Shown in pieces: positions 1 to 64,000 of a DNA stretch of 64,000 bases; positions within the stretch are counted from its first letter, which is position 1, and every line of letters starts with the position of its first letter. The stretch lies in assembly GCF_011634835.1 (NCBI RefSeq), contig NZ_SIRP01000001.1, forward strand, positions 496,001-560,000, in the 5' to 3' direction. Below the pieces are notes generated by a model that made no database searches, was not told the origin of the DNA, and saw nothing but the letters and a program-made list of their open reading frames with translations. Origin of the DNA: Isoptericola sp. BMS4 (lineage in GTDB: Bacteria; Actinomycetota; Actinomycetes; Actinomycetales; Cellulomonadaceae). Both the position numbers and the translations under genes were made by a program.

Positions 1-555
1 TCGATCGTCTTCCTCGGGAGCCCGCCGCGGAACGTCCGCGCGCCGTCCGTCCTCGTCGACAACCGCGCCGGGGCCGTCGACGCGCTCGGGCTGCTGGCGC
101 GGCGCGGGCACCGCCGGATCGCCGTCGTCGGCAGCGAGGCCACCTATCAGGCGTCCGAACGGGTGGCCGGTGCGCGCGAGGCGATGGGCGACCTGGCACC
201 CGCCGAGGTCCAGGTCGTGACGACCGAGATCACCACCGAGGGCGGCTACCGCGCGGGCCGTTCGCTCCTCGACGCGCCGGGGGCGCCGACAGGGATCCTG
301 TGCACCAACTACCTCCTCACCGTCGGCACCCTCCGGGCGATCCGCGACAGCGGGCGGCACGTCGAGGTGGTGAGCTTCGACGACTTCGACACGGCGGACC
401 TGCTCACCCCGCCGGTGAGCGCGATCAGCCAGGACCCGCACGCGATCGCCGAGCAGGCGTCCCAGCTGCTGCTGCAGGGGCTCGACGCGGGGGACCGGGA
501 CGCCCAGGTCACGACGGTCACCATCCACCCGCGGCTCCTGGCCCGCGGGGCCTGA
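1..555 (+). CDS. LacI-family transcriptional regulator, C-terminal part (5' end outside window)
   Basis: The reading frame is open from base 1 to a TGA at 553-555 and gives 184 residues. They match the C-terminal sugar-binding half of LacI/GalR repressors: a subdomain stretch around RRGHRRIAVVGS, a segment where the tip of the second subdomain recruits TNYLLTVGTLRAIRDSG, then VVSFDDFD (the usual 'FDD' strand) and a final PP-V-AISQDPHAIAEQA helix. The helix-turn-helix lies upstream of the window. It sits 69 bp before a gene with a LacI-type operator over its -10 box, so it is likely the local repressor, relieved by a sugar from the imported substrate. The family is clear; the ligand is unknown. 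Confidence 0.9.
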   Translation, partial: SIVFLGSPPRNVRAPSVLVDNRAGAVDALGLLARRGHRRIAVVGSEATYQASERVAGAREAMGDLAPAEVQVVTTEITTEGGYRAGRSLLDAPGAPTGILCTNYLLTVGTLRAIRDSGRHVEVVSFDDFDTADLLTPPVSAISQDPHAIAEQASQLLLQGLDAGDRDAQVTTVTIHPRLLARGA

Positions 556-587
556 CCGCACCCGCCGGACCGACATGAGCGGACCTC

Positions 588-618
588 TTGCGCGACTCAG
601 AACGTTAACGGTAACGTT
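588..618 (+). promoter_or_regulatory. Promoter with LacI-type operator upstream of the DUF1080 gene
   Basis: An inverted repeat AACGTTA-ACGG-TAACGTT spans 601-618. It overlaps a plausible -10 box (TAACGT, 612-617) that stands 18 bp after a -35-like TTGCGC (588-593). The start codon GTG at 625 follows the -10 by 7 nt with no Shine-Dalgarno, so the transcript is probably leaderless. The operator has the GTTAACGGTAAC form typical of actinobacterial LacI sites and would block RNA polymerase. It is the likely control point of the whole locus that follows. Confidence 0.6.
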
Positions 619-624
619 CCGGCC

Positions 625-1359
625 GTGAGCAACCTTGCAGAGTGGTCTGAACTGTTCAGCGGCCCGTCCGGGACGGGCACCTCGTCGTGGCATCGGGAGC
701 AGCGCACTGCCGATGTCGGCCACGAGTGGGTGACCGTCTCGAACGTCGGGCTCGATCCCGACGACGCGAGCCGGCTCGTGTACACGGAGGGAGACGGCGA
801 CGTCATCGTCAACGGCCCCGCGGGCAACACCGCCGACCTGTGCACCCCGGTCGTCCACGGCGACTGCGAGCTGCACGTCGAGTTCCTCGTCTCCGAGGGG
901 TCGAACTCGGGCGTGTACGTCCAGGGTCAGTACGAGGTGCAGATCCGCGACGACCGCACCGACGAGGAGGTCACCTACCGGGCGAGCGGCGGCATCTACG
1001 CCCGGCGCGACTCCGAGGGCGAGCCGTTCGACGGCAAGGCGCCGCTCCTGCGGGCCTCGAAGGACCCCGGTGAGTGGCAGTCCTTCGACATCGTCTTCCG
1101 CGCCCCGCGCTTCGACGAGTCGGGCGCGAAGGTCGCAGACGCGGTGTTCGAGAGCATCCGTTACAACGGCGAGCTGGTCCACCAGGACGTCGTCTGCGTC
1201 GCGCCGACCGGCGGCGCCATCGACCCCGACGACGTGGCGCTCGGCCCGGTGCGGCTGCAGGGCGACCACGGGCCGGTCGCGTTCCGGAACCTCCGCATCC
1301 GCGGCGACGTGTGGCCGGCGGCCACCGCCGAGCGGTCGCCCGCGATCGAGGGGGCGTAG
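625..1359 (+). CDS. DUF1080 (3-keto-disaccharide hydrolase-like) protein
   Basis: 244 residues, GTG start, no signal peptide, so cytoplasmic. The body is one DUF1080 domain (PF06439, concanavalin-like jelly roll), recognised from the central EGSNSGVYVQGQYEVQI segment (about residues 91-107), the following SGGIYAR, and the C-terminal GPVRLQGDHGPVAFRNLRI strand. Members of this family cleave 3-keto-glycosides made by sugar dehydrogenases. The next gene, 4 nt downstream, is a Gfo/Idh oxidoreductase, so the two could form an oxidation-then-elimination route for cleaving a glycosidic bond. The domain call is firm; the exact substrate and activity are inferred. Confidence 0.8.
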   Translation: MSNLAEWSELFSGPSGTGTSSWHREQRTADVGHEWVTVSNVGLDPDDASRLVYTEGDGDVIVNGPAGNTADLCTPVVHGDCELHVEFLVSEGSNSGVYVQGQYEVQIRDDRTDEEVTYRASGGIYARRDSEGEPFDGKAPLLRASKDPGEWQSFDIVFRAPRFDESGAKVADAVFESIRYNGELVHQDVVCVAPTGGAIDPDDVALGPVRLQGDHGPVAFRNLRIRGDVWPAATAERSPAIEGA

Positions 1360-1362
1360 CAG

Positions 1363-2448
1363 ATGGGCCGGGACACGGGAACGGACACGGTCGGGATCGG
1401 CGTCGTCGGCGCCGGCAAGATCGCGCGCAACTACCACCTGCCCGCGCTGGCCCGGGCCACGGGCGCGCGACTGGTCGCGGTGGCCGACGTCGACGAGGAC
1501 GCCGCGCGCGGCGTCGCCGCGGAGTTCGACGTCCCCCGGGTGCACCGCAGCCACGAGTCCTTGCTCGCGTCGCCCGACGTCGACGCCGTGGTGGTCCTCA
1601 CCACCTACCACCCGAAGAAGCAGATCATCGCGGACGCGATCGACGCCGGGACGCACGTCTTCACCCAGAAGCCCCTGGCGGGGAGCGTCGCGGACGCCGA
1701 GGAGCTCGTCACCCTCGCCGAGCGGCGCGGGGTGCGGTTCGTCCCCAGCTTCATGCACAACTATTTCCCCGAGACCCGCCTGGCGCGGGAGCTGCTCACC
1801 CAGGGCCGGATCGGCGACGTGGTCGGGTACCGGCAGCGCAACGCGACCCGCAACAAGGTCGCCGGCGCCGTCCGCCTCGGCGGGGCGACCTGGGACATCG
1901 GGCCGCACGGCGTCGCCATGATCGAGCACCTGCTCGGTGAGCGCATCCTGGCGGTCCAGTGCCGGATGGACGGGTTCGGGGCGGGCGGTGACCGGCCCGC
2001 GACCGGCCCTCGCGGCTGGCCCGTCGACCTGGTCGCGGCGATGAACTACACGACCGAGTCCGGCGTCGTCGTCAGCCACGAGGTGCAGTGGACGTCCCAG
2101 GGCGGGGTGCCGCCGTGGCGTACCGAGCTGTACGGCACGCACGGGGCGATCTCCGTCCGCGCGGACCACGCGCCGAGCCTGCTCGCCCTGGCCCTCTCGG
2201 ACCCCGAGGCGCCCGAGCCCGGAGCCTGGCAGTACCTCGAGGTCCCGGACGAGCCCAAGGGGCTCTTCCACCACCAGCGCTTCGTCGACGACGTCCGGCT
2301 CGACGAGCACCAGAGCGCCACCGGCGCCGACGGCCTCGCCGCGCTGCGGGTCGTCGACGCCGCCTACCGGTCGGCCGAGACCGGGGAGACCGTCGTGCTC
2401 CCCGCGGCCGGCGCAGCCCCGACACGCACGACCACCGCCGCGCACTGA
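1363..2448 (+). CDS. Gfo/Idh/MocA family oxidoreductase
   Basis: 361 residues. The N-terminal Rossmann fold shows GIGVVGAGKIARNYH (residues 11-25) for NAD(P), followed by VADVDED at the end of the second strand. The family's EKP lysine motif appears as TQKP (101-104), and the downstream WDIGPHGVAMIEHLLG (about 180-195) carries the conserved D and H of the substrate domain. Such enzymes oxidise or reduce sugar or cyclitol hydroxyls. Located in the LacI-controlled operon between the DUF1080 gene and the ABC transporter, it most likely acts on the imported sugar, possibly making the 3-keto form. Start ATG follows the upstream stop by 3 nt. Substrate unknown. Confidence 0.88.
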   Translation: MGRDTGTDTVGIGVVGAGKIARNYHLPALARATGARLVAVADVDEDAARGVAAEFDVPRVHRSHESLLASPDVDAVVVLTTYHPKKQIIADAIDAGTHVFTQKPLAGSVADAEELVTLAERRGVRFVPSFMHNYFPETRLARELLTQGRIGDVVGYRQRNATRNKVAGAVRLGGATWDIGPHGVAMIEHLLGERILAVQCRMDGFGAGGDRPATGPRGWPVDLVAAMNYTTESGVVVSHEVQWTSQGGVPPWRTELYGTHGAISVRADHAPSLLALALSDPEAPEPGAWQYLEVPDEPKGLFHHQRFVDDVRLDEHQSATGADGLAALRVVDAAYRSAETGETVVLPAAGAAPTRTTTAAH

Positions 2449-2505
2449 AGCGCGGCTCACCAACCACCGAGAGCTCCGCGCCACAGCGGAGAAAAGGAGT
2501 CGACG

Positions 2506-3801
2506 ATGACTGCGATCGGAAGACGTGAGTTCCTGGGCGGAAGCTTCGCCACGGTCGCCCTGGCCGCCCTCGCGGGCTGCTCGGGCGGGGCCACGGGCGG
2601 GGCCGCCGGGGGCGCCACGGTAGAGACGATGTGGTGGGGCGCCGGCGACATCATGGAGCGGACGAAGGCCGCGCTCACGGCCTTCGAGGAGGCCAACCAG
2701 GGTGTCACCGTGACGAGCCAGTTCCAGTCGTTCCCCCACTACTGGGAGCGCCTGACGACGCTGGTCGCGAGCAAGTCGCTGCCCGACCTCGTCGAGATGA
2801 ACACCCTGAACATCGCGAGCTACGCCCGCAACGGCCAGCTGGCGGACCTGTCGAGCCTGGTCTCCGATGCCGACCTCGAGGGGTTCGACCAGGGCCAGCT
2901 CGCCCAGGGCACCGTCGACGGGACCCTCGTGGGCCTGTCGCTCGGCGGCAACATCCAGGCGATGCTGTACAACCAGACCGCCGTGACCGACTCCGGCGGC
3001 GGGATGGTGCCCGACGACCTCACGTGGGACTCGTTCGCCACCTTCACCGGGAAGCTCGCGAAGAAGCTCCCGTCCGGGATGTACGCCGTCGACGACGGCA
3101 GCAGCCTGTTCGGCACGTTCGAGGTGTGGGTCCGCCAGCGCCACGACGAGGCCTGGACCGACGACGGCAAGCTCGCGTTCACCGAACAGGACGTCGCCGA
3201 CTGGTTCCGGTACTGGGCCGACCTGCGCACCGCCGGCATCCTCGTGCCGCCGGAGGTCGTCGCGGAGGCCAAGCAGGTGGGCACGAACGCCGCGGCGCCG
3301 CTGGCGACGGGCAAGGCCGTGTTCGCCCTCAACTGGACCAACCTCATCGGCCAGTTTCAGACACTGATGGACGACACTGTCGCCCTCGCCCGGGTCCCCC
3401 AGGGCGACGGGCAGGCCGGGGACTGGGCGCACGCCTCCGTGCTCGCCTCGATCGCGGCGAACAGCGAGGTCGCCCAGGAGACGGCGAACCTCATCACCTT
3501 CCTCCTCACGGACACCGCCTCGCTCGAGACGCTCGGCGTGCAGCGCGGCGTGCCCGTCGCCGCCGCGGCTCGCGCCGAGCTGAAGGACATGGGCCTGCCG
3601 GAGCACGACGTCGCGCAGCTCGACTTCTACGACCAGCTCCTGCCGCTCACCCGCGACAAGAGTGTGCAGGAGCCCTCGACGGCCAACGACGTGGACGGCG
3701 CCTTCATCCGCGCAGCGCAGTCCGTGACGCTCGGGGACACCGCACCCCAGGCGGCCGCCGCGGCGTTCTTCGACGAGGCGAACGAGGCAGTGTCCGCGTG
3801 A
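2506..3801 (+). CDS. Sugar ABC transporter substrate-binding lipoprotein
   Basis: 431 residues, ATG preceded by AAAGGAG. The N-terminus has a twin arginine (R6-R7, GRREFLGG), a hydrophobic stretch and a lipobox LAGC with Cys25, so it is a lipoprotein that may leave through the Tat pathway. The rest is a family 1 extracellular solute-binding protein (TMWWGAGDIMERTKAALTAFE, later AVFALNWTNLIGQ and a C-terminal EPSTANDVDGAF region). It captures the oligosaccharide for the two permeases that follow without gaps. The ATPase is not encoded here. As in many actinobacterial CUT1 systems, a shared MsiK-type ATPase is probably supplied from elsewhere. Confidence 0.93.
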   Translation: MTAIGRREFLGGSFATVALAALAGCSGGATGGAAGGATVETMWWGAGDIMERTKAALTAFEEANQGVTVTSQFQSFPHYWERLTTLVASKSLPDLVEMNTLNIASYARNGQLADLSSLVSDADLEGFDQGQLAQGTVDGTLVGLSLGGNIQAMLYNQTAVTDSGGGMVPDDLTWDSFATFTGKLAKKLPSGMYAVDDGSSLFGTFEVWVRQRHDEAWTDDGKLAFTEQDVADWFRYWADLRTAGILVPPEVVAEAKQVGTNAAAPLATGKAVFALNWTNLIGQFQTLMDDTVALARVPQGDGQAGDWAHASVLASIAANSEVAQETANLITFLLTDTASLETLGVQRGVPVAAAARAELKDMGLPEHDVAQLDFYDQLLPLTRDKSVQEPSTANDVDGAFIRAAQSVTLGDTAPQAAAAAFFDEANEAVSA

Positions 3802-4748
3802 GTATCGCCGTCCAGCCGAAGAAGCCGGTTCGTGCGCCCGTGCCGGTGGTGCGGCGGCCGCGGCGGCGCAAGGAGCGCTGGCTGTCGTACGTCTTCCTGT
3901 CGCCGTGGCTGATCGGCTTCTTCGGCATGACGCTCCTGCCGATGGCGATCTCGCTCTACCTGTCGTTCACCGAGTACGACGTGCTGAGCGACCCGACGTG
4001 GGTGGGGTGGGAGAACTATCGCGACCTGTTCAGCGACCCGCGGTACCTGCAGTCCGTGAAGGTCACCCTCACGTTCGTGCTGATCTCCGTGCCGCTCAAG
4101 CTGGCGTTCGCGCTCTTCGTCGCGGTGGTGCTCAACCGCGGCATCCGCAGCGCGAACACGTACCGGGCGATCTACTACCTGCCGTCGCTGATCGGCGCGA
4201 GCGTCGCGATGGCGATCGTGTGGCGGCAGCTGTTCACGGAGGACGGCGTGGTGAACACCGTCCTGCGCGGGCTCGGGATGAGCGATCCGCCGTCGTGGTT
4301 GAGCGACCCGTCGGCAAGCATCTGGACACTGATCTTCCTGGCCGTGTGGGAGTTCGGCGCACCGATGATCATCTTCCTGGCGGGCCTGCGGCAGGTGCCG
4401 CTCGAGCTGTACGAGGCGGCGCGCGTCGACGGCGCATCCCGCTGGATGCAGTTCTGGAAGATCACCTGGCCGCTGCTGAGCCCCATCGTGCTCTTCAACC
4501 TCGTGCTGCAGGTGATCGGGTCGTTCCAGGCGTTCGCGCCGGCGTACGTGATCTCCGGCGGGACCGGGGGGCCGCTCGACGGCACCCTCTTCTACACCCT
4601 GTACCTGTACCAGCAGGGCTGGGGGTCGCTGCACATGGGATACGCCGCGGCCATGGCCTGGGTGCTGCTGATCGGCATCGCACTGCTCACCGCCGGGATC
4701 TTCGCCACGTCCCGACGCTGGGTGTTCTACGCGGGGGAGGACACATGA
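3798..4748 (+). CDS. Sugar ABC transporter permease (MalF-type)
   Basis: 316 residues starting at a GTG that overlaps the upstream stop (GTGA, 3798-3801), which implies translational coupling. A basic N-terminus (RRPRRRKERW) precedes about six membrane helices. The cytoplasmic EAA loop that docks to the ATPase reads EAARVDGASRWMQFWKITWP. Together with the binding protein and the next permease it forms a CUT1-type importer in the cytoplasmic membrane. It ends in a 4-nt overlap (ATGA) with the next gene. Confidence 0.93.
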   Translation: MSIAVQPKKPVRAPVPVVRRPRRRKERWLSYVFLSPWLIGFFGMTLLPMAISLYLSFTEYDVLSDPTWVGWENYRDLFSDPRYLQSVKVTLTFVLISVPLKLAFALFVAVVLNRGIRSANTYRAIYYLPSLIGASVAMAIVWRQLFTEDGVVNTVLRGLGMSDPPSWLSDPSASIWTLIFLAVWEFGAPMIIFLAGLRQVPLELYEAARVDGASRWMQFWKITWPLLSPIVLFNLVLQVIGSFQAFAPAYVISGGTGGPLDGTLFYTLYLYQQGWGSLHMGYAAAMAWVLLIGIALLTAGIFATSRRWVFYAGEDT

Positions 4749-5620
4749 CCGCACTGACATCGACCCGCGGGTCGTCGACGATCCGCCGGGCTCCCCGGCC
4801 GCGGGTGATCGTCTCGCACGTCGCGCTCATCGCGGGCGCGCTGCTGATGGCCTACCCGGTGCTGTGGATGCTCTCGTCCTCGCTCAAGCCCGAGGCGGAG
4901 ATCTTCAACAACCTCAGCCTGGTCCCGTCAGAGGTCACGCTGGACAACTACACCGAGGGCTGGACCGGCCTGGGGATGCCGTTCGGGGTGTTCCTGTGGA
5001 ACTCGCTCGTGGTGTGCGTGGTCTCCGTCGTGGCGAACTGTGCCTCGTGCCTCGTGACCGCCTATGCGTTCGCGCGGATGGAGCTCCCGCTGCGCTGGCT
5101 GTGGTTCCCGTTGATGCTGATGACGATCATGCTGCCGCTGCACGTGACGATCCTGCCGCAGTACATCGTCTTCAACCAGCTCGGCTGGGTCGGGACGTTC
5201 CTGCCGCTGATCGTGCCGAAGCTGCTCGCCGTCGACGCCTTCTTCGTGTACCTCATGGTGCAGTTCATGCGGTCCTTGCCGCGGGAGCTCGACGACGCGG
5301 CGAGCATCGACGGGTGCGGCCCGTTCCGGACCTTCTCCCGGATCATCGTGCCGCTGATGGTCCCGGCGCTGGTCACCACGGCGATCTTCACCTTCCTGTG
5401 GACGTGGAGCGACTTCTTCTCCCAGCTCCTCTACCTGGGGTCCAACCAGGGCCTCTTCACGGTGCCCGTCGCACTCGCCTCGTTCATCGACGCGACGACG
5501 TCGTCCTCCTGGGGTCAGCTCCTGTCCATGTCCGTCGTCTCCCTGATCCCGGTCGTCGCGTTCTTCGCGGTCTTCCAGCGGTGGATCCTCGACGGCGTCT
5601 CGACGACCGGCATCAAGTAA
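4745..5620 (+). CDS. Sugar ABC transporter permease (MalG-type)
   Basis: 291 residues, ATG at 4745 overlapping the previous stop by 4 nt. Six predicted membrane helices, with the EAA-loop variant DDAASIDGCGPFRTFSRIIVP near residue 185. The C-terminus QRWILDGVSTTGIK is typical of MalG-type permeases. It is the second half of the channel for the imported oligosaccharide. The 83-bp gap after it holds a small hairpin (CCCATG/CATGGG, 5647-5665), and then a fresh Shine-Dalgarno for the beta-helix gene. Confidence 0.93.
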   Translation: MTALTSTRGSSTIRRAPRPRVIVSHVALIAGALLMAYPVLWMLSSSLKPEAEIFNNLSLVPSEVTLDNYTEGWTGLGMPFGVFLWNSLVVCVVSVVANCASCLVTAYAFARMELPLRWLWFPLMLMTIMLPLHVTILPQYIVFNQLGWVGTFLPLIVPKLLAVDAFFVYLMVQFMRSLPRELDDAASIDGCGPFRTFSRIIVPLMVPALVTTAIFTFLWTWSDFFSQLLYLGSNQGLFTVPVALASFIDATTSSSWGQLLSMSVVSLIPVVAFFAVFQRWILDGVSTTGIK

Positions 5621-5703
5621 GGACGCGCCGGTCCGTCCCTTCCTCTCCCATGACGACCTCATGGGCCTGCGTCCGCTTTCAACGGAGAGAGAGGTAGTTC
5701 CGC

Positions 5704-7011
5704 ATGATTCGCACATCCATCTGGAAGACCGTCGCGGCGGCAGCCGTCGCCACCAGCACGGTGGTCGGCGGGTCCGCCGTCGCGACGGGTGCCGTCGCCG
5801 AAGGGCAGGTCGTCGCGAAGGCGACGTCACCGTCGGACCCGACGTCGGGGAAGAACCAGCTGTCGTACACGGTCGGGGGCGAGCAGACCGCGACGGTCGA
5901 CGTCGCCTGCAAGGACGCCGTCGACGACGCCGCCGTGATCAACACGGCGATCGAGAACAGCCCCGAGGACAGCCGCATCCGCATCCACGGCACCTGCAGC
6001 ATCAACGAGGTCGTCCGCCTGGCCGGCGGGCGCACGTACGAGGGCGACAGCCGCGGCACGGTGCTGGTCCAGGCGGACGGGGCGGGGCTCCCGGCGATCC
6101 TCGCCTCGGACAGCTGGGTCGACAACTCCTCGACGACCGGCCTGCCGATCACGGTGCAGAACATCGCCATCAACGGCAACGTGGCGAACAACGCCGGCGC
6201 GTCGACGGCGGGCATCATCGCCCGGTCCTGGCAGAGCTTCTTCCAGGACCTGCACGTCTTCAGCATGCCGGGCGACGGCATCCGCGTCACGAACCTCAGC
6301 GCGGACGGCACCCGTCTCAACAACACGCAGGTCAACGGCGTCATCCGCAACAACTTCATCGAGCACTCGGGCCGCTACGGCGTGTACGTCGAGGACAAGG
6401 GCGGCGAGGCCGAGCCGTTCGTCGAGCGGGAGGACGACGGCACCGGGCCGACGACCGGCCTGACCGGCCCCGCCCAGATCGGGAACTCGGTGACGGACTG
6501 GCAGCTCGTCGGCAACTACATCGCGAGCTCCGGCGCGGACAGCGTCCGCCTGGAGAACGCCGCCGGCTGGTACGTGAAGAACAACCACATCTATGGCGTT
6601 AACGGTAACGCCATCTGGGCCAACCGGGTCTTCGGCACCAGCATCAGCGACAACTACATCGAGGGCTTCGGCAACGACCCCGACGGCGGCACGTGGCACG
6701 GGATCTTCGTCACCGTGCAGGGCAACGCCGAGTCGACGATCGCGAACAACCGCGTCCTGCACCTGCACCCCTACGTGGAGGGCTCGACGTACCGGTTCAT
6801 CTCGGTGGGCAAGGTCAACTACGGCACCGGCTTCCTCAACGTCGTCGGCAACTCGATCGTCGGGCGCGACCCGGCCGTCGGCACCGCCTTCCACTACAAC
6901 AACGGCGCCTCGGGCCAGTCGCTGACGGTGACGTCCTCCGGGAACGCTGTGGCGAAGGTGAGCACGCCGCAGCAGATCAACGCGAACGTGACCGTGAGCT
7001 CCGGGATCTAG
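5704..7011 (+). CDS. Secreted right-handed parallel beta-helix protein, possible polysaccharide lyase/hydrolase
   Basis: 435 residues. A signal peptide (basic MIRTSIWK, then an alanine-rich core) ends near residue 32, so the protein is exported. From about residue 65 onward it shows the repeating N/I/G pattern of right-handed beta-helices: NIAINGNVANNAG, RNNFIEHSGRYGVYVED, VKNNHIYGVNGNAIWAN, ISDNYIEGFG, IANNRVLHLH. Two cysteines (VACKD and HGTCS) may form a disulfide in the N-cap. Such folds are common among lyases and hydrolases of acidic or sulfated polysaccharides, and the next gene is a sulfatase, but no family-specific catalytic motif is evident. The gene contains an operator-like palindrome at 6595-6612. 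Confidence 0.75.
   Translation: MIRTSIWKTVAAAAVATSTVVGGSAVATGAVAEGQVVAKATSPSDPTSGKNQLSYTVGGEQTATVDVACKDAVDDAAVINTAIENSPEDSRIRIHGTCSINEVVRLAGGRTYEGDSRGTVLVQADGAGLPAILASDSWVDNSSTTGLPITVQNIAINGNVANNAGASTAGIIARSWQSFFQDLHVFSMPGDGIRVTNLSADGTRLNNTQVNGVIRNNFIEHSGRYGVYVEDKGGEAEPFVEREDDGTGPTTGLTGPAQIGNSVTDWQLVGNYIASSGADSVRLENAAGWYVKNNHIYGVNGNAIWANRVFGTSISDNYIEGFGNDPDGGTWHGIFVTVQGNAESTIANNRVLHLHPYVEGSTYRFISVGKVNYGTGFLNVVGNSIVGRDPAVGTAFHYNNGASGQSLTVTSSGNAVAKVSTPQQINANVTVSSGI
6595..6612. promoter_or_regulatory. Operator-like palindrome inside the beta-helix gene
   Basis: GGCGTTA-ACGG-TAACGCC is a perfect 7-bp inverted repeat with a 4-nt centre. Its middle 14 bases (CGTTAACGGTAACG, 6597-6610) are identical to those of the operator at 603-616. 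It could be a second binding site for the same LacI repressor that acts by looping or as a roadblock. It lies 6 kb from the first site, so it could also be coincidence reinforced by the encoded VNGNA. Confidence 0.4.
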
Positions 7012-7027
7012 GGCCCCGGGACAGGCC

Positions 7028-7062
7028 CCGGGCCGGCCCGTTCGCTGGACGGGCCGGCCCGG
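7028..7062 (+). terminator. GC-rich hairpin terminator after the beta-helix gene
   Basis: GGGCCGGCCCGT (7030-7041) pairs perfectly with ACGGGCCGGCCC (7049-7060) around a 7-nt loop. Two more outer pairs are possible. There is no U-tract, as is common in actinobacteria. It may attenuate rather than end transcription, because the sulfatase gene starts 40 bp later on the same strand. Confidence 0.6.
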
Positions 7063-7102
7063 TGCACGACCGGGCAGTCTCGACGACCACGTAAGGAACA
7101 CC

Positions 7103-8641
7103 ATGGAATCAGCGGCGCCCGGGAGGACGAACGTCGTCCTCGTCCTGGCCGACGACCTCGGCTTCTCCGACCTGCACTGCTACGGCGGCGAGATCAGCAC
7201 ACCGCACATCGACTCGCTCGCGGCCTCCGGGCGCCGGTCGTCCGCCTTCTACAACACCGCGCGCTGCTCGCCGTCCCGGGCGAGCATGCTCACCGGCCGC
7301 CACCCGCACGAGACCGGGGTCGCCGTGCTCACCGACGACCAGCGCCCGTGGGGGTACCCGGGCACGCTGTCGACGTCGGTCCCGACCATCGCCGAGCATC
7401 TCAAGGGCGCCGGGTACTCGACCGCCCTCATCGGCAAGTGGCATCTCTCCGCCGGGACGGCCGCACCGGACGAGAGCTGGCCGACCCGCCGCGGCTTCGA
7501 CGAGTTCTACGGCATCCTCGGGGGTGCGGACGACTACTTCCACCCCCGCGGGCTGTGGGAGAACGAGACGAGGTGCCCCGTGCCCGGGGAGGGCTACTAC
7601 CTGACCACGGAGATCGGGGAGCGCGCCGCGGACTTCGTCGCGAAGGCTTCGGCCCAGGACGAGCCGTTCTTCCTGTTCGCGGCCTTCACCGCCCCGCACT
7701 GGCCGCTCCACGCACCCGCCGAGACGGTAGAGCGCTACCGCGAGGTCTACGCCCGCGGGTGGGACGCCGCGCGCCTCGAGCGTCTCGGGCGCCTCGTCGA
7801 CGAGGGGCTGGTGCCCTACGGGGCCGAGCTGGGCGGCGACGACCAGCTGCAGCCCTGGGACTCGGCGCCGGACCGTGACTGGCAGATCGAGCGCATGGCG
7901 GTGTACGCGGCGCAGGTCGAGCTCCTCGACGCCGCGGTGGGCAGGATCCTCGGGGCGCTGCGCGAGGCGGGGGCCGAGGACGACACCCTGATCCTCGTGC
8001 TCTCGGACAACGGCGCGAGCGCGGAGGAGCTGCCCCCGCACGACGCGCCGAGGTTCCGCGAGCGGCACCCGACGACGACGGTCGACGGGGAGCCGATGCT
8101 GCTGGGCAACGAGCCGGAGATCGTCCCGGGGCCGCCGAACAGCTTCGCGAGCTACGGCGAGGACTGGGCCACCCTGTCGAACACCCCGTTCCGGCGGTAC
8201 AAGCGCTGGGTCCACGAGGGCGGGATCGCCACGCCCCTGATCGTGTCCTGGCCGGGCGGCCCGGTCGAGGCGGGGAGCATCGGGCACGAGCCGGGGCAGC
8301 TGACCGACATCCTGCCCACGGTCCTGGAGGTGGCCGGAGTCCCGGGCGACCCGTCGCTGACCGGGGTCTCGCTGGTGTCGGGGCCGGCAGGCGGGCCCCG
8401 CCCGCTGTTCTGGGAGCACATGGGCAACGCGGCGGTCCGGCTCGGCCAGTGGAAGGCGGTGCGGGACTTCGACCGCCCCTGGGAGCTGTACAACCTCACG
8501 GTCGACCGCGGCGAGCGGTACGACCTGGCGGCCGTCTTCCCGGGTCTCGCCGACGAGCTCGCGGGCCGCTGGGACGCGTGGGCCGACGAGGTGGGGGTCA
8601 TCCCCTGGGCGCAGGTCGCGGCAGCGAGGCGGGCGGGGTGA
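7103..8641 (+). CDS. Sulfatase (arylsulfatase family, cysteine type)
   Basis: 512 residues. The N-terminal metal site NVVLVLADDLGFSD (residues 10-23) and the sulfatase signature CSPSRASMLTGR (from Cys55) are intact. Cys55 would be converted to formylglycine by an aerobic generating enzyme not in this window. GKWHLS and LSDNGAS supply further active-site residues. There is no signal peptide, so it should act in the cytoplasm on an imported sulfated oligosaccharide. The stop codon overlaps the first possible ATG of the GH1 frame. Together with the beta-helix protein, it points to a sulfated polysaccharide as the substrate of the locus. Confidence 0.92.
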   Translation: MESAAPGRTNVVLVLADDLGFSDLHCYGGEISTPHIDSLAASGRRSSAFYNTARCSPSRASMLTGRHPHETGVAVLTDDQRPWGYPGTLSTSVPTIAEHLKGAGYSTALIGKWHLSAGTAAPDESWPTRRGFDEFYGILGGADDYFHPRGLWENETRCPVPGEGYYLTTEIGERAADFVAKASAQDEPFFLFAAFTAPHWPLHAPAETVERYREVYARGWDAARLERLGRLVDEGLVPYGAELGGDDQLQPWDSAPDRDWQIERMAVYAAQVELLDAAVGRILGALREAGAEDDTLILVLSDNGASAEELPPHDAPRFRERHPTTTVDGEPMLLGNEPEIVPGPPNSFASYGEDWATLSNTPFRRYKRWVHEGGIATPLIVSWPGGPVEAGSIGHEPGQLTDILPTVLEVAGVPGDPSLTGVSLVSGPAGGPRPLFWEHMGNAAVRLGQWKAVRDFDRPWELYNLTVDRGERYDLAAVFPGLADELAGRWDAWADEVGVIPWAQVAAARRAG

Positions 8642-8673
8642 TGGACGACGGAGCGACGGAGCGGAGGATGAGC

Positions 8674-10059
8674 ATGTCGACATCGCAGGTCACGGCCGCC
8701 GAGCGTGCGGCCGCCATCGCGCGGCGGGTGCCCCCGTCCTTCCTGTGGGGTGCCGGGACGGCGGCCCCGCAGATCGAGGGCGGACGCCGGCTGGACGGGC
8801 GCGCCGACAGCATCTGGGACACGTTCGCGGGCCGCCCCGGGACGGTGCGCGGCGGCGAGACGCCGTCCACGGCGGACGACCACTACCGGCGGTGGCGGTC
8901 CGACGTCGACCTGATGGGGGAGCTCGGCCTGCAGGCGTACCGGTTCTCGCTGGCGTGGCCGCGCATCGTGCCGGCGGCCGACGGCCGCGTCGAGCCGCGC
9001 GGGCTCGACTTCTACGACCGCCTGGTCGACGCGCTGCTGGCCCGCGGCATCGAGCCGTTCGTCACGCTGTACCACTGGGACCTGCCGCAGTGGGTGCAGG
9101 ACCGCGGCGGCTGGCCCGCCCGTGACACCGCGGAGCTGTTCGCCGAGTACGCGGGGCACGTCGCCGCCCGGCTGGGCGACCGGGTGCGGCACTGGACCAC
9201 GCTGAACGAGCCGTGGGTCTTCGTGTTCGCCGGCCACCTCGAGGGCGCGCACGCACCCGGCCTCCGCGACCCGGACGCGGCGGTGCGGGCCATGCACCAC
9301 GCGCTCCTCGCGCACGGGCAGGGGGTGCGCGTGCTGCGCGAGGCCCTGCCCGCCGACGCCCGGGTCGGGGTCGCGCTCGACATGATGCCGACGATGCCGG
9401 CCACGGACCGCCCGGAGGACGTCGCGGCGGCGGCCCGGCACGACCTGTACCGCAACTGGCTCTTCTGCCACCCGATCCTGCGCGGGGCGTACCGCGAGGG
9501 GACGCGGGAGCTGCTGGGCGCGGAGCCCCCGGTCGTCGGCGACGACCTGGCCGTGATCTCGGCGCCGGTCGACTTCGTCGGGGTGAACTACTACCACCGC
9601 AGCGTCGTCGTCGAGGACGACGCGGTGCCGCTGTCCCGGGCGCGGGAGACCGCGCCGCCCGGCACCTACACGGCCATGGGCTGGGAGGTGTACCCGGCCG
9701 GCCTGGAGGAGATCCTGGCGCAGCTGCACGACCGGTACGCGCCGCGCTCGATCTACGTCACGGAGAACGGCTCGGCGTGGGACGACGAGGCCGGCCCGGA
9801 CGGGCGGGTCGAGGACCACGACCGGACCGAGTACCTCGCCGCGCACCTGGAGAGCGCGGCGGCGTGCGTCGAGCGGGGCGTCTCGCTGGACGGGTACTTC
9901 GCCTGGTCGTTGCTGGACAACTTCGAGTGGGCCGAGGGGTACGGGAAGCGGTTCGGACTCGTCCGCGTGGACTACGCCACGCAGCGTCGCACGATCAAGC
10001 GGAGCGGGGAGCTCTACCGGGCCGTGCTCCACGCGTCCGCTGCCGGCCGCGGCGCCTGA
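8674..10059 (+). CDS. Glycoside hydrolase family 1 (beta-glucosidase/beta-galactosidase type)
   Basis: 461 residues, near the usual GH1 length. The frame opens at 8641, but GGAGG at 8663-8667 places the best start at ATG 8674. Motifs in order: FLWGAGTAAPQIEGG near the N-terminus, YHWDLPQW, the acid/base glutamate in TLNEP (E179), and the nucleophile in YVTENGSA (E364), then WSLLDNFEWAEGYGKRFGLVRVDY, which binds the non-reducing sugar. No signal peptide, so it cleaves imported oligosaccharides in the cytoplasm. It is the last gene of the LacI operon. The sugar specificity cannot be read from the sequence. Confidence 0.93.
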   Translation: MSTSQVTAAERAAAIARRVPPSFLWGAGTAAPQIEGGRRLDGRADSIWDTFAGRPGTVRGGETPSTADDHYRRWRSDVDLMGELGLQAYRFSLAWPRIVPAADGRVEPRGLDFYDRLVDALLARGIEPFVTLYHWDLPQWVQDRGGWPARDTAELFAEYAGHVAARLGDRVRHWTTLNEPWVFVFAGHLEGAHAPGLRDPDAAVRAMHHALLAHGQGVRVLREALPADARVGVALDMMPTMPATDRPEDVAAAARHDLYRNWLFCHPILRGAYREGTRELLGAEPPVVGDDLAVISAPVDFVGVNYYHRSVVVEDDAVPLSRARETAPPGTYTAMGWEVYPAGLEEILAQLHDRYAPRSIYVTENGSAWDDEAGPDGRVEDHDRTEYLAAHLESAAACVERGVSLDGYFAWSLLDNFEWAEGYGKRFGLVRVDYATQRRTIKRSGELYRAVLHASAAGRGA

Positions 10060-10090
10060 GCCGCCGCGGCCGGGCCGCCGCGACCGACCG

Positions 10091-13000
10091 TCACCAGCCG
10101 CCGGGGCTGAGGATCTTGCGGATGCGCTTCTCCGACACAGGGCCGTCGGTGCCGAGCTGCTGGGCGAACAGGGAGACGCGCAGCTCCTCCAGGAGCCAGC
10201 GCACCTCGGCGAGCTCCGCCGCGCGGGCGGGATCGGCGGGCCCGGCGGCGTACGCGGCGCGTGCCTTGTCGTAGGCCTCGGTGACGTCGTGCACGCGCCA
10301 GGCGAGCTCGGCGTCCCGCGCGGGATTGGTCTGCGCCTTCTCCAGGCGGTACGACGCCGCCCGCAGGTAGCGCACCAGGTGCGGCACCCGCCGCGGCGGC
10401 GTGGCCGAGACGAAGCCGTCGTGGATCAGCCCGGCCACGTGGTCGCGCACGTCCTGCAGCGTGTTGAGCAGGGCGAGCGACGACGACGCCCGGACCTCGC
10501 CCTCGACGGTGCGCCAGGCCGACAGCGCCGCGACGAGGTGCCCGACGATCCGGTGCACCTCGTCTTCCAGGTGGCGCCGCACGAACTCCACCGCGGCCGC
10601 GTACGAGTCGGCGTCGCGAATCTGCACGGCGACCGGCCCGCCGGTCGGCGTGCCCGGCGCCCTCTCCCCGTCGGGGCTGGTCAGCGCCATGACGGCGGCG
10701 AGCTGCAGGTCGGCCACGAGCGCGTCGGTGTTCCGGTACGGCGCGGCGGCGAGCGTCAGCGACTGCGACGACGTCCACCGCGACGTCACCCGCCCCGGCT
10801 GCAGCGCCGTCTCCGACAGCAGCAGCCGCCGCACCCCGCGCGCGTGCGCCACGTCCTGCTCGGCCTTGTCCGCCAGCACCCGCAGCGCCACCGTCGGCGC
10901 CCCCTTCGCGGCGCGCTCCTCCACCAGCGCCGGGTACCCCTGCACCACGACGCCGCCTCCGAGGTCCGTCGACACGGCCCGCGGCAGGCCGCCGTCGGCC
11001 AGTGACGACGGCCAGGTGCTCAGCCCCACCTGCTCGGCGACGACGGAAGGCGCGGAGGCGCCGCCGGACCCAGGCCGTGACGAGGCAGACGAGGGTGAGG
11101 GGACGGGGCCGGGCGAAAGCCCAGGCTGGCTGGGACTGGCGGGAGCCGAGGGAGGAACGACCGAGGCGGATGGACGCCTGGGCGTGCCCGGCCCCGTCCC
11201 CTCTCCCGACGCCGAGCCGGTTGCGGTCCGAGCAGCCTCCTCCAGCGCGATCCCCACTGCACCCTTGACCGCGGCACGGACAGCCGCTTCGGCCTGGGGG
11301 GCCAGACGCCTCTGGAGCGACAGGAGGTCCTTGGACTCGTCGAGCGGTGTGGGCTCCGCGGGGCGACCGCGGCGGCTGCCCTTGCCCTTGCTCTTGGACG
11401 GGGCGGGGGCAGGGTCCTCGACGCGGAACGTCATGCGCAGGTGCGCGGGCAGGCGCTCGACGCGCTCGGCGTCCCACACGTCGTCGGGGATGTCGACGTC
11501 ACGCAGTGCCCGGACGGCGCGGGTGAACGCGACGTGGAACGGCTCGGCCATGTCCCCGGCGCGGGTCATGTCCTCCCAGGCGGGCGTGTGCTCCCGCAGC
11601 CAGGCGGCGACGGCGGCGCCGACGTCGGGCGCGGGGACGAGCTCGCGGCGCACGGCCTTGGGCAGGGAGCGGATGGTGGCGACGCACAGCTCGTCGAGGA
11701 GGCCGGGCACCATCCAGTCGAACCCGTCGGGAGTGACGCGGTTGAGGATCGACAGGGGGATGTGGACGGTGACGCCGTCGGCCGCCGTCCCGGGGGAGAA
11801 CTGGTACGTGAGCGGCAGCGTGACCTCGCCCTGCGTCCAGGTCTCGGGGAACTCGTCGGTGTCGACGGCGGACGTGTCGACGAGCTGGTCGAGGCTGAAC
11901 GTCAGCAGGTCGGGCGTCTCGCGCCGCGCCTGCTTCCACCACGTGTCGAAGTGGCGGGCGCTGACGACGGACGCGGGGACGCGCTCGTCGTAGAAGGCGT
12001 ACAGGTCGTCCTCGGAGGCGACGAGGCCACGCTGCCGGGAGCGGGCCTCCAGCTCCTCGGCCTCGGCGAGGAGGCGCCGGTTCTCGGCGAAGAACCGGTG
12101 GTGGGTGGTCCACTCGCCCTCGACGAGGGCGTGGCGGACGAACATCTCGCGCGCGGCCTCCGGGTCGACCTTGGCGTACAGGACCTTGCGGTCCGCGACG
12201 ATGGGGACGCCGTACAGCAGCACCTTCTCGGTCGCCATGGCCGCACCCTGCTTGGTGGACCAGTGCGGCTCGGAGTAGGTCCGCTTGGCGAGGTCCCCCG
12301 CGAGGTCCTCGGCCCACTCGGGCTTGATGCGGGCGACGTCGCGCGCCCACAGGCGGGACGTCTCCACGAGCTCGCCGGCCATGATCCACGCCGGCGGCTT
12401 CTTGCTCAGCGGCGAGCCGGGGAAGATCGCGAACCGGGCGCCGCGGGCGCCGAGGTACTCGTTGCGGGCGCGCTTGGCCGCCTGCCGCAGCGCGCGGGCG
12501 CGCGCCTCGCCGCGCAGGTGCGCCACGGACGAGGCCTTGATCTCTGCCGTCTCCTGCATCCCGAGCTGCGACAGCAGCCCGGCGAGCAACGAGCGATGAA
12601 TGGTGTCGCCGTCCCAGGCTCGTTTCAGGTCGGCGTCCGTGGTTGCGGCGCCCGGCGCGGCGACGTCGGTGCTCGAGCTACCCGCACTCGCTCGTTCCTC
12701 GCTCGCGCCTGCCAGACCCACCACGCTCTTCGCATCCGACGTCGCCGCGCCGGCCTCGTGCGTCGGGCCGCCGTTGCCGCGTTCCTGGCCCGGGGTGGAG
12801 GGCTGGTAGCGCATGTCGATGCCGAGCGGCTTGGACATCTCGCGGAGCTGGGCGACGACGTCCTGCCATTCGCGGATGCGCAGGAAGTTGAGGTACTCGG
12901 CCTTGCAGAGGCGGCGGAAGGCGGAGGAGCCCATCTCGTGCTGCTGGGAGCGCACGTACTCCCACAGGTTGAGGTAGCTGAGGAAGTCGGACGTCGGGTC

Positions 13001-14758
13001 GGTGAAGCGGGCGTGCTGCTGGTCGGCCTGGGCGCGGAGCTCGGCGGGGCGCTCGCGCGGGTCCTGGATGGACAGGGCGGCGGCGATGATGGCGACCTCG
13101 CGCGCGACGCCGTGCTTCGCGCCCTCGATGATCATGCGGGCCAGGCGCGGGTCCATGGGGAGCTGCGCGAGGGTGCGGCCGACGTCGGTGAGGCGGGCGG
13201 CGCCGTCGCGGGTGGCTCCGCCCGTCGACAGGGCGCCGAGCTCGGTGAGGAGCTGGACGCCGTCGCGCACGGCGCGGGTGTCCGGGGGCTCGACGAACGG
13301 GAACCTCGCGACGTCGTCGGGCGTGGTGACGACGCCGACGGAGATCATCTGCAGCAGCACGGACGCGAGCGAGGTGCGCAGGATCTCGGGCTCGGTGAAC
13401 TCGGGGCGGCCGAGGAAATCGTCCTCGGAGTACAGGCGGATCGCGACGCCGTCGGCGAGACGCCCGGACCGGCCGGAGCGCTGGTTGGCGCTCGCCTGGC
13501 TGATGGGCTCGATCGGCAGGCGCTGCACCTTGGTCGCCTTGGAGTAGCGCGAGATGCGCGCGGTGCCCGGGTCGACGACGTAGTGGATGCCGGGCACCGT
13601 CAGCGACGTCTCCGCGACGTTCGTCGAGAGCACGATGCGTCGCCCGGGGTGCGGCTGGAAGACGCGGTGCTGCTCGGCGGACGACAGCCGCGAGTACAGC
13701 GGCAGGATCTCCACGTGCTGCGGGTGCTTCGGGTCGCGGACGCGCTCCTTGAGGTGCCCCTCGAGGGCGTCGTACGCGTCGTGGATCTCCCGCTCGCCGG
13801 AGAGGAAGACGAGGATGTCGCCCTGGCCCTCGCGCATCAGCTCGTCGCAGGCCTCGACGATGCCGGTGACGAGGTCCTTCTCCTCGCCCTTGGCCTTCTT
13901 CGGCCGGTCCGGGTCGGTGTCCGGGGAGAGCGGGCGGTAGCGGATCTCCACGGGGTAGGTGCGCCCGGAGACCTCGACGACGGGCGCGGCGTCCGGGAGG
14001 ACGTCGACGACGTCGGCTGGCGCCCCGCCGACCTCGGCGAGGTGGGACGGCGAGAAGTGGGCCGCGAACCGCTCGGAGTCGATCGTCGCGGACGTGATGA
14101 CGAGCTTGAGGTCCGGGCGGCGCGGCAGCAGCCGCGACAGGTAGCCGAGCAGGAAGTCGATGTTGAGCGACCGCTCGTGCGCCTCGTCGATGACGATCGT
14201 GTCGTACGCGAGCAGGTCCGGGTCCCGCTGGATCTGGGCCAGCAGGATGCCGTCGGTCATGACCTTGACCAGGGTGTCCTCGGACGACGTGTCCGTGAAC
14301 CGCACCTGGTAGCCGACGACGCCGCCGAGCTCGGTGCCGAGCTCCTCGGCCACGCGTTCCGCCACCGAGCGCGCGGCGATCCGGCGCGGCTGCGTGTGCC
14401 CGATCTGGCCCGCGCGCCCGCGCCCCAGCTCCAGCAGGATCTTCGGCAGCTGCGTGGTCTTGCCGGACCCGGTCTCACCCGCGACGACGACCACCTGGTG
14501 GTCGCGGATCGCGGCGGCGATGTCGTCGCGCCGCGCGGAGACGGGCAGCTGCTCCGGGTACGTGATCGGCGGGACCTCGACGGCGGCGCGCGCCTCCGCG
14601 GCCCGCGCGAGCTGCTCCCGGCTCACCCGCGCCGGCCGGCGGGCACCGAGCTGCCGGCCCTTGCCGCGTCCGCGCCGACGCCGGCCCTGCGGACGGTCGC
14701 CGCGCGCACTGCCGTCGTCGGCGGCGGGCTGCGGGGCGGGGGAGTGGTCGGTGCTCAC
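10091..14758 (-). CDS. hrpA: ATP-dependent RNA helicase HrpA (DEAH box)
   Basis: 1555 residues from GTG 14758, longer than the roughly 1300 of E. coli HrpA. An upstream ATG at 14797 is the alternative start; a GACAAT box 8 nt before the GTG favours the shorter form. Motifs: Walker A GETGSGKT (94-101), DEAH (191-194), SATID, and RNA-helicase motif VI QRSGRSGR. The C-terminal HA2, OB and DUF3418 regions follow. It unwinds RNA and in E. coli resolves stalled ribosomes. The extra length lies largely in two low-complexity linkers, near residues 669-702 and 1186-1221. Each is encoded by a hairpin element described separately. Convergent with the GH1 gene, 31 bp apart. Confidence 0.92.
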   Translation of the reverse strand: MSTDHSPAPQPAADDGSARGDRPQGRRRRGRGKGRQLGARRPARVSREQLARAAEARAAVEVPPITYPEQLPVSARRDDIAAAIRDHQVVVVAGETGSGKTTQLPKILLELGRGRAGQIGHTQPRRIAARSVAERVAEELGTELGGVVGYQVRFTDTSSEDTLVKVMTDGILLAQIQRDPDLLAYDTIVIDEAHERSLNIDFLLGYLSRLLPRRPDLKLVITSATIDSERFAAHFSPSHLAEVGGAPADVVDVLPDAAPVVEVSGRTYPVEIRYRPLSPDTDPDRPKKAKGEEKDLVTGIVEACDELMREGQGDILVFLSGEREIHDAYDALEGHLKERVRDPKHPQHVEILPLYSRLSSAEQHRVFQPHPGRRIVLSTNVAETSLTVPGIHYVVDPGTARISRYSKATKVQRLPIEPISQASANQRSGRSGRLADGVAIRLYSEDDFLGRPEFTEPEILRTSLASVLLQMISVGVVTTPDDVARFPFVEPPDTRAVRDGVQLLTELGALSTGGATRDGAARLTDVGRTLAQLPMDPRLARMIIEGAKHGVAREVAIIAAALSIQDPRERPAELRAQADQQHARFTDPTSDFLSYLNLWEYVRSQQHEMGSSAFRRLCKAEYLNFLRIREWQDVVAQLREMSKPLGIDMRYQPSTPGQERGNGGPTHEAGAATSDAKSVVGLAGASEERASAGSSSTDVAAPGAATTDADLKRAWDGDTIHRSLLAGLLSQLGMQETAEIKASSVAHLRGEARARALRQAAKRARNEYLGARGARFAIFPGSPLSKKPPAWIMAGELVETSRLWARDVARIKPEWAEDLAGDLAKRTYSEPHWSTKQGAAMATEKVLLYGVPIVADRKVLYAKVDPEAAREMFVRHALVEGEWTTHHRFFAENRRLLAEAEELEARSRQRGLVASEDDLYAFYDERVPASVVSARHFDTWWKQARRETPDLLTFSLDQLVDTSAVDTDEFPETWTQGEVTLPLTYQFSPGTAADGVTVHIPLSILNRVTPDGFDWMVPGLLDELCVATIRSLPKAVRRELVPAPDVGAAVAAWLREHTPAWEDMTRAGDMAEPFHVAFTRAVRALRDVDIPDDVWDAERVERLPAHLRMTFRVEDPAPAPSKSKGKGSRRGRPAEPTPLDESKDLLSLQRRLAPQAEAAVRAAVKGAVGIALEEAARTATGSASGEGTGPGTPRRPSASVVPPSAPASPSQPGLSPGPVPSPSSASSRPGSGGASAPSVVAEQVGLSTWPSSLADGGLPRAVSTDLGGGVVVQGYPALVEERAAKGAPTVALRVLADKAEQDVAHARGVRRLLLSETALQPGRVTSRWTSSQSLTLAAAPYRNTDALVADLQLAAVMALTSPDGERAPGTPTGGPVAVQIRDADSYAAAVEFVRRHLEDEVHRIVGHLVAALSAWRTVEGEVRASSSLALLNTLQDVRDHVAGLIHDGFVSATPPRRVPHLVRYLRAASYRLEKAQTNPARDAELAWRVHDVTEAYDKARAAYAAGPADPARAAELAEVRWLLEELRVSLFAQQLGTDGPVSEKRIRKILSPGGW
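11097..11203 (+). repeat. Hairpin element E1 inside hrpA
   Basis: The arms at 11097-11114 and 11186-11203 are perfect 18-bp inverted repeats (GAGGGGACGGGGCCGGGC and its complement). Inside them an 8-bp inner stem (GCCCAGGC 11119-11126, GCCTGGGC 11176-11183) encloses a 49-nt loop. The loop contains TGGG-n-CTGGC and, further on, GAG-n-GAGGAACGA-n-CGAG, which is also present in element E2. The conserved core reads on the plus strand, opposite to hrpA. It encodes a Pro/Ser/Gly-rich linker in the helicase. Confidence 0.75.
12652..12753 (-). repeat. Hairpin element E2 inside hrpA
   Basis: Perfect 18-bp arms at 12652-12669 and 12736-12753 (CCGGCGCGGCGACGTCGG and its complement) are unrelated in sequence to the arms of E1. 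Read on the hrpA strand, the 66-nt interior holds TGGG-n-CTGGC-n-GG and then GAG-n-GAGGAACGA-n-CGAG, matching E1. A short inner stem (TGC..GAGC / GCTC..GCA) mirrors the E1 layout. 102 bp is exactly 34 codons. The encoded peptide is a Ser/Ala-rich linker absent from ordinary HrpA. Confidence 0.75.
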
Positions 14759-14804
14759 GGGAGCCCATTGTCCCAAGGTCGGCAAGGCGAATCTCATCGT
14801 GCCG

Positions 14805-14896
14805 AACGGTTCCGTAGATTTGCGACTAACGGTACCGTAGAGATCTGACCAACGGTACGGTAGGAGTCTGGCCAGCGGGACCGTATCGATCGCACG
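14805..14896. repeat. Four 23-bp tandem repeats with palindromic cores (candidate operator array)
   Basis: Units start at 14805, 14828, 14851 and 14874, each exactly 23 bp. Each begins with a version of AACGGTACCGTAG: unit 2 has the perfect palindrome ACGGTACCGT, and units 1, 3 and 4 differ from it at one to three positions. The 23-bp pitch is close to two helical turns. The array fills the space between the divergent hrpA and ATPase genes and ends just before the ATPase Shine-Dalgarno. This is the arrangement expected of a cooperative repressor-binding site. Confidence 0.7.
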
Positions 14897-14910
14897 GGAG
14901 GGATTGCCGG

Positions 14911-16206
14911 ATGCGTGACCAGCGCTTTGATGAACGTCCTTATCGGCGGCGCGTCGTCGACGACGTCCTCGACGAGATCCACCCGGAGTCACCGGCGGTC
15001 GCCATCCAGGGGCCCAAGGGCGTGGGCAAGACGGCGACGGCGCTGCAGCGGGCGGCCGCCGTCGTGTCGTTCGACCTGCCTGCGGACCGCGCGCGCCTGG
15101 ACGCGGATCCGGGGCTCCTGACCTCGCTCGACTTCCCGCTGCTCGTGGACGAGTGGCAGCGCAGGCCCGAGTCCTGGGACTACGTGCGCCGCGCGGTCGA
15201 CGCCGGCGCCCCGCCGGGTGCGTACCTCTTGACGGGCAGCGCCACGACACCGCGCGGGGTCACGGTTCACTCCGGCGCCGGCAGGTTCGTCGACGTGCGG
15301 ATGCGTCCGCTCAGCCTGTTCGAGCGCGAGATCGCCGCGACGACGGTCAGCACGGCGTCGTTGCTGGCCGGCGGCGCGGATGTCGGCGGGGAGACCGCGG
15401 TCGGACTGACCGAGTACGTCGACGAGATCCTGGCCTCGGGCTTCCCTGGCGTGCGGAGCCTGTCGCCGCGGGTGCGGCGACAACGGCTCGACGCCTACGT
15501 GGACAACATCGTGCAGCGGGAGTTCGCCGAGCATGGCTACCCGGTCCGGCGCCCGGCGACGCTGAAGGCGTGGCTGCGCGCCTACGCGGCGGCCACGTCG
15601 TCGTCGACGTCGTACAACAAGATCCTGGACGCCGCGACGGCCGGTGAGAGCGGCAAGCCGGGACGGACCACGACGACGGTGTACCGCGACGTGCTCGCGC
15701 AGCTGTGGCAGCTCGACCCGGTCGAGGCCTGGGTGCCGGCACGCAACCACCTCGACCGGCTCACGCAGGCGCCGAAGCATCAGCTGGCGGACCCGGCCCT
15801 GGCGGCCGTGCTGCTCGGGCTCGACGCCGACCGGCTGCTGCGTGACGAGGGGCCGGGCGGGAACCTCCGCGACGGGACCGTCCTGGGCGCCCTCTTCGAG
15901 CACCTGGCCGCGTTGAGCATCCGCGTCTACGCCGAGGCGGCCGAGGCGCGGGTCGGGCACTTCAGGACGAAGGGCGGGGACCGAGAGGTCGACCTCGTCC
16001 TCGAGCGACGCGACGGTCGCGTCGTCGCGGTCGAGGTCAAGCTCACAGCGGTCCCGGACGACAAGGACCTCAGGCATCTGCGCTGGTTGAAGGAACAGCT
16101 GGGCGACGATCTGCTCGACTCGGTCGTCATCACGACCGGTCAGCACGCCTACCGGCGCCGACAGGACGGCATCGCCGTCGTTCCGCTGGCGTTGCTGGGA
16201 CCCTGA
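14911..16206 (+). CDS. AAA ATPase with DUF4143 nuclease-like domain
   Basis: 431 residues, ATG preceded by GGGAGGGA. The N-terminal AAA_14 module has Walker A GPKGVGKT (about residues 34-41) and Walker B LLVDEWQ, then the sensor-like LLTGSAT. The C-terminal DUF4143 part ends in a PD-(D/E)XK-like core: GGDREVDLVLERRDGRVVAVEVKLT. Proteins of this family are widespread in bacteria and archaea and are still functionally unclear; roles in regulation or DNA processing have been suggested. The four tandem operator-like repeats directly upstream suggest tight regulation, perhaps autoregulation, although no separate DNA-binding domain is visible. Monocistronic. Confidence 0.85.
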   Translation: MRDQRFDERPYRRRVVDDVLDEIHPESPAVAIQGPKGVGKTATALQRAAAVVSFDLPADRARLDADPGLLTSLDFPLLVDEWQRRPESWDYVRRAVDAGAPPGAYLLTGSATTPRGVTVHSGAGRFVDVRMRPLSLFEREIAATTVSTASLLAGGADVGGETAVGLTEYVDEILASGFPGVRSLSPRVRRQRLDAYVDNIVQREFAEHGYPVRRPATLKAWLRAYAAATSSSTSYNKILDAATAGESGKPGRTTTTVYRDVLAQLWQLDPVEAWVPARNHLDRLTQAPKHQLADPALAAVLLGLDADRLLRDEGPGGNLRDGTVLGALFEHLAALSIRVYAEAAEARVGHFRTKGGDREVDLVLERRDGRVVAVEVKLTAVPDDKDLRHLRWLKEQLGDDLLDSVVITTGQHAYRRRQDGIAVVPLALLGP

Positions 16207-16226
16207 GTGACGGCCGTGTGCGCCCC

Positions 16227-17348
16227 CTACCGCCGGCGCACGCTCGAGCCGCGCACGGTGAGCGTCGGGTCGAGCATCACCCGGTGGGTCGGGCGGCGCG
16301 CGCCCTCGGTGAGCCGGGCGACCATGTTCTCCACAGCGAGCCGCCCCACCTCGGAGGTCGGCGGGCGGACGGCCGTGAGCGGCGGGTCGCCCATGTCGGC
16401 GACCTCGTCGTCGTAGGCGACGACGGCGAGGTCGTCCGGTACGGCGACGCCGACCTCGTGGCAGTACTGGGTGAAGCTCAGCGCGAAGGGGTCCGAGTGC
16501 ACCAGCAGCGCCGTGGTCCCGGTGCGGCGCACGTCGTCGAGCACCGCGGCCATGAGGGCGGTGCGGCCGGGGCTGACGAAGCCGTCGGTGTGCCCGACGA
16601 CCTGTTCGTCCGGCGCGATCGCGAGCGTGCGCAGCGCGTCGTGCCAGCCGTGGTGCAGGGCGCGGGACGTCGTCGTGCCGGCGAGCGACAGCAGCCCGAT
16701 CCGCCGGTGCCCCTGCCCGTGCAGGTGCCACACCGCCGTCGCCGCCCCGGAGGCGTGGTCGGACGCCACCCACTCGAGGCTCTTGAACGGGCTGATCTCC
16801 GGCGGCCGGCGGTCCGCGAGCAGGACCGGGGTGGGCAGGCGGTCGAGCCAGGCGAGCAGCTCGGCGACGCGGCCGCCGGTCATCGTGGGCACGACGACGA
16901 GCCCGTCGACGCCGGGCGCTCCCGGCGACCCGGCCAGGCGGCGGCACTGATGGTGGTCCTCGTCGGGGTCGTAGGCGGTGGTGCGGATGACGAGCCGGGC
17001 GCCGGCGCGCGCGGCGGCCGCCCGGGCGCCGGCGACCAGGCGAGGGAAGTAGTAGTCGAGCTGCGGCACGACCAGGCCGATCGTGAGCCGCGAACCCCGG
17101 GGCGCGGTCGCGTCCGGGGCGGGGCCGTCGACGACCCCCGCGGCCGGCTCCGGCAGTGCGGCGCCCCCGTGCACCCGCACGAGCAGCCCCTTCGCGGCGA
17201 GCGCGTTGACGTCCCGGCGGACCGTCATGGCCGACACCCCGAGCTGGTCCGCGAGCGCACCGGTCGCCACCGTCCCGTGGGTGCGCAGCTCGCGCATGAT
17301 GTGCTCGCGGCGCGTGGTGCCGAACCCGCGGGCGGGCTGCGTCGTCAT
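16227..17348 (-). CDS. DeoR-HTH / LacI-type sugar-binding hybrid regulator (first copy)
   Basis: 373 residues, ATG with a strong GGGAGGAG 6 nt upstream. Residues about 12-65 are a DeoR-type winged helix (REHIMRELRTHGTVATGALADQLGVSAMTVRRDVNAL, ending LLVRVHGGAAL). From about residue 88 the protein switches to a LacI/periplasmic-binding effector domain (IGLVVPQLDYYFPRLVAGA; VVAYDDEVADMGDPPLTAVRPP). Such DeoR-LacI hybrids respond to sugars. It is divergent from the acyltransferase fusion, and a paralogue of identical length lies at 19212-20333. The two probably control the sugar locus to the right. Confidence 0.9.
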   Translation of the reverse strand: MTTQPARGFGTTRREHIMRELRTHGTVATGALADQLGVSAMTVRRDVNALAAKGLLVRVHGGAALPEPAAGVVDGPAPDATAPRGSRLTIGLVVPQLDYYFPRLVAGARAAAARAGARLVIRTTAYDPDEDHHQCRRLAGSPGAPGVDGLVVVPTMTGGRVAELLAWLDRLPTPVLLADRRPPEISPFKSLEWVASDHASGAATAVWHLHGQGHRRIGLLSLAGTTTSRALHHGWHDALRTLAIAPDEQVVGHTDGFVSPGRTALMAAVLDDVRRTGTTALLVHSDPFALSFTQYCHEVGVAVPDDLAVVAYDDEVADMGDPPLTAVRPPTSEVGRLAVENMVARLTEGARRPTHRVMLDPTLTVRGSSVRRR

Positions 17349-17491
17349 CGCGGCTCCTCCCTCAGGACTGTCCGGCGTCGACCCGGGTGTTCGAGTGTGT
17401 TCATATCCGGCGGATCCGTGCGAGGCAACACGGGCCGTGGTCGAGACTCGTGCTCGGACCGGTACCGACGAGCAGGACGCGAGAGGCGAAG

Positions 17492-19201
17492 GTGGACGCT
17501 GTGGAGACGGGAGCGCACGAGGACCTGACGGCCGAGTTCGGCCGCAGCGCGCTGGACTTCACGCCCTGGGGCTTCTGGGCGGAGGCCGGCGAGGAGCAGC
17601 GGGAGCGGCAGCGGCGCCTGCAGGGCGGCCTCGCCGCGGAGCGCGGCTACGCGTTCGGCGAGGCGTGCTTCGTCTCCGAGCTGGCGTCGGTGACGAACGA
17701 GGAGCTCGAGCTCGGCGACCGTACGTACGTGGCTGCCGGGGCGTACCTCAGCGGCACCGTCCGCGCGGGCCGGGACTGCAGCGTCAACCCGTACGCGGTG
17801 GTGCGCGGCGACGTGCGCCTCGGCGACGGCGTGCGGATCGGGGCGCACTCGTCGCTGCTCGGCTTCAACCACACCATGGAGCCCGACCTCGAGGTGCACC
17901 GCCAGCCGCTGCAGTCGGTCGGCGTCACCGTCGGCGACGACGTCTGGGTCGGGTCGCACGTCGTCGTGCTCGACGGCGTCACCGTGGGGGACAAGGCCGT
18001 GCTCGCCGCCGGGGCGGTCGTGACCAAGGACGTGCCCGCCGGGGCCGTCGTGGGCGGCAACCCCGCGCGCCGCATCCGCTGGCGCGTGCCCCCGCCGTCG
18101 GCCACGGCACCCGTCGGCTCCCTCGCCGGCACCGCCCGAGCCTTCGGCGACCGCGCCCGCGAGCAGGCTCGCGCGGTGCTCGACCGTTGCTGGGATCCCG
18201 CCGTCGGCCTGTTCGCCGACAAGCCGGACGCCGCGGCCACCGTGCGCGCGCAGTGCGACGCCGTCGAGATCGCGGACCTGCTGCTCGCCGGCCCGCCGCC
18301 CCAGCTGCCCGCCGATCAGCAGGTCGAGCGGCTGCGGTCGTGGCAGGACCCGGCGACCGGCCTGGTGGGCGAGCTCGGGCCCGACCTCGCGCCGGTCCCG
18401 CCGCGGCCCGGCCTGTTCGACCCCGCCGCCGGTTACCACGTGCTCTCCGTGGGCTACGCGCTCGACCTGCTGGGCAGCGCCTTCGCCCACCCGGTCCGCG
18501 TGGTCGCGGACGCGAGCCCGGGCGACGTCGTCGCGGGGCTGGAGCGCCAGGACTGGGCGGCGGACGCGTGGGCGGCGGGAAACTGGACCGACATCCTCGG
18601 CACCGCGATGCACTGGAACCGCCGCCAGGGCGTGCCCGGAGCGCCGGGTGCCCGCGAGGCGCTCCTCGGCTGGCTGCTGACGCGCGCCGACCCCCGCACG
18701 GGGCTGTGGGGCGCTCCCGACGACACGAGGGGCCTGCTGCGGGTGGTCAACGGCTACTACCGCGCCAGCCGGGGCACGTTCGCCCAGTTCGGCGTCCCCG
18801 TGCCGTATCCGGAGCGCGTGGTGGACACCGTGCTGGAGCACGCCCGGGACCCCCGGTGGTTCCGCCCCGAGCGGCAGAACGCGTGCAACGTCCTCGACGT
18901 CGCCCACCCGCTGTGGCTCACCCGCGGCAGCGGGCACCGCGGCGACGAGGTCGTCGAGCTCGCGCGCGGGCTGCTCGGCGGCGCGCTCGGGCGGTGGGTC
19001 GACGGGGAGGGGTTCGGGTTCCAGGCCCCGCACCCCTCGACCGCCGGAGCCGCCGCGACGGCCCCCGGGCTGCAGGGCTCGGAGATGTGGCTGGCGATCG
19101 TCTGGCTCCTCGCCGACCTGGCGGGCGTCGCCGACGAGCTCGGCTACCGGCCCCGCGGGGTGCACCGGCCGGAGCCGGCGGAGGCCACTGGTCGGGCCTG
19201 A
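17492..19201 (+). CDS. Left-handed beta-helix acyltransferase fused to a helical-toroid domain
   Basis: 569 residues from GTG 17492, chosen because GAGAGG lies 5 nt upstream (the frame is open from 17387). Residues about 60-195 are hexapeptide repeats of an acyltransferase: VNPYAVVRGDVRLGDGVRIGAHSSLLGFNHT, VGVTVGDDVWVGSHVVVLDGVTVGDKAVLAAGAVVTKDVPAGAVVGGNPARR, with the likely catalytic His in GFNHT. The remaining 360 residues resemble an alpha/alpha-toroid (AGNWTDILGTAMHW, VVNGYYRASRGTFAQFG, RQNACNVLDVAHPLW), as in polysaccharide-processing or terpenoid-cyclase-like folds. The fusion suggests acetylation coupled to a sugar-binding or processing module. Specific activity unknown. Confidence 0.75.
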   Translation: MDAVETGAHEDLTAEFGRSALDFTPWGFWAEAGEEQRERQRRLQGGLAAERGYAFGEACFVSELASVTNEELELGDRTYVAAGAYLSGTVRAGRDCSVNPYAVVRGDVRLGDGVRIGAHSSLLGFNHTMEPDLEVHRQPLQSVGVTVGDDVWVGSHVVVLDGVTVGDKAVLAAGAVVTKDVPAGAVVGGNPARRIRWRVPPPSATAPVGSLAGTARAFGDRAREQARAVLDRCWDPAVGLFADKPDAAATVRAQCDAVEIADLLLAGPPPQLPADQQVERLRSWQDPATGLVGELGPDLAPVPPRPGLFDPAAGYHVLSVGYALDLLGSAFAHPVRVVADASPGDVVAGLERQDWAADAWAAGNWTDILGTAMHWNRRQGVPGAPGAREALLGWLLTRADPRTGLWGAPDDTRGLLRVVNGYYRASRGTFAQFGVPVPYPERVVDTVLEHARDPRWFRPERQNACNVLDVAHPLWLTRGSGHRGDEVVELARGLLGGALGRWVDGEGFGFQAPHPSTAGAAATAPGLQGSEMWLAIVWLLADLAGVADELGYRPRGVHRPEPAEATGRA

Positions 19202-19211
19202 CGGCGGGCTG

Positions 19212-20333
19212 TCACCGCCGTGGCGGCGCCGTGGTCGCACGGGGCCGCAGCTGCGGGCTGAGGACCACCCGCTGCGCGGGCCGGGCCGGGTCGGCGAGCC
19301 GCTCCGCGACCAGGCGCACGCCGAGGCGCCCGACCGTGGTCCGGGGCGGCCGGACGGCCGTGATGGGCTGCGGCGCGATGGCCGCGACCTCGTCGTCGTA
19401 GGCGATCACCGACAGGTCGTCGGGGACGGAGATGCCGCGGTCGTCGCACCGCTCCAGCAGCGTGATCGCCTCGGGATCGGCGTGCACGAGCACGGCGGTG
19501 CACCGGGCGTCGAGCATCGCGTCCAGGGCGCGGTCGATCGACTCGCGGCTGCCGGAGTGGTCGTACGAGACGACGTCGAGGTCCGGCCCGGCCGGCAGCG
19601 CGAGGTCGCGCACCGCGGCGCGCCAGCCGTCCCGGACGGCGGCCATCGTCGGGCTGGTGCGGGACGCGAGCCCGATGCGCCGGTGGCCGAGGCCCGCGAG
19701 GTGCTCGACCGCCAGGCCGGCACCGAGGGCGTGGTCGGTGACGACGGACTCCAGGACCGCGTGCTGGGTCGCGCGGCGGGGGGAGCGCTCGAGCAGCACG
19801 ACCGGGGTGTCGAGGCCCGCGAGCCAGGACGCGAGCTCGCCGCCGTCGGGCTGGTCGATCGCGGGCGCGGTGAGGACGGCGTCCACGCCGATGTCGTCCA
19901 CGAGGCGCTGCACCTGGCGCCGGTCCTCGTCGATCCGGTAGCTGGAGACCCCGAGCACGAGCCGGATGCCGAGCTCCTCGGCCGCGGCACGCGCGCCGCT
20001 GAGGACCCCCGGGTAGTAGTAGTCCATCGAGGGCACGACGATGCCGATGGTCGTGCCGGCGCCGTCGGTCGCGGCGGGCTGCGGCGCCCGGCGCAGGGAC
20101 GGCGCCCCGTCCGCCGCGGGGGCCGGCGTCGGGCGGGCGCTCGCCGTGAGCGACACCCCGCCGTGCACGCGCTGCACCAGGCCCTGGTCGGCGAGCTGGG
20201 AGACGTCGCGGCGCACGGTCACGGGGGTGACCCCGAGCCGATCGGCGAGGGCGCTGAGCCGCGCGGAGCCCTCCGCGGCGAGGATCTCGAGGATCTGCTC
20301 ACGGCGCTCGCTGGCGAGAGCGGGTGCGGTCAC
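19212..20333 (-). CDS. DeoR-HTH / LacI-type sugar-binding hybrid regulator (second copy)
   Basis: 373 residues from GTG 20333. The frame is open to 20438, but GGAGG 7 nt before this GTG fixes the start. A DeoR winged helix (SERREQILEILAAEGSARLSALADRLGVTPVTVRRDVSQLADQGLVQRVHGG) is followed by a LacI-like effector domain (IGIVVPSMDYYYPGVLSGARAA; VIAYDDEVAAIAPQPITAVRPP). It is clearly paralogous to the regulator at 16227-17348. It is divergent from the dehydrogenase-DUF2264-ABC operon, and the shared 203-bp promoter region is rich in GATCG palindromes, so it most likely represses that operon. Confidence 0.9.
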   Translation of the reverse strand: MTAPALASERREQILEILAAEGSARLSALADRLGVTPVTVRRDVSQLADQGLVQRVHGGVSLTASARPTPAPAADGAPSLRRAPQPAATDGAGTTIGIVVPSMDYYYPGVLSGARAAAEELGIRLVLGVSSYRIDEDRRQVQRLVDDIGVDAVLTAPAIDQPDGGELASWLAGLDTPVVLLERSPRRATQHAVLESVVTDHALGAGLAVEHLAGLGHRRIGLASRTSPTMAAVRDGWRAAVRDLALPAGPDLDVVSYDHSGSRESIDRALDAMLDARCTAVLVHADPEAITLLERCDDRGISVPDDLSVIAYDDEVAAIAPQPITAVRPPRTTVGRLGVRLVAERLADPARPAQRVVLSPQLRPRATTAPPRR

Positions 20334-20365
20334 GGTGCGTCCTCCGGTCGGTGTCGCCATCAGTG

Positions 20366-20500
20366 CCTGATCGATCATGATCGTACAGGATCGAGTCATG
20401 GTCTTGACACGATCGAACGCCTCCGGTTCACTCGTCATTCGCGATCGTGTGAGCGATCACAGCCGTGCTTCGATCTGAGTCGATCGGAACAAGACACAAC
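20366..20500. promoter_or_regulatory. Divergent promoter region with clustered GATCG palindromes
   Basis: The region between the second hybrid regulator and the dehydrogenase gene contains overlapping perfect palindromes TGATCGATCA (20368-20377) and CGATCATGATCG (20372-20383), and more GATCG copies near 20389, 20410, 20442, 20454, 20470 and 20480. It is less GC-rich than its surroundings. TACGAT (complement of 20381-20386) could be the -10 of the regulator gene. I read the cluster as operator sites for the adjacent DeoR/LacI regulator; exact half-sites are uncertain. Confidence 0.45.
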
Positions 20501-20536
20501 ACCGGGACGGGGTCGTCACGGTCGAGGAGGTAGGAC

Positions 20537-21547
20537 GTGGGCGCACGCGAGCACGAGGTCGTGGTGCTGATGAGCCGCACGACCTTCGGGCTGCAGTTCC
20601 GCGCGCCGCAGGTGGAGCGGCTGCGCTCGCTGGCCCGCGTCGGCGACCCCGTCGTGCTCGAGCACCTCGACGACGACCTGGCCCGCCGCCGGCTGGCCAC
20701 CGCGGACGTCCTCCTCACCTCCTGGGGCGCCCCCGCGCTGACGGTCGAGCACCTCGACGCCGCACCCCGGCTGCGGGCCGTGCTGCACGCCGCCGGGAGC
20801 GTGCGCGAGCTGCTCCCCGCGGAGATCTGGGAGCGGGGCATCCGCGTGACCACCGCCGCGGAGGAGAACGCGCGCCCCGTCGCCGAGTTCACCCTCGCCG
20901 CCATCATCATGGCCGGCAAGGGCGTCCCCGCGATGGCGGCCCGGGCGGGCTCCACCCCGGGCGGCTGGCGGCTGCACGACGGCCTGTCGAACCGGGGGCG
21001 GACGATCGGCATCGTCGGCTTCTCCCGCATCGGGCGGCGGGTGGCCCGACTGGTCCAGGAGGTCCTCGAGCCCGGCGCGGTCCTCGTCAGCGACCCGACC
21101 GTGCGCGCCGAGGACGTGGCCGCCGCCGGGGCCCGCCTGGTCGGGCTGCGCGAGCTCGTCGCGTCCGCGGACGTGGTCAGCCTGCACGCGCCCGCCCTGC
21201 CGTCGACGCGCCACATGATCGGCGCCGACGAGCTGGCCCTCATGCGCGACGGCGCCACCCTCGTCAACACCGCCCGCGGGTCCCTCGTCGACACGGCCGC
21301 GCTCGAGCGCGAGTGCGTGACCGGGCGGCTGCAGGCCGTCCTCGACGTCACCGATCCGGAGCCGCTGCCCGCGACGTCGCCGCTCACGGCGCTGCCGAAC
21401 GTCATGGTGACGCCGCACGTGGCCGGCTCGCTCGGGTCGGAGGTGCTGCGGCTCAGCGACGCCGCCCTCGACGAGCTGGAGCGCTTCGTCCACGGCGAGG
21501 CCCCGCTCGCCCCCGTCACCCGCGAACACCTGGAGGTCAGCGCATGA
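20537..21547 (+). CDS. D-2-hydroxyacid dehydrogenase (NAD-dependent)
   Basis: 336 residues, GTG preceded by GAGGAGG. The family layout is intact: a split catalytic domain around an NAD-binding Rossmann fold with GIVGFSRIGRRVA (about residues 157-169). The catalytic Arg is in NTARGSLVD, the Glu in TDPEPLP and the His in TPHVAGSLG. Such enzymes interconvert 2-oxo and 2-hydroxy acids or related sugar acids. First gene of an operon whose next gene overlaps it by 4 nt (ATGA). In this context it may act on a sugar acid released from the imported substrate. Confidence 0.9.
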   Translation: MGAREHEVVVLMSRTTFGLQFRAPQVERLRSLARVGDPVVLEHLDDDLARRRLATADVLLTSWGAPALTVEHLDAAPRLRAVLHAAGSVRELLPAEIWERGIRVTTAAEENARPVAEFTLAAIIMAGKGVPAMAARAGSTPGGWRLHDGLSNRGRTIGIVGFSRIGRRVARLVQEVLEPGAVLVSDPTVRAEDVAAAGARLVGLRELVASADVVSLHAPALPSTRHMIGADELALMRDGATLVNTARGSLVDTAALERECVTGRLQAVLDVTDPEPLPATSPLTALPNVMVTPHVAGSLGSEVLRLSDAALDELERFVHGEAPLAPVTREHLEVSA

Positions 21548-23493
21548 ACACCGTGGACACGCCCCGGGTCCGGACCCGGGCGGACCTCGCCGCCCTCGCC
21601 GACCGGATGCTGCGCGCGGCCCGCTCCCACGGCTCGCCCGGCCACGCCCGGATCACGCTGCCCGGCGCGCCGGGGGGCTACGGCACGGATGTCGACGGCC
21701 TGGAGGGCTTCGCCCGGACGCTCCTCGTGGCCGGCTTCCGGCTCGCGGGCGCGCGGGGGCAGGACCCCGACCACCTCGCCGAGTGGTACGCCGCCGGGTT
21801 CGACGCCGGCACCGACCCGGCGGCGCCCGAGCGCTGGGTCCGCCCGTCGGAGCACGGCCAGGCGAAGGTCGAGGCCGCGTCGCTCGCGCTCGTCCTCGAC
21901 ATGACCCGTGAGCAGATCTGGGACCGGCTCGACGGTGGTGTGCAGGAACGGGTCGTGGACTACCTCGCCGAGGTGGTGGGCGACCGCACGTACCCCGCGA
22001 ACAACTGGCTCTGGTTCCGCGTCGTCGTCGAGACGTTCCTGCGCTCGGTGGGCGGCCCGTGGTCGCGCGACGACGTCGAGGAGGACCTCGCGCGGCACGA
22101 CGCATATTACGCCGGTGACGGTTGGTACGCCGACGGCTCCACCCGGGCCTTCGACCACTACTCCGGCTGGGCGATGCAGCTCTACCCGGTGCTGTGGGCA
22201 CGGATGACGGGTGCCGAGGACCTCGCGGCCGCCCGCCGGGAGACCGACGTCGCCCGGCTCGACCGTTACCTGCGCGACGCGGTCCGGCTGGTGGGCGCCG
22301 ACGGATCGCCGCTGGTCGAGGGCCGCAGCCTGATCTACCGCTTCGCCTCCGCGGCGCCGTTCTGGGCGGGTGCGCTGGCGCGCGTCCCGTCCACGTCGCC
22401 CGGCCTGCTGCGGCACGCCGCGATGAGCCAGGTGGACCACTTCGTCTCGCGGGGCGCTCCGGACGCCGACGGGCTGCTCTCGATCGGCTGGTACGGGCCG
22501 TGGCGCCCGATGGCGCAGTCGTACTCGGGCACCGGGTCGCCCTACTGGGCGGCCAAGGGCCTGCTCGGGCTGGCGCTCGAGGACGACGACCCTGCGTGGA
22601 CCGCGCCCGCCCAGCCGCTGCCCGTCGAGGAGTCCGACACGCTGACCGCCGTCGCGCCGGCCGGCTGGATCGTCTCCGGCACCGCCGCCGACGGTCTCGT
22701 GCGCGTCGTCAACCACGGCACCGACCACGGGCGCGAGGGCGAGCCGGGCTCGGACTCGCCGCTCTACGCCCGGTTCGGCTACTCGACCGCCACGTTCCCG
22801 ATGCTCGACCGCGAGTCGTGGTCCGCCCCGCTGGACCAGGCCGTCGTCCTGCTCGACGAGCGGTCCCGCCCGACGCACCGCACGGGGATGTGGTCGACCA
22901 CGCCACGGATCGAGGGCGAGGGCGGCGACGCCGTCGGGATCGCCGCCTCGGGCGGCACCGTGCACCGGGTCGACGAGGACGAGACCCGCGGGCTCGGCAT
23001 CGGGCACGCCCTGGGGGTACCCGGCACCCCGCGTCGCGTGGGCGACCTGCGTGTCGTCTCCCTGGTCCGCGGCTGCTGGGAGGTCCGGCTCGTGCGGGTG
23101 GAGTCCCTCGCGCCGGGAGACGGGGACGACGTCCCGGTGCTGCGGGTCGGCGGCTGGCCCGTGTCGGGCGACGACGCGGCCCCCGCGGACGCCGCGGTGC
23201 CCGGCGCCGTCGCCGCGGCCGCCGGCGGGACCACGTCGACGCTCGCTCCCGTCCTCGGCGGCTGGCGGTCCGGCATCGCCGAGCGCCACGACGCCACGCC
23301 ACTCGGCCCCACCGCCGTCCCCTGGCTGTCTCAGCCCGTCGAGACCGGGGCCTGGAGCGGCGTGCTGCTCACCCTGTCCGGGACGGTGGGCGCCGACGCC
23401 CCGGCCCGCGCGGACCTCGACGGCACCGTCGTCCGGGTCGCCTGGCCCGACGGCCGCACCACCCGGCACGACCTCGCCACCGAGATGTCGTAG
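21544..23493 (+). CDS. DUF2264 domain-containing protein
   Basis: 649 residues, ATG overlapping the previous stop. The N-terminal two thirds match DUF2264: TYPANNWLWFRVVVETFLRSVG, then YYAGDGWYADGSTRAFDHYSGWAMQLYPVLWARM, IYRFASAAPFWAGAL, SYSGTGSPYWAAKGLLGLAL. This is an alpha/alpha-barrel region that resembles heparinase or rhamnogalacturonan-hydrolase folds. A beta-rich C-terminal part follows from about residue 370. No signal peptide, so it is cytoplasmic. DUF2264 genes commonly occur next to sugar transporters, as here, and the protein is probably an intracellular oligosaccharide-degrading enzyme. The reaction is not established. Confidence 0.85.
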   Translation: MNTVDTPRVRTRADLAALADRMLRAARSHGSPGHARITLPGAPGGYGTDVDGLEGFARTLLVAGFRLAGARGQDPDHLAEWYAAGFDAGTDPAAPERWVRPSEHGQAKVEAASLALVLDMTREQIWDRLDGGVQERVVDYLAEVVGDRTYPANNWLWFRVVVETFLRSVGGPWSRDDVEEDLARHDAYYAGDGWYADGSTRAFDHYSGWAMQLYPVLWARMTGAEDLAAARRETDVARLDRYLRDAVRLVGADGSPLVEGRSLIYRFASAAPFWAGALARVPSTSPGLLRHAAMSQVDHFVSRGAPDADGLLSIGWYGPWRPMAQSYSGTGSPYWAAKGLLGLALEDDDPAWTAPAQPLPVEESDTLTAVAPAGWIVSGTAADGLVRVVNHGTDHGREGEPGSDSPLYARFGYSTATFPMLDRESWSAPLDQAVVLLDERSRPTHRTGMWSTTPRIEGEGGDAVGIAASGGTVHRVDEDETRGLGIGHALGVPGTPRRVGDLRVVSLVRGCWEVRLVRVESLAPGDGDDVPVLRVGGWPVSGDDAAPADAAVPGAVAAAAGGTTSTLAPVLGGWRSGIAERHDATPLGPTAVPWLSQPVETGAWSGVLLTLSGTVGADAPARADLDGTVVRVAWPDGRTTRHDLATEMS

Positions 23494-23554
23494 ACGGTCG
23501 CCGCCGCAGACGCCGGCGACCAGCATCACCGACCGCATTCGAAGGAGAATCGAC

Positions 23555-24835
23555 ATGAAGCGCCCCCTCACCGCGACCGCGGGGATCCTCGCCGTCGGTC
23601 TGACAGTCTCCGCCTGCGGCGGCTCCGAGCCCGCCGCCGACGCGGACGGTGTCGTCGACCTGACGCTCGGCACCTGGGCCAGCACCAGCGCCCCCGAGTT
23701 CCAGCTGCTCGTCGACGACTTCAACGCGTCTCACGACGACGTCGAGGTCTCGATCCAGGAGTACGACACCGACAACTACGAGACGCAGATGACGGCGGAC
23801 CTGTCCGCCGGTGCCGCGCCGGACCTGTACGCCCAGAAGACGGTGTCCGCGTTCGTCACCTACCAGTCGGGCGGCCAGCTCCTGGACGTCTCCGACGTGG
23901 CCGACGGCCTCGACGAGCACGTCGCGGGGCTCGGCTCGTGGCAGGTGGACGGCAGCACCTGGGCCGTCCCGTTCCGCCAGGACTCCTGGTTCCTCTTCTA
24001 CAACCGGGACCTCTTCGACGCCGCGGGCGTCGACTACCCCGACGGCACCTGGACCTGGGACGACTACGCCGAGGTGGCGCAGCAGATCAGCGACGGCACC
24101 GACGCCGACGGCGCCTACCAGCACACCTGGCAGTCCGCTCTCCAGGGCTTCGCGAACAACCAGACCCCCGGCGCCGACCTGCTCTCCGGCGACTACGGCT
24201 ACCTCAAGCCGTACTACGAGCGTGCGCTGGCCCTGCAGGACGGTGGCGCCCAGGTGGACTACGGGACCGCGACCACGAACAGCCTCACCTATCAGGCGCA
24301 GTTCGGGAAGCAGAAGGCCGCCATGATGCCGATGGGCAGCTGGTACGTGGCCACCCTCCTGGCGCAGCAGGCCGACGGCGAGGCCGACGACTTCGCGTGG
24401 GGCCTCGCCCCGGCGCCGCAGCTCGACGAGAGCACGCTCGACGAGCCGGTGACCTTCGGCGACCCGACGTCGATCGGCGTCAACGCCGCCATCGACGAGG
24501 GCAAGGTGGACGCGGCGAAGGAGTTCCTGTCCTATGTCGCGAGCGAGGACGCGGCCGTCGCGCTCGCCGAGATCGGCATCACGCCCGCCTACCAGTCCGA
24601 CGCCGTCACCGAGGCGTACTTCGGGGCCGACGGCGCGCCGACCGACGAGCTGTCCCGCCAGACCTTCCAGGTCCACGACACCCGCCCGGAGAATCCCGTC
24701 GACCCGAAGATCGCCACGGTGCAGACCATCATGGGCGACCTCCACTCGGCCGTGATGTCCGAGAGCACATCCATCGACGACGCCATCGCCGAGGCCGAGC
24801 AGCGCGCGGCGAACGAGGCCGGCATCACCGGCTGA
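23555..24835 (+). CDS. Sugar ABC transporter substrate-binding lipoprotein
   Basis: 426 residues, ATG after AAGGAGAAT. A short signal peptide ends in a lipobox with Cys at about residue 21 (LTVSACGG). The mature part is a family 1 solute-binding protein: LTLGTWASTSAPEFQLLVDDFNASHDDVEV, then FRQDSWFLFYNRDLFDAAGVDYPDGTWTWDDY, a typical hinge and sugar-stacking region. It feeds the two permeases directly downstream. It is distinct in sequence from the binding protein at 2506-3801, so the two importers probably take up different sugars. Confidence 0.93.
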   Translation: MKRPLTATAGILAVGLTVSACGGSEPAADADGVVDLTLGTWASTSAPEFQLLVDDFNASHDDVEVSIQEYDTDNYETQMTADLSAGAAPDLYAQKTVSAFVTYQSGGQLLDVSDVADGLDEHVAGLGSWQVDGSTWAVPFRQDSWFLFYNRDLFDAAGVDYPDGTWTWDDYAEVAQQISDGTDADGAYQHTWQSALQGFANNQTPGADLLSGDYGYLKPYYERALALQDGGAQVDYGTATTNSLTYQAQFGKQKAAMMPMGSWYVATLLAQQADGEADDFAWGLAPAPQLDESTLDEPVTFGDPTSIGVNAAIDEGKVDAAKEFLSYVASEDAAVALAEIGITPAYQSDAVTEAYFGADGAPTDELSRQTFQVHDTRPENPVDPKIATVQTIMGDLHSAVMSESTSIDDAIAEAEQRAANEAGITG

Positions 24836-24858
24836 CCGCCCCCTCACCAGGAGCTCTC

Positions 24859-25794
24859 ATGGCGACCACGACTTCCACCACTGCCCCGGCACCGGCGCCC
24901 GCACGCGGAGCCCGGCGGCCCGGGGCCCGGCTCAAGCGCCGCAACGCCCTCATCGGCTGGACCTTCGTCCTGCCGAACTTCCTCGGGTTCGCGGTCCTGA
25001 CCCTCATCCCTGTCATCGCGGTGTTCTACCTGTCCCTCACCGGCTGGAACGTCTTCGGCCAGGCGCCCTGGGTCGGGCTGGACAACTTCACGCGGATGCT
25101 CGGTGACGCGAGCTTCCACCGCGCCCTGCTCAACACGCTGTACTACTCCGGCCTGCACATCCCGCTGACCCTCGTGGCGTCCCTGGGGCTGGCGCTGCTG
25201 CTCAACCAGAAGCTGCGGGGGGTGGCGTTCTTCCGGACCGCGGCCTTCTTCCCCTACATCACGTCGATGGTGGCCATCGCCGTCGTGTGGAACATGCTGT
25301 TCAGCCCGGAGACCGGCCCGATCAACCAGTTCCTCGACCTGTTCGGGATCGACGGGCCGGGCTGGACCACGTCGGCGACGTGGGCCATGCCCGCCGTCGT
25401 GCTCGTCGGCGTCTGGAGGGAGATGGGCTACTTCATGGTCCTCTTCCTCGCCGGGCTGCAGACGATCCCCCGCGAGCTGTACGAGGCCGGCCGTATGGAC
25501 GGCGCGGGCGCGTGGCAGCGGTTCTGGAACATCACCCTGCCGAGCCTGCGGCCCACGATGTTCTTCGTCACCGTCATCCTCACCATCGGCAGCCTCAAGG
25601 TGCTTGACCTCATCCTGCTGCTGACCGACGGCGGCCCGGGCCAGTCGACCCTCGTGCTGTCCCAGTACATCTACAAGAAGGGCTTCGTCGAGAACGACTT
25701 CGGCTACGCCTCGGCCGTCTCGGTGGCCCTGTTCCTGCTCTGCCTGGTGGTGACCGCCGTGCAGTTCGTGATCAACCGAAGGAGGCAGGACTGA
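24859..25794 (+). CDS. Sugar ABC transporter permease (MalF-type)
   Basis: 311 residues, ATG 24859, with an Ala/Thr/Pro-rich, basic cytoplasmic N-terminus before the first helix (WTFVLPNFLGFAVLTLIPVIAVFYLSL). About six membrane helices. The EAA loop reads YEAGRMDGAGAWQRFWNITLP. It forms the transmembrane channel with the next permease; their stop and start codons share one base. No ATPase gene is present in the operon, so a shared MsiK-like ATPase is presumed. Confidence 0.93.
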   Translation: MATTTSTTAPAPAPARGARRPGARLKRRNALIGWTFVLPNFLGFAVLTLIPVIAVFYLSLTGWNVFGQAPWVGLDNFTRMLGDASFHRALLNTLYYSGLHIPLTLVASLGLALLLNQKLRGVAFFRTAAFFPYITSMVAIAVVWNMLFSPETGPINQFLDLFGIDGPGWTTSATWAMPAVVLVGVWREMGYFMVLFLAGLQTIPRELYEAGRMDGAGAWQRFWNITLPSLRPTMFFVTVILTIGSLKVLDLILLLTDGGPGQSTLVLSQYIYKKGFVENDFGYASAVSVALFLLCLVVTAVQFVINRRRQD

Positions 25795-26687
25795 TGTCGA
25801 CGACGACCGAGGTCCGGCGCGTGACGCCCGACACCGGGGCCGCCGTGCGCGTCACCCCGTCCCGGACCCGCCCCACCGCCGGGCGCGTCGTGGCGCACGT
25901 CGCCCTCGTGGTAGCCGCCGCGGCGGTGCTGCTGCCGTTCGTGTGGATGGTGATCTCGTCGCTGAAGGCGAACAACGACGTCTTCACCGTCCCGGTCCAG
26001 TGGATCCCCGACCCCGTGGTCTGGCAGAACTACGTGGAGATCTGGGAGAAGTCCGACATGACCACGTGGATCAAGAACACCTTGATCCTGTCGGTCGGCG
26101 TGACGTTCCTGCAGGTGCTCACCGGCAGCTTCGCCGCCTACGGGTTCTCCAAGACGCGTTTCCCGGGGCGCGACGCCCTGTTCATGCTCTACGTGGCCAC
26201 GATCGCGGTGCCGTGGCAGGCGTACATGATCCCGCAGTTCGTCATGCTGTCGAAGATGGGCCTGTCGAACACGCTGTGGGCGATGCTGGCGCTGCAGACG
26301 TTCAGCGCATTCGGCGTGTTCCTCATGAAGCAGTTCTACGAGACGGTGCCCGAGGAGCTGTCGGAGGCGGCGCGCATCGACGGCCTGTCCGAGTACGGGA
26401 TCTGGCGCCGCATCATGGTGCCGCTGTCGGTCCCCGCGATCGCCAGCCTGGTGCTCATCACGTTCACCAACACGTGGAACGACTACCTCGGGCCGCTGAT
26501 CTACCTGCGCAGCCCCGACCTGTGGACGCTGCAGATCGGTCTGAAGACGTTCATCGGCCAGTACAACGCGGACTACGCGCTGATCATGGCCGGCTCGGTG
26601 ATCTCGGTGCTGCCGATCGCCATCGTCTTCCTGATGGGCCAGCGGTACTTCATCGAGGGCATCGCGACCAGCGGGCTCAAGGGGTGA
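25794..26687 (+). CDS. Sugar ABC transporter permease (MalG-type)
   Basis: 297 residues, start overlapping the previous stop (TGATG). Six membrane helices and a conserved loop SEAARIDGLSEYGIWRRIMVPLSVPA, with the usual C-terminal QRYFIEGIATSGLKG. It completes the importer. The next gene, a YesL-like membrane protein, follows after 7 nt and belongs to the same transcript. Confidence 0.93.
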   Translation: MSTTTEVRRVTPDTGAAVRVTPSRTRPTAGRVVAHVALVVAAAAVLLPFVWMVISSLKANNDVFTVPVQWIPDPVVWQNYVEIWEKSDMTTWIKNTLILSVGVTFLQVLTGSFAAYGFSKTRFPGRDALFMLYVATIAVPWQAYMIPQFVMLSKMGLSNTLWAMLALQTFSAFGVFLMKQFYETVPEELSEAARIDGLSEYGIWRRIMVPLSVPAIASLVLITFTNTWNDYLGPLIYLRSPDLWTLQIGLKTFIGQYNADYALIMAGSVISVLPIAIVFLMGQRYFIEGIATSGLKG

Positions 26688-26694
26688 GGGGCGG

Positions 26695-27429
26695 ATGCGC
26701 ACGCGCAAGCTGCTCTCCCACGAGACGCTGACGACCGTCTTCGAGTTCGCCTACGTCGTCCTGGCGACGAACCTGCTGCTGGCCGTCGCGTCGCTCCCGC
26801 TGCTGGTGCTGCTGGTGACGACCGACCCGACGACGTCGTGGCCGGCGCTCGCGCTCGCGCTGCCGTTCGCCTTCCCGGGCGTGGCCGCCGCGATGACCGT
26901 GTTCCGCGAGTTCTCGGCCCACGGCCGGATCGCCGTCGTGGCCACGTTCCTGCGGGGCCTGCGCGCGGCGGGCGTGCGCGCCGGCCTCGTCGGGGCGGTC
27001 GTCTCGGCCGTCGGCGTGGTCGTCGTCGTGGACGCGGTCGGCCTGTGGGGCGAGCCCCTGGGCGCGGTCGTGCTCCCGGTGCTCGCGATGCTCGTGGTCG
27101 TGACGCTCGTGGGCGCGCCGGTGGCGCTGGTCCTCGTCACGGACCGCTCGGAGCTGCGGCTGGCGGCCGTGCTCCGGGCGGCCTTCTACCTGGCCGTGCG
27201 GCGCTGGTACCTCAGCGTCCTCAGCGCGGCGAGCCTGGCGACGCTGGCGGGCGCGTTCGCGCTGCGCCCCGCGCTCGCCGTCGGTGTGCTCGCCGCGCCG
27301 CTGCTCTACGTGGCATGGGCGAACTCCCGGTACCTGGTGCGCTCGGCCTGGCCGGTGGACGAGGGCGAGACGCCCGGTGCCCGCCGCGCGGGCCCGGGCG
27401 TGGCCTCACACGGACAGCTGGCCCGCTGA
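26695..27429 (+). CDS. YesL/DUF624-like integral membrane protein
   Basis: 244 residues with about five to six hydrophobic helices. The N-terminal pattern EFAYVVLATNLLLAVASLPLLVLL, followed by PTTSWPALALALPFAFPGVAAAMTVFREF, and the later RRWYLSVLSAASL-type segment, fit the DUF624 (YesL) family. These proteins are found beside CUT1 sugar transporters, as in the rhamnogalacturonan locus of Bacillus. Its place directly after two permeases matches. The role in uptake is unknown. Its last 24 bp overlap the 3' end of the convergent gene. Confidence 0.75.
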   Translation: MRTRKLLSHETLTTVFEFAYVVLATNLLLAVASLPLLVLLVTTDPTTSWPALALALPFAFPGVAAAMTVFREFSAHGRIAVVATFLRGLRAAGVRAGLVGAVVSAVGVVVVVDAVGLWGEPLGAVVLPVLAMLVVVTLVGAPVALVLVTDRSELRLAAVLRAAFYLAVRRWYLSVLSAASLATLAGAFALRPALAVGVLAAPLLYVAWANSRYLVRSAWPVDEGETPGARRAGPGVASHGQLAR

Positions 27430-27894
27430 GTACGCGTCGTAGCTCGAGAACGCGGCGAACATGCCACCGAACACGGCGAGCACGATGAACAGGACGTACA
27501 GCACCCACAGCGCCGTGAAGATGATCGAGAGCCACAGCCCCCACTTGCCGAGCACGTTGTCGTAGCCGACCTTCTTCGACTCGGACAGCGCCATCGCGGA
27601 GACCACGATCCCGGCGGGGGCGATGACGAACGCCAGCACGAACCCGACGATGCCCATCGTCTTGCCGGGCGGGTCCGGCGCGTAGCCGTAGGCCGGCGGG
27701 TAGGGCGCCTGCGGGTAGGCCGGGGGCTGGCCCTGCGGCGGATACCCCTGCTGAGGCGCCCCGTGCGCGGGCGCCCCCGGGGCTCCGTGGCCCGGCTGCT
27801 CGGGCTGCGGGCCGGGCTGCTGCCCCGACCCGTACGGGTCGGGCCCGGCCTGCTGCGGCGTGGACGGTTGGTCGGCGCTGTACGGATCGCTCAC
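27406..27894 (-). CDS. Proline/glutamine-rich DUF4190-type membrane protein
   Basis: 162 residues from GTG 27894, with GGGAGA about 8 nt upstream. The first 80 residues are disordered and rich in Pro, Gln, Gly and Tyr (PQQGYPPQGQPPAYPQAPYP). Two membrane helices follow (MGIVGFVLAFVIAPAGIVVSAMAL and WLSIIFTALWVLYVLFIVLAVF), as in the DUF4190 family. It is a small membrane protein of unknown role, common in actinobacteria. It overlaps the YesL-like gene tail to tail by 24 bp. Confidence 0.8.
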   Translation of the reverse strand: MSDPYSADQPSTPQQAGPDPYGSGQQPGPQPEQPGHGAPGAPAHGAPQQGYPPQGQPPAYPQAPYPPAYGYAPDPPGKTMGIVGFVLAFVIAPAGIVVSAMALSESKKVGYDNVLGKWGLWLSIIFTALWVLYVLFIVLAVFGGMFAAFSSYDAYSAGQLSV

Positions 27895-27994
27895 CCGGTC
27901 AGTCTCCCGGACCAGGGGCCGTGGCGCCAGGCTCGGTCCGGCACCCCTCGGAGGCCGCTGTCCTGGCGGCAGGCCGACGTGATGTGATCGAGGG

Positions 27995-28840
27995 GTGTCC
28001 ACTCGTCCCCGCACCCGCCTCGACCTGGTTCCTCGCCGCGTGCGCGTGCACGCCGTCCGCGAGCTCACGGGGTCGATGCGCCGCACGACGTTCCGCGACG
28101 TCGCCGGCGCCGACCCGACCGCGCCGTCCTCCCTCGCGGCCCTGCGCGCCCCCGGCCCGGAGGACCACGTCAAGGTCTTCCTGCCCGACCCCGCCACGGG
28201 GGAGCTGCACGCGCCGACGCTCGCCCCCGACGGCGGTCTGCAGCGCCCCGCGGGCGTCGTGTCGATCTCCCGCGAGGTCACCGTGCGCGCCACCCGCGTC
28301 GTGGACGGCGTGGCGGAGGTCGACGTCGACTGGGTGCTGCACGGCGACGACGGCCCGGCCTCCGCGTGGGCGTCCCGCGCGGCCGAGGGGGACGAGGTCG
28401 TCCTCGCCGGCCCGGCGGTGAGCGTCGGCGTGCCGGACAGCGTGGCGCGGCTGACCGTCGTCGTCGACGAGACGGGGCTGCCCGCCGCGGCGCGCTGGGT
28501 GGACGCCGTGCCCGGCGTCCCCGTGACGGCGATCGTCGAGATCGGCGACGACGTCGACGAGTCGTTCGTCGAGGCGGAGCTGGGGCGCGCGGACGTCGAG
28601 ATCCTGTACCGCACCGACGGGCCGGGCCAGCTCGCCGAGGCCGTGCGGTCGCTCGGCGGCGTCGAGGACGGCGAGCTCGTCGTCGCGCTCGGCGAGGCCG
28701 GGGAGCTGGTGCCCGTGCGCCGCTACCTGCGCCGCGAGCTCGGCCTGCCCGCCGAGCAGGTGTCCGTCGCCGGGTACTGGCGGCGCGGCACGGTGAACCT
28801 CGACCCCGACGAGCCGCTCGACCCGAGCGACCCGGACTGA
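27995..28840 (+). CDS. Siderophore-interacting protein (FAD-dependent ferric reductase family)
   Basis: 281 residues, GTG start. The N-terminal flavin-binding domain has VRELTGSMRRTTFRDVAG and EDHVKVFLPDPATGE. The middle shows VDVDWVLHGDDGPASAWASRAAEGDEVVLAGP, a hallmark of the SIP/ViuB family. The C-terminal NAD(P)H-binding part ends GYWRRGTVN. These cytoplasmic enzymes reduce ferric siderophores to release iron. No siderophore transporter is adjacent. An AT-rich palindrome lies 12 bp after the stop. Confidence 0.9.
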   Translation: MSTRPRTRLDLVPRRVRVHAVRELTGSMRRTTFRDVAGADPTAPSSLAALRAPGPEDHVKVFLPDPATGELHAPTLAPDGGLQRPAGVVSISREVTVRATRVVDGVAEVDVDWVLHGDDGPASAWASRAAEGDEVVLAGPAVSVGVPDSVARLTVVVDETGLPAAARWVDAVPGVPVTAIVEIGDDVDESFVEAELGRADVEILYRTDGPGQLAEAVRSLGGVEDGELVVALGEAGELVPVRRYLRRELGLPAEQVSVAGYWRRGTVNLDPDEPLDPSDPD

Positions 28841-28852
28841 CGCTGCTCGCAA

Positions 28853-28875
28853 CTACTCTCAAAATGTGAGAGTAG
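28853..28875. promoter_or_regulatory. AT-rich 9-5-9 palindrome between convergent genes
   Basis: CTACTCTCA-AAATG-TGAGAGTAG is a perfect inverted repeat, strikingly AT-rich for this genome. It lies between the 3' ends of the siderophore-interacting gene and the MerR gene. It may be a bidirectional terminator, but its inner part (CTCTCA-N3-TGTGAG) recurs with a 4-nt spacer at 29350-29365 in the MerR promoter region, so it may be a regulator-binding site. Confidence 0.4.
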
Positions 28876-28923
28876 GTCCGTGCATGCCTCGCAGGTCGGC
28901 AGGGCGGGCTGCGTCACCGGACG

Positions 28924-29337
28924 TCAGGAGCGTGCCGACAGGAGCAGAGCTGGGTCCTTGGCGACGCCGGAGGGCCGCGCGGGAGCGTCGTGCCGGGCGA
29001 TGCGGGCCAGACGGTCGCGGTGCTCGGTGAGCTGCGCGAGCCGGGAGTCGATGCGGGCCAGCTCGTCGCGCAGCAACGGGTCGAGGCACGGCTCGACGTC
29101 GCCGGTCCCGCCGCACGCGCACGCGAGGACCTGTGCAATCACGGTCGTCGTCAGACCGGCGTCGAGCAGCCGACGGACGCGCGCGACGCGATCGACGTCG
29201 TCCGCGACGTAGAGGCGTTGCCCGGTCGACGACCGCGCGGGCGCGAGCAGCCCCTGCTCCTCGTAGTAGCGCAGCAGTCGAGGGCTCGTGCCCGTGGCGC
29301 GGGCGACGTCCCCGATCCGCAGTGTGACCTCCGACAC
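28924..29337 (-). CDS. MerR-family transcriptional regulator
   Basis: 137 residues. The N-terminal winged helix is canonical: LRIGDVARATGTSPRLLRYYEEQGLLAPARSSTGQRLYVADDVDRVARVRRLL. The C-terminal part contains three cysteines (LACACGGTGDVEPCLDP) and then a dimerisation coiled coil (LRDELARIDSRLAQLTEHRDRLARIA). The cysteines could bind a metal or sense redox state, but the pattern is not that of a characterised subgroup. It is divergent from the aldo/keto reductase with only 45 bp between, so it most likely controls that gene. Confidence 0.88.
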   Translation of the reverse strand: MSEVTLRIGDVARATGTSPRLLRYYEEQGLLAPARSSTGQRLYVADDVDRVARVRRLLDAGLTTTVIAQVLACACGGTGDVEPCLDPLLRDELARIDSRLAQLTEHRDRLARIARHDAPARPSGVAKDPALLLSARS

Positions 29338-29343
29338 GTCCGC

Positions 29344-29375
29344 TTGCCCCTCTCATGCGTGTGAGCACCGAGCGT
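29344..29375 (+). promoter_or_regulatory. MerR-type promoter of the aldo/keto reductase gene
   Basis: TTGCCC (29344-29349) could be a -35 box. The dyad CTCTCA-TGCG-TGTGAG (29350-29365) fills the long spacer before a weak -10 (GAGCGT, 29370-29375), 7 nt before the ATG. A dyad inside an extended 19-20 bp spacer is the standard architecture for MerR activators. The dyad matches part of the palindrome at 28853-28875. Confidence 0.45.
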
Positions 29376-29382
29376 CGGTGCC

Positions 29383-30261
29383 ATGACGAACACGAACATC
29401 GACACGAACCTCCTGGTCGGCGGAGACCTTCCCGTACGACGCCTCGGACTCGGGACGATGCGCTACGCCGACCACCTCACCGCGCGGCACGGGGCGGCCG
29501 CTCCCGTCTGGGAGGCTCCCACGGACCGCGACGCCCTGCTCGGCGTGATCCGCACCGCCGTCGAGCGCGGCGTGGACCTCGTCGACACCGCTGATGCCTA
29601 CGCCCTGGGCGCGGGCGAGGAGCTGGTCGCCGAGGCGCTCGCCCCGGTCGACGCTCCCGTCGTCGTCGCGACCAAGGTCGGGGTGCTGCGGCCCTCCCCG
29701 GACGCCTGGGTGCCGCTGGGCCACCCCGACTACCTGCGCCAGCAGATCGAGCTCAGCCTGCGCCGGCTGCGGCGCGAGACCATCGACCTGCTCTACCTGC
29801 ACCGCGTCGACGAGCTGTACCCGATCGCCGAGCAGGTGGGCGCCCTGTCGGACGCCGTCCGGCAGGGCAAGGTGCGTCACCTCGGGCTCTCCGAGGTCTC
29901 CACGGCACAGCTCGACGCGGCCCGCGAGACCGCCCCCATCGCCGCCGTGCAGAACCTGTACAACCTCGCGGCCCGGGAGCACGACCCGGTCGTCGAACGG
30001 ACGCGAGAGCTCGGGATCGCGTTCGTCCCGTTCTTCCCGATCAACTTCGACCCCGCGAGCGTCCCGGCGCTCGCGGACGTCGCCCGGGCGCACGGCGCGA
30101 CGCCGCAGCAGGTCGCGCTCGCGTGGCTGCTGCACAGGGGGCCGCACGTGGTGCCGATCCCGGGGACGACGTCGGTCGCGCACCTGGCGGAGAACCTCGC
30201 CGCCCAGGACGTGGCGCTGAGCGAGGCGGAGCAGCGCCGCCTGGCGTCCTCGCCCCGCTAG
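29383..30261 (+). CDS. Aldo/keto reductase
   Basis: 292 residues. The (beta/alpha)8 family residues are in place: the catalytic Asp and Tyr in VDTADAYALG (about residues 66-75), Lys in VATKVGV, His in YLHRVDE, and the NADPH-binding C-terminal segment VPIPGTTSVAHLAENL. It reduces aldehydes or ketones in the cytosol. Divergent from the cysteine-containing MerR regulator, which suggests induction by reactive carbonyls or a related stress. Substrate unknown. Confidence 0.92.
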   Translation: MTNTNIDTNLLVGGDLPVRRLGLGTMRYADHLTARHGAAAPVWEAPTDRDALLGVIRTAVERGVDLVDTADAYALGAGEELVAEALAPVDAPVVVATKVGVLRPSPDAWVPLGHPDYLRQQIELSLRRLRRETIDLLYLHRVDELYPIAEQVGALSDAVRQGKVRHLGLSEVSTAQLDAARETAPIAAVQNLYNLAAREHDPVVERTRELGIAFVPFFPINFDPASVPALADVARAHGATPQQVALAWLLHRGPHVVPIPGTTSVAHLAENLAAQDVALSEAEQRRLASSPR

Positions 30262-30290
30262 CCTGGGCTGGCCACGAGCGAGGGGGTGCC

Positions 30291-31625
30291 GTGCCTAGTC
30301 CGTCGTCCGTCCGCCGTCCCGCGTGGGCCGCGCCCGTCGGCGTGCTCCTCGCCCTCGTCCTGGCCGTCGCCGGTCTCGCCGCCTGGGCGCGGGCGCTGCG
30401 CGGCGGCGAGGGGGTCGTGCTGCTCACGGGGGCGGAGCCGTTCGTCGGGCACTGGGACGTGCGGGCCGGCGCCGGCACCGTCGTGGCAGTCGGCGTGGCG
30501 GCGGCGGTCGTGACGTGGGGGCCGCGCCTGGCCCGCACGCTGCGCTGGCCGGCGGTGCTCGCGGCCGGTGGGGCCACCGCGCTGGCCCTCGCCGTCGCCC
30601 TCGGCGCCGCGACGTCGTGGGACGGGCTGACGACGCCGGTCCGCGGCGAGCACGAGTACCTGCCCGTCGTCCCGGGCGCCGCCGCCGACCCGGCGGGGTT
30701 CCTCGCCACGTTCGTCGAGCGCATCGACGGCTACCCGATCCACGTGCGCGGCCACCCGCCGGGCTTCGTCCTCACGCTCGCCGGGCTCGACCGTCTCGGG
30801 CTCGGCGGCCCCGGGTGGGCCACGGCGCTGATCGTCGCCGTCGGGGCGAGCGCCGTGGTCGCCGTCGCGGTCACGCTGCGCCGGCTCGGCGGCGCGGCGG
30901 GGGAGGGGACGGCTCGGCGGGCGCTCCCGGCCGTGGTGCTCGCCCCGGCCGCGCTGTGGGTCGCCACCTCCGCCGACGCCTTCTTCGCCGGGGTGCTCGC
31001 CTGGGGCGTCGCCGCCCTCGCCGTGGCGTCCACGACGGCCCGGCCGGGGGTGCGCGTGGCGGCGTCGCTCGGCGCGGGGCTGCTGCTCGGGGCCTGCCCG
31101 TTCCTGTCCTACGGCCTGCTGCACATGGGGGTCGTGGCGCTCGTCGTGCCCTGGGCGACGCGCCGGTACGCGCCGACCGTCGTCGCCGCGGTCGTCGTGC
31201 TGGCCCTGGTGCTCGCCGCCGGCGCGGGCGGCTTCTGGCTGTGGGACGGCGTCGCCGCGACGCACGAGCAGTGGAGCGCGGGCTCCGGCACCGGCCGGCC
31301 CTACCTGTACTTCCTGGTGGCGGACCTCGTGCTGCTCGGGGTGCTCGTCGGGCCGGCGGGCACCGCGGGCCTCGTGTGCGTCCGTGCCCTCGACCGGACC
31401 ACGCGCGCCCTCGTCGTCGTCGCGGCCGCCTCCGCGCTGCTCGGCGCGCTCAGCGGCATCGAGCGCGGCGAGGTGGAGCGGATCTGGCTGCCGCTGGCCT
31501 GCTGGGTCGCGCCCGCCGCGGCCGTGGTCGTCGACCCGGACCGCGCCGCCGCCTGGCGCACCTGGCTCGCCGCGCAGGCCGCGGCGACCCTGCTGCTCGC
31601 CGTCGTGCTGCGCTCGCCCTGGTGA
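30291..31625 (+). CDS. Polytopic membrane protein, GT-C glycosyltransferase-like
   Basis: 444 residues from GTG 30291, after a GAGGGGG ribosome site. Around ten hydrophobic helices run the whole length. The loop between the second and third helical groups carries GEHEYLPVVPG and ERIDGYPIHVRGHPPGFVLTL, a polar region like the periplasmic loop of GT-C mannosyl- and arabinosyltransferases that use polyprenyl-phosphate sugars. A standard DxD or DD pair is not obvious. First gene of a cluster with two nucleotide-sugar-type transferases and an epimerase, which supports a glycan or glycolipid role. Moderately sure of class, unsure of reaction. Confidence 0.6.
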   Translation: MPSPSSVRRPAWAAPVGVLLALVLAVAGLAAWARALRGGEGVVLLTGAEPFVGHWDVRAGAGTVVAVGVAAAVVTWGPRLARTLRWPAVLAAGGATALALAVALGAATSWDGLTTPVRGEHEYLPVVPGAAADPAGFLATFVERIDGYPIHVRGHPPGFVLTLAGLDRLGLGGPGWATALIVAVGASAVVAVAVTLRRLGGAAGEGTARRALPAVVLAPAALWVATSADAFFAGVLAWGVAALAVASTTARPGVRVAASLGAGLLLGACPFLSYGLLHMGVVALVVPWATRRYAPTVVAAVVVLALVLAAGAGGFWLWDGVAATHEQWSAGSGTGRPYLYFLVADLVLLGVLVGPAGTAGLVCVRALDRTTRALVVVAAASALLGALSGIERGEVERIWLPLACWVAPAAAVVVDPDRAAAWRTWLAAQAAATLLLAVVLRSPW

Positions 31626-31690
31626 CGGCGTCACGAGACCGTAAGCACTCCGGCCGCCCCCGGGACGCACCCCGTCCCTAGAGTCGAGAC

Positions 31691-32965
31691 ATGACGTCGT
31701 CCGAGGCACGCGAGGCGCCCGGCCCGCACCGGGGCCGGCCGCACCTGCCCGTGCCGCGGACCGACGACTTCCGCTCGGCCGTGCACGACCCGCGGGTGGT
31801 CGCCCGCGTGGGCGCGCTCCTCGGCACCGCCGTGCTGATCCTCTTCGCGACGGGTCTCGTGTCCCACCTGCACCAGGACCCGGTCTCCTGGTGGGCGTTC
31901 GGCCCGTCGCCCGCGTGGGCGTACCGGGTGACGCAGGGCGTGCACGTCGCCGTCGGCTTCGCGTGCGTCCCGCTGCTGCTGGCCAAGCTGTACGCCGCCT
32001 ACCCGCGGCTCTTCGAGCGGCCGGCGCTGCGGGGCTGGCGGCACGCCGTCGAGCGTGGCTCCGTCGCGGTGCTCGTCGCCGCCACCACGTTCCAGATCGT
32101 CACCGGCGTCCTCAACGTGTTCCAGGTGTACCCGTGGCGGTTCAGCTTCGTCGCCGTGCACTACGCCGCGGCGTGGGTCGTCGCCGGGTCGGTCGTGGTG
32201 CACGTCGGCGTGAAGCTGCCCACGATCCTCGCGGCGCTCCGCGCGCCGCTCGCGCAGATGCGCGCCGACGACGGGTGGGGCCGGACCACCGGCGAGACCG
32301 CGGCTCCGGAGCCTGACGGCGGTGACGACCGCGCCGACGACGGCGCCACGACGCGGCGCGGGTTCCTCGCCGCCGTCGCGGCCGCCACCCTCGGCGTCGT
32401 GGCCCTCACGGTCGGCCAGACGGCGCGGCCCCTGGCGCCGCTCGCCGTCCTCGCCCCCCGCGACCCGCGCGTCGGCCCGCAGGGGCTGCCGGTCAACAAG
32501 ACGGCGCGCGACGCCGGGGTGGCGGAGACGGCGGCCGACCCCGCCTGGCGGCTCGAGCTGCGCGGGCCCGACGGCACGCGGTCGCTCTCCCGCCCCGACC
32601 TGCTCGCGATGGGCCTGGCGACCGCCGTCGTCCCCATCGCCTGCGTCGAGGGCTGGAGCGCCACCGCCACGTGGGACGGCGTGCGCGTGCGCGACCTGGC
32701 CCGCCTCGTCGGCGGCACCGACGCCGAGGACGTCCGGGTCGAGAGCCTGCAGCCGGGCGGGTCGTACCGCGAGTCGCTCCTGCCCGCCGCCTACGTGGCC
32801 GCGGACGACACGCTGCTCGCCCTGCGGCTCGGCGGCGAGGACCTCGACCTCGACCACGGGTTCCCGGCGCGGGTCGTGGCGCCGAACCGTCCCGGGGTGC
32901 TGCAGACCAAGTGGGTCTCCCGCCTGACCGTCGAGCCGGCGGCGCCACAGGGCGGTGCGGCATGA
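31691..32965 (+). CDS. Molybdopterin-dependent oxidoreductase with cytochrome b-like membrane anchor
   Basis: 424 residues, ATG 31691 placed 6 nt after TAGAGT, so probably leaderless. The first half has four membrane helices with histidines (SHLHQD, GVHVAVGFA, VHYAAAW, VVVHVGVKL), as in the cytochrome b anchor of formate and sulfite dehydrogenases. A twin-arginine-like ATTRRGFLAAVAAATLG around residue 220 leads into a sulfite-oxidase-fold molybdopterin domain (VPIACVEGWSATATWDGVRV, with the likely Mo-ligating Cys; then FPARVVAPNRPGVLQTKWVSRLTV). It is a membrane-bound extracytoplasmic redox enzyme. Its electron acceptor and substrate are unknown. Confidence 0.88.
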   Translation: MTSSEAREAPGPHRGRPHLPVPRTDDFRSAVHDPRVVARVGALLGTAVLILFATGLVSHLHQDPVSWWAFGPSPAWAYRVTQGVHVAVGFACVPLLLAKLYAAYPRLFERPALRGWRHAVERGSVAVLVAATTFQIVTGVLNVFQVYPWRFSFVAVHYAAAWVVAGSVVVHVGVKLPTILAALRAPLAQMRADDGWGRTTGETAAPEPDGGDDRADDGATTRRGFLAAVAAATLGVVALTVGQTARPLAPLAVLAPRDPRVGPQGLPVNKTARDAGVAETAADPAWRLELRGPDGTRSLSRPDLLAMGLATAVVPIACVEGWSATATWDGVRVRDLARLVGGTDAEDVRVESLQPGGSYRESLLPAAYVAADDTLLALRLGGEDLDLDHGFPARVVAPNRPGVLQTKWVSRLTVEPAAPQGGAA

Positions 32966-33456
32966 GCCGGGCCGTGCCGCAGGCGCCGTCGCCCGCGGTG
33001 CGCCGGGCGCGTGCGGTGCTCGTCGTCGCCGGCGCCGGGCTCGTGGCCTTCGGTGGCTGGACCGCCTGGTCCACCGTCCCGCAGGGGCAGTGGCTGTCCG
33101 CGCTCACGTGGCTCGCGGGCGGCGTTGTCGTCCACGACGCCCTGCTCGCGCCCGTCGCCGTGTGCCTCGGCGCGCTGCTGCTGCCCCGCGTGCCCCCCGC
33201 CTGGCGCGCGCCGCTGCGTGGCGGTCTCCTCGCCGCGGGGGCGCTCGCGGTGCTCGCCGTCGCGCAGGTCGCGGGCGCCGCGGACCGCCGGCACTGGTCC
33301 GTCGTGCCGCAGGACCCGGCGGTGGCGATCACGACGGCGGTGCTCGTGATCGGCGCCGGGGTGCTGCTGGGCGTCGTGGTGGGTGTCAGGCGGCGTCGGC
33401 GCGGCGCAGCGCCACCACCGTCCGGCCGCCCAGGGTCCACTCCTCCACCGCGCTGA
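32962..33456 (+). CDS. Small membrane protein of unknown function
   Basis: 164 residues, ATG overlapping the previous stop (ATGA), hence translationally coupled to the molybdopterin oxidoreductase. Four hydrophobic helices (VLVVAGAGLVAFGGWTAW; LTWLAGGVVVHDALLAPVAVCLGALLLP; LLAAGALAVLAVAQVAGA; AITTAVLVIGAGVLLGVVVGV), then a basic Pro-rich tail. Possibly an accessory or quinone-interacting subunit of the oxidoreductase. I do not recognise the family. The tail overlaps the convergent methyltransferase gene by 71 bp. Confidence 0.75.
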   Translation: MSRAVPQAPSPAVRRARAVLVVAGAGLVAFGGWTAWSTVPQGQWLSALTWLAGGVVVHDALLAPVAVCLGALLLPRVPPAWRAPLRGGLLAAGALAVLAVAQVAGAADRRHWSVVPQDPAVAITTAVLVIGAGVLLGVVVGVRRRRRGAAPPPSGRPGSTPPPR

Positions 33457-34042
33457 GCCCGGCCGCCGCAGCCAGGGCCGGCAGCCGCCGGGCGCCGGTC
33501 CGGGCCCAGGGGAGGGGGCGGCTGAGCCGGCCGTCCGCGGCCCGCAGCACCACCGGGGAGGTGTCGTCCGCGTCCGGGTCGGGGTCGGTCTCGACGAGGA
33601 CGCGCCCGCCCGGCCGCAGCAGCTCGCGGCAGCGGGCCAGCAGGGCCACGGGGTCGCCGCCGATGCCGATGTTGCCGTCGGCGAGCAGCACCGTCCGCCA
33701 CCGCCCCTCGCCGGGCAGGGCCCCCTCGACGGCCCGCCGCAGCACCACCGCGCCGCGGTCGCGCGCCCGGCGCACGGCGTCTCGCGAGACGTCGATCCCC
33801 AGGCAGGGCACGCCGCGTCGCGCGAGCTCGGCGGCCAGCCGGCCCGGGCCGCAGCCGACGTCGAGGACGGGGCCCACGCAGCGGTCCAGCAGCACGTCGT
33901 CCGACGGGGTGGCGGCGCCCGCCCACCGGGCGGCGTCGAGCGGCCGGTCCCCGACGCCGTCCACCGCGACCACCGGGTGGCCCTCCAGCGCCGCCTCGTA
34001 GAGGACGAGCGGGCTCAGCGCGTCCACGGGCGTCGTCGTCAC
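33386..34042 (-). CDS. Class I SAM-dependent methyltransferase
   Basis: 218 residues from GTG 34042. The SAM-binding motif I is VLDVGCGPGRLAAELARRG (about residues 56-74), followed by GIDVSRDAVRRARDRG with the acidic ribose-binding position, and LLADGNIGIGGDPVALLARCRELLRPGGRVLVETDPD. It starts 4 nt inside the end of the DUF2064 gene and is the last gene of a four-gene minus-strand operon. Substrate unknown; the neighbours suggest a sugar or lipid-linked glycan. Confidence 0.88.
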   Translation of the reverse strand: MTTTPVDALSPLVLYEAALEGHPVVAVDGVGDRPLDAARWAGAATPSDDVLLDRCVGPVLDVGCGPGRLAAELARRGVPCLGIDVSRDAVRRARDRGAVVLRRAVEGALPGEGRWRTVLLADGNIGIGGDPVALLARCRELLRPGGRVLVETDPDPDADDTSPVVLRAADGRLSRPLPWARTGARRLPALAAAAGLSAVEEWTLGGRTVVALRRADAA

Positions 34043-34713
34043 GAGGCGCTCCCCGCACCGGTCGCCGTCGCGGCGTCGAGCTCCCGCCACCGGCGGGCGA
34101 ACCGGGACGCCGGCGCCTGCGCGGCGACGGCCCGCGCGTCGTCGGGCCCGTCGACGTCGCGCAGCGTGGGCAGCAGCCCGACGTCGAGCCCGTGCGCGCG
34201 CAGCCGCGCCAGCTGGGCCGCGCCCGTCGTCGGCTCGGACATCGGCACCCCGACGAACAGGCCGTCGAGGAGGGCGCGGTCGCCCGAGCGCAGGCCGACG
34301 GCCCAGAACCCGCCGTCCTCGGCCATCCCCAGCACGGCGTCGTGGCCGTGCAGGTCCACGGCCGCCAGCGTGGGCGCGAGCTGTGGGGTGTCCATCCCGA
34401 CCAGGAGCACCGGCCCCGGGTGGCGCCGCAGCACGTCGTCGAACGCGCCTGCCAGCCGCCGGTCCAGCCCGCCGCCGGTCTGCGGCAGGACGTCGAAGCC
34501 CGGCGGCACCCACGGCCCCGGGGCGCCGTCGAGGACCAGCACGCGGTGGACCGGCAGCGCCGCGACCGCGTCCAGGGTGTCGGCCAGCGCCGCCGCGGCG
34601 GCGTCGGCCGCGCCCTCCGGCCCGACCCGGGGCGCGAGGCGCGTCTTGACCCGGCCCGGCACCGGCTCCTTGGCCAGCACCACGACCGTGCGCGGCGGTT
34701 CGACGGGCCTCAT
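34039..34713 (-). CDS. DUF2064 / TIGR04282-like nucleotidyl- or glycosyltransferase
   Basis: 224 residues. The N-terminal VVVLAKEPVPGRVKTRLAPRVGPEGAADAAAA segment is diagnostic for the DUF2064 family, a GT-A-like fold related to sugar nucleotidyltransferases. A central LLVGMDTPQLAP (the family's D-x-P site) and the EDGGFWAVGL segment follow. Members often neighbour a GT2 enzyme, as here. The family is annotated with arsenosugar or rSAM-linked pathways in some genomes, but no arsenic genes are visible. It overlaps its neighbours by 4 nt on both sides. Confidence 0.85.
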   Translation of the reverse strand: MRPVEPPRTVVVLAKEPVPGRVKTRLAPRVGPEGAADAAAAALADTLDAVAALPVHRVLVLDGAPGPWVPPGFDVLPQTGGGLDRRLAGAFDDVLRRHPGPVLLVGMDTPQLAPTLAAVDLHGHDAVLGMAEDGGFWAVGLRSGDRALLDGLFVGVPMSEPTTGAAQLARLRAHGLDVGLLPTLRDVDGPDDARAVAAQAPASRFARRWRELDAATATGAGSAS

Positions 34714-35414
34714 GCCGCCAGCACCCGGGACATGTCGCGCACGGCGCGCCACGCGCCGAGCGGGGTGCCGGTCACCTTGGACCGGCCGAGCCGCGCCCGG
34801 TACGGCACGTCGACCTCGGCGACCCGCCATCCGGCGTCCGCCGCGGCGACGAGCATCTCCAGCGGGTAGCCCGACCGACGGTCCCGCAGGTCCAGGGCGA
34901 GCAGCGCCTCCCGCCGGGCGGCGCGCATCGGCCCCAGGTCGTGCACGGCCACCCCGGTGCGGCGGCGCGCCCGGCGGGCGAGCTCCTGGTTCGCGAGCCG
35001 CAGGTGCCACGGCCACGCGCCCCGCCCGGGCACGCGGCGCCCGAGGACGAGGTCGGCGTCGCCGGACAGCACCGGGGTGACGACGCGGGGCAGGTCGGCC
35101 GGGTCGAGGCTGGCGTCCGCGTCGCAGAACGCGACGACGTCCGCCGTCGCCGCCTCCAGGCCCGCGTGGCACGCCGCCCCGAATCCCCGGCGCGCGGCCG
35201 TCACGACCCGGGCCCCGTGCTCGCGCGCCACCCGCGCGGACCCGTCGGTGGACCCGTTGTCGACGACGACCGCCCGCATCCCGGCGGGCAGCCGGGGCAG
35301 GAGCCAGGCGAGCCCCTCGGCCTCGTCGAGGCACGGCAGGACGACGTCGACGGTCGGCGCGGCGTCCTGCGCCGGGGCGTCGCCGGCGGCAGTGGCGCCC
35401 GGGGTGCTGGTCAC
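34710..35414 (-). CDS. Family 2 glycosyltransferase
   Basis: 234 residues. GT-A signatures: VDVVLPCLDEAEGLAWLLPRLP, VVVDNGSTDGSARVAREHGARVV, and the metal-binding AFCDADASLDP (about residues 95-105). The C-terminus (RRSGYPLEMLVAAADAGWRVAEVDVPYRARLGRSKVTGT) is typical of dolichyl-phosphate mannose synthase relatives that use polyprenyl phosphate. GTG start sits 6 nt after TACGCT, so a leaderless transcript is likely. It may supply a polyprenyl-phosphate sugar to the GT-C-like protein at 30291-31625. Confidence 0.9.
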   Translation of the reverse strand: MTSTPGATAAGDAPAQDAAPTVDVVLPCLDEAEGLAWLLPRLPAGMRAVVVDNGSTDGSARVAREHGARVVTAARRGFGAACHAGLEAATADVVAFCDADASLDPADLPRVVTPVLSGDADLVLGRRVPGRGAWPWHLRLANQELARRARRRTGVAVHDLGPMRAARREALLALDLRDRRSGYPLEMLVAAADAGWRVAEVDVPYRARLGRSKVTGTPLGAWRAVRDMSRVLAA

Positions 35415-35482
35415 TCTTGGAGCGTATGAGCCGGGCGCCCCGCAGGCCTTCGAAACGGGCTGGTCGTGGCCTTACGGTCGGC

Positions 35483-36544
35483 TTACGTCCCGGTTCGTCC
35501 CACCCTGTCCGTCCCGCCCACCAGCTCGGCGAGACCGTCGTCGAGCCCCACCGCGGCGCGCCACCCGAGCACCCGGCCGGCGCGCTCGCTCGACGCCGTC
35601 ACGTGCCGTACGTCGCCGGCGCGCCACTCGCCCGTCACCACGGGCTCCGGGGCCCCGAGGAGCTCCGCGACCCGGCGCGCGACCTCGCCGATCGTGCTCA
35701 CCGTCCCCGAACCGACGTTGAACGCCTCCACCCGGCCGGCGCCCTGCGGCCGCTCGACGGCGGCCCGGACCGCCGCCGCGACGTCGTCGACGTGCACGAG
35801 GTCGCGCCGCTGGCCGCCGTCCTCGAAGACGCGCGGCGCCCGCCCGTGCTCCGCCTCCGAGCGGAAGATCGACGCGACGCCCGCGTACGGGGTGTCGCGC
35901 GGCATCCCCGGCCCGTACACGTTGTGGAAGCGCAGCGCGGTCGCGCTCGCCCCGGTGGCGCGGGTCCAGGCGGCCAGCAGCCGCTCGCCGTGCGCCTTGG
36001 TCGCTGCGTACACGTTGCGGGGGTCGAGGGGCGCGTCCTCCGCCACCAGGCCCGGCACCAGCACGCGCCCGCACGCGGGGCAGCGCGGGTCGAACACCCC
36101 GGCGGCGAGGTCGGCCTCCGCCCGCGGCGGCGGGTGGACGCCGCCGTGCTCGGCGCACCGGTACGCGCCCTCGCCGTAGACCACCATGGAGCTCGCGTAC
36201 ACGACGTGCGGGGCCTGCTCCGCCGCGGCTCGCAGCAGGACGGCGGTGCCGAGGTCGTTCGAGGCGACGTAGTCGTCGATGTCGTCGATCCCCACCCCGA
36301 GGCCCACCTTGGCCGCGAGGTGCACGACGGCGTCCGCGTCCGCGAGCGCGTCGCGCACGGCCGCGGCGTCGCGCACGTCCGCGCGGACCAGCGGGACGCC
36401 GGCGGGCAGGTCGGGGGCGGCCCGGTCGCCGTGCACGTCGGCGCGCAGCGAGTCGAGGACGACGACGTCGTGCCCGGCGGCGGTGAGGGTGCGGACCGTG
36501 GCGGTGCCGATGAAGCCCGCCCCGCCCGTGACGAGGATGCGCAT
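35483..36544 (-). CDS. NAD-dependent epimerase/dehydratase (extended SDR) with a zinc-ribbon-like insert
   Basis: 353 residues. Rossmann motif RILVTGGAGFIGTATV at the N-terminus. The catalytic Ser lies in YASSMVVYGEG and the YxxxK pair in NVYAATKAHGERL (about residues 187-199). Between them is an unusual insert with CAEH and, 27 residues later, CPACG, the CxxH/CxxC layout of a small zinc ribbon. The C-terminal part binds a nucleotide sugar (FEDGGQRRDLVHVDDVA, EAFNVGSGTVSTIGEV). It likely epimerises or dehydrates an NDP-sugar for the adjoining transferases. The gap to the GT2 gene is 68 bp. Confidence 0.88.
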   Translation of the reverse strand: MRILVTGGAGFIGTATVRTLTAAGHDVVVLDSLRADVHGDRAAPDLPAGVPLVRADVRDAAAVRDALADADAVVHLAAKVGLGVGIDDIDDYVASNDLGTAVLLRAAAEQAPHVVYASSMVVYGEGAYRCAEHGGVHPPPRAEADLAAGVFDPRCPACGRVLVPGLVAEDAPLDPRNVYAATKAHGERLLAAWTRATGASATALRFHNVYGPGMPRDTPYAGVASIFRSEAEHGRAPRVFEDGGQRRDLVHVDDVAAAVRAAVERPQGAGRVEAFNVGSGTVSTIGEVARRVAELLGAPEPVVTGEWRAGDVRHVTASSERAGRVLGWRAAVGLDDGLAELVGGTDRVGRTGT

Positions 36545-36677
36545 GCGTCCAGCATCCCCGAGGCGCGCGGTCCGGGCGGCTCCGGACGGCCCGGAGGATG
36601 TGACGATCTGCTGACGTCGCGGCCCGGTGGCCGCGCGGCCCGTCGCCGCCGCCCCGCCGCGGTCTACCGTGGCGGAC

Positions 36678-37493
36678 GTGACCGACTCCAGCACCGCCCC
36701 CGTGGGCATCCTCGGCGGCTCCGGCCTGTACCGCCTGCTCGACGACCCCGAGCCCGCCGGAGTGGCCACGCCGTTCGGCGAGCCGTCCGAGGTGCCCAGT
36801 CGCGGCACGTTCGGCGGCCGGCCGGTCGTGTTCCTGCCCCGGCACGGCGCCGACCACCGGTACCCGCCGCACCGCGTCCCGTACCGAGCGAACCTGTGGG
36901 CGCTGCGCGCGCTCGGCGTGCGGCAGGTGATCTCGGCGTCCGCCGTCGGCGGCCTGCGGCCCGAGCTGGCGACGGGCACCGTCGTCGTGCCGGACCAGGT
37001 GGTCGACCGCACCTGGGGGCGCGAGCACACCGTCTACGACGACGTCGGCGCGGTGGTGCACGTGCCGTTCGCCGACCCGTACTGTCCGCGGGGTCGTGCC
37101 GTCGCCGTCGACGCCGCACGCTCCGGCCCGTTGCCCGCCGTCGACGGCGGCACCATGGTCGTCATCCAGGGGCCGCGGTTCTCCACCCGCGCCGAGTCCG
37201 TCCGCAACGCGGAGCAGGGCGGCAGCGTCGTCGGGATGACGGGGATGCCGGAGGCGGCGATCGCCCGCGAGCTCGCGCTCTGCTACACCACGCTCGCGCT
37301 GGTGACCGACGCGGACGCCGGGGTGGAGGGCGGCGAGTCCGTCACCCACGCGGCCGTCCTGGAGGCGTTCGCCCGCAACGTCGTCTCCCTGAGCGGCGTG
37401 CTGCGCGACGTCGTCGCCGGGCTGCCGGACGACGACGGGTGCTCCTGTCGCCGCGTCCTGGACGGGTTCGACCTGCCGTTCGATCTGCCCTGA
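36678..37493 (+). CDS. S-methyl-5'-thioadenosine phosphorylase / purine nucleoside phosphorylase family
   Basis: 271 residues from GTG 36678, 7 nt after TACCGT with no Shine-Dalgarno (the frame is open from 36627). PNP/MTAP family motifs are complete: GILGGSGLY at the N-terminus, FLPRHGADHRYPPHRVPYRANLWAL (phosphate and purine site), SAVGGL, the VVIQGPRFSTRAES strand, GMTGMPEAAIARELALCYTTLALVTDAD. It phosphorolyses methylthioadenosine or a related nucleoside to adenine and a sugar phosphate. It is divergent from the epimerase-GT2 operon. Whether it serves that cluster or only methionine salvage is unclear. Confidence 0.88.
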   Translation: MTDSSTAPVGILGGSGLYRLLDDPEPAGVATPFGEPSEVPSRGTFGGRPVVFLPRHGADHRYPPHRVPYRANLWALRALGVRQVISASAVGGLRPELATGTVVVPDQVVDRTWGREHTVYDDVGAVVHVPFADPYCPRGRAVAVDAARSGPLPAVDGGTMVVIQGPRFSTRAESVRNAEQGGSVVGMTGMPEAAIARELALCYTTLALVTDADAGVEGGESVTHAAVLEAFARNVVSLSGVLRDVVAGLPDDDGCSCRRVLDGFDLPFDLP

Positions 37494-37511
37494 CCTGCCC
37501 TGGCCCGCACC

Positions 37512-37530
37512 GGGCCGGGCGGCCCGGCCC
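37512..37530. terminator. Compact GC hairpin after the phosphorylase gene
   Basis: GGGCCGGGC (37512-37520) and GCCCGGCCC (37522-37530) form a tight inverted repeat 19 bp after the stop codon. No U-tract. Probable transcription terminator before the pectate lyase promoter. Confidence 0.5.
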
Positions 37531-37600
37531 TGTGCGTCACCCCAGGTCACCCCGTGACCACCCCCGGGACGTCGGGGAGTCCGCCAACCCGGCCAGGGCC

Positions 37601-37630
37601 TTGCGAAAGCGCTTACCTGACTGGTTGAAT
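37601..37630 (+). promoter_or_regulatory. Promoter with LacI/CcpA-type operator upstream of the pectate lyase gene
   Basis: CGAAAGCGCTTACC (37604-37617) contains the AAGCGCTT core of LacI-family operators. It lies between a -35-like TTGCGA (37601-37606) and a weak -10 (TTGAAT, 37625-37630). A leader of about 110 nt follows, ending in AAAGGAG before the GTG. The operator form differs from the GTTAACGGTAAC type at 601, so a different LacI regulator is expected. Confidence 0.5.
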
Positions 37631-37748
37631 CGATCCATTCGCGCTCCGGGCCAGGCTGCCCGGCGAGCGAACGGCCACCTCGACGACGAGGAGGAAGAGG
37701 GACCGCGCGACGCCCTGTCGACATGCCCAGTTCAAAGGAGAACGCCCT

Positions 37749-39320
37749 GTGAAGACCACCCCACGCACTGCTCTCGCCGGCGCCTGCGCCGCAGCACTCC
37801 TGCTTCCCGCGATCGCCGCCCATGCGGCCCCGGACGCGACGCCGCACGGCCCCGCGACGTCCGGCTCCGCGCTGTCCGTCCTGGACGCGCTGCACCCGGC
37901 GCCGGCGCCGGGCGCGCACACCTACGTCGTCGCGCCCGACGGCAGCGACGACGGCCCGGGCACCATGGCGGCACCGTTCAGGACGCTGATGAGGGCGCAG
38001 GAGGCGGCGTCCGCGGGCGACGTCGTCTACCTGCGCGGCGGCGTCTACGACAGCTTCGAGGTCCCTGAGACCGACAACCCGTTCGAGGACGTCTACCACT
38101 ACGTCAACGACATATCCAAGAGCGGCATCACCTATGCCGCCTACCCCGGGGACCCGCGCCCCGTCTTCGACTTCAGCTCCGTGCCCACCGACCAGCGTGT
38201 GGCCGCGTTCTACATCGACACGGAGGTCACGGACGTCAATTTCGTCGGGTTCGACGTGACGGGCGTCAAGGTCGGCGACCAGAAGCAGTCCGAGGCGTTC
38301 CGCATCGCCGGCGGCGCCAACTTCGTCGACATGAAGGCCTACGGCAACGAGGCCACCGGGTTCTACTACACGATCGACGGCACCGGGGTCGTGCTGAACA
38401 GCGACTCCTACGACAACGTCGCCCCGACCGCCCGGGCGGCCGGCAACTCCGACGGCTTCGGCGGGCACGCGAACGACGTCTGGTTCATCAACGACCGCGC
38501 CTGGAACAACAGCGACGACGGCTTCGACAGCATCAGCTCGTCCGGCCGCGTGGCCCACATCAACGACTGGTCGTTCGGCCACCACGGCAACCAGGACGGC
38601 GTCGGCGACAAGAACGGCTTCAAGGTCGGCGGCTACGCGTACCGGACCACCGGCCTGCCGGACCCGATCCCGGTGCACACCGTGGTCAACAGCCTGTCCG
38701 TGGACAACGGCGGCAACAACTTCTACGCCAACCACCAGCCCGGGCAGGCCGCCTCCTGGATCAACAACACGGCGTCCGACCCCGGCTACGGCGCGAACTT
38801 CAACATGCTCGAGCGCGTCAGCCCCACCAGCCCCGAGAACGTCGCCGGCTTCCGGGAGGTGCTGCACGGCAACCTCGCGTACTCCGGGCCCCTGACGTCG
38901 AACGACGACACCCCCGCCGAGGACGAGACCGGCAACTCGTGGACCGTCGACGGCGGTCTCCCGCTGGCCGACGACGACTTCGTCAGCCTCGACACGGAGC
39001 AGCTGACCGCGCCGCGCCGGGCGGACGGCGGTCTGCCCGACGTCGACCTCCTGAAGCCGGTCGCCGGCTCGGCCGCCGAGGCGAACGGGCTGGGCTACCT
39101 CGCCGACGACGGCGACGTGCGCGCGACGCTGACCAAGCTCGTGGACACGTTCGTGCGGTCCGGCGACGTCGACGCGCAGGGCCGGGCCCGTCTGCTCGGC
39201 GCGCTCCGCGGCGAGGACCTGAGCGGCTTCACCAGCGCGCTCGAGACGCAGCAGGGTCCGCACGTGAGCCAGTACGCGCGCACCACGCTGCTTCTCGCCG
39301 CGGTCGGTCTGCAGTACTGA
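37749..39320 (+). CDS. Secreted pectate lyase, polysaccharide lyase family 9
   Basis: 523 residues with a cleavable signal peptide ending at AHA-A (about residue 26). The beta-helix starts at TYVVAPDGSDDGPGTMAAPFRTLMRAQEAASAGDVVYLRGGVY. PL9 landmarks follow: NSDGFGGHANDVWFINDRAWNNSDDGFDS, with the calcium-binding Asp cluster, and DKNGFKVGGYAYR, where the Lys corresponds to the catalytic base of Pel9A-type lyases. A short helical C-terminal region (about 450-523: TLTKLVDTFVRSGDVDAQGRARLLGAL) resembles a FIVAR-like surface or carbohydrate-binding module. It cleaves pectate outside the cell. Confidence 0.9.
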   Translation: MKTTPRTALAGACAAALLLPAIAAHAAPDATPHGPATSGSALSVLDALHPAPAPGAHTYVVAPDGSDDGPGTMAAPFRTLMRAQEAASAGDVVYLRGGVYDSFEVPETDNPFEDVYHYVNDISKSGITYAAYPGDPRPVFDFSSVPTDQRVAAFYIDTEVTDVNFVGFDVTGVKVGDQKQSEAFRIAGGANFVDMKAYGNEATGFYYTIDGTGVVLNSDSYDNVAPTARAAGNSDGFGGHANDVWFINDRAWNNSDDGFDSISSSGRVAHINDWSFGHHGNQDGVGDKNGFKVGGYAYRTTGLPDPIPVHTVVNSLSVDNGGNNFYANHQPGQAASWINNTASDPGYGANFNMLERVSPTSPENVAGFREVLHGNLAYSGPLTSNDDTPAEDETGNSWTVDGGLPLADDDFVSLDTEQLTAPRRADGGLPDVDLLKPVAGSAAEANGLGYLADDGDVRATLTKLVDTFVRSGDVDAQGRARLLGALRGEDLSGFTSALETQQGPHVSQYARTTLLLAAVGLQY

Positions 39321-39355
39321 GCCGCCTCTCGGACCGGTATCACCGGCCCGGCAGC

Positions 39356-39391
39356 CCGACGGCCCCCCACCACCCGGTGAGGGGCCGTCGG
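39356..39391 (+). terminator. Hairpin terminator after the pectate lyase gene
   Basis: CCGACGGCCCC (39356-39366) pairs perfectly with GGGGCCGTCGG (39381-39391) around a 14-nt loop, 35 bp after the stop. No U-tract. It can also serve the lipoprotein gene arriving from the other strand. Confidence 0.65.
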
Positions 39392-39465
39392 CCCTGAGCT
39401 GCACCTGCGCCTCAAGAGCAGGGCTGTCGACCCGCCTGAGTCTGCGGCTGCGCTGCACCTCCCCC

Positions 39466-39948
39466 TCAGGCGGCGGCGCTCTCCGTCTCGCCGCGCAGCG
39501 CGTCGATCTGCTCCTGCAGCCGCGACAGCAGGTCCGCGACCTCGTCGATCCCGTCCTCGCGTGCCTGCGCGGTGACGAACCGGACCTCGGCGGACGCGGC
39601 CTCGAGCGCGACCTGCGCGTCGTTCAACGACTCGACCGCGCCGTCCCGGGAGTCGGACGCCCGCACCAGGGCACCCCGTGCCTCGTCGGTCGCGGCCTGC
39701 GCGGAGGCGACGGCGGACGTCACCGCGGCCTGCAGCCCGTCGGGGACGCTGGCGACCTGGTTCTCCAGGCGTTGCAGATCACCCTCGATGGCCCTGGCCT
39801 GGTTCTGCGCGTCGGCGATGTACTGCTCGACCTCCGCGGGGGGAGCGGAACAGGCGCCGAGCATCATCGCCACGGCGAGCAGGCTCACCGCGGCCAGACG
39901 TGTCGTCCTGCCCCTCGTCGAAATCGTCGTCGCTGACGTCATGACCAT
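39466..39948 (-). CDS. Coiled-coil lipoprotein of unknown function
   Basis: 160 residues. An N-terminal signal sequence ends in the lipobox LGAC (Cys about residue 33), so the protein is anchored to the outer face of the membrane. The mature part is almost entirely heptad-like helix: VEQYIADAQNQARAIEGDLQRLENQVASV, then AAVTSAVASAQAATDEARGALVRASDSRDGAVESLNDAQVALEAASAEV, rich in Ala, Gln, Asp and Glu. An alternative start is ATG 39942. Convergent with the pectate lyase and unrelated to it. No function can be assigned. Confidence 0.75.
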   Translation of the reverse strand: MVMTSATTISTRGRTTRLAAVSLLAVAMMLGACSAPPAEVEQYIADAQNQARAIEGDLQRLENQVASVPDGLQAAVTSAVASAQAATDEARGALVRASDSRDGAVESLNDAQVALEAASAEVRFVTAQAREDGIDEVADLLSRLQEQIDALRGETESAAA

Positions 39949-40059
39949 GATTCTGCCCCGTCAACCTGAACGTTCCCCGGCAACGACGTGGAGATCTTGA
40001 ACACAGCCGGTGCACCGTACCGGATGTCGCCGGGCGCTGCGCCCGGGCAGGATGACCGC

Positions 40060-41352
40060 ATGAGCACCCCGACCGCCCGGGCCCTGACCACCGGCCAGCT
40101 GACCGCGATCTACACCGACCTGCACGCCCACCCGGAGCTGGCGTTCGCCGAGCACCGCACCGCCGGCATCGTCGTGGACCGGTTGCGCGGCTGGGGCTAC
40201 GACGTGCACGAGGGGATCGGCGGCACCGGCGTCGTCGGCGTGCTCACCCACGGGGAAGGGCCGTGCGTCCTGCTGCGCGCCGACATGGACGGGCTGCCCG
40301 TCACCGAGCGCACGGGCCTGCCGTACGCGTCGACGGACACGGCGACGACGCCCGACGGGCACGAGTCCGGCACCATGCACGCCTGCGGGCACGACGTGCA
40401 CGTCACCTGCCTGCTCGGCGCCGCCGCCGAGCTCGCCGACCGGCGCGACGAGTGGGCGGGCACGCTGGTCGTGCTGTTCCAGCCCGCGGAAGAGGTCGGC
40501 GGCGGGGCCCGTGGCATGGTCGCCGACGGCCTGTACGACCGGGTCCCGGTACCCGACGTCGTCCTCGGCCAGCACGTCATGCCGCTGCCCGTGGGCGTCG
40601 TCAACCTCACGCCCGGGCCGGCGATGGCCGCGACCGACTCGCTGCGGATCACGCTGCACGGCACGGGCGGGCACGGCTCCAGCCCGGAGGCGACCATCGA
40701 CCCCGTCGTCATGGCCGCCGCCACCGTGATGCGGCTGCAGGGCATCGTGTCGCGGGAGGTCGGGGCGGGGGAGAAGGCCGTCGTCACGGTGGGCTCCGTC
40801 CGGGCGGGCACCCAGGCGAACATCATCCCCGACCGCGCCGAGCTGCAGGTCAACGTCCGCACGTTCACCGCTCCCGTGCGCGAGCGCGTGCTGACGGCGA
40901 TCCACCGGATCGTCGACGCCGAGGCCGCCGCGTCCGGCGCGCCCCGGCCCCCGGAGTACGAGGAGATCGCCACGTTCAACCTCACCGTCAACGACGACGG
41001 CGACGCCACCGCCCGCACCCGTGAGGCCCTCGGCGCCGCGCTCGAGGCGCGGCGGAGCATCGTCGAGGCCGCCGGTGGCACGCCGGTCGTCGTGACACTG
41101 CCGCCCCTGCCCGGGTCGGAGGACGTCGGCGACCTCGCGACCGCCGCCGGCGCGCCGCTCGTCTACTGGAACCTCGGCGGGTTCGACACCGCGCTGTTCG
41201 ACGGCTTCGACCTCGCGTCGGCCACCGGCATGGGGAACCTGCCCGAGGGTGTCGCCCCCAACCACTCGCCCTACTTCGCGCCGGTGCCCGAGCCGACGCT
41301 CGACCTCGGCGTGGCGATGCTCGTTGCCGCGGCCGAGGAGTGGCTGGACTGA
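40060..41352 (+). CDS. M20-family amidohydrolase/peptidase
   Basis: 430 residues from ATG 40060 with GCAGGA 7 nt upstream (frame open from 39988). Family features: LHAHPELAFAEHRTA, LLRADMDGLPV, the metal site GTMHACGHDVHVTCLLGAA, and the Glu pair in FQPAEEVGGGARGMV, then the dimerisation-domain GTGGHGSSPEATIDPV. These enzymes hydrolyse N-acyl amino acids (aminoacylase, hippurate hydrolase, IAA-amino acid hydrolase types). It neighbours the hut locus but is convergent with its regulator, so a shared role is uncertain. Confidence 0.9.
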   Translation: MSTPTARALTTGQLTAIYTDLHAHPELAFAEHRTAGIVVDRLRGWGYDVHEGIGGTGVVGVLTHGEGPCVLLRADMDGLPVTERTGLPYASTDTATTPDGHESGTMHACGHDVHVTCLLGAAAELADRRDEWAGTLVVLFQPAEEVGGGARGMVADGLYDRVPVPDVVLGQHVMPLPVGVVNLTPGPAMAATDSLRITLHGTGGHGSSPEATIDPVVMAAATVMRLQGIVSREVGAGEKAVVTVGSVRAGTQANIIPDRAELQVNVRTFTAPVRERVLTAIHRIVDAEAAASGAPRPPEYEEIATFNLTVNDDGDATARTREALGAALEARRSIVEAAGGTPVVVTLPPLPGSEDVGDLATAAGAPLVYWNLGGFDTALFDGFDLASATGMGNLPEGVAPNHSPYFAPVPEPTLDLGVAMLVAAAEEWLD

Positions 41353-41370
41353 TCATCGACCGTCACGATC

Positions 41371-41399
41371 CGGACCTCATCGCGGCCGGATGAGGTCCG
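41371..41399. terminator. Bidirectional terminator hairpin
   Basis: CGGACCTCATC (41371-41381) pairs with GATGAGGTCCG (41389-41399) around a 7-nt loop. It lies exactly between the 3' ends of the M20 amidohydrolase and the convergent IclR regulator gene, and can terminate both. Confidence 0.7.
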
Positions 41400-41420
41400 A
41401 ACCGGGACGCTCGACGACGG

Positions 41421-42182
41421 TCAGGCGCGCGCGCCGAGGCGCCGGCCGATCTCCGTCGCGGCGCGACCGGCCGCTGCGGCCAGGTCGTCGCGGCGCGCGT
41501 CGTCGACGTCCTCGGAGAGGAACGTCAGCGCCACGCCCGCGACGGGGTAGCCGGTGTGGTCGACGGCGGCGTGCGCGACCGACGCGATGCCGGGGGTGAT
41601 CTCGCCGTCCTCGACGGCGTGGCCGCGGCGCCGGGTCTCTCGCAGCACCTCGCGCAGGTCGCGCAGCGTGCGGGGCCCGACGCCGGTGCGGTCCGCCAGG
41701 ACCGACGACGACGGGAACAGCGCCCGCACCTGCGCGGCGGGCAGCCGGGCCAGGACGGCGCGCCCGCTGGCGGTGAGGTGGCTGGGCAGCCGCACGTCGA
41801 CGTCCGACACCAGCGTGGGCCGGCGCGGCGCCCGCTGCTCCACGAGGTACAGCACCTCCCGGCCGTTGAGCACCGCCAGGTGCGCGTTCTCCCCGGTCGT
41901 CTCGACCAGCCGCGCGACGACGGGGCGCGCCAGCCGGGCCAGCGGCGCCTGCCGCGCGTACGCCGACCCGAGGGCGAGCGACGCCGTCCCCAGCCCGTAC
42001 CGGTGCTCCTCCGGCAGGTGCGTCACGTACCCCTCGTCCATCAGCACGGACAGCAGGTGGTAGACCGTGGAGCGCGGCAGGCCGAGGTGCTGCGCGACCG
42101 CCGCGGCCGGGGACGGCCCGGCCTGGGCCGCCAGGTACGCCAGCACCCGCAGCGCGCTCCGCGCCGCCGGGACGTCACCCAT
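41421..42182 (-). CDS. IclR-family regulator, probable hut repressor
   Basis: 253 residues from ATG 42182, chosen because GGAGG repeats precede it (frame open to 42209). The N-terminal winged helix reads ALRVLAYLAAQAGPSPAAAVAQHLGLPRSTVYHLLSVLMDEGYV. The C-terminal effector domain contains NAHLAVLNGREVLYLVEQ and HLTASGRAVLARLPAAQV, then GITPGIASVAHAAVDHTGYPVAGVALTF, all IclR hallmarks. Divergent from hutH with a perfect 16-bp palindrome in between, so it probably controls histidine degradation. Confidence 0.88.
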   Translation of the reverse strand: MGDVPAARSALRVLAYLAAQAGPSPAAAVAQHLGLPRSTVYHLLSVLMDEGYVTHLPEEHRYGLGTASLALGSAYARQAPLARLARPVVARLVETTGENAHLAVLNGREVLYLVEQRAPRRPTLVSDVDVRLPSHLTASGRAVLARLPAAQVRALFPSSSVLADRTGVGPRTLRDLREVLRETRRRGHAVEDGEITPGIASVAHAAVDHTGYPVAGVALTFLSEDVDDARRDDLAAAAGRAATEIGRRLGARA

Positions 42183-42266
42183 CGGCCTCCACCTCCGTTG
42201 TTCCGACACGGCCGTACCGGGAGGGAGCGGGGCGCGTGCAGCCCCGCTCTCTCACGGGCGACCGGC

Positions 42267-42282
42267 GTCTGGGATCCCAGAC
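42267..42282. promoter_or_regulatory. 16-bp perfect palindrome, candidate IclR operator of the hut operon
   Basis: GTCTGGGATCCCAGAC is a perfect palindrome in the iclR-hutH intergenic region, 55 bp before the hutH start and 85 bp before the iclR start. Length, symmetry and position fit an IclR dimer site controlling both genes. Confidence 0.6.
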
Positions 42283-42336
42283 TGAACCCGTCCGGCGGCG
42301 GTGTCCAGCCCGGTCGGGGTGGTGTGTCCTGGCGGT

Positions 42337-44010
42337 ATGACCGACACCCTGCACCGCACGCCCGGCCCCACCCCGACGGCCGGCCGTCCCGCGGCGGGGC
42401 GCGTCGTCGAGGTCACCGGAGACCCCCTGACCGTCGACGACGTCGTCGCCGTCGCCCGCCACGACGCCACCGTGCGCCTCACCGACCGCGCCCTGGCCGC
42501 CATGGCCGCGAGCCGCGCCGTCGTCGAGGACCTGGCCGGCGACGTCCGCCCGCACTACGGCGTCTCCACCGGCTTCGGCGCGCTCGCCCGCCGCCACATC
42601 CCCGCCGACAAGCGGGCCCAGCTCCAGCTCGGCCTGGTGCGCTCGCACGCCGCGGGCAGCGGCCCCGAGGTCGAGCGGGAGGTGGTGCGCGCGCTGCAGC
42701 TGCTGCGCCTCGCGACCCTCGCCACCGGCCGCACCGGCGCACGCCCCGTCGTCGCCGAGACGTACGCCGCGATGCTGAACGCCGGGCTCACGCCCGTGGT
42801 GCACGAGTACGGGTCGCTCGGCTGCTCCGGCGACCTCGCACCGCTCGCGCACGTCGCCCTCGCGGCGCTCGGGGAGGGATCGGTGCACGATGCCGACGGC
42901 GAGCTCCGCGACGCCGGCGAGGCGCTCGCGGCCTGCGGGATCGCGCCCCTCGAGCTGCGCGAGAAGGAGGGGCTGGCCCTCATCAACGGCACCGACGGCA
43001 TGCTCGGCATGCTGTGCCTCGCGATCCACGACCTGCGCGGCCTGCTCACGACGGCGGACGTCGCGGCGGCCGCCAGCGTCGAGGCGCTGCTCGGCTCGGA
43101 CGCGCCGTTCGCGGAGGACCTGGTGGCGATGCGTCCGCACCCGGGGCAGGCGGCGTCGGGCGCGAACCTGCGCGCGCTGCTCGCCGGGTCGCCGGTGGTC
43201 GCGAGCCACCGGACGTACGACGACGACGGCCGCCCCGAGTGCACCCGCGTGCAGGACGCCTACTCGCTGCGCTGCGCCCCGCAGGTGCACGGCGCCGCGC
43301 GGGACACCCTGGACCACGCCGCCGCCGTCGCGGGGCGGGAGCTCGCTGCCGCCATCGACAACCCTGTCGTCACCGTGGACGGGCGGGTGGAGTCGAACGG
43401 CAACTTCCACGGCGCGCCCGTCGCGTACGTGCTGGACTTCGTGGCGATCGCCGTGGCCGACGTCGCGTCCATGTCCGAGCGGCGCACGGACCGCTTCCTC
43501 GACGCCGCCCGGAACGACGGGCTGCCGCCGTTCCTCGCCGACGACCCGGGCGTCGACTCCGGGCTGATGATCGCCCAGTACACCGCGGCCGGCATCGTGA
43601 GTGAGCTCAAGCGGCTCGCCGCGCCCGCGAGCGTCGACTCCATCCCGTCGTCCGCGATGCAGGAGGACCACGTGTCCATGGGCTGGGCCGGCGCGCGCAA
43701 GCTGCGCCGCGCCGTCGACGGACTCGGCCGCGTGCTCGCCATCGAGCTCATGACCGCCGCCCGCGCCCTCGACCTCCGCCTCGACGACTTGTCAGACCCT
43801 GCGCGAGCTATGCACCGCGCTCAGCCTGACAAGTCGCGGACCGAGGGGGCCGCAGCCGGGACCGGGGCGGCGCACGCCCTGATCCGCTCGGTGGTCGACG
43901 GCCCCGGCCCGGACCGGTTCCTCGCCCCCGAGATCGACGCCGTCACCCGCCTCGTGGCCGACGGCGAGGTCGCCGCCGCCGCGAGCGCCGCCGTCGGCCC
44001 GCTCCGCTGA
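42337..44010 (+). CDS. hutH: Histidine ammonia-lyase
   Basis: 557 residues. It deaminates histidine to urocanate. The HAL/PAL core is intact: [13 protein letters not shown] (catalytic Tyr about residue 74) and [14 protein letters not shown] with the cofactor-forming triad Cys163-Ser164-Gly165. The Cys variant of the usual Ala-Ser-Gly is allowed in this family. [13 protein letters not shown] closes the active site. Near the C-terminus, about residues 483-500 are encoded by a 52-bp hairpin that interrupts the usual ALDLR-to-GTGA spacing. First gene of hutH-hutU-hutI under a probable IclR repressor. Confidence 0.93.
43785..43836. repeat. 52-bp hairpin element inside hutH
   Basis: CGACTTGTCAG (43785-43795) and CTGACAAGTCG (43826-43836) are perfect 11-bp arms. 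The 30-nt interior continues the symmetry imperfectly (CTGCGCG against CGCGCTCAG). The arms are visibly less GC-rich than the flanking gene. The element encodes an extra stretch of about 17 residues near the C-terminus, and translation stays in frame. Confidence 0.65.
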
Positions 44011-44035
44011 ACCCCCGTACCCGAAGGAGACGACG

Positions 44036-45718
44036 ATGACTCACGACCTCGGCACCCCGGTGCCGGTCCGTGCCCCGCGCGGCACGACGCTCACCGCCCG
44101 CAGCTGGCAGACGGAGGCCCCGCTGCGGATGCTCATGAACAACCTCGACCCGGAGGTCGCGGAGCGCCCGGACGACCTGGTCGTCTACGGCGGTACCGGC
44201 CGGGCCGCCCGCGACTGGCCGAGCTACCACGCCATCGTGCGCACCCTCACGACGCTGGCCGAGGACGAGACCCTCCTGGTGCAGTCCGGCAAGCCGGTCG
44301 GCGTGCTGCGCACGCACGAGTGGGCGCCGCGCGTGCTGATCGCCAACAGCAACCTGGTCGGCGACTGGGCGACGTGGCCGGAGTTCCGGCGCCTGGAGGC
44401 CCAGGGCCTGACGATGTACGGGCAGATGACGGCCGGGTCGTGGATCTACATCGGCGCGCAGGGGATCCTGCAGGGCACGTACGAGACGCTCGCCGCGGTC
44501 GCGGCGAAGAGGTTCGGGGGCACGCTCGCCGGGACGCTGACGCTCACCGGCGGCTGCGGCGGCATGGGCGGCGCGCAGCCGCTCGCGGTCACGCTCAACG
44601 GCGGCGTCTGCCTGGTGGTCGACGTCGACCGGTCCCGCCTGGAGCGGCGGGTGCGCGAGCGCTACCTCGACGAGGTCGCGACGGACCTGGACGACGCCGT
44701 GCGGCGGGTCGAGGCGGCGAAGGCCGAGCGGCGCGCGCTGTCGGTGGGCGTCGCCGGCAACAGCGCGTTCATGGTCCCCGAGCTGCTGCGGCGCGGCGTG
44801 GAGGTCGACGTCGTCACCGACCAGACGTCGGCCCACGACCCGCTGTCGTACCTGCCGCTCGGCGTCTCGGTCGACGAGTGGCACGACTACGCCGCAGCCA
44901 AGCCCGAGGAGTTCACGGACCGGGCGCGGGAGTCGATGGCGCGGCACGTGGAGGGCATGGTCGGCTTCGGTGACGCGGGCGCCGAGGTGTTCGACTACGG
45001 CAACTCCATCCGCGACGAGGCCCGCCGCGGCGGCTTCGACCGCGCCTTCGACTTCCCCGGCTTCGTGCCGGCCTACATCCGGCCGCTGTTCGCGCAGGGC
45101 AAGGGGCCGTTCCGCTGGGCCGCGCTGTCCGGCGACCCGCGCGACATCGCCGCCACCGACAGGGCCGTCCTCGACCTCTTCGGTGACGACGACCACCTGC
45201 ACCGCTGGATCCGCGCCGCCCAGGAGCGCGTCGCGTTCCAGGGACTGCCCGCGCGCATCTGCTGGCTCGGGCACGGCGAGCGCGACCGTGCCGGGCTGGC
45301 GTTCAACGACCTCGTCGCGAGCGGCGAGGTCAGCGCGCCGGTCGTCATCGGGCGGGACCACCTCGACTCCGGGTCGGTCGCCTCGCCGTACCGGGAGACG
45401 GAGGGCATGGCGGACGGCTCCGACGCCATCGCCGACTGGCCGTTGCTCAACGCGCTGACCGCCGCGTCGTCGGGCGCCACGTGGGTGTCGCTGCACCACG
45501 GCGGCGGCGTCGGCATGGGCCGCTCGATCCACGCCGGGCAGGTGTCCGTCGCGGACGGTACCGACCTCGCGGCCCAGAAGCTCGCGCGCGTGCTGTCCAA
45601 CGACCCGGGGCTCGGCGTCCTGCGGCACGTGGACGCCGGGTACGACGACGCGGCGGCCGCCGCCGCGCGTGGCGGGCTGCGCGTGCCCATGCTGGAGACC
45701 GAGCCACGGGAGGCGTGA
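44036..45718 (+). CDS. hutU: Urocanate hydratase
   Basis: 560 residues, the normal length for HutU (about 550). It converts urocanate to imidazolonepropionate using tightly bound NAD. Clear family stretches: [34 protein letters not shown] near the N-terminus, [22 protein letters not shown], the NAD-binding [18 protein letters not shown] and [13 protein letters not shown], then [15 protein letters not shown]. Preceded by GAAGGAG, 25 bp after hutH, and followed by hutI after a single base. The second enzyme of the hut operon. Confidence 0.96.
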
Positions 45719-45719
45719 C

Positions 45720-47000
45720 ATGCCGGAGGTCGAGCACCGCGAGCACGGCGCGACCCTGATCCTCGGGATCGGTGAGCTCACGACGAACGCGCCCGAGGCC
45801 GCCGGTGTCGACCCGGTCGACGACCCCACCGGCGTCGTCCGCGACGCCGCGCTGCTGCTCGACGGCGACGGCGTCGCCTGGGCCGGCCCGTCGGCCGACT
45901 GCGCGGGCGCCGTCGAGCGGGTCCTCGGCCGGGCGCCCGACCGGGTCGTCGACGTCGAGGGGCGCGCCGTCGTGCCCGGGTTCGTCGACTCCCACAGCCA
46001 CCTCGTCTTCGCCGGCGACCGGTCGGCCGAGTTCGAGGCCCGGATGGCGGGCCGCCCGTACGCCGCGGGCGGCATCCGCACCACCGTCGCGGACACCCGG
46101 GAGGCGTCGGACGACGACCTGCGCGCGACGTTGCGGCGGCACGTCCGGGAGGCGCGCGCCCAGGGCACGACGACGCTCGAGGTCAAGAGCGGGTACGGGC
46201 TCACCGTCGCCGACGAGGCGCGGTCCGTGCGGCTCGCGCGGGAGGTCACCGACGAGGTGACGTTCCTCGGCGCGCACGTCGTGCCCGCGGAGTTCGCCGA
46301 CGGCCCCGGCACGGCGCACACCCACGGGGCCGACGACTACGTCGACCTCGTGTGCGGCGACATGCTCGCCGCGTGCGCCCCGCACGCCCGCTGGGTCGAC
46401 GTCTTCTGCGAGACCGGCGCGTTCAGCCCGGAGCAGGCGCGGCGGATCCTGGAGGCGGGTGCGGCGGCGGGGCTCGGCGTGCGGGCGCACGCGAACCAGC
46501 TCGGACCGGGGGAGGGCGTGCGGCTCGCCGTCGACCTCGGCGCGGCCGCCGTCGACCACTGCACCTACCTGTCCGACGACGACGTCGCGGCGCTCGCGGG
46601 GTCGTGGGCCGACGGCGGGCCGGGTACCGTCGCCACCCTGCTGCCCGGCGTCGAGTTCTCCACCCGCCACCCGTACCCCGACGCGCGGCGGCTGCTCGAC
46701 GCCGGCGCCGTCGTCGCGCTCGCGAGCGACTGCAACCCCGGGTCGAGCTACACGAGCTCGATGCCGCTCATGGTGGCGCTCGCCGTCCGCGAGATGCGGA
46801 TGACCGTCGCCGAGGCCCTCTGGGCGGCGACGGCGGGCGGGGCGGCGGCGCTGCGACGGGACGACGTCGGGTTCCTGGCGCCCGGCGCGCGCGCCGACGT
46901 CGTCGTCCTCGACGCGCCCTCGCGCGTCCACCTCGCGTACCGCCCCGGTGTGCCGCTGGTGCACCACGTGTGGAGGGCCGGGCGGAGCCCGGCGGTGTGA
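45720..47000 (+). CDS. hutI: Imidazolonepropionase
   Basis: 426 residues, ATG 45720 one base after the hutU stop, with a GGAGG inside the end of hutU. It opens the imidazolone ring to give N-formimidoyl-glutamate. Amidohydrolase signatures: [17 protein letters not shown] (the HxH metal site), [51 protein letters not shown], and [18 protein letters not shown] with the late Asp. Third and last gene of the plus-strand hut operon. The enzyme for the next step (hutG) lies 3.8 kb away on the other strand. Confidence 0.95.
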
Positions 47001-47035
47001 GGCGAGGCCTCGCGGCGCGGCTCGTGGGGCCGGGA

Positions 47036-47755
47036 TCAGGCGGTGAGCGAGCCGCGCACGACCGAGTCGCCGGAGTGCGCGGGATCGCCGTCGAGCGGCT
47101 CCTCGGAGACGTCGACGACGGGGTAGGCGCCGAGGTCGAGGCCCTCCGGCACGTCGAAGCTTCCCTCGTCGCCCTCGAGGACGCCGAGGCTGACGAGCCC
47201 GCTCACGTCGGGGGTGAGCAGCCACACCTCGCGGTAGGTGCCGTCGGGCACGGGAGCGTCGAGAGAGACCACGATCTGGCGCTGCCCGTCCGCCGCCTCC
47301 GTCACGACGGCCTCGCCGGACGACCCCTGCCAGTCCGGCAACGGGTCCAGTGCGGCGGTCGCGACCGTCGTCCCGCCCGGCTCGGGAGCCCGCCTCTCCC
47401 AGAGCATGCCGCCGACGACCCCGAGGACCAGCGCGATGCACGCGGCGGCGGCCACCGGCTGCCAGGCGCGCCGCGCCCGCCGCACCGACACCTCGTCGCC
47501 CGGTGCCCGTCGCCCGGCGGTCGCGGGCACGTCGGTGGGCGCGACCTCGGCGCGCACCCGCTCCCAGACCTCCGGCGCCGGTGGCACCAGCTCGGGGTCC
47601 GCTTCCCGGGACCGGGCCACGGTCACGACCGAGGCGAGCTCCTGGGCGGTGCGCGCGCACGCGGGGCAGCCCTCGAGGTGGACGCGCTGCTCGGGTTCGA
47701 GCACGTCCTCGCCGAGGGCGTGGAGAGCGAGCGTCTCGTCATCGATATGTGGCAC
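47036..47755 (-). CDS. Anti-sigma factor (RskA-like, zinc-binding)
   Basis: 239 residues. The cytoplasmic N-terminus has the anti-sigma zinc motif HLEGCPAC (His26, Cys30, Cys33). A single membrane helix spans about 98-119 ([22 protein letters not shown]). The extracytoplasmic C-terminal domain (about 120-239) matches the RskA family: [38 protein letters not shown] and [26 protein letters not shown]. It would hold the sigma factor encoded immediately upstream (17-bp overlap) and release it after regulated proteolysis. Confidence 0.9.
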
Positions 47756-48359
47756 CGTCCACCTCCAATCGGTCGCGGAGCCGGATCAGGCTCCGTCGTA
47801 CGTGGCTCTTGACGGTACCGAGCGGTAGGTCGAGCTGGTGCGCGATCTGCGCATGGGTGAGGTCACGGAAGAACGCCAGGTGCAGGATCGTCCGACCCGG
47901 GTCGCCGAGCCGCCGGAGCTCGTCCTCGATGAGGATCCTGTCCGCGACACGATCCACGGCGGACTCCGGTCCGGGTGCGGGTGCTGACACGAGACGGGCG
48001 GCGTCCTCCGACCGGTGGACGCGGGAGCGGGCCTGGTGCGCGTCGGCGACCGTGTGGCGCGTGATGCCGACGAGCCAGGCCGGCAGGCGCGCCCGCTCGG
48101 GGTCGAACCCGGCCCGGCCCCGCCAGGCGGCGACGAACACCTGCTGGGTCACATCCTCGGCGTCGGTGCGGGAGCCGAGGGAGCGGAGCGCCATCGTGTG
48201 GACCAGCGCGGACCAGGTGCTGTAGGCCTCCGAGAGAGCGGACTCGTCGCCCCGGGCGAAGCGTCGTCCGAGCTGTCGCACGGCAAGGTCGGCGTCGTCG
48301 GGCGCGTCGTCGTCGGCGTTCAGGGCGCTTCCTCGGGCTCGGGCGGTGCACGGTGCCAC
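47739..48359 (-). CDS. ECF sigma factor (SigK-like)
   Basis: 206 residues from GTG 48359; a start further in (near 48320, after GAGGAA) is possible because the first 15 residues look non-conserved. Region 2: [43 protein letters not shown]. Region 4: [41 protein letters not shown], a clear helix-turn-helix. It is paired with the RskA-like anti-sigma gene downstream. Upstream, TACAAT at 48378-48383 (complement) is a good housekeeping -10. Likely targets are its own operon and the sortase/DUF4397 genes next door. Confidence 0.9.
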
Positions 48360-48437
48360 CGCTGACGGGCATGGTCGATTGTAGGAGGCGCGCCCGGAGC
48401 GGGACCACCGGGGGTACGGCGCGAGACGTCGGGGCCG

Positions 48438-49136
48438 TCATCGCTGCGGAGCCGCCGTCACCACGATGTTGTCCGAGTACGAGCGGGCGACGGGGTCCCA
48501 TTCGCCGCCGCAGGTCACCAGGACGAGACGGGCGTCACCGGTCCGGCCGAACAGACCGCTCCACGAGACGTCCGGCTTGAGGGTCGACCGCACCGAGGTC
48601 ACCGTGTAGTGGTGCGTCGTGCCGTCCTCGGTGCGGACGTGCACCGGGATGCCCGGCTCCGCACCGGAGAGCCGGGCGAACGGACCGACGCTGTCCTCGT
48701 CGTCGACGTGGGCGGCGATCACGGTGGCGCCGCCGGGGCTGCCGGGAGCCGGGCCGAACCGGTACCAGGCCGCCTCGTCCGCGGACTCGGGGAGCGCCAT
48801 GCGGCCCTGGTCGTCCACACCGGCCGCCAGCACGGGGACGTCGATGCGCAGGGCGGGGACCTCGACCCGCTCGGGTGCGGGCGGCGCCGGCGCGGGGGAG
48901 TCCTGGGCCGGACGCACCGGCACGTCGGGCCTGTCGACGGGCCTTCTCCCGGACGTGCCGGTGTCGGGCCCCGTGTCGGGCCTGGCGTGGGGAACGACGT
49001 CCGGCCTGGCGTCGGGGCCGGGCGCCCCGGACACGCCCGCGCAGCCGGTGAGCAGGAGGGCGAGGACGACGGCCACGCCGCGGGCGGGGACTGAGCCGGC
49101 CGCCCGCGACGTGGTGCTGCGGGACCGTGACGTCAT
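48438..49136 (-). CDS. Class E/F-type sortase
   Basis: 232 residues. The N-terminus has a lipoprotein-like signal (VAVVLALLLTGC, Cys32), then a Pro/Asp/Arg-rich linker with DxRPD repeats. The sortase beta-barrel starts near residue 90. Catalytic residues are His143 (VIAAHVDD), Cys209 (LVLVTCGG) and Arg218 (ARSYSDN). It would attach or process a surface protein, or act without an anchored substrate as several class F enzymes may. It overlaps the DUF4397 gene by 4 nt (ATGA), so the two are co-translated. Confidence 0.88.
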   Translation of the reverse strand: MTSRSRSTTSRAAGSVPARGVAVVLALLLTGCAGVSGAPGPDARPDVVPHARPDTGPDTGTSGRRPVDRPDVPVRPAQDSPAPAPPAPERVEVPALRIDVPVLAAGVDDQGRMALPESADEAAWYRFGPAPGSPGGATVIAAHVDDEDSVGPFARLSGAEPGIPVHVRTEDGTTHHYTVTSVRSTLKPDVSWSGLFGRTGDARLVLVTCGGEWDPVARSYSDNIVVTAAPQR

Positions 49137-50041
49137 CGACGGTGCTGGTCCTGCGCCACAGGCTGCTGAGCGCTCTCGCGTGCGTGCCTGCGCATCGCGC
49201 TGACGAGCCCGACCGCCGACGCCAGGATGAGGGCCCCCACGAGCGTGCCGCCCACGACCAGCGCGATCGGCGCGAAGTCGCTGTTCCGGGCCTCGGGGCC
49301 GGCTGCGAGTCCCGACACCCCGGCAGGGACGCCGTCCGGCGAGGAGTGGAGCCCGTCGATCGTCTGGGTGGCCAGGGCCAGCGTGTCGTCGTCGAGGCTG
49401 CCCCACGCGTACGCGATCGTGCTGACCCCGTCGGCGACCTCGATGTCGGCCGGGCCCAGCACGGGCTCGGTGGTGCCCGCGGCGGCGACCGATGCCGAGA
49501 CCGTGCCCGCGGGGAGGTCGAGAACGTCCTCGTCGGGGTTCTCGAGCCCGCTGATGACGGCCTCGCCACCGGCGAGCACGTCGACGGCCGGTGCCGCGGC
49601 CACGTGCCGTACGGTCAGGCGCCCTTCGCCCGCTGCGGTCGCGGACGTGTCGTTGGTGAAGAGCGTGGCGGTCGGCTGCCCGTCGGCGTCCAGGTGTGCC
49701 ACCGCCGTGTAGTTCCCGCCGCCCTCGAGCTCGAGGTCGATCGGCCCGATCACGGGGTCGCTGGTGTCCTCGGCGTCCGGTGCGGTGACGGCGACGGAGT
49801 AGGTCCCGGCCGGCAGGTCCAGCGGGCCGGCCATGTCGCCGGGCTGGAAGTCGTCGACGGTGACCTCGTCGTCCACCCAGACGTCGACCGGGGTGTCGGG
49901 TACCCCGTGCATGACCGACAGGACGGCGCCGTCGTCGGTGTCGGCGGCCGCCGGCGCGGCCAGGCCGACGACGGCCAGCCCCAGCGCCGCGAGAGAGGTT
50001 GCTCCCACGAGAGCGACGTTGCGTCGTGCGGTGCGTTCCAT
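49133..50041 (-). CDS. DUF4397 surface protein with C-terminal membrane anchor
   Basis: 302 residues from ATG 50041, chosen because GGAGG lies 5 nt upstream (frame open to 50092). A signal peptide ends at APAAA-D (about residue 35). Two DUF4397-type beta-sandwich units follow: VLSVMHGVPDTPVDVWVDDEVTVDDFQPGDMAGPLDLPAGTYSVAV and, in the second, LTVRHVAAAPAVDVLAGGEAVISGLENPDEDVLDLPAGTVSASV. A membrane helix (IALVVGGTLVGALILASAVGLV) and a basic tail close the protein. No LPXTG-like motif is seen before the helix, although the next gene is a sortase. Probable exported adhesin or envelope protein. Confidence 0.85.
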   Translation of the reverse strand: MERTARRNVALVGATSLAALGLAVVGLAAPAAADTDDGAVLSVMHGVPDTPVDVWVDDEVTVDDFQPGDMAGPLDLPAGTYSVAVTAPDAEDTSDPVIGPIDLELEGGGNYTAVAHLDADGQPTATLFTNDTSATAAGEGRLTVRHVAAAPAVDVLAGGEAVISGLENPDEDVLDLPAGTVSASVAAAGTTEPVLGPADIEVADGVSTIAYAWGSLDDDTLALATQTIDGLHSSPDGVPAGVSGLAAGPEARNSDFAPIALVVGGTLVGALILASAVGLVSAMRRHARESAQQPVAQDQHRR

Positions 50042-50249
50042 CGTGTCCTCCAGGTCGTGGACCCCGGTGGCCCGGGTGTCTCGTACTGACACCCCTGCTT
50101 CCGCCGGACGGCCGTTCCCGGATGCATCTGGTTGAGATCCTGATCACTTTCCTGTCGAGACATGTCCGAAAGGCTCCTCCCGGTGCCGGCCGGCAGCTCG
50201 AGCGCGCGACGTGCCGGTGGCTGCCGTGGCGCGGGGTTACCGTCGAAGG

Positions 50250-50735
50250 ATGCTCTCCGCGCCGGGTGGCGACCACGGCTTCCGCGGGTCCGGGCCGTCG
50301 GCCGGCCGGCGGATCAGCGCTCGGGCGTACGCAGGGCTGGTCGTGCTCGCCGCGGCCGCCGACGTCGTCTGCGTGCTGGGTCTCGGACTGCTCGGCGTCG
50401 TCACGGTCGCGCCCGGCGGCGTATGGCTGCCGCACGTGACCTGGCCGTTCGTCGTCGCCGCGGCGGTCGGTTGGCTCGCGGCACGAGCCTGGCGGCGCCC
50501 GTGGCGCCTCTGGCCCACGGGCGTCGTGGTGTGGGGCTGCACGTGGGCCGTCGGGGTCGCGCTCCGTGTCCTCGTCGACCGAGGCGTCTTCCCGACGTTC
50601 CAGATCGTGTCCTTCGGCTTCCTCGCCGCGACGATGCTCGGATGGCGCGGTGCTCTGGCGCTCGCCGGGGTCCTGCGCCCCGCACCTCCGCGGGTCACCG
50701 TCCAGATGGACGAGGACGACGGGTCGCCGACGTAG
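50250..50735 (+). CDS. DUF3054-like membrane protein
   Basis: 161 residues from ATG 50250, which follows TACCGT by 6 nt and has no spaced Shine-Dalgarno, so it is probably leaderless (frame open from 50211). Four hydrophobic helices: AGLVVLAAAADVVCVLGLGLL, VTWPFVVAAAVGWLAARAW, TGVVVWGCTWAVGVALRVLVD, and TFQIVSFGFLAATMLGWRGAL. The layout and the FPTFQIVSF-type loop match DUF3054. Function unknown. It lies between the DUF4397 operon and hutG without a clear link to either. Confidence 0.8.
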   Translation: MLSAPGGDHGFRGSGPSAGRRISARAYAGLVVLAAAADVVCVLGLGLLGVVTVAPGGVWLPHVTWPFVVAAAVGWLAARAWRRPWRLWPTGVVVWGCTWAVGVALRVLVDRGVFPTFQIVSFGFLAATMLGWRGALALAGVLRPAPPRVTVQMDEDDGSPT

Positions 50736-50773
50736 CGCCACGTCCCGCGGCCGGGCCGGGGGCCCCGCCCGCC

Positions 50774-51736
50774 TCAGCCGGCCGAGACGTCCTCACGCCG
50801 CGCGGCGAGGCCGGCCAGCACCTCCAGCACGCACAGCGCGGCCAGGCGCACCGTGCGCCCGTCGGGGGCGTCCGCGGTCGCGTCCACCTCGGCGACGTCG
50901 ACGGACCGCACGCGCGGGTCCGACGCCGTGGCGCGGACCAGGGCCCGCAGCTCCCACGCCGCGAGCCCGCCCGGGACGCTCGCGGGGCACCCCGGGGCGA
51001 CGGAGCGGTCGCAGACGTCCACGTCGACGTCCACGTGCACCGGCCCCCCGCCGGCCCCGGCGATCCCGAGCGCCGAGCGCACGACGGCGTCCAGCCCGCC
51101 CGGGCCGCTGCGGTACAGGTGCTGGCGCAGGTCGTCCACGGTGACCACGGTGATCCCCAGGTCGCGCGCCCGCCGGGCGTAGGCGGCCGAGTTGGCGAAG
51201 TCCGCGATGCCGAGCTGCACGATCCGCGCCGGGTCCAGCCCTGCCTCGATCAGCCGCCGCACCGGCGACCCGTTGGAGACGCCGTCGCGCAGGTCGTAGT
51301 GGGCGTCGAACGTGACCAGCCCGGCCGTCGCGAGGTCGTCGCCCCACGCGCCCAGCGCCGTCGGCACCGTGACCGAGTTGTCCCCGCCGAGCGCCACCAG
51401 GGCGTGCGCTCGCGTCAGCGCGGACGCCACGGCCGCCCGCGTCCGCGCCTCGCCGTCGTCGCCGTCCGGCTCCTCCACGTCGCCGTGGTCGACGACGGCG
51501 AGCTCTTCCAGGTCGACCGGCGCGCCGACGGGCCCCGCGACGAGGGCGGGGCTGAAGCGGCGCAGGGCCTCGCGCACGGCGGCGGGGGTGGCGTGCGCCC
51601 CCGTCGGCGACAACGAGGTGCGCCACGTCGGGACGCCGAGCAGCGCGAGCCGGGCCTCGGCGGCGACGTCGGACGGCGGGGGCCAGGCTCCCGCGCGGGG
51701 CCAGAGCGGGTCGTGGGACAGCGGTGCGGCGTTCAC
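50774..51736 (-). CDS. hutG: Formimidoylglutamase (arginase/agmatinase family)
   Basis: 320 residues from GTG 51736, 6 nt after TACGGT, probably leaderless. Ureohydrolase manganese motifs are complete: LGGDNSVT (usually GGDHS; Asn in place of His), TFDAHYDLRDG, and HVDVDVDVCD. It would convert N-formimidoyl-glutamate to glutamate and formamide, the last step of this hut pathway. Family assignment is sure. The hutG role rests on the nearby hutHUI and on the absence of arginine genes. It is separated from hutI by the sigma/sortase island. Confidence 0.85.
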   Translation of the reverse strand: MNAAPLSHDPLWPRAGAWPPPSDVAAEARLALLGVPTWRTSLSPTGAHATPAAVREALRRFSPALVAGPVGAPVDLEELAVVDHGDVEEPDGDDGEARTRAAVASALTRAHALVALGGDNSVTVPTALGAWGDDLATAGLVTFDAHYDLRDGVSNGSPVRRLIEAGLDPARIVQLGIADFANSAAYARRARDLGITVVTVDDLRQHLYRSGPGGLDAVVRSALGIAGAGGGPVHVDVDVDVCDRSVAPGCPASVPGGLAAWELRALVRATASDPRVRSVDVAEVDATADAPDGRTVRLAALCVLEVLAGLAARREDVSAG

Positions 51737-51818
51737 CCGCCGACCGTACGACGCCTATGAGTCCCCTCACACACCCTGGGCCGGGCGTCGCGCGCCTGTT
51801 AGGGTCCCGTATTCGTGG

Positions 51819-51839
51819 GTTCGATACTCACCATCGAAC
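51819..51839 (+). promoter_or_regulatory. Inverted repeat upstream of the leader peptide
   Basis: GTTCGAT (51819-51825) and ATCGAAC (51833-51839) form a 7-bp inverted repeat with a 7-nt centre, 35 bp before the leader start codon. A -10-like GATACT overlaps it. It may be an operator or the 5' stem of the leader RNA. It belongs to the 414-bp region (51737-52150) with no long gene, which otherwise holds the leader peptide and two hairpins. Confidence 0.4.
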
Positions 51840-51874
51840 TTCTCGATCGATCCCGATCCCCGCATGGAGCACCC

Positions 51875-51961
51875 GTGAGCGTCAGCGTCCCCGTGAGGCA
51901 CCTCCTCACCGCGCGCCTCGTCGTCGACTTCCGTCGCGTCGCCAGCGCGCTGTGTCGCTGA
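51875..51961 (+). CDS. 28-residue putative leader peptide (cysteine-attenuation type)
   Basis: GTG 51875 with GGAG 5 nt upstream opens a 28-residue frame that ends VVDFRRVASALCR before TGA 51959-51961. The C-terminal pattern (Arg, then V-D-F/L, then R-V-A-S-A-L-C) matches the family annotated as 'putative leader peptide' in many actinobacteria. Cys is the penultimate residue. Two stable hairpins lie between it and the symporter gene. Stalling at the Cys codon when cysteine is scarce could change the downstream fold and let the transporter be expressed. Confidence 0.7.
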   Translation: MSVSVPVRHLLTARLVVDFRRVASALCR

Positions 51962-52084
51962 CCCCTCGCTGACCGCCGACGCCGGCGGCGCAGCCCCGAC
52001 CGTCACGAGCGGTCCCGGCCCGGTGGCCATCCCCGGTGCCCCGACCGCCACGGTCCCGCGGTGTCCCCGCATCCTGTCCCTCCC

Positions 52085-52131
52085 GGACGCCTGCCCGACG
52101 GCGTCCACCCTGTCCGGTGCCCTACGGCACC
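52085..52131 (+). promoter_or_regulatory. Candidate attenuator hairpins before the symporter
   Basis: Two stems follow each other: GGACGCC/GGCGTCC (52085-52091 with 52100-52106, 8-nt loop) and GGTGCC/GGCACC (52116-52121 with 52126-52131, 4-nt loop). The second ends 20 nt before the GTG of the symporter, close to its AGG ribosome site. Together with the upstream leader peptide they look like an attenuator or translation-control element. Confidence 0.5.
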
Positions 52132-52150
52132 CGAGGCGAAAGGCTCCCTC

Positions 52151-53653
52151 GTGCCCCGCTCCACCACGGCGAAGATCCCCGGCGGCGAGACCCCCGCCCG
52201 GCGTCGTCTGCGCCTCCCGTCCTTCTCGGTCCAGATCATCGGCGGCCTCGTGCTGGGCGTGCTGCTCGGCTGGCTCGCGCTGTCCCTCGGCCCGCAGGCC
52301 GACGGCGAGACGCCCAACGGCCTGACCACGACGCTCGACACCATCGGCTCGTCGTTCGTCACCCTGCTCAAGGCGATCGTGCCGCCGCTGATCTTCACGG
52401 CGATCGTGGCGTCGATCGCGAACCTGCGCACCGTCACCAACGCGGCCCGCCTCGCCGGCCAGACGCTGCTGTGGTTCGCGATCACGGCGGCGATCTCCGT
52501 GGCCATCGGTCTCGGCCTGGGCCTGGCGTTCCAGCCCGGCCACAACACCACGCTCTCGGCCGCGGACGGCGCCGAGCCCAGCAGCACCGGGACGTGGCTG
52601 GACTTCCTCAACGGCCTGATCCCCACCAACGTGCTCGGCCTGGGCGCCCGCACGTCGGTCGAGGCGGGCGCGGACGGGTCCCTCTCGGCCGAGACCGGCG
52701 TCAGCTTCAGCGTGCTGCAGATCCTCGTGGTCGCGCTCGTCATCGGCATCGCCGCGCTGAAGTCCGGCCCGAAGGCGGACCCGTTCCTGGAGTTCAACCG
52801 CTCCGCGCTCGCCATCGTGCAGAAGGTGCTGTGGTGGATCATCCGCCTCGCGCCGCTGGGCACGATGGGCCTCATCGGCAACGCCGTGGCCACCTACGGC
52901 TGGGAGTCGCTGCGGTCCCTCGCCTCGTTCTCGGCGGCGATCTACGTGGGCCTCGCGCTGGTGCTGTTCGTCGTGTACCCGGTGCTGCTGCGTGCCAACG
53001 GGCTCAGCCCGATCGCCTGGTTCAGGGGCGCCTGGCCCGCGATCCAGCTCGCCTTCGTCTCGCGCTCCTCCGTGGGCACCATGCCGGTGACGGAGCGCGT
53101 CACCGAGCGAAACCTCGGCGTCCCGCGCGAGTACGCGTCGTTCGCCGTGCCGCTGGGCTCGACGACGAAGATGGACGGCTGCGCCTCGATCTACCCGGCG
53201 ATCTCCGCGATCTTCGTCGCGCAGATCTTCGGCATCGACCTGTCGGTCACCGACTACCTGCTCATCGCGTTCGTGTCCGTCGTGGGCTCCGCGGCGACGG
53301 CGGGTCTCACCGGCGCCATGGTCATGCTCACCCTGACGCTGTCGACGCTGGGGCTGCCGCTGGCGGGCGTCGGCCTGCTGCTGGCCGTGGACCCGATCCT
53401 CGACATGGGCCGCACCGCCGTGAACGTCGCCGGCCAGACCCTGGTGCCGACGATCGTCGCGAAGCGGGAGGGGATCATCGACCTCGAGCAGTACCGCGCC
53501 GCGTCGGCGGACAACCTGTTCGGCGAGGACGAGGACGAGGCCGAGCAGTCCGGCGGGCCCGAGCCGTCCGCGCCGGCCGAGGACGCGCCGGCCGAGGACG
53601 CGCCGGCCGAGGACGCGGGCCGCGAGCCCGCGGAGGCGGGCGCCCGCGCCTGA
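52151..53653 (+). CDS. Dicarboxylate/amino acid:cation symporter (DAACS), possibly cystine transporter
   Basis: 500 residues from GTG 52151 with AAAGG upstream (frame open from 52061, in the leader). The DAACS fold is clear: FSVQIIGGLVLGVLLGWLAL, TLLKAIVPPLIFTAIVASIANL, then the hairpin-loop segments AFVSRSSVGTMPVTERV and PLGSTTKMDGCASIYPAISAIFVAQ, and AATAGLTGAMVMLTLTLSTLGLPLAGVGLLLAVDPILDMGRTAVNVAGQ. About eight membrane helices. Substrates of the family are aspartate/glutamate, C4-dicarboxylates or, in TcyP, cystine. The Cys-ending leader favours cystine. The acidic C-terminal tail has three copies of a PAEDA repeat. Confidence 0.9.
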   Translation: MPRSTTAKIPGGETPARRRLRLPSFSVQIIGGLVLGVLLGWLALSLGPQADGETPNGLTTTLDTIGSSFVTLLKAIVPPLIFTAIVASIANLRTVTNAARLAGQTLLWFAITAAISVAIGLGLGLAFQPGHNTTLSAADGAEPSSTGTWLDFLNGLIPTNVLGLGARTSVEAGADGSLSAETGVSFSVLQILVVALVIGIAALKSGPKADPFLEFNRSALAIVQKVLWWIIRLAPLGTMGLIGNAVATYGWESLRSLASFSAAIYVGLALVLFVVYPVLLRANGLSPIAWFRGAWPAIQLAFVSRSSVGTMPVTERVTERNLGVPREYASFAVPLGSTTKMDGCASIYPAISAIFVAQIFGIDLSVTDYLLIAFVSVVGSAATAGLTGAMVMLTLTLSTLGLPLAGVGLLLAVDPILDMGRTAVNVAGQTLVPTIVAKREGIIDLEQYRAASADNLFGEDEDEAEQSGGPEPSAPAEDAPAEDAPAEDAGREPAEAGARA

Positions 53654-53674
53654 CCCTCCCGCCGCCCCGCGTGC

Positions 53675-53732
53675 TGTGGGTACGCAGATGGCGTGATTCC
53701 GCCCCCGGAATCACGCCATCTGCGTACCCACA
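53675..53732. repeat. 58-bp palindromic element (copy A) at the 3' end of pxpBC
   Basis: Perfect 26-bp arms (53675-53700 and 53707-53732) around a 6-nt loop, starting TGTGGGTACGCAGA. It lies between the convergent symporter and PxpB-PxpC genes and forms the last seven codons and the stop of the latter (the protein ends VVGTQMA). It is about 76 % identical by eye, over the same 58-bp length, to copy B at 54166-54223. It may also work as a terminator. Confidence 0.8.
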
Positions 53733-55426
53733 ACCGTCGGGCGGAGGCGGACGAGCGTGCCGGGCGGCAGCTGGCCGAGCAGCCACAGGTGCGTGGCGGC
53801 CACTGCTCCGACGACGGGGTAGCCGCCCGTCAGCGGGTGGTCGACGCCGAACAGCACGGGCCGGCCGTCGGGCGGCACCTGCAGCGCCCCGGTGACGCAG
53901 CCCTCGCTGGGCAGCTCGCGGTCGCGGGACGACGGCGCCCGGTCGAGCGGGCGTGCGCCGTCGAGCCGCAGGCCCACCCGGTCCGACCGGGGTGTCACCT
54001 CCCAGTCCTGGCCGCCCAGCCGGGTGGCGGCGGCGTCGAACCAGTCGTCGTGCGGCCCGAGCACGACCGGCAGGGTCGCGACCTCGCCGGGCGCGGGCAG
54101 CGCGGCGGGGTCGGGCGCCCCGACGTCGTCGGTCGCCACGGCCCCCGGCAGCACCTCCGGCCTGCTGTGGGTACGCAGACGGCGCGCATCGCGCCCCGAT
54201 TCCCTGCCATCTGTGTACCCACAACGGACGCGGGTGCCCGGTGCGAGCGGGGCGGGACCGAGGCCGGACAAGACGTCGGTGGACCGGGAGCCGAGCACGG
54301 GCGGCACGTCGAGGCCGCCGCGCACCGCGACGTAGGTGCGCCAGCCCCGCGCCGGCGCACCGAGGGCGAGCTCGTCGCCGTCGGCGAGCCGCAGCGCCCG
54401 GCCGACCGGGACCGGGTCGGCCCGCTCGTCCGCCTGCTCGACGCGGGCCTGGTGGACGACGGCGCCCGGGTCGGCCCCGGCGAGCGCCACGACCAGCGGG
54501 CCGCGCGCACGGATCCGCAGCCCGCCGCCCACCGCCTCGAGTGCCGCCGTGCCGGGCGGGTTGCCCACCGCGCGGTTCGCGGCGCGCAGGCTGCGTGGGT
54601 CGGCCGCGCCGGACGCCGACACCCCGAGGTGGGCGAGCCCCGGGCGGCCGAGGTCCTGCACCAGCGTCTGCATGCCCGAGGCCAGCACCTCCAGCCCGGC
54701 GCCGCCCGTCCCGTCGGCAGTCCCGGATCTGGTCGGCAGTCCGGACTGCCGACCAGATCCGGGACTGCCGACCTGATCGCGGGGCGCGGCCCGTGCCCGC
54801 GGGCGCACCGCGACGAACCGGACCCGGTCCCCCGGGGCCCAGGGCGTCGGCGGGTCGCGCTCGGCGTCCCAGGTCACGACGTCGGTGCGGCCCACGAGCT
54901 GCCACCCGCCGGGGCTCTCGCGCGGGTACACGCCCGACCAGGGGCCGGCCATCGCCACCGCGCCGGCCGGCACGCGGGTGCGCGGCGTGGCCCGGCGCGG
55001 CACGGACAGGCCCGGGTCGTCGCCCGTGAGGTAGGCGAACCCGGGCGCGAACCCCACGAACCCGACCGTCCACGCCGCCGCCGTGTGGCGCCGCACCAGC
55101 GCGTCGGTGCCGCAGCCCAGCAGCCGCGCCACCTCGTCGAGGTCCGCGCCGTCGTACACCGTGGGGACCTCGACGAGCCGTCCGCCGCCCTCGGCCACGT
55201 CAGGCGCCCGGGCGACGGTCCCGGCGAGGGCCCGGAGCGCGCCCGCGAGGCCGGCCGCGTCCACGCGCCAGGGGTCGAACGACACCAGCAGCGTGCGCGC
55301 GCCGGGCACCGTCTCGCCGACGCCGGGCACGGGGTCGGCCCGCAGCCGCGCGTGCAGCGCCACGGCGTGCGCGAGGTCGTCCAGCTCGACCAGCAGCACG
55401 TCGTCGCGGGCCCGGCGGACGCGCAC
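53711..55426 (-). CDS. 5-oxoprolinase subunits B and C, fused (PxpB-PxpC; KipI/KipA-like)
   Basis: 571 residues from GTG 55426, 3 nt after the pxpA stop. Residues about 1-185 are PxpB/KipI-like: LLVSFDP, EVPTVYDGADLDEVA, VGFVGFAPGFAYLTGDDPGLSVPRRATPRTRVPAGAVAMAGPWSGVYPRESPGGWQLVGRT. Residues about 215-571 are PxpC/KipA-like: LEVLASGMQTLVQDLGRPGLAHLGVSASGAADPRSLRAANRAVGN, PVLGSRSTDVLSGLG, GVDHPLTGGYPVVGAVA. With PxpA it would cleave 5-oxoproline to glutamate using ATP. Three palindromic elements fall in this gene: one at the B/C junction, one within C, and one that supplies the stop codon. Confidence 0.9.
   Translation of the reverse strand: MRVRRARDDVLLVELDDLAHAVALHARLRADPVPGVGETVPGARTLLVSFDPWRVDAAGLAGALRALAGTVARAPDVAEGGGRLVEVPTVYDGADLDEVARLLGCGTDALVRRHTAAAWTVGFVGFAPGFAYLTGDDPGLSVPRRATPRTRVPAGAVAMAGPWSGVYPRESPGGWQLVGRTDVVTWDAERDPPTPWAPGDRVRFVAVRPRARAAPRDQVGSPGSGRQSGLPTRSGTADGTGGAGLEVLASGMQTLVQDLGRPGLAHLGVSASGAADPRSLRAANRAVGNPPGTAALEAVGGGLRIRARGPLVVALAGADPGAVVHQARVEQADERADPVPVGRALRLADGDELALGAPARGWRTYVAVRGGLDVPPVLGSRSTDVLSGLGPAPLAPGTRVRCGYTDGRESGRDARRLRTHSRPEVLPGAVATDDVGAPDPAALPAPGEVATLPVVLGPHDDWFDAAATRLGGQDWEVTPRSDRVGLRLDGARPLDRAPSSRDRELPSEGCVTGALQVPPDGRPVLFGVDHPLTGGYPVVGAVAATHLWLLGQLPPGTLVRLRPTVVGTQMA
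54166..54223. repeat. 58-bp palindromic element (copy B) inside pxpC
   Basis: It begins TGTGGGTACGCAGACGG and ends CCATCTGTGTACCCACA. It is the same length as copy A and matches it at about 44 of 58 positions by eye, but its arms have lost perfect pairing in the middle. It encodes the odd stretch CGYTDGRESGRDARRLRTHS in the PxpC part. It looks like an older, decayed insertion of the same family. Confidence 0.75.
54713..54772. repeat. 60-bp perfect palindrome at the PxpB/PxpC junction
   Basis: Two 30-bp arms with no loop (54713-54742 and 54743-54772) are exact reverse complements. GTCGGCAGTCC occurs twice in each arm region. Sixty bases are exactly 20 codons, giving an in-frame GSPGSGRQSGLPTRSGTAD-type linker between the two fused subunits. 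Its sequence is unrelated to copies A and B. Confidence 0.85.
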
Positions 55427-55428
55427 GC

Positions 55429-56214
55429 TCAGCCGCCCGCCGTCGCGCCGGCCGGACCCGCGAACGCCCGCACGGTGACCCCCGCCTCGTCGAGCACCGC
55501 ACGGACCCGCTCCGCCATCGACGCCGCGCCGGGGGTGTCGCCGTGCACGCACACCGAGTCGGCCTCGACCGCGACGACGCTGCCGTCGACCGCCTCGACC
55601 ATGCCCTCGGTGGCGAGCCGCAGCACCCGCCGTGCCACGACCTCCGCGTCGTGGAGGACGGCGCCCGGGACGCCGCGAGGCACCAGCGTGCCGTCCGGCG
55701 CGTAGGCGCGGTCGGCGAACGCCTCGGTCGCCACCGGCAGCCCCATGCCGGCGGCGACGGCGAGTCCCGTCGTGCCCGGCTGGCCGAGCACGACCAGCCC
55801 GGGGTCGATCTCGGCGACCGCGGACGCGACGTCGCGGGCGACCCGCTCGTCGCGCGCGGCCGCGTGGTAGAGCGCCCCGTGCGGCTTGACGTACGCGAGG
55901 CGCCCGCCCTCCGCGTCGACCAGGGCCCGTAGGGCGCCGAGCTGGTAGAGGATGTCGGCCCGCAGCTCGTGGCTCGGCACGTCCAGGTCGCGGCGGCCGA
56001 AGCCGTCGAGATCCCGGTACCCCACGTGCGCGCCGACGGCGACCCCGCGGGCGAGGGCGACGGCGACGGTGTGCCGGATCGTCAGGGGGTCGCCGGCGTG
56101 GAAGCCGCACGCGACGTTCGCGCTGGACACGACGGCGAGCATCCGCGAGTCCTCCTCGAGCCCGCGCAGCGCGAAGCTCTCGCCGAGGTCGCTGTTCAGG
56201 TCGACGACGCTCAT
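55429..56214 (-). CDS. pxpA: 5-oxoprolinase subunit A (LamB/YcsF family)
   Basis: 261 residues from ATG 56214 (frame open to 56337). The N-terminus VVDLNSDLGESF and the following SSANVACGFHAGDPLTIRHTVALA-like stretch, GAHVGYRDLDGFGRR, YVKPHGALYH and EAFADRAYAPDGTLVPRGVPGAVLHD are diagnostic of PxpA/YcsF. It works with the PxpB-PxpC fusion, 2 nt downstream, to open 5-oxoproline (pyroglutamate) to glutamate in the cytoplasm. Confidence 0.94.
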   Translation of the reverse strand: MSVVDLNSDLGESFALRGLEEDSRMLAVVSSANVACGFHAGDPLTIRHTVAVALARGVAVGAHVGYRDLDGFGRRDLDVPSHELRADILYQLGALRALVDAEGGRLAYVKPHGALYHAAARDERVARDVASAVAEIDPGLVVLGQPGTTGLAVAAGMGLPVATEAFADRAYAPDGTLVPRGVPGAVLHDAEVVARRVLRLATEGMVEAVDGSVVAVEADSVCVHGDTPGAASMAERVRAVLDEAGVTVRAFAGPAGATAGG

Positions 56215-56434
56215 GGGCCCAGTGTGCCTCGCGGCTCGGGACGGTCGGCGGGGCGGCCGGCACGCGGCAGCCGGGCCTCCGCGCGGAGAGAGGTTCGCCC
56301 GGGCGGAGGGGTGGCACGCGACCGCCGGTCGGCGCACAGTGGGAGTGTCGGGATGTCGCCTGCGTCACACGGCTCGCGGCGGGTGTGCGAAGATGCGGGC
56401 GCTGACGCATCGATGCCGAGGGAGGTATGCGGTC

Positions 56435-58450
56435 GTGACGTCTGCGCGAGGCGCTGACCAGGGACGCCGTCCGGCGTCCCTGTCGTCTGCCCGTCGGGTG
56501 CTGCGGCTGGTCGGTACCGGGACGGCGTCGTGCGTCCTGGCGGCGGGTCTCCTGGCGCTGCCCGTGCTGGGCATGCCCGGCGGCAGCGCGCTCGACGCCG
56601 CGCAGGACCTTCCCGAGATCGGTGCCGGCAGCCCGGTCGGTGCCGGCGTCTCCGTCGGCGTGGTGCGGGCCGAGACCGCAGAGCGGCCCGCCACGGTCGA
56701 CGAGGTGCTCGAGGTGCTGGAGCGCGCCGAGCGCGCGGCCCACGAGGAGGGTCGAGCGCGGACCCCCGAGATCGACCAGGCCGCCGCCGAGCTGGGCATG
56801 CTGCTCAGCACCTATCTCGCGCAGGAGGCGGCCACGCGCGCCGGGGTCGACGGCGACCGGCCGGCGTCCGTCGCGGAGGGCGAGCCGGCGCCGGAGGAGC
56901 GTGAGTCCGGGACGGACGCCGGTGCCGAGCCCGCGGAGCGCACCTCCCGCAACGCCGGCGGCGACACGACCGACGACACCACGACCGACCCCGCGGGCAC
57001 CGGGGAGACGGGCACGACGGCGTCCGGCACGACGGCGCTCGGCGACGGGGGGCCCGATGACGCGGCGTCGGACGGCGCGGAGACCGAGGACACCGCGCCC
57101 GGCGACACGAAGTCCGGCGGTGCGAAGTCCGGCGGTGCGAAGTCCGGCGGTGCGGCGGCCGGCGCGACGACCGAGGCCCCCCGGACCGCCGACGACACCT
57201 CCGAGGGTGCGAAGGCGGACGACACGACGTCGGACGGCGCGAAGACCGGCGGCCCGAAGGCGGACGACCCGAAGGTGGACGACCCGAAGGCGGACGCCGC
57301 CGGCGAGGCCGGCACGGAGGAGCAGGGCGGCGCGGCGGGCGAGCGCGTCCCGGGCGAGGCCGGTGACGCCGGCGAGTCGGTGGCCGCTGCCGGCACGCCC
57401 GCGACGGAGGACGACGGCAGCACGGCCGCGGGCGACGGCGGCCCGGACGTCGCGGAGGGCCGGCCGGAGGCCGTCTCGTTCGACGACGTGGTGGTCGCGG
57501 CGGCCCGGCTCGCGAACCTCCTGGACCCGGCGTCGGCCACGCTGGTGACGAGCATCGTCCCGGCGCACGTCGCGGGCGACCTGGCGTTCTCGGCGTCCGG
57601 GGGCACGCTCACGGCCGGGCTGCGGGCCGTCGTCGAGAAGTACGCCGGGAGCACGGCCGGGTACGCGAACGGCCGGATCCCCACGTCGGTGCTCTGCCCC
57701 CTGGACTTCGCGCCGGGTCACATGCTCCGCTGCGACGCGGCCGAGCAGCTGATGGCGCTCAACGAGGAGTACGAGGAGGAGTTCGGCACCGCGATCCCGA
57801 TGACGGACTCGTACCGCCCGTACGACGTCCAGGTCCGGCTCAAGCAGACCAAGCCGTACCTGGCGGCCGTGCCGGGCACGTCGAACCACGGGTGGGGCCT
57901 GGCGGTCGACCTGTCGACGCCGATCTCGACCGGTCGGTCCGCGGAGTACGCCTGGCTGCGCGTGCACGGGCCCGACTTCGGGTGGGACAACCCGTCGTGG
58001 GCGCGGCTCGACGGGTCCAAGCCGGAGCCCTGGCACTTCGAGTTCTTCGCGGCCGGGCCGATCCCGGACCGCGCCTGGCACCCGAGCGACGTGGTCGGCG
58101 CGGGCGGTGCGTCCGACGGCGGCAAGGGCGGCTCGCAGGCCGCGGACCGGCCGCGGGCCGGTCAGGGGCCCGGCAGCGGCCACCGGGACGAAGGTCGTTC
58201 CGGCGGCGAGGGCACCGGATCGGCCGGCGGAGACCGCGCGTCGGGCGGGGGCACCGGGGGCGGTGGCGGGTCGCACACCGCCCCGCCGGCGAAGCCGTCG
58301 GACGGCCCGAGCCCGAAGCCGACGCCGTCCGAACCGAAGCCGTCCCCGTCCGACCCCACGCCGAAGCCGTCCCCGTCCGACCCCACGCCGAAGCCCACTC
58401 AACCGCCTACTCTTGACAGCCTGACGACGCGTGTTGCGACGACCGCTTGA
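56435..58450 (+). CDS. Secreted M15-family D-Ala-D-Ala carboxypeptidase (VanY-like) with long low-complexity linkers
   Basis: 671 residues from GTG 56435, chosen for GGAGG 9 nt upstream (an in-frame ATG lies at 56393). An N-terminal signal or anchor (LVGTGTASCVLAAGLLALPVLG) is followed by about 300 residues rich in Ala, Asp, Gly, Thr and Glu, including three KSGGA units and K-A/V-D-D-P units. The peptidase domain (about 405-545) has the zinc motifs SNHGWGLAVDL and EPWHFEF and DSYRPYDVQVRLKQ. A Pro-rich tail with PKPSPSDPT repeats ends the protein. It likely trims peptidoglycan peptides, with flexible linkers spanning the wall. Confidence 0.85.
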   Translation: MTSARGADQGRRPASLSSARRVLRLVGTGTASCVLAAGLLALPVLGMPGGSALDAAQDLPEIGAGSPVGAGVSVGVVRAETAERPATVDEVLEVLERAERAAHEEGRARTPEIDQAAAELGMLLSTYLAQEAATRAGVDGDRPASVAEGEPAPEERESGTDAGAEPAERTSRNAGGDTTDDTTTDPAGTGETGTTASGTTALGDGGPDDAASDGAETEDTAPGDTKSGGAKSGGAKSGGAAAGATTEAPRTADDTSEGAKADDTTSDGAKTGGPKADDPKVDDPKADAAGEAGTEEQGGAAGERVPGEAGDAGESVAAAGTPATEDDGSTAAGDGGPDVAEGRPEAVSFDDVVVAAARLANLLDPASATLVTSIVPAHVAGDLAFSASGGTLTAGLRAVVEKYAGSTAGYANGRIPTSVLCPLDFAPGHMLRCDAAEQLMALNEEYEEEFGTAIPMTDSYRPYDVQVRLKQTKPYLAAVPGTSNHGWGLAVDLSTPISTGRSAEYAWLRVHGPDFGWDNPSWARLDGSKPEPWHFEFFAAGPIPDRAWHPSDVVGAGGASDGGKGGSQAADRPRAGQGPGSGHRDEGRSGGEGTGSAGGDRASGGGTGGGGGSHTAPPAKPSDGPSPKPTPSEPKPSPSDPTPKPSPSDPTPKPTQPPTLDSLTTRVATTA

Positions 58451-58619
58451 ACCCGCCAGGGCCGCCCCGCTCAGAAGTGCGGGCGAGCCCGCGCGGACGA
58501 GGTCGCGCTCTGCCCGCATCGAAGGCCCGACCCGTGCGGGGGAGATGGGACGTCGCCGGGATCGGCGCCGGCAGCCGCGTCTGCCGAGATGCGCGGGGAG
58601 GAACCACGAGCGCGGCGCG

Positions 58620-60764
58620 TCATGACTCGCAGGACACCTCGCCCGGCTTCCGCCCGGCGCCCGACGAGCTGGCGTAGGACTCGCCGAACAGGGCGCACGC
58701 CGACTGGCTGTCCGGGTCGAGGTTCACGGCGCGCAGCTCGGCCTCGTCCCGCGTGTACGGCTCGCCGGTGTCCGAGTTGATGAGCGTCATGTCGTGCTCG
58801 ACGACGGCCTCGTACACGGGGTCGGCGAACTGCCGGCGCACCTCCGCCTCCGAGGCGAGCACCTCGGCGCGGGCGATCTCCACGTGGTCGGGCATCGTCT
58901 CGGCGACCGTGCCTGCCGCGAAGGTGATCCCGGTCGAGGCGGCGGGGTGCAGGGGCGCGGTGCCGTACCCGATCAGGTCGACGACGGCGTCGCGCCGCTC
59001 CATCCGCTCCCGGGCGGTGCTGACGGTGTCGGCCTCCATCGCCCCCGCGATCTCGCCGACGTCGTGCAGGTACCGGTCGCCGAGGTTGTCCCGCACCGAC
59101 GTGTAGCTGCCGTCGTAGGCGCCGGAGACGGCGCGCTCGATCACGTCGTCCCGCAGCCGGACGGCGCCGTCCAGCCAGGCGTCGGCCCCCTGCGGGCCGT
59201 GCGAGGTCGCGGTGATGACGTCCCCCAGGGCGAAGGCGTCGAGCTCCGGCTGCACCACGGTGCGGGGGCGCTCGTCGGACTTCTCGGCCAGGAGCACGTC
59301 GTCGGTGACCCCGGGCTGCTGGTCCTCTGCCGCCTCGGCGAACGAGGGGACGTAGGGCTCGTAGGCGGTCGCGATGTCCTGACCGGCGCGGTCGGAGACC
59401 GGGGTCGCCAGGAGGCCGCCCCGCATGTCGCGGGTGGCGTGGGCGACGAGCTGCGCCGCGCGGGCCTGGTCGGCGCGCCGGGGCGAGTCGCTGCCCTCGC
59501 GCACAGCGGTGCGGAACAGGCGGGCGACCGCCTCCCCGCCGTCGGGCCAGCCGGGCCGTGGCGTCCACAGGGCCGGTGCCGCCCACCCGAACCAGGCCCG
59601 GCTGTGCCGCGCGAGCCGGCCGTCGTCCGCCGGGGCGAGCTTGTCGAAGGCCAGGCGGGGGTGCCGTGCCAGTCCCGCCGCGACCGCGGTCCCGACCACC
59701 GCTGTCCCCGCGCGGCCGAACAGGTCGCCGCCCGCCTCGTCCCAGCGCGCGACGAGGGCGTCGTACGCACCGCCGTGCACGCCGGCGGGCAGGGTCGGCG
59801 GGAGCATCGCGGCCGCGATCCCCGCCCGCGCCTCGAACCCGCTCCACCGTCCGACGCCGTCCACGACGGCCGCGCCGAAGGCGGTCCGCTCGGCCGGCGT
59901 CGCGGTGCGCGCCCAGTCCGCGACTCCGTGAGCCAGCGCGGCCCGCAGGTCGTCGTCCGGGGGCGGTGTGGGGTCGCGGTAGTTCGGCCCGAGCGCACGG
60001 TAGACGTCCCCGGGCGTGGCGGTGTCCCAGAACGACGGCCAGAACACGGCGTCGTCGGCGTGCGCGACGAGCACCTCGCGCAGCTCGCCGCGCAGCAGCC
60101 GCCGCTCGTCGTCCCGCCCGCCACCGCCGGCCGGCCCGAGCAGGGCGGCCACGCGCCGGCCCTCCAGCCACGACGCGCGGTAGTCCGCCGTCGACGTGCC
60201 GGCGAGGGCGGCCGCTCGCACGGCCCGGACCTCGGCCAGGCCGCCCAGCACGGCCGCGGTCCGCAGCGCAGAGGCGTGCTTGGCGTCCCGCGCGGCGCGC
60301 CACTGCGCCTCGGCGGCGACGGCGTCGGCCCGGGCGGCGAGCAGATCGCCCTGCGTGGCGGCGGGCCAGGCGTCGCCCAGCCCCGGTGTCACGTTCCACG
60401 TGAAACTCCCTCCCGCGCCGAGCAGCGTCTCGTGCTGCCGCACGCGGGCGAGCGCGTCGTCGCGTCGCGCGACGGCGTGCCCCGCGGCCGCCTGCTCCCG
60501 CTCCAGGACCTCGGCGTGGCCGCCGAACGCCGTCGCCGCGGAGCCGAGCCCGCCCGCGCACGCCGTCAGCCGCTCCAGGACCTGGGCCAGCCGGTGCCGG
60601 GCCCCCGACACCGCGTCGCTGCGCTGCCCCTCCAGCCCGCCGGAGACCCGGCGGACGGCGGCGTGCGCGTCGTCCAGCGCCGAGGCCGCCCGTGACGCCC
60701 GGTCCGCGAGCGTGCGCAGGCCGGGGCTGTCGCCGGTCAGCGGGAGGTACTCGACGTCGCTCAT
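58620..60764 (-). CDS. Large protein with WXG100-like N-terminus, putative type VII secreted or polymorphic-toxin-like
   Basis: 714 residues. Residues about 15-125 are predicted helical coiled coil (LRTLADRASRAASALDDAHAAVRRVSGGLEGQRSDAVSGARHRLAQVLERLTA), as in LXG/WXG substrates of ESX systems. The rest is helical and acidic with FWPSFWDTATPGDVYRALGPNY, RHSRAWFGWAAPALW, and a C-terminal EPYTRDEAELRAVNLDPDSQS. No toxin active site is recognised, and no immunity gene follows. It overlaps the small upstream gene by 4 nt. It resembles a group of long actinobacterial proteins paired with a WXG-like partner (DUF6571-like; not verifiable here). Confidence 0.65.
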   Translation of the reverse strand: MSDVEYLPLTGDSPGLRTLADRASRAASALDDAHAAVRRVSGGLEGQRSDAVSGARHRLAQVLERLTACAGGLGSAATAFGGHAEVLEREQAAAGHAVARRDDALARVRQHETLLGAGGSFTWNVTPGLGDAWPAATQGDLLAARADAVAAEAQWRAARDAKHASALRTAAVLGGLAEVRAVRAAALAGTSTADYRASWLEGRRVAALLGPAGGGGRDDERRLLRGELREVLVAHADDAVFWPSFWDTATPGDVYRALGPNYRDPTPPPDDDLRAALAHGVADWARTATPAERTAFGAAVVDGVGRWSGFEARAGIAAAMLPPTLPAGVHGGAYDALVARWDEAGGDLFGRAGTAVVGTAVAAGLARHPRLAFDKLAPADDGRLARHSRAWFGWAAPALWTPRPGWPDGGEAVARLFRTAVREGSDSPRRADQARAAQLVAHATRDMRGGLLATPVSDRAGQDIATAYEPYVPSFAEAAEDQQPGVTDDVLLAEKSDERPRTVVQPELDAFALGDVITATSHGPQGADAWLDGAVRLRDDVIERAVSGAYDGSYTSVRDNLGDRYLHDVGEIAGAMEADTVSTARERMERRDAVVDLIGYGTAPLHPAASTGITFAAGTVAETMPDHVEIARAEVLASEAEVRRQFADPVYEAVVEHDMTLINSDTGEPYTRDEAELRAVNLDPDSQSACALFGESYASSSGAGRKPGEVSCES

Positions 60765-61057
60765 GCGGGACCGCCCAGCAGGTCCGCGACCTCGGTGGCG
60801 GTGACGCGCTCGGCGTCCTCGAACGCGGCCGCGGCCCGGGCCAGGGCGTCCGCGAGCGCGCCGACCTCGGCGACGAGGGCGTGGTGCGTCGTGCCCCATG
60901 CCGCCCAGAACTCCTGGGTGGCGGTGTCGAGGACGGCCGTGCCGGTCGTGGCGGTGGTCCCCGATCCGGCGCGCGCGAGGCCCACCGCCTCGGCGGCGGC
61001 GCGGAGGCGGGTGGCCGCGTCGGCGAGCGTGTCCGTGTCGAGGTCGAGGTGGGCCAT
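60761..61057 (-). CDS. WXG100-like small helical protein
   Basis: 98 residues, the usual size for WXG100/ESAT-6-like proteins. Two helices (TLADAATRLRAAAEAVGLARAG and VLDTATQEFWAAWGTTHHALVAEVGALADALARAAAAFEDAERV) flank a turn where FWAAWG takes the place of the W-x-G motif. It is translationally coupled (ATGA) to the 714-residue protein, its probable secretion partner. ESX core genes are not in the window. Confidence 0.75.
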   Translation of the reverse strand: MAHLDLDTDTLADAATRLRAAAEAVGLARAGSGTTATTGTAVLDTATQEFWAAWGTTHHALVAEVGALADALARAAAAFEDAERVTATEVADLLGGPA

Positions 61058-61114
61058 GCGTCCGCACGCTAGCCGTCACGGGCGTGGCATGCGGCGCGTC
61101 GTCCACAGGCCCGC

Positions 61115-61744
61115 TCAGTCCCACCACAGCCGGTACCAGTGCTCGGGCGGCCCGTCGTCGGGGAGGCCGAAGCCCCACCAGGGGGTGATCTCGTGCGGGG
61201 GCACCCGCATGTCGTCGATGCCCAGCGTGGTGCGCACGTGGTCCAGCAGGGCCGCGGGCCCGGCGTCGGAGGCGAGGTCGACCGCGGCGTCGGTGCGCAC
61301 GAGGACGCCCTCGACCGTGAGACGTTCGTCGCACCGCGCGGGCCCGACGACGTACCCGTGGGCCAGGAGCCGGTCCGGGTGGGCCGCGACGGCGCGGAGC
61401 ACGGCCCCGAGGGTGGGGCCGTCGTTCTGCCGCTCGCTCGCGAGCCGCGCCTCGTCCATGAGGTCGAGCAGCCGCGCGGCGGCGGGCCCGTCGAGGAGGC
61501 TGAACGGGTAGAACGCCGACGTGGCGAGCGCGCCCGCGCCGAGCAGCGGCTCGAGCGGGACGTCCGCCCCGGCGTCGAGCAGCCACCCGTGGTCGTCCGT
61601 GCACCACGGGGCGTGCGCGGTGCCGGGGGCCGTCGCGAGGTCGCGCTCCAGCGACCACGCGGTGCGCAGGTCGACGAGCACGGGCGACACGAACCGTTCG
61701 GCGGGCACCTCGGCGAGCGGCAGGGTCGGTGGTGCGGATGGCAT
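61115..61744 (-). CDS. Hypothetical protein
   Basis: 209 residues from ATG 61744, with AGGAGA 5 nt upstream. No membrane segment or signal. Two features stand out: an acidic, Trp-rich C-terminus (PPHEITPWWGFGLPDDGPPEHWYRLWWD) and a central helical part (DGPAAARLLDLMDEARLASERQNDGPTLGAVLRAVAAHPDRLLAHGYVVGPARCDERLTVEGVLVR). I do not recognise the family. It lies just upstream of the WXG100-like gene on the same strand (57-bp gap) and could be expressed with it. Confidence 0.7.
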   Translation of the reverse strand: MPSAPPTLPLAEVPAERFVSPVLVDLRTAWSLERDLATAPGTAHAPWCTDDHGWLLDAGADVPLEPLLGAGALATSAFYPFSLLDGPAAARLLDLMDEARLASERQNDGPTLGAVLRAVAAHPDRLLAHGYVVGPARCDERLTVEGVLVRTDAAVDLASDAGPAALLDHVRTTLGIDDMRVPPHEITPWWGFGLPDDGPPEHWYRLWWD

Positions 61745-61987
61745 ACGGTCTCCTTCGTCGCGGGGAGCGGCCCGGCGGCCGCGGTCGGGCCCACGCTGCA
61801 GGGCGGAGGGGACGACCGGGGGCGCACGGCGTCGGCCTGTGGACGAGCGGGTGCTGTGGACGACGTCACGACGGTGCGGGCTCGTCCGGTGACGTCCGCC
61901 GCGGCGCGGGGCGTCCGCTGTGGAAGAACAGCCGTGACAACGTGGCCCACGACGACGCATGCTCGACGCGAGCACATCAGGAGGACG

Positions 61988-62500
61988 ATGACCCACCGCA
62001 CCACCCGCCCCGAGCCGCGTTCGTACCCGCCCACCCCCGACAGCGAGCCGGTCAGCGACGAGATGCTCGTCGTGACGGCCAAGAGCTACGCGCCCGGCGG
62101 CGCGGTCTCGCCGCGGACGCTGTACTTCCGGCGGCCCGAGCTCGTCCGCTACGAGGTGGGCGAGGGCGTGCTGTCGGTCGAGCTCGCGGCCACGGGCGAC
62201 ACCGCCGCGACCACGCGCCACTTCCCGCTCACCGAGCTGCTCGAGTTCGCCACCGAGGGACCGACGCCCGCCTACGAGCGCGCCTTCGACGCCTGGACGC
62301 GCGCCTCGTTCGGCGTCGACGCGGAGACGTACCGGACGATGAGCAAGGCGTCGAAGGACGTCACGATGGCGGAGAAGCTCCGGCTGCAGATCGCCGAGGG
62401 GCTGGGCGTGGACCCGGACGACGTCCACTTCCACGGTTCGTTCTCGCTGGACGACGATGACGACGTCGACGACGAGGACGGGCCCCCGGACGACGACTGA
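61988..62500 (+). CDS. Hypothetical acidic cytoplasmic protein
   Basis: 170 residues with AGGAGG directly upstream of ATG 61988. The middle has a small beta-rich region (MLVVTAKSYAPGGAVSPRTLYFRRPELVRYEVGEGVLSVEL) and a helical part (AYERAFDAWTRASFGVDAETYRTMSKASKDVTMAEKLRLQIAEGLGVDPDD). The tail is almost pure Asp/Glu (DDDDDVDDEDGPPDDD). Family unknown. It is preceded by a 243-bp divergent gap in which I see only short GC hairpins and no clear operator. Confidence 0.7.
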   Translation: MTHRTTRPEPRSYPPTPDSEPVSDEMLVVTAKSYAPGGAVSPRTLYFRRPELVRYEVGEGVLSVELAATGDTAATTRHFPLTELLEFATEGPTPAYERAFDAWTRASFGVDAETYRTMSKASKDVTMAEKLRLQIAEGLGVDPDDVHFHGSFSLDDDDDVDDEDGPPDDD

Positions 62501-62616
62501 CCGGATCCGCGGCCCGCGCGCCCGCGGGACGTCGGACCGGGTGCGACGAGTTTCGTAGTCGGGCACCGTCTGAGGTGGAGACACGCCATCCGCGTGACCA
62601 GCAGACGGAGGACACC

Positions 62617-63495
62617 GTGACCGAGACGACGACCTGCACCCTCGACCTGCCCGACGCCGTCCTGACCTACGACGTGCGCATGCCCGCCACGCCGGGAGAC
62701 GTCCCGGCGCTGTTCGTCCTCGGTTCGCCGATGGGCGCGTCCGGGTTCGCCCAGCTCGTCGAGCACCTGGATGACCGGCCCGTCATCACCTACGACCCGC
62801 GCGGCGTCGAGCGCAGCACGCTCGCCACCGACGGCGAGGTGTCGGTCGAGATCCACGCCGAGGACTGCCACCGTGTCCTCGAGGCCGCCCGCGCCGTCGT
62901 CGGCGCCGGGCCGGTCGACGTCTTCGCATCGTCGGGCGGCGCGGTGAACGCGCTGTCGTGGGTGGCGCGCCACCCGCACGAGCTCGGCACCGTGGTGGCG
63001 CACGAGCCGCCCCTGTGGGCGCTGCTGGAGGACCGCGACGTGCAGGCGAAGGCCGCCGCCGACATCGTCGAGACCTACCGGCGCGACGGGTACGGGCCGG
63101 CGATGGCGAAGTTCGTCCAGCTCGTCATGGAGCCCGAGCCGCTCACCGAGGAGTACCTGCGCCGCCCGGCCCCCGACCCGGCGGCGTTCGGCATGCCCAC
63201 CGAGGACGACGGCTCCCGCGACGACCTGCTGCTCGGCCGGAACATGGCCACGATGCCGGGCTTCGAGCCGGACCTCGACGCCCTGCGGACCTCGACGGTG
63301 CGGCTCGTCCCCGCCCGCGGCGAGGCGGGCGAGGGCACGATGGCACGGCGGGGCGCTGAGGCGCTCGCGGCGGCGCTGGGGGCCGAGCCCGTGGAGTTCC
63401 CCGGCGACCACGGCGGGTTCGCGGCGAACGAGTGGTCGCCGGGCAACGACCCGGCGGCGTTCGCGGCCCGGCTGCGGGACGTGCTGGCCGGCTGA
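62617..63495 (+). CDS. Alpha/beta hydrolase
   Basis: 292 residues from GTG 62617 with GGAGG 5 nt upstream (frame open from 62575). The fold is clear from LFVLGSPMGASGFAQLVEHL (oxyanion region), VITYDPRGVERS, the nucleophile elbow VFASSGGAVNALSWV (Ser in A-S-S-G-G), VAHEPPLW, and the late His in FPGDHGGFAANEW. It resembles small-molecule esterases or epoxide-hydrolase-like proteins. A TipA-like MerR gene follows on the same strand after 133 bp and may be functionally linked. Substrate unknown. Confidence 0.88.
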   Translation: MTETTTCTLDLPDAVLTYDVRMPATPGDVPALFVLGSPMGASGFAQLVEHLDDRPVITYDPRGVERSTLATDGEVSVEIHAEDCHRVLEAARAVVGAGPVDVFASSGGAVNALSWVARHPHELGTVVAHEPPLWALLEDRDVQAKAAADIVETYRRDGYGPAMAKFVQLVMEPEPLTEEYLRRPAPDPAAFGMPTEDDGSRDDLLLGRNMATMPGFEPDLDALRTSTVRLVPARGEAGEGTMARRGAEALAAALGAEPVEFPGDHGGFAANEWSPGNDPAAFAARLRDVLAG

Positions 63496-63591
63496 CGACA
63501 CAGGGTGGCGCCCAGGTGACCGGGTCACCGCGGCGACGGGGTGCACCGTGCTCCCCGTCGCCGACCCGTGGGTGGCGTCGACCGACACCCC

Positions 63592-63622
63592 TTGCGGTTG
63601 ACGTGACGTCAACCTCTAGCGT
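63592..63622 (+). promoter_or_regulatory. MerR-type promoter with 19-bp dyad operator
   Basis: TTGCGG (63592-63597) and TAGCGT (63617-63622) are separated by a 19-bp spacer, the long spacing required by MerR activators. GGTTGACGT-G-ACGTCAACC (63596-63614) is a perfect 19-bp palindrome centred in the spacer. The start codon follows the -10 by 6 nt, so the message is probably leaderless. This is a complete, textbook autoregulated MerR promoter. Confidence 0.75.
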
Positions 63623-63628
63623 CGAGTC

Positions 63629-64000
63629 ATGACCCGTTCGATCCAGGACGTCGCCCGCCTCGCCGGCGTCAGCAGCCGCACCCTGCGTCACTACGACCAG
63701 ATCGGCCTGCTGCCGCCGTCGAGCACCGGAGCCGGCGGGCTGCGCCACTACGACGACGCTGCGCTGCGGCGCCTGCAGCGCATCCTGCTCCTCCGTGACC
63801 TGGGCCTGCCGCTGACCGACATCGCCGGCGTGCTCGACGAGCAGACGGACGAGGCCCACGCGCTGCGCGGGCACCTCGACCAGCTGCGCGCCGAGCAGGA
63901 CCGGCTGTCGCGCCGGATCGCGTCCGTGGAGCGAACGCTGACCGCACTGGAGAAGGGAGATCGGATCATGGCCGAGGACATGCTCGACGGGTTCGACCAC
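63629..64000 (+). CDS. MerR-family regulator, TipA-like, 5' part (runs out of window)
   Basis: The first 124 residues are present. MTRSIQDVARLAGVSSRTLRHYDQIGLLPPSSTGAGGLRHYDDAALRRLQRILLLRDLGLPLTDIAGVL is a canonical MerR winged helix, followed by a dimerisation coiled coil (HALRGHLDQLRAEQDRLSRRIASVERTLTALE). The last visible residues (RIMAEDMLDGFDH) begin a TipAS-like drug-binding domain, as in TipA/SkgA regulators. It probably activates its own gene when bound to an antibiotic-like ligand. Confidence 0.9.
   Translation, partial: MTRSIQDVARLAGVSSRTLRHYDQIGLLPPSSTGAGGLRHYDDAALRRLQRILLLRDLGLPLTDIAGVLDEQTDEAHALRGHLDQLRAEQDRLSRRIASVERTLTALEKGDRIMAEDMLDGFDH

Follow-up and report, generated by a model that had tools for sequence, protein, structure and literature searches.

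A dispersed family of palindromic elements with a constant core and locus-specific arms in Isoptericola and related Actinobacteria

The hrpA gene of Isoptericola sp. BMS4 carries two hairpin-forming sequences, E1 and E2, and the question raised by this locus is whether they resemble each other by chance, as a selected structure, or as copies of a mobile palindrome. A sequence-only reading of the window (the whole 64,000-nucleotide stretch of contig NZ_SIRP01000001.1 that was analysed) had reported perfect 18-bp inverted ends for both (E1, 11097–11203; E2, 12652–12753), arms unrelated between the two, loop motifs common to both in opposite orientation, and an in-frame location within hrpA. The inverted ends are indeed present at these positions, sequence comparison bore out the unrelated arms and the common, oppositely oriented loop motifs, and both elements lie in frame in hrpA (Table 1), whose product shows the Pfam domains DUF3418 (3.2e-190), OB_NTP_bind, HA2, Helicase_C, and DEAD. 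The observation was correct and is part of something larger, a dispersed element family, called here type A.

E1, E2 and the type A family

The perfect ends of E1 lengthen to 22 bp with one mismatch, corresponding to the outer arms given in Table 1. E2 is diverged: it retains TGGTGGGTCTGGCAGG and GAGGAACGA and has lost the usual inner stem, the best match of its core to another copy being found at E 5.3e-6. The window contains 14 perfect stems of at least 12 bp (loop <100), E1 and E2 being the two longest with a long loop, and three mononucleotide shuffles of the window gave 3, 0, and 2 such stems. Two further hairpins, at 53674–53732 and 54712–54772, pair perfectly over 27 and 28 bp and have loops of 4 bases.

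Below, G000 denotes the genome of the window itself, other G numbers the genomes of relatives, and L numbers individual loci. Used as a DNA query, E1 gave 29 matches in its own genome, including its own two inverted arms and some gap-split copies. A covariance model (R1), built from 15 copies (alignment A2) with E2 omitted as too diverged, produced 36 matches in G000 at E ≤1, with scores of up to 126.9 bits. Merging opposite-strand duplicates and counting each of four places split by N runs as a single copy reduced these to about 27 core-bearing copies, with E1, E2, and the four gap-cut places included, a number to be read as a lower bound, as 150 of 8806 first-look candidates were scored. One of the split places (C1:4259k) shows cores opposite in direction on its two sides and may be two copies, and a core-less hairpin (L084) was found besides the 27 or so. 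Seven pattern matches (L041, L049–L053, and L058) were judged to be chance matches in coding sequence.

The four scaffold gaps (L021–L024, L031/L032, and L037/L038) lie in or beside copies, with core on both sides; type A hairpins may break assemblies and so be undercounted in drafts. A third of the main scaffold (G000:C1, 1.87–3.32 Mb) contains 1 type A copy, against about 26 elsewhere.

The element is a hairpin of about 110 bp in which the core is constant, the outer stem being largely locus-specific in sequence and almost fixed in length. Read 5′ to 3′ on the motif strand, it consists of a private outer arm, an inner arm (often NTGTCG), AGGC, TGG-n-GGGYCTGGCGGGAG, an apical stem-loop, CGGATGG, GCCT, and the returning inner and outer arms, so that TGG-n-GGGYCTGGCGGGAG faces CGGATGG in a constant asymmetric internal loop; in the motif table, strand 1 of this loop was demanded by the filter and strand 2 was sometimes parsed within the apical stem. 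The apical stem covaries and its loop is GAGG[A/G]ACGA. The outer stem usually extends 26–28 bp beyond the core and is nearly perfectly paired, arms of 26–28 beyond AGGC/GCCT being found in 20 of 43 parsed rows; the remaining rows include copies cut by gaps, copies with bulged arms, and those of Antribacter, whose arms reach 35, and some arms were read as very short where a bulge adjoins the inner stem. In the other palindromic repeats compared the arms are the signature, whereas type A has a constant middle flanked by private outer arms.

Alignment A2 had 87.3% of its cells paired, compared to 64.1% after shuffling and 37.5–49.0% after sliding by 1–3 columns, and 29 of its 39 pairs showed changes on both sides. 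Its covariation score was 0.577, against 0.156 (shuffled) and 0.091–0.138 (slid), and 0 of 500 shuffles reached it. The outer-arm pairs of 37 copies, excluding L077 and L079 as irregular, comprised 820 Watson–Crick pairs, 17 G-U pairs, and 51 mismatches. The sequence-only reading had proposed to look for further copies with a covariance model and for covariation of the arms; copies with the core were found in related genomes, and the arms covary both across copies and between orthologous loci.

A chance resemblance in GC-rich linker DNA could draw on the GC-rich, low-complexity context and on the weak conservation of E2. It is refuted, and keeps practically no probability in our estimate, by the matches of E1 to same-genome copies (best E 1.5e-19), by those of R1, which also finds E2 although built without it, and by the shuffle-tested covariation.

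Table 1. Coordinates of hrpA and of the elements within it (positions in the window)
Feature	Position	Strand	Basis
hrpA, DEAH helicase (HrpA-type) with DUF3418, host of E1 and E2	10091–15250	−	1719-aa ORF, Pfam domains
E1, type A palindromic element	11093–11207	+ (motif strand, antisense to hrpA)	Inverted repeat, R1 83.1 bits, G015 orthologous copy with near-identical core
E1 outer arm, 5′ side, locus-specific	11093–11114	+	95% complementary to 11186–11207
E1 outer arm, 3′ side	11186–11207	+	Partner of 11093–11114
E1 inner stem GCCCAGGC	11119–11126	+	Pairs with 11176–11183; sequence reading and alignment A2
E1 conserved internal-loop strand 1 TGGCTGGGACTGGCGGGAG	11127–11145	+	Alignment A2, motif table over further loci
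E1 apical stem-loop CCGAGG-GAGGAACGA-CCGAGG	11146–11166	+	Covarying helix 2 of alignment A2
E1 conserved internal-loop strand 2 CGGATGG	11167–11173	+	Alignment A2, motif table
E2, diverged type A element	12652–12753	− (motif strand, sense to hrpA)	Perfect 18-bp inverted ends, R1 42.8 bits
E2 apical loop GAGGAACGA	12692–12700	−	Pattern match
E2 conserved internal-loop strand 1 TGGTGGGTCTGGCAGG	12708–12723	−	Read from sequence

Private arms and concerted change at orthologous loci

Core and outer-arm identity were uncorrelated (−0.001) among the 105 pairs formed by the 15 aligned G000 copies, and the 20 G000 pairs with core identity of at least 0.9 showed a mean outer-arm identity of 0.42, against a composition expectation of 0.40 (5′ outer arm). 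Copies L117, L118, L119, L121, and L123 of Antribacter soli presented cores identical over 55 nt, apical stem included, and 5′ arms that match next to the core for 11, 11, 6, and 0 nt in the four pairs tested and then diverge. As the apical stem, which like the arms is free to vary as long as it pairs, is identical in these copies while the outer arms are unshared, their cores seem to be recent or homogenised. Slow drift as the sole cause of private arms is disfavoured by such identical cores with differing outer arms in one genome, and so is a simple one-step model, because the joint between shared core and private arm does not lie at a fixed place.

Concerted arm change at fixed loci is real, as observed in orthologous copies. 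The pair L101/L105 (G010/G013), whose orthology is supported by flanks of 85% identity over 3.1 kb and by an unusual GAGAC/GTCTC closing stem common to both, showed 14 of 24 arm pairs unchanged, 9 changed on both sides and 1 on one side, with 3 differences in 55 nt of core. For L096/L102 (flanks 88%) the figures were 17 unchanged, 6 both-side, 0 one-side, and 1 unpaired (core 5/55), and for the ABC-F copies of G000 and G014, which have an unusual apical stem in common, 11, 9, 1, and 3, respectively (core 5/55). The 18 outer pairs of hrpA E1 compared between G000 and G015 comprised 12 unchanged, 5 both-side, 0 one-side, and 1 unpaired, with a single core difference. Pooled, these four well-supported cases contain 29 arm pairs with both partners changed, 2 with a single partner changed, and 5 that are unpaired in one of the copies. 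Of the double changes, 16 require a mismatched intermediate and 13 could go via G-U. Less certain orthologues gave 9 double and 0 one-sided changes (ABC-F G000/G010, core 16/55), 9 and 0 (ABC-F G000/G001, core 11/55), 2 and 1 (ABC-F G014/G001, core 10/55), and 8 and 0 (L106/L088, with cores of different subfamilies). The arms are not always fast, as those of the ABC-F copies of G010 and G013 are near-unchanged (23 of 24 pairs). Between orthologous copies the core is more stable than the arms (3/55 nt versus 9/24 pairs changed on both sides in L101/L105; 5/55 versus 9/24 in ABC-F G000/G014).

Template switching during replication has been described as yielding perfect stems and multi-base compensatory changes at once (PMC8794818, available text). 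The double changes fit this process at least as well as stepwise selection, since the latter should leave more one-sided states, and template switching would keep the arms paired with or without selection. The claim of the sequence-only reading that a conserved loop with a covarying stem marks a selected structure or a mobile palindrome is supported in general terms, but covariation alone is no proof of a selected structure, because double changes far exceed one-sided ones (29 versus 2), as template switching predicts. Type A stems are, in this respect, a warning that strong covariation need not signify a functional RNA, and they offer a natural test of how near-perfect DNA stems arise and persist, by structure selection or by template switching.

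Gene ends, hrpA linkers and distribution

The surroundings of 64 loci were analysed with a codon-bias gene caller, seeking a stop codon within 150 nt on each side and counting orthologous copies separately, so that they are not independent. A gene end was found on the antisense side only in 22 loci, on the sense side only in 6, and on both sides in 12, whereas 13 copies lie inside reading frames (10 antisense, 3 sense) and 11 showed neither. The element is not special to hrpA: a called gene end stands at it in 40 of the 64 loci, with 42 of the 52 ends found being no more than 55 nt away, and in-frame copies occur in unrelated protein genes, namely hrpA (two) and that of an ABC-F-like ATPase. 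One feature of intrinsic terminators, a stable hairpin close behind the stop codon, is present. No T-run was found after the hairpins (mean of 2.5 and 1.3 T in 15 nt; 15 copies, counted without a control). Terminators of actinobacteria are often devoid of a T-run.

For three G000 sites (L066, L070, and L071), 50 orthologous regions from 17 congeners were compared, and the best hairpin was located at the gene end in 17/17, 6/17, and 14/16 regions, respectively. Perfect hairpins (stem ≥11, loop ≤12) were present in 24 of 98 gene-end bins versus 1 of 447 other bins, the bins having been chosen after the best-hairpin survey of the same three sites. The core itself was present in only 1 of the 50 regions, that of G014 at site L066. 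There, judged by eye, the G014 outer arms look like the plain terminator found in G015 and G007, GGCGGGAG[AT/GC]CGGGA, and G001, which the hrpA tree places closest to G014, has a different hairpin. The ABC-F linker without the element, in 13 relatives, contained no stem scoring above 11 in or beside it, and in three of these relatives a plain hairpin lies some 450 nt away from the anchor. Among four candidate empty sites searched between G010 and G013, L107, L108, and L109 were confounded by larger changes; the usable one (G010:237k against G013) had a longest perfect stem of 8 bp in 130 nt, and no clear target-site duplication was seen at it.

The two hrpA linkers were compared in 18 genomes. 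That of E1 contains type A in G000, G014, and G015, damaged type A in G007 and G001, a different element, type B, in eight (G002, G008, G009, G010, G012, G013, G016, and G017), and no recognised element in G003, G004, G005, G006, and G011. That of E2 carries type A in G000 and G005, type B in G009, G010, and G013, and another hairpin, by eye, in G001, G004, and G014. The description of these sequences as linkers that HrpA normally lacks therefore holds only in part, as in this genus both are hotspots for at least two unrelated palindromic elements, found in different species. The type B core, GTCAAGCCGTAGCGGAG-apical-CGTGAGCGAG, is unrelated to that of type A and was found at both linkers, in both orientations, in 8 congeners (L126, L127, L132, L138, L139, L140, L141, and L142). 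Its stems are 27–29 bp long in 11 of 11 hrpA copies, with up to 5 mismatches, and differ by locus, the mean identity being 0.96 for the core and 0.58 for the outer arms. The additional E2-linker hairpin (L133 in G001, L137 in G004, L128 in G014) is in frame and reads TGTCAG...ATACCC...CTGACA in G001 and G004, that of G014 being a weaker relative.

Ten of 38 genomes (G000 and relatives) were matched at E ≤0.01, including 8 of 17 congeners; the canonical core is present in 6 of these 17 (G001, G005, G010, G013, G014, and G015), and G002, G006, and one of three G005 matches carry a shorter related core, labelled "A2" (GAGAGCCGAGCGAGGAACGAGCGAATCATTCG; L094, L093, and L104, respectively), whose long arms again vary by copy. 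L100 of G034 was judged doubtful or of another core and was omitted. The exact core pattern was found in 15 stretches of named genomes, ten in Antribacter soli, two in Actinotalea caeni, and one each in Isoptericola halalbus, an Isoptericola MAG, and Pseudactinotalea suaedae; the three of these species whose taxonomy was looked up belong to the Micrococcales. The I. halalbus copy (L110) equals the G014 copy L103 over 177 of 177 compared bases, which fits Isoptericola as the probable genus of the window. Viral contigs yielded 0 stretches with the exact pattern, and a viral origin was rejected on this ground. An order-wide scan with strict filters and 12 candidates scored per genome matched 21 of 297 genomes and 12 of 94 genera (E ≤1e-5), and after locus inspection the motif was accepted in 9 of the 94 sampled genera, from five families; the matches in G213, G089, and G251 were left out of the genus count as doubtful or of another core. 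In genus g68 (G142, G242, G169, G313, and G294) the apical hairpin is replaced and the internal-loop strands are kept. The family is patchy, ranging from no matches to about 27 within one genus.

Relation to known systems and possible origin

REP elements (GTAG- or CGTC-tagged and associated with RAYT transposases) are described as small palindromes of 20–40 bp in many copies, mostly located downstream of genes or between convergent genes and some within genes, with alternative complementary stem residues within families (PMC3733652, in the text available). Type A is also small, multicopy, palindromic, and found mostly behind genes and in some cases inside them, but it differs from the REPs of that description in its size of about 110 bp and its largely private outer stem. 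In the alignment of type A copies neither end bears a GTAG or CGTC tag, and GGGAG precedes the base of the apical stem; the Y1 (RAYT) transposase domain PF01797 was detected at E ≤1e-5 in 0 of 18 genomes of the genus, while the control matched in 5 of 14 genomes. With both the end tag and the transposase missing, a REP/RAYT system was rejected. Rickettsia palindromic elements, of about 150 bp, are reported in frame inside unrelated genes (PMC10969869, partial text), to which the in-frame palindromes of hrpA (twice) and the ABC-F-like ATPase gene can be likened; judged by description only, type A differs in lying mainly behind stop codons and in outer arms that vary between copies. The same source, as far as its accessible text goes, presents MITEs as short and non-autonomous and mentions a terminator-like role proposed for some, e.g., the pneumococcal SPRITE (PMC10969869).

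MITE ends are typically common to the copies of a family. In type A, however, the ends differ and the middle is shared: shared terminal inverted repeats are absent, outer arms being near background identity and shared for 0–11 nt beside identical cores (four pairs). REPs, Rickettsia elements, and MITEs are alike type A in lifestyle, and for REPs and MITEs a defining feature is missing in each case. Template-switch hairpins show the same perfect stems and multi-base compensatory changes, according to the available text of PMC8794818, but the mechanism accounts for the arms only and not for a constant, dispersed core. Long perfect inverted repeats have also been described in coding genes of Nematomorpha mitochondria; they resemble type A in being long inverted repeats within genes, and the part of that source available to us does not mention a core shared between palindromes (PMC6649704). 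Rfam gave 0 matches at gathering score in 20 type A loci and, at E ≤5, 8 matches in 17 loci, all below gathering (including MIR8670 on copy L008, with E 0.018 and 32.8 bits versus a gathering score of 150), so a known RNA family was rejected. The type A family was not found described in the literature or in Rfam, and so far as these searches reach (most subscription papers lie outside the literature coverage) it is undescribed.

Our leading interpretation, to which we give about an even chance, regards type A as a non-autonomous, mobile palindromic element with a main role as a terminator hairpin and with arms kept paired by template switching; we infer mobility, terminator role, and template switching from sequence comparison. 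What is copied between places would be the core plus a varying length of adjacent arm, and the outer arms would be either acquired on insertion or quickly diverging afterwards; their pairing would persist because one arm is rewritten from its partner by template switching during replication, whether or not selection acts. Copies behind stop codons would act as transcription-terminator hairpins, often for both converging genes, those in protein linkers (e.g., hrpA) would be tolerated in-frame passengers, and the mobilising enzyme would be one other than a RAYT/Y1 transposase. If the terminator role holds, GC-rich actinobacteria would have in type A a mobile source of terminators. The reading as a passive passenger is weakened by orthologous cores that change less than the arms; the core looks selected in place or homogenised, and its conservation favours selection or conversion over a pure passenger, which is the main weakness of the mobile interpretation.

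That steadiness (3/55 nt in L101/L105, against 9/24 pairs double-changed) would instead be expected of a functional structured RNA, for example, a protein-bound 3′-end or termination-control RNA in which the loops form the binding site, the stems are selected, and the copies are inherited and not mobile. The same internal-loop motif in five families of the order (though with the apical hairpin replaced in g68), the orientation bias to adjacent genes (22 versus 6), the place behind stop codons, and the 13 of 29 double changes reachable through G-U point the same way. We regard this alternative as possible, if unlikely, given that G-U makes up only 2.0% of paired cells, that matches range from none to about 27 within one genus, and that reading-frame copies occur in both orientations (10 antisense, 3 sense), which a single mRNA motif cannot explain. 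Another proposal, in which only the core moves and inserts into the loops of existing terminator stems, the private arms being old terminators, would account for identical cores carrying differing arms, for the plain hairpins often found at the same sites in relatives, and for the likeness by eye between the L066 arms of G014 and the G015/G007 terminator. However, G001, nearest to G014 in the hrpA tree, has a different hairpin there, many stems join the core gaplessly whereas plain hairpins mostly have loops of 3–7 nt, the 5′ arms, read in the direction of the element, are G-rich, and the stem length is nearly fixed. As the element-less ABC-F linker shows no strong hairpin in 13 relatives, and the usable empty site a stem of 8 bp, insertion into an existing hairpin does not appear to be a general rule; we keep this proposal as a rival and consider it doubtful.

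Empty coding sites without a strong hairpin would agree with a snap-back insertion, in which hairpin DNA joins a broken host strand and its 3′ end primes copying of the flank, generating a fresh, inverted second arm. Long near-perfect stems, private outer arms beside identical cores, and the similar stem length of the unrelated type B (27–29 bp in 11/11 hrpA copies) could be explained in this way, but the arm stretch shared beside identical cores varies (11, 11, 6, and 0 nt) and lacks the sharp joint predicted, no examined empty site is close enough to reveal one arm as ancestral, and concerted arm drift after insertion can mimic the outcome, so that we find it very improbable. A self-written hairpin, that is, a mobile constant core whose insertion adds an inverted copy of a measured ~28 bp of flanking host DNA, with type A and type B produced by the same process and the product doubling as a bidirectional terminator, we take to be an improbable but conceivable version of events.

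Other repeats were observed near gene ends and type A copies in the relatives. Loci L220 (G006), L219 (G004), and L226 (G014) present gene-end hairpins made of CGAGGTAG-like repeats, that of G006 with a perfect stem of 49 bp, and a short array of CGCTGACTCGCGTG-like units, absent in the sister species G013, lies beside the type A copy of L107 (G010), at about 1310–1480.
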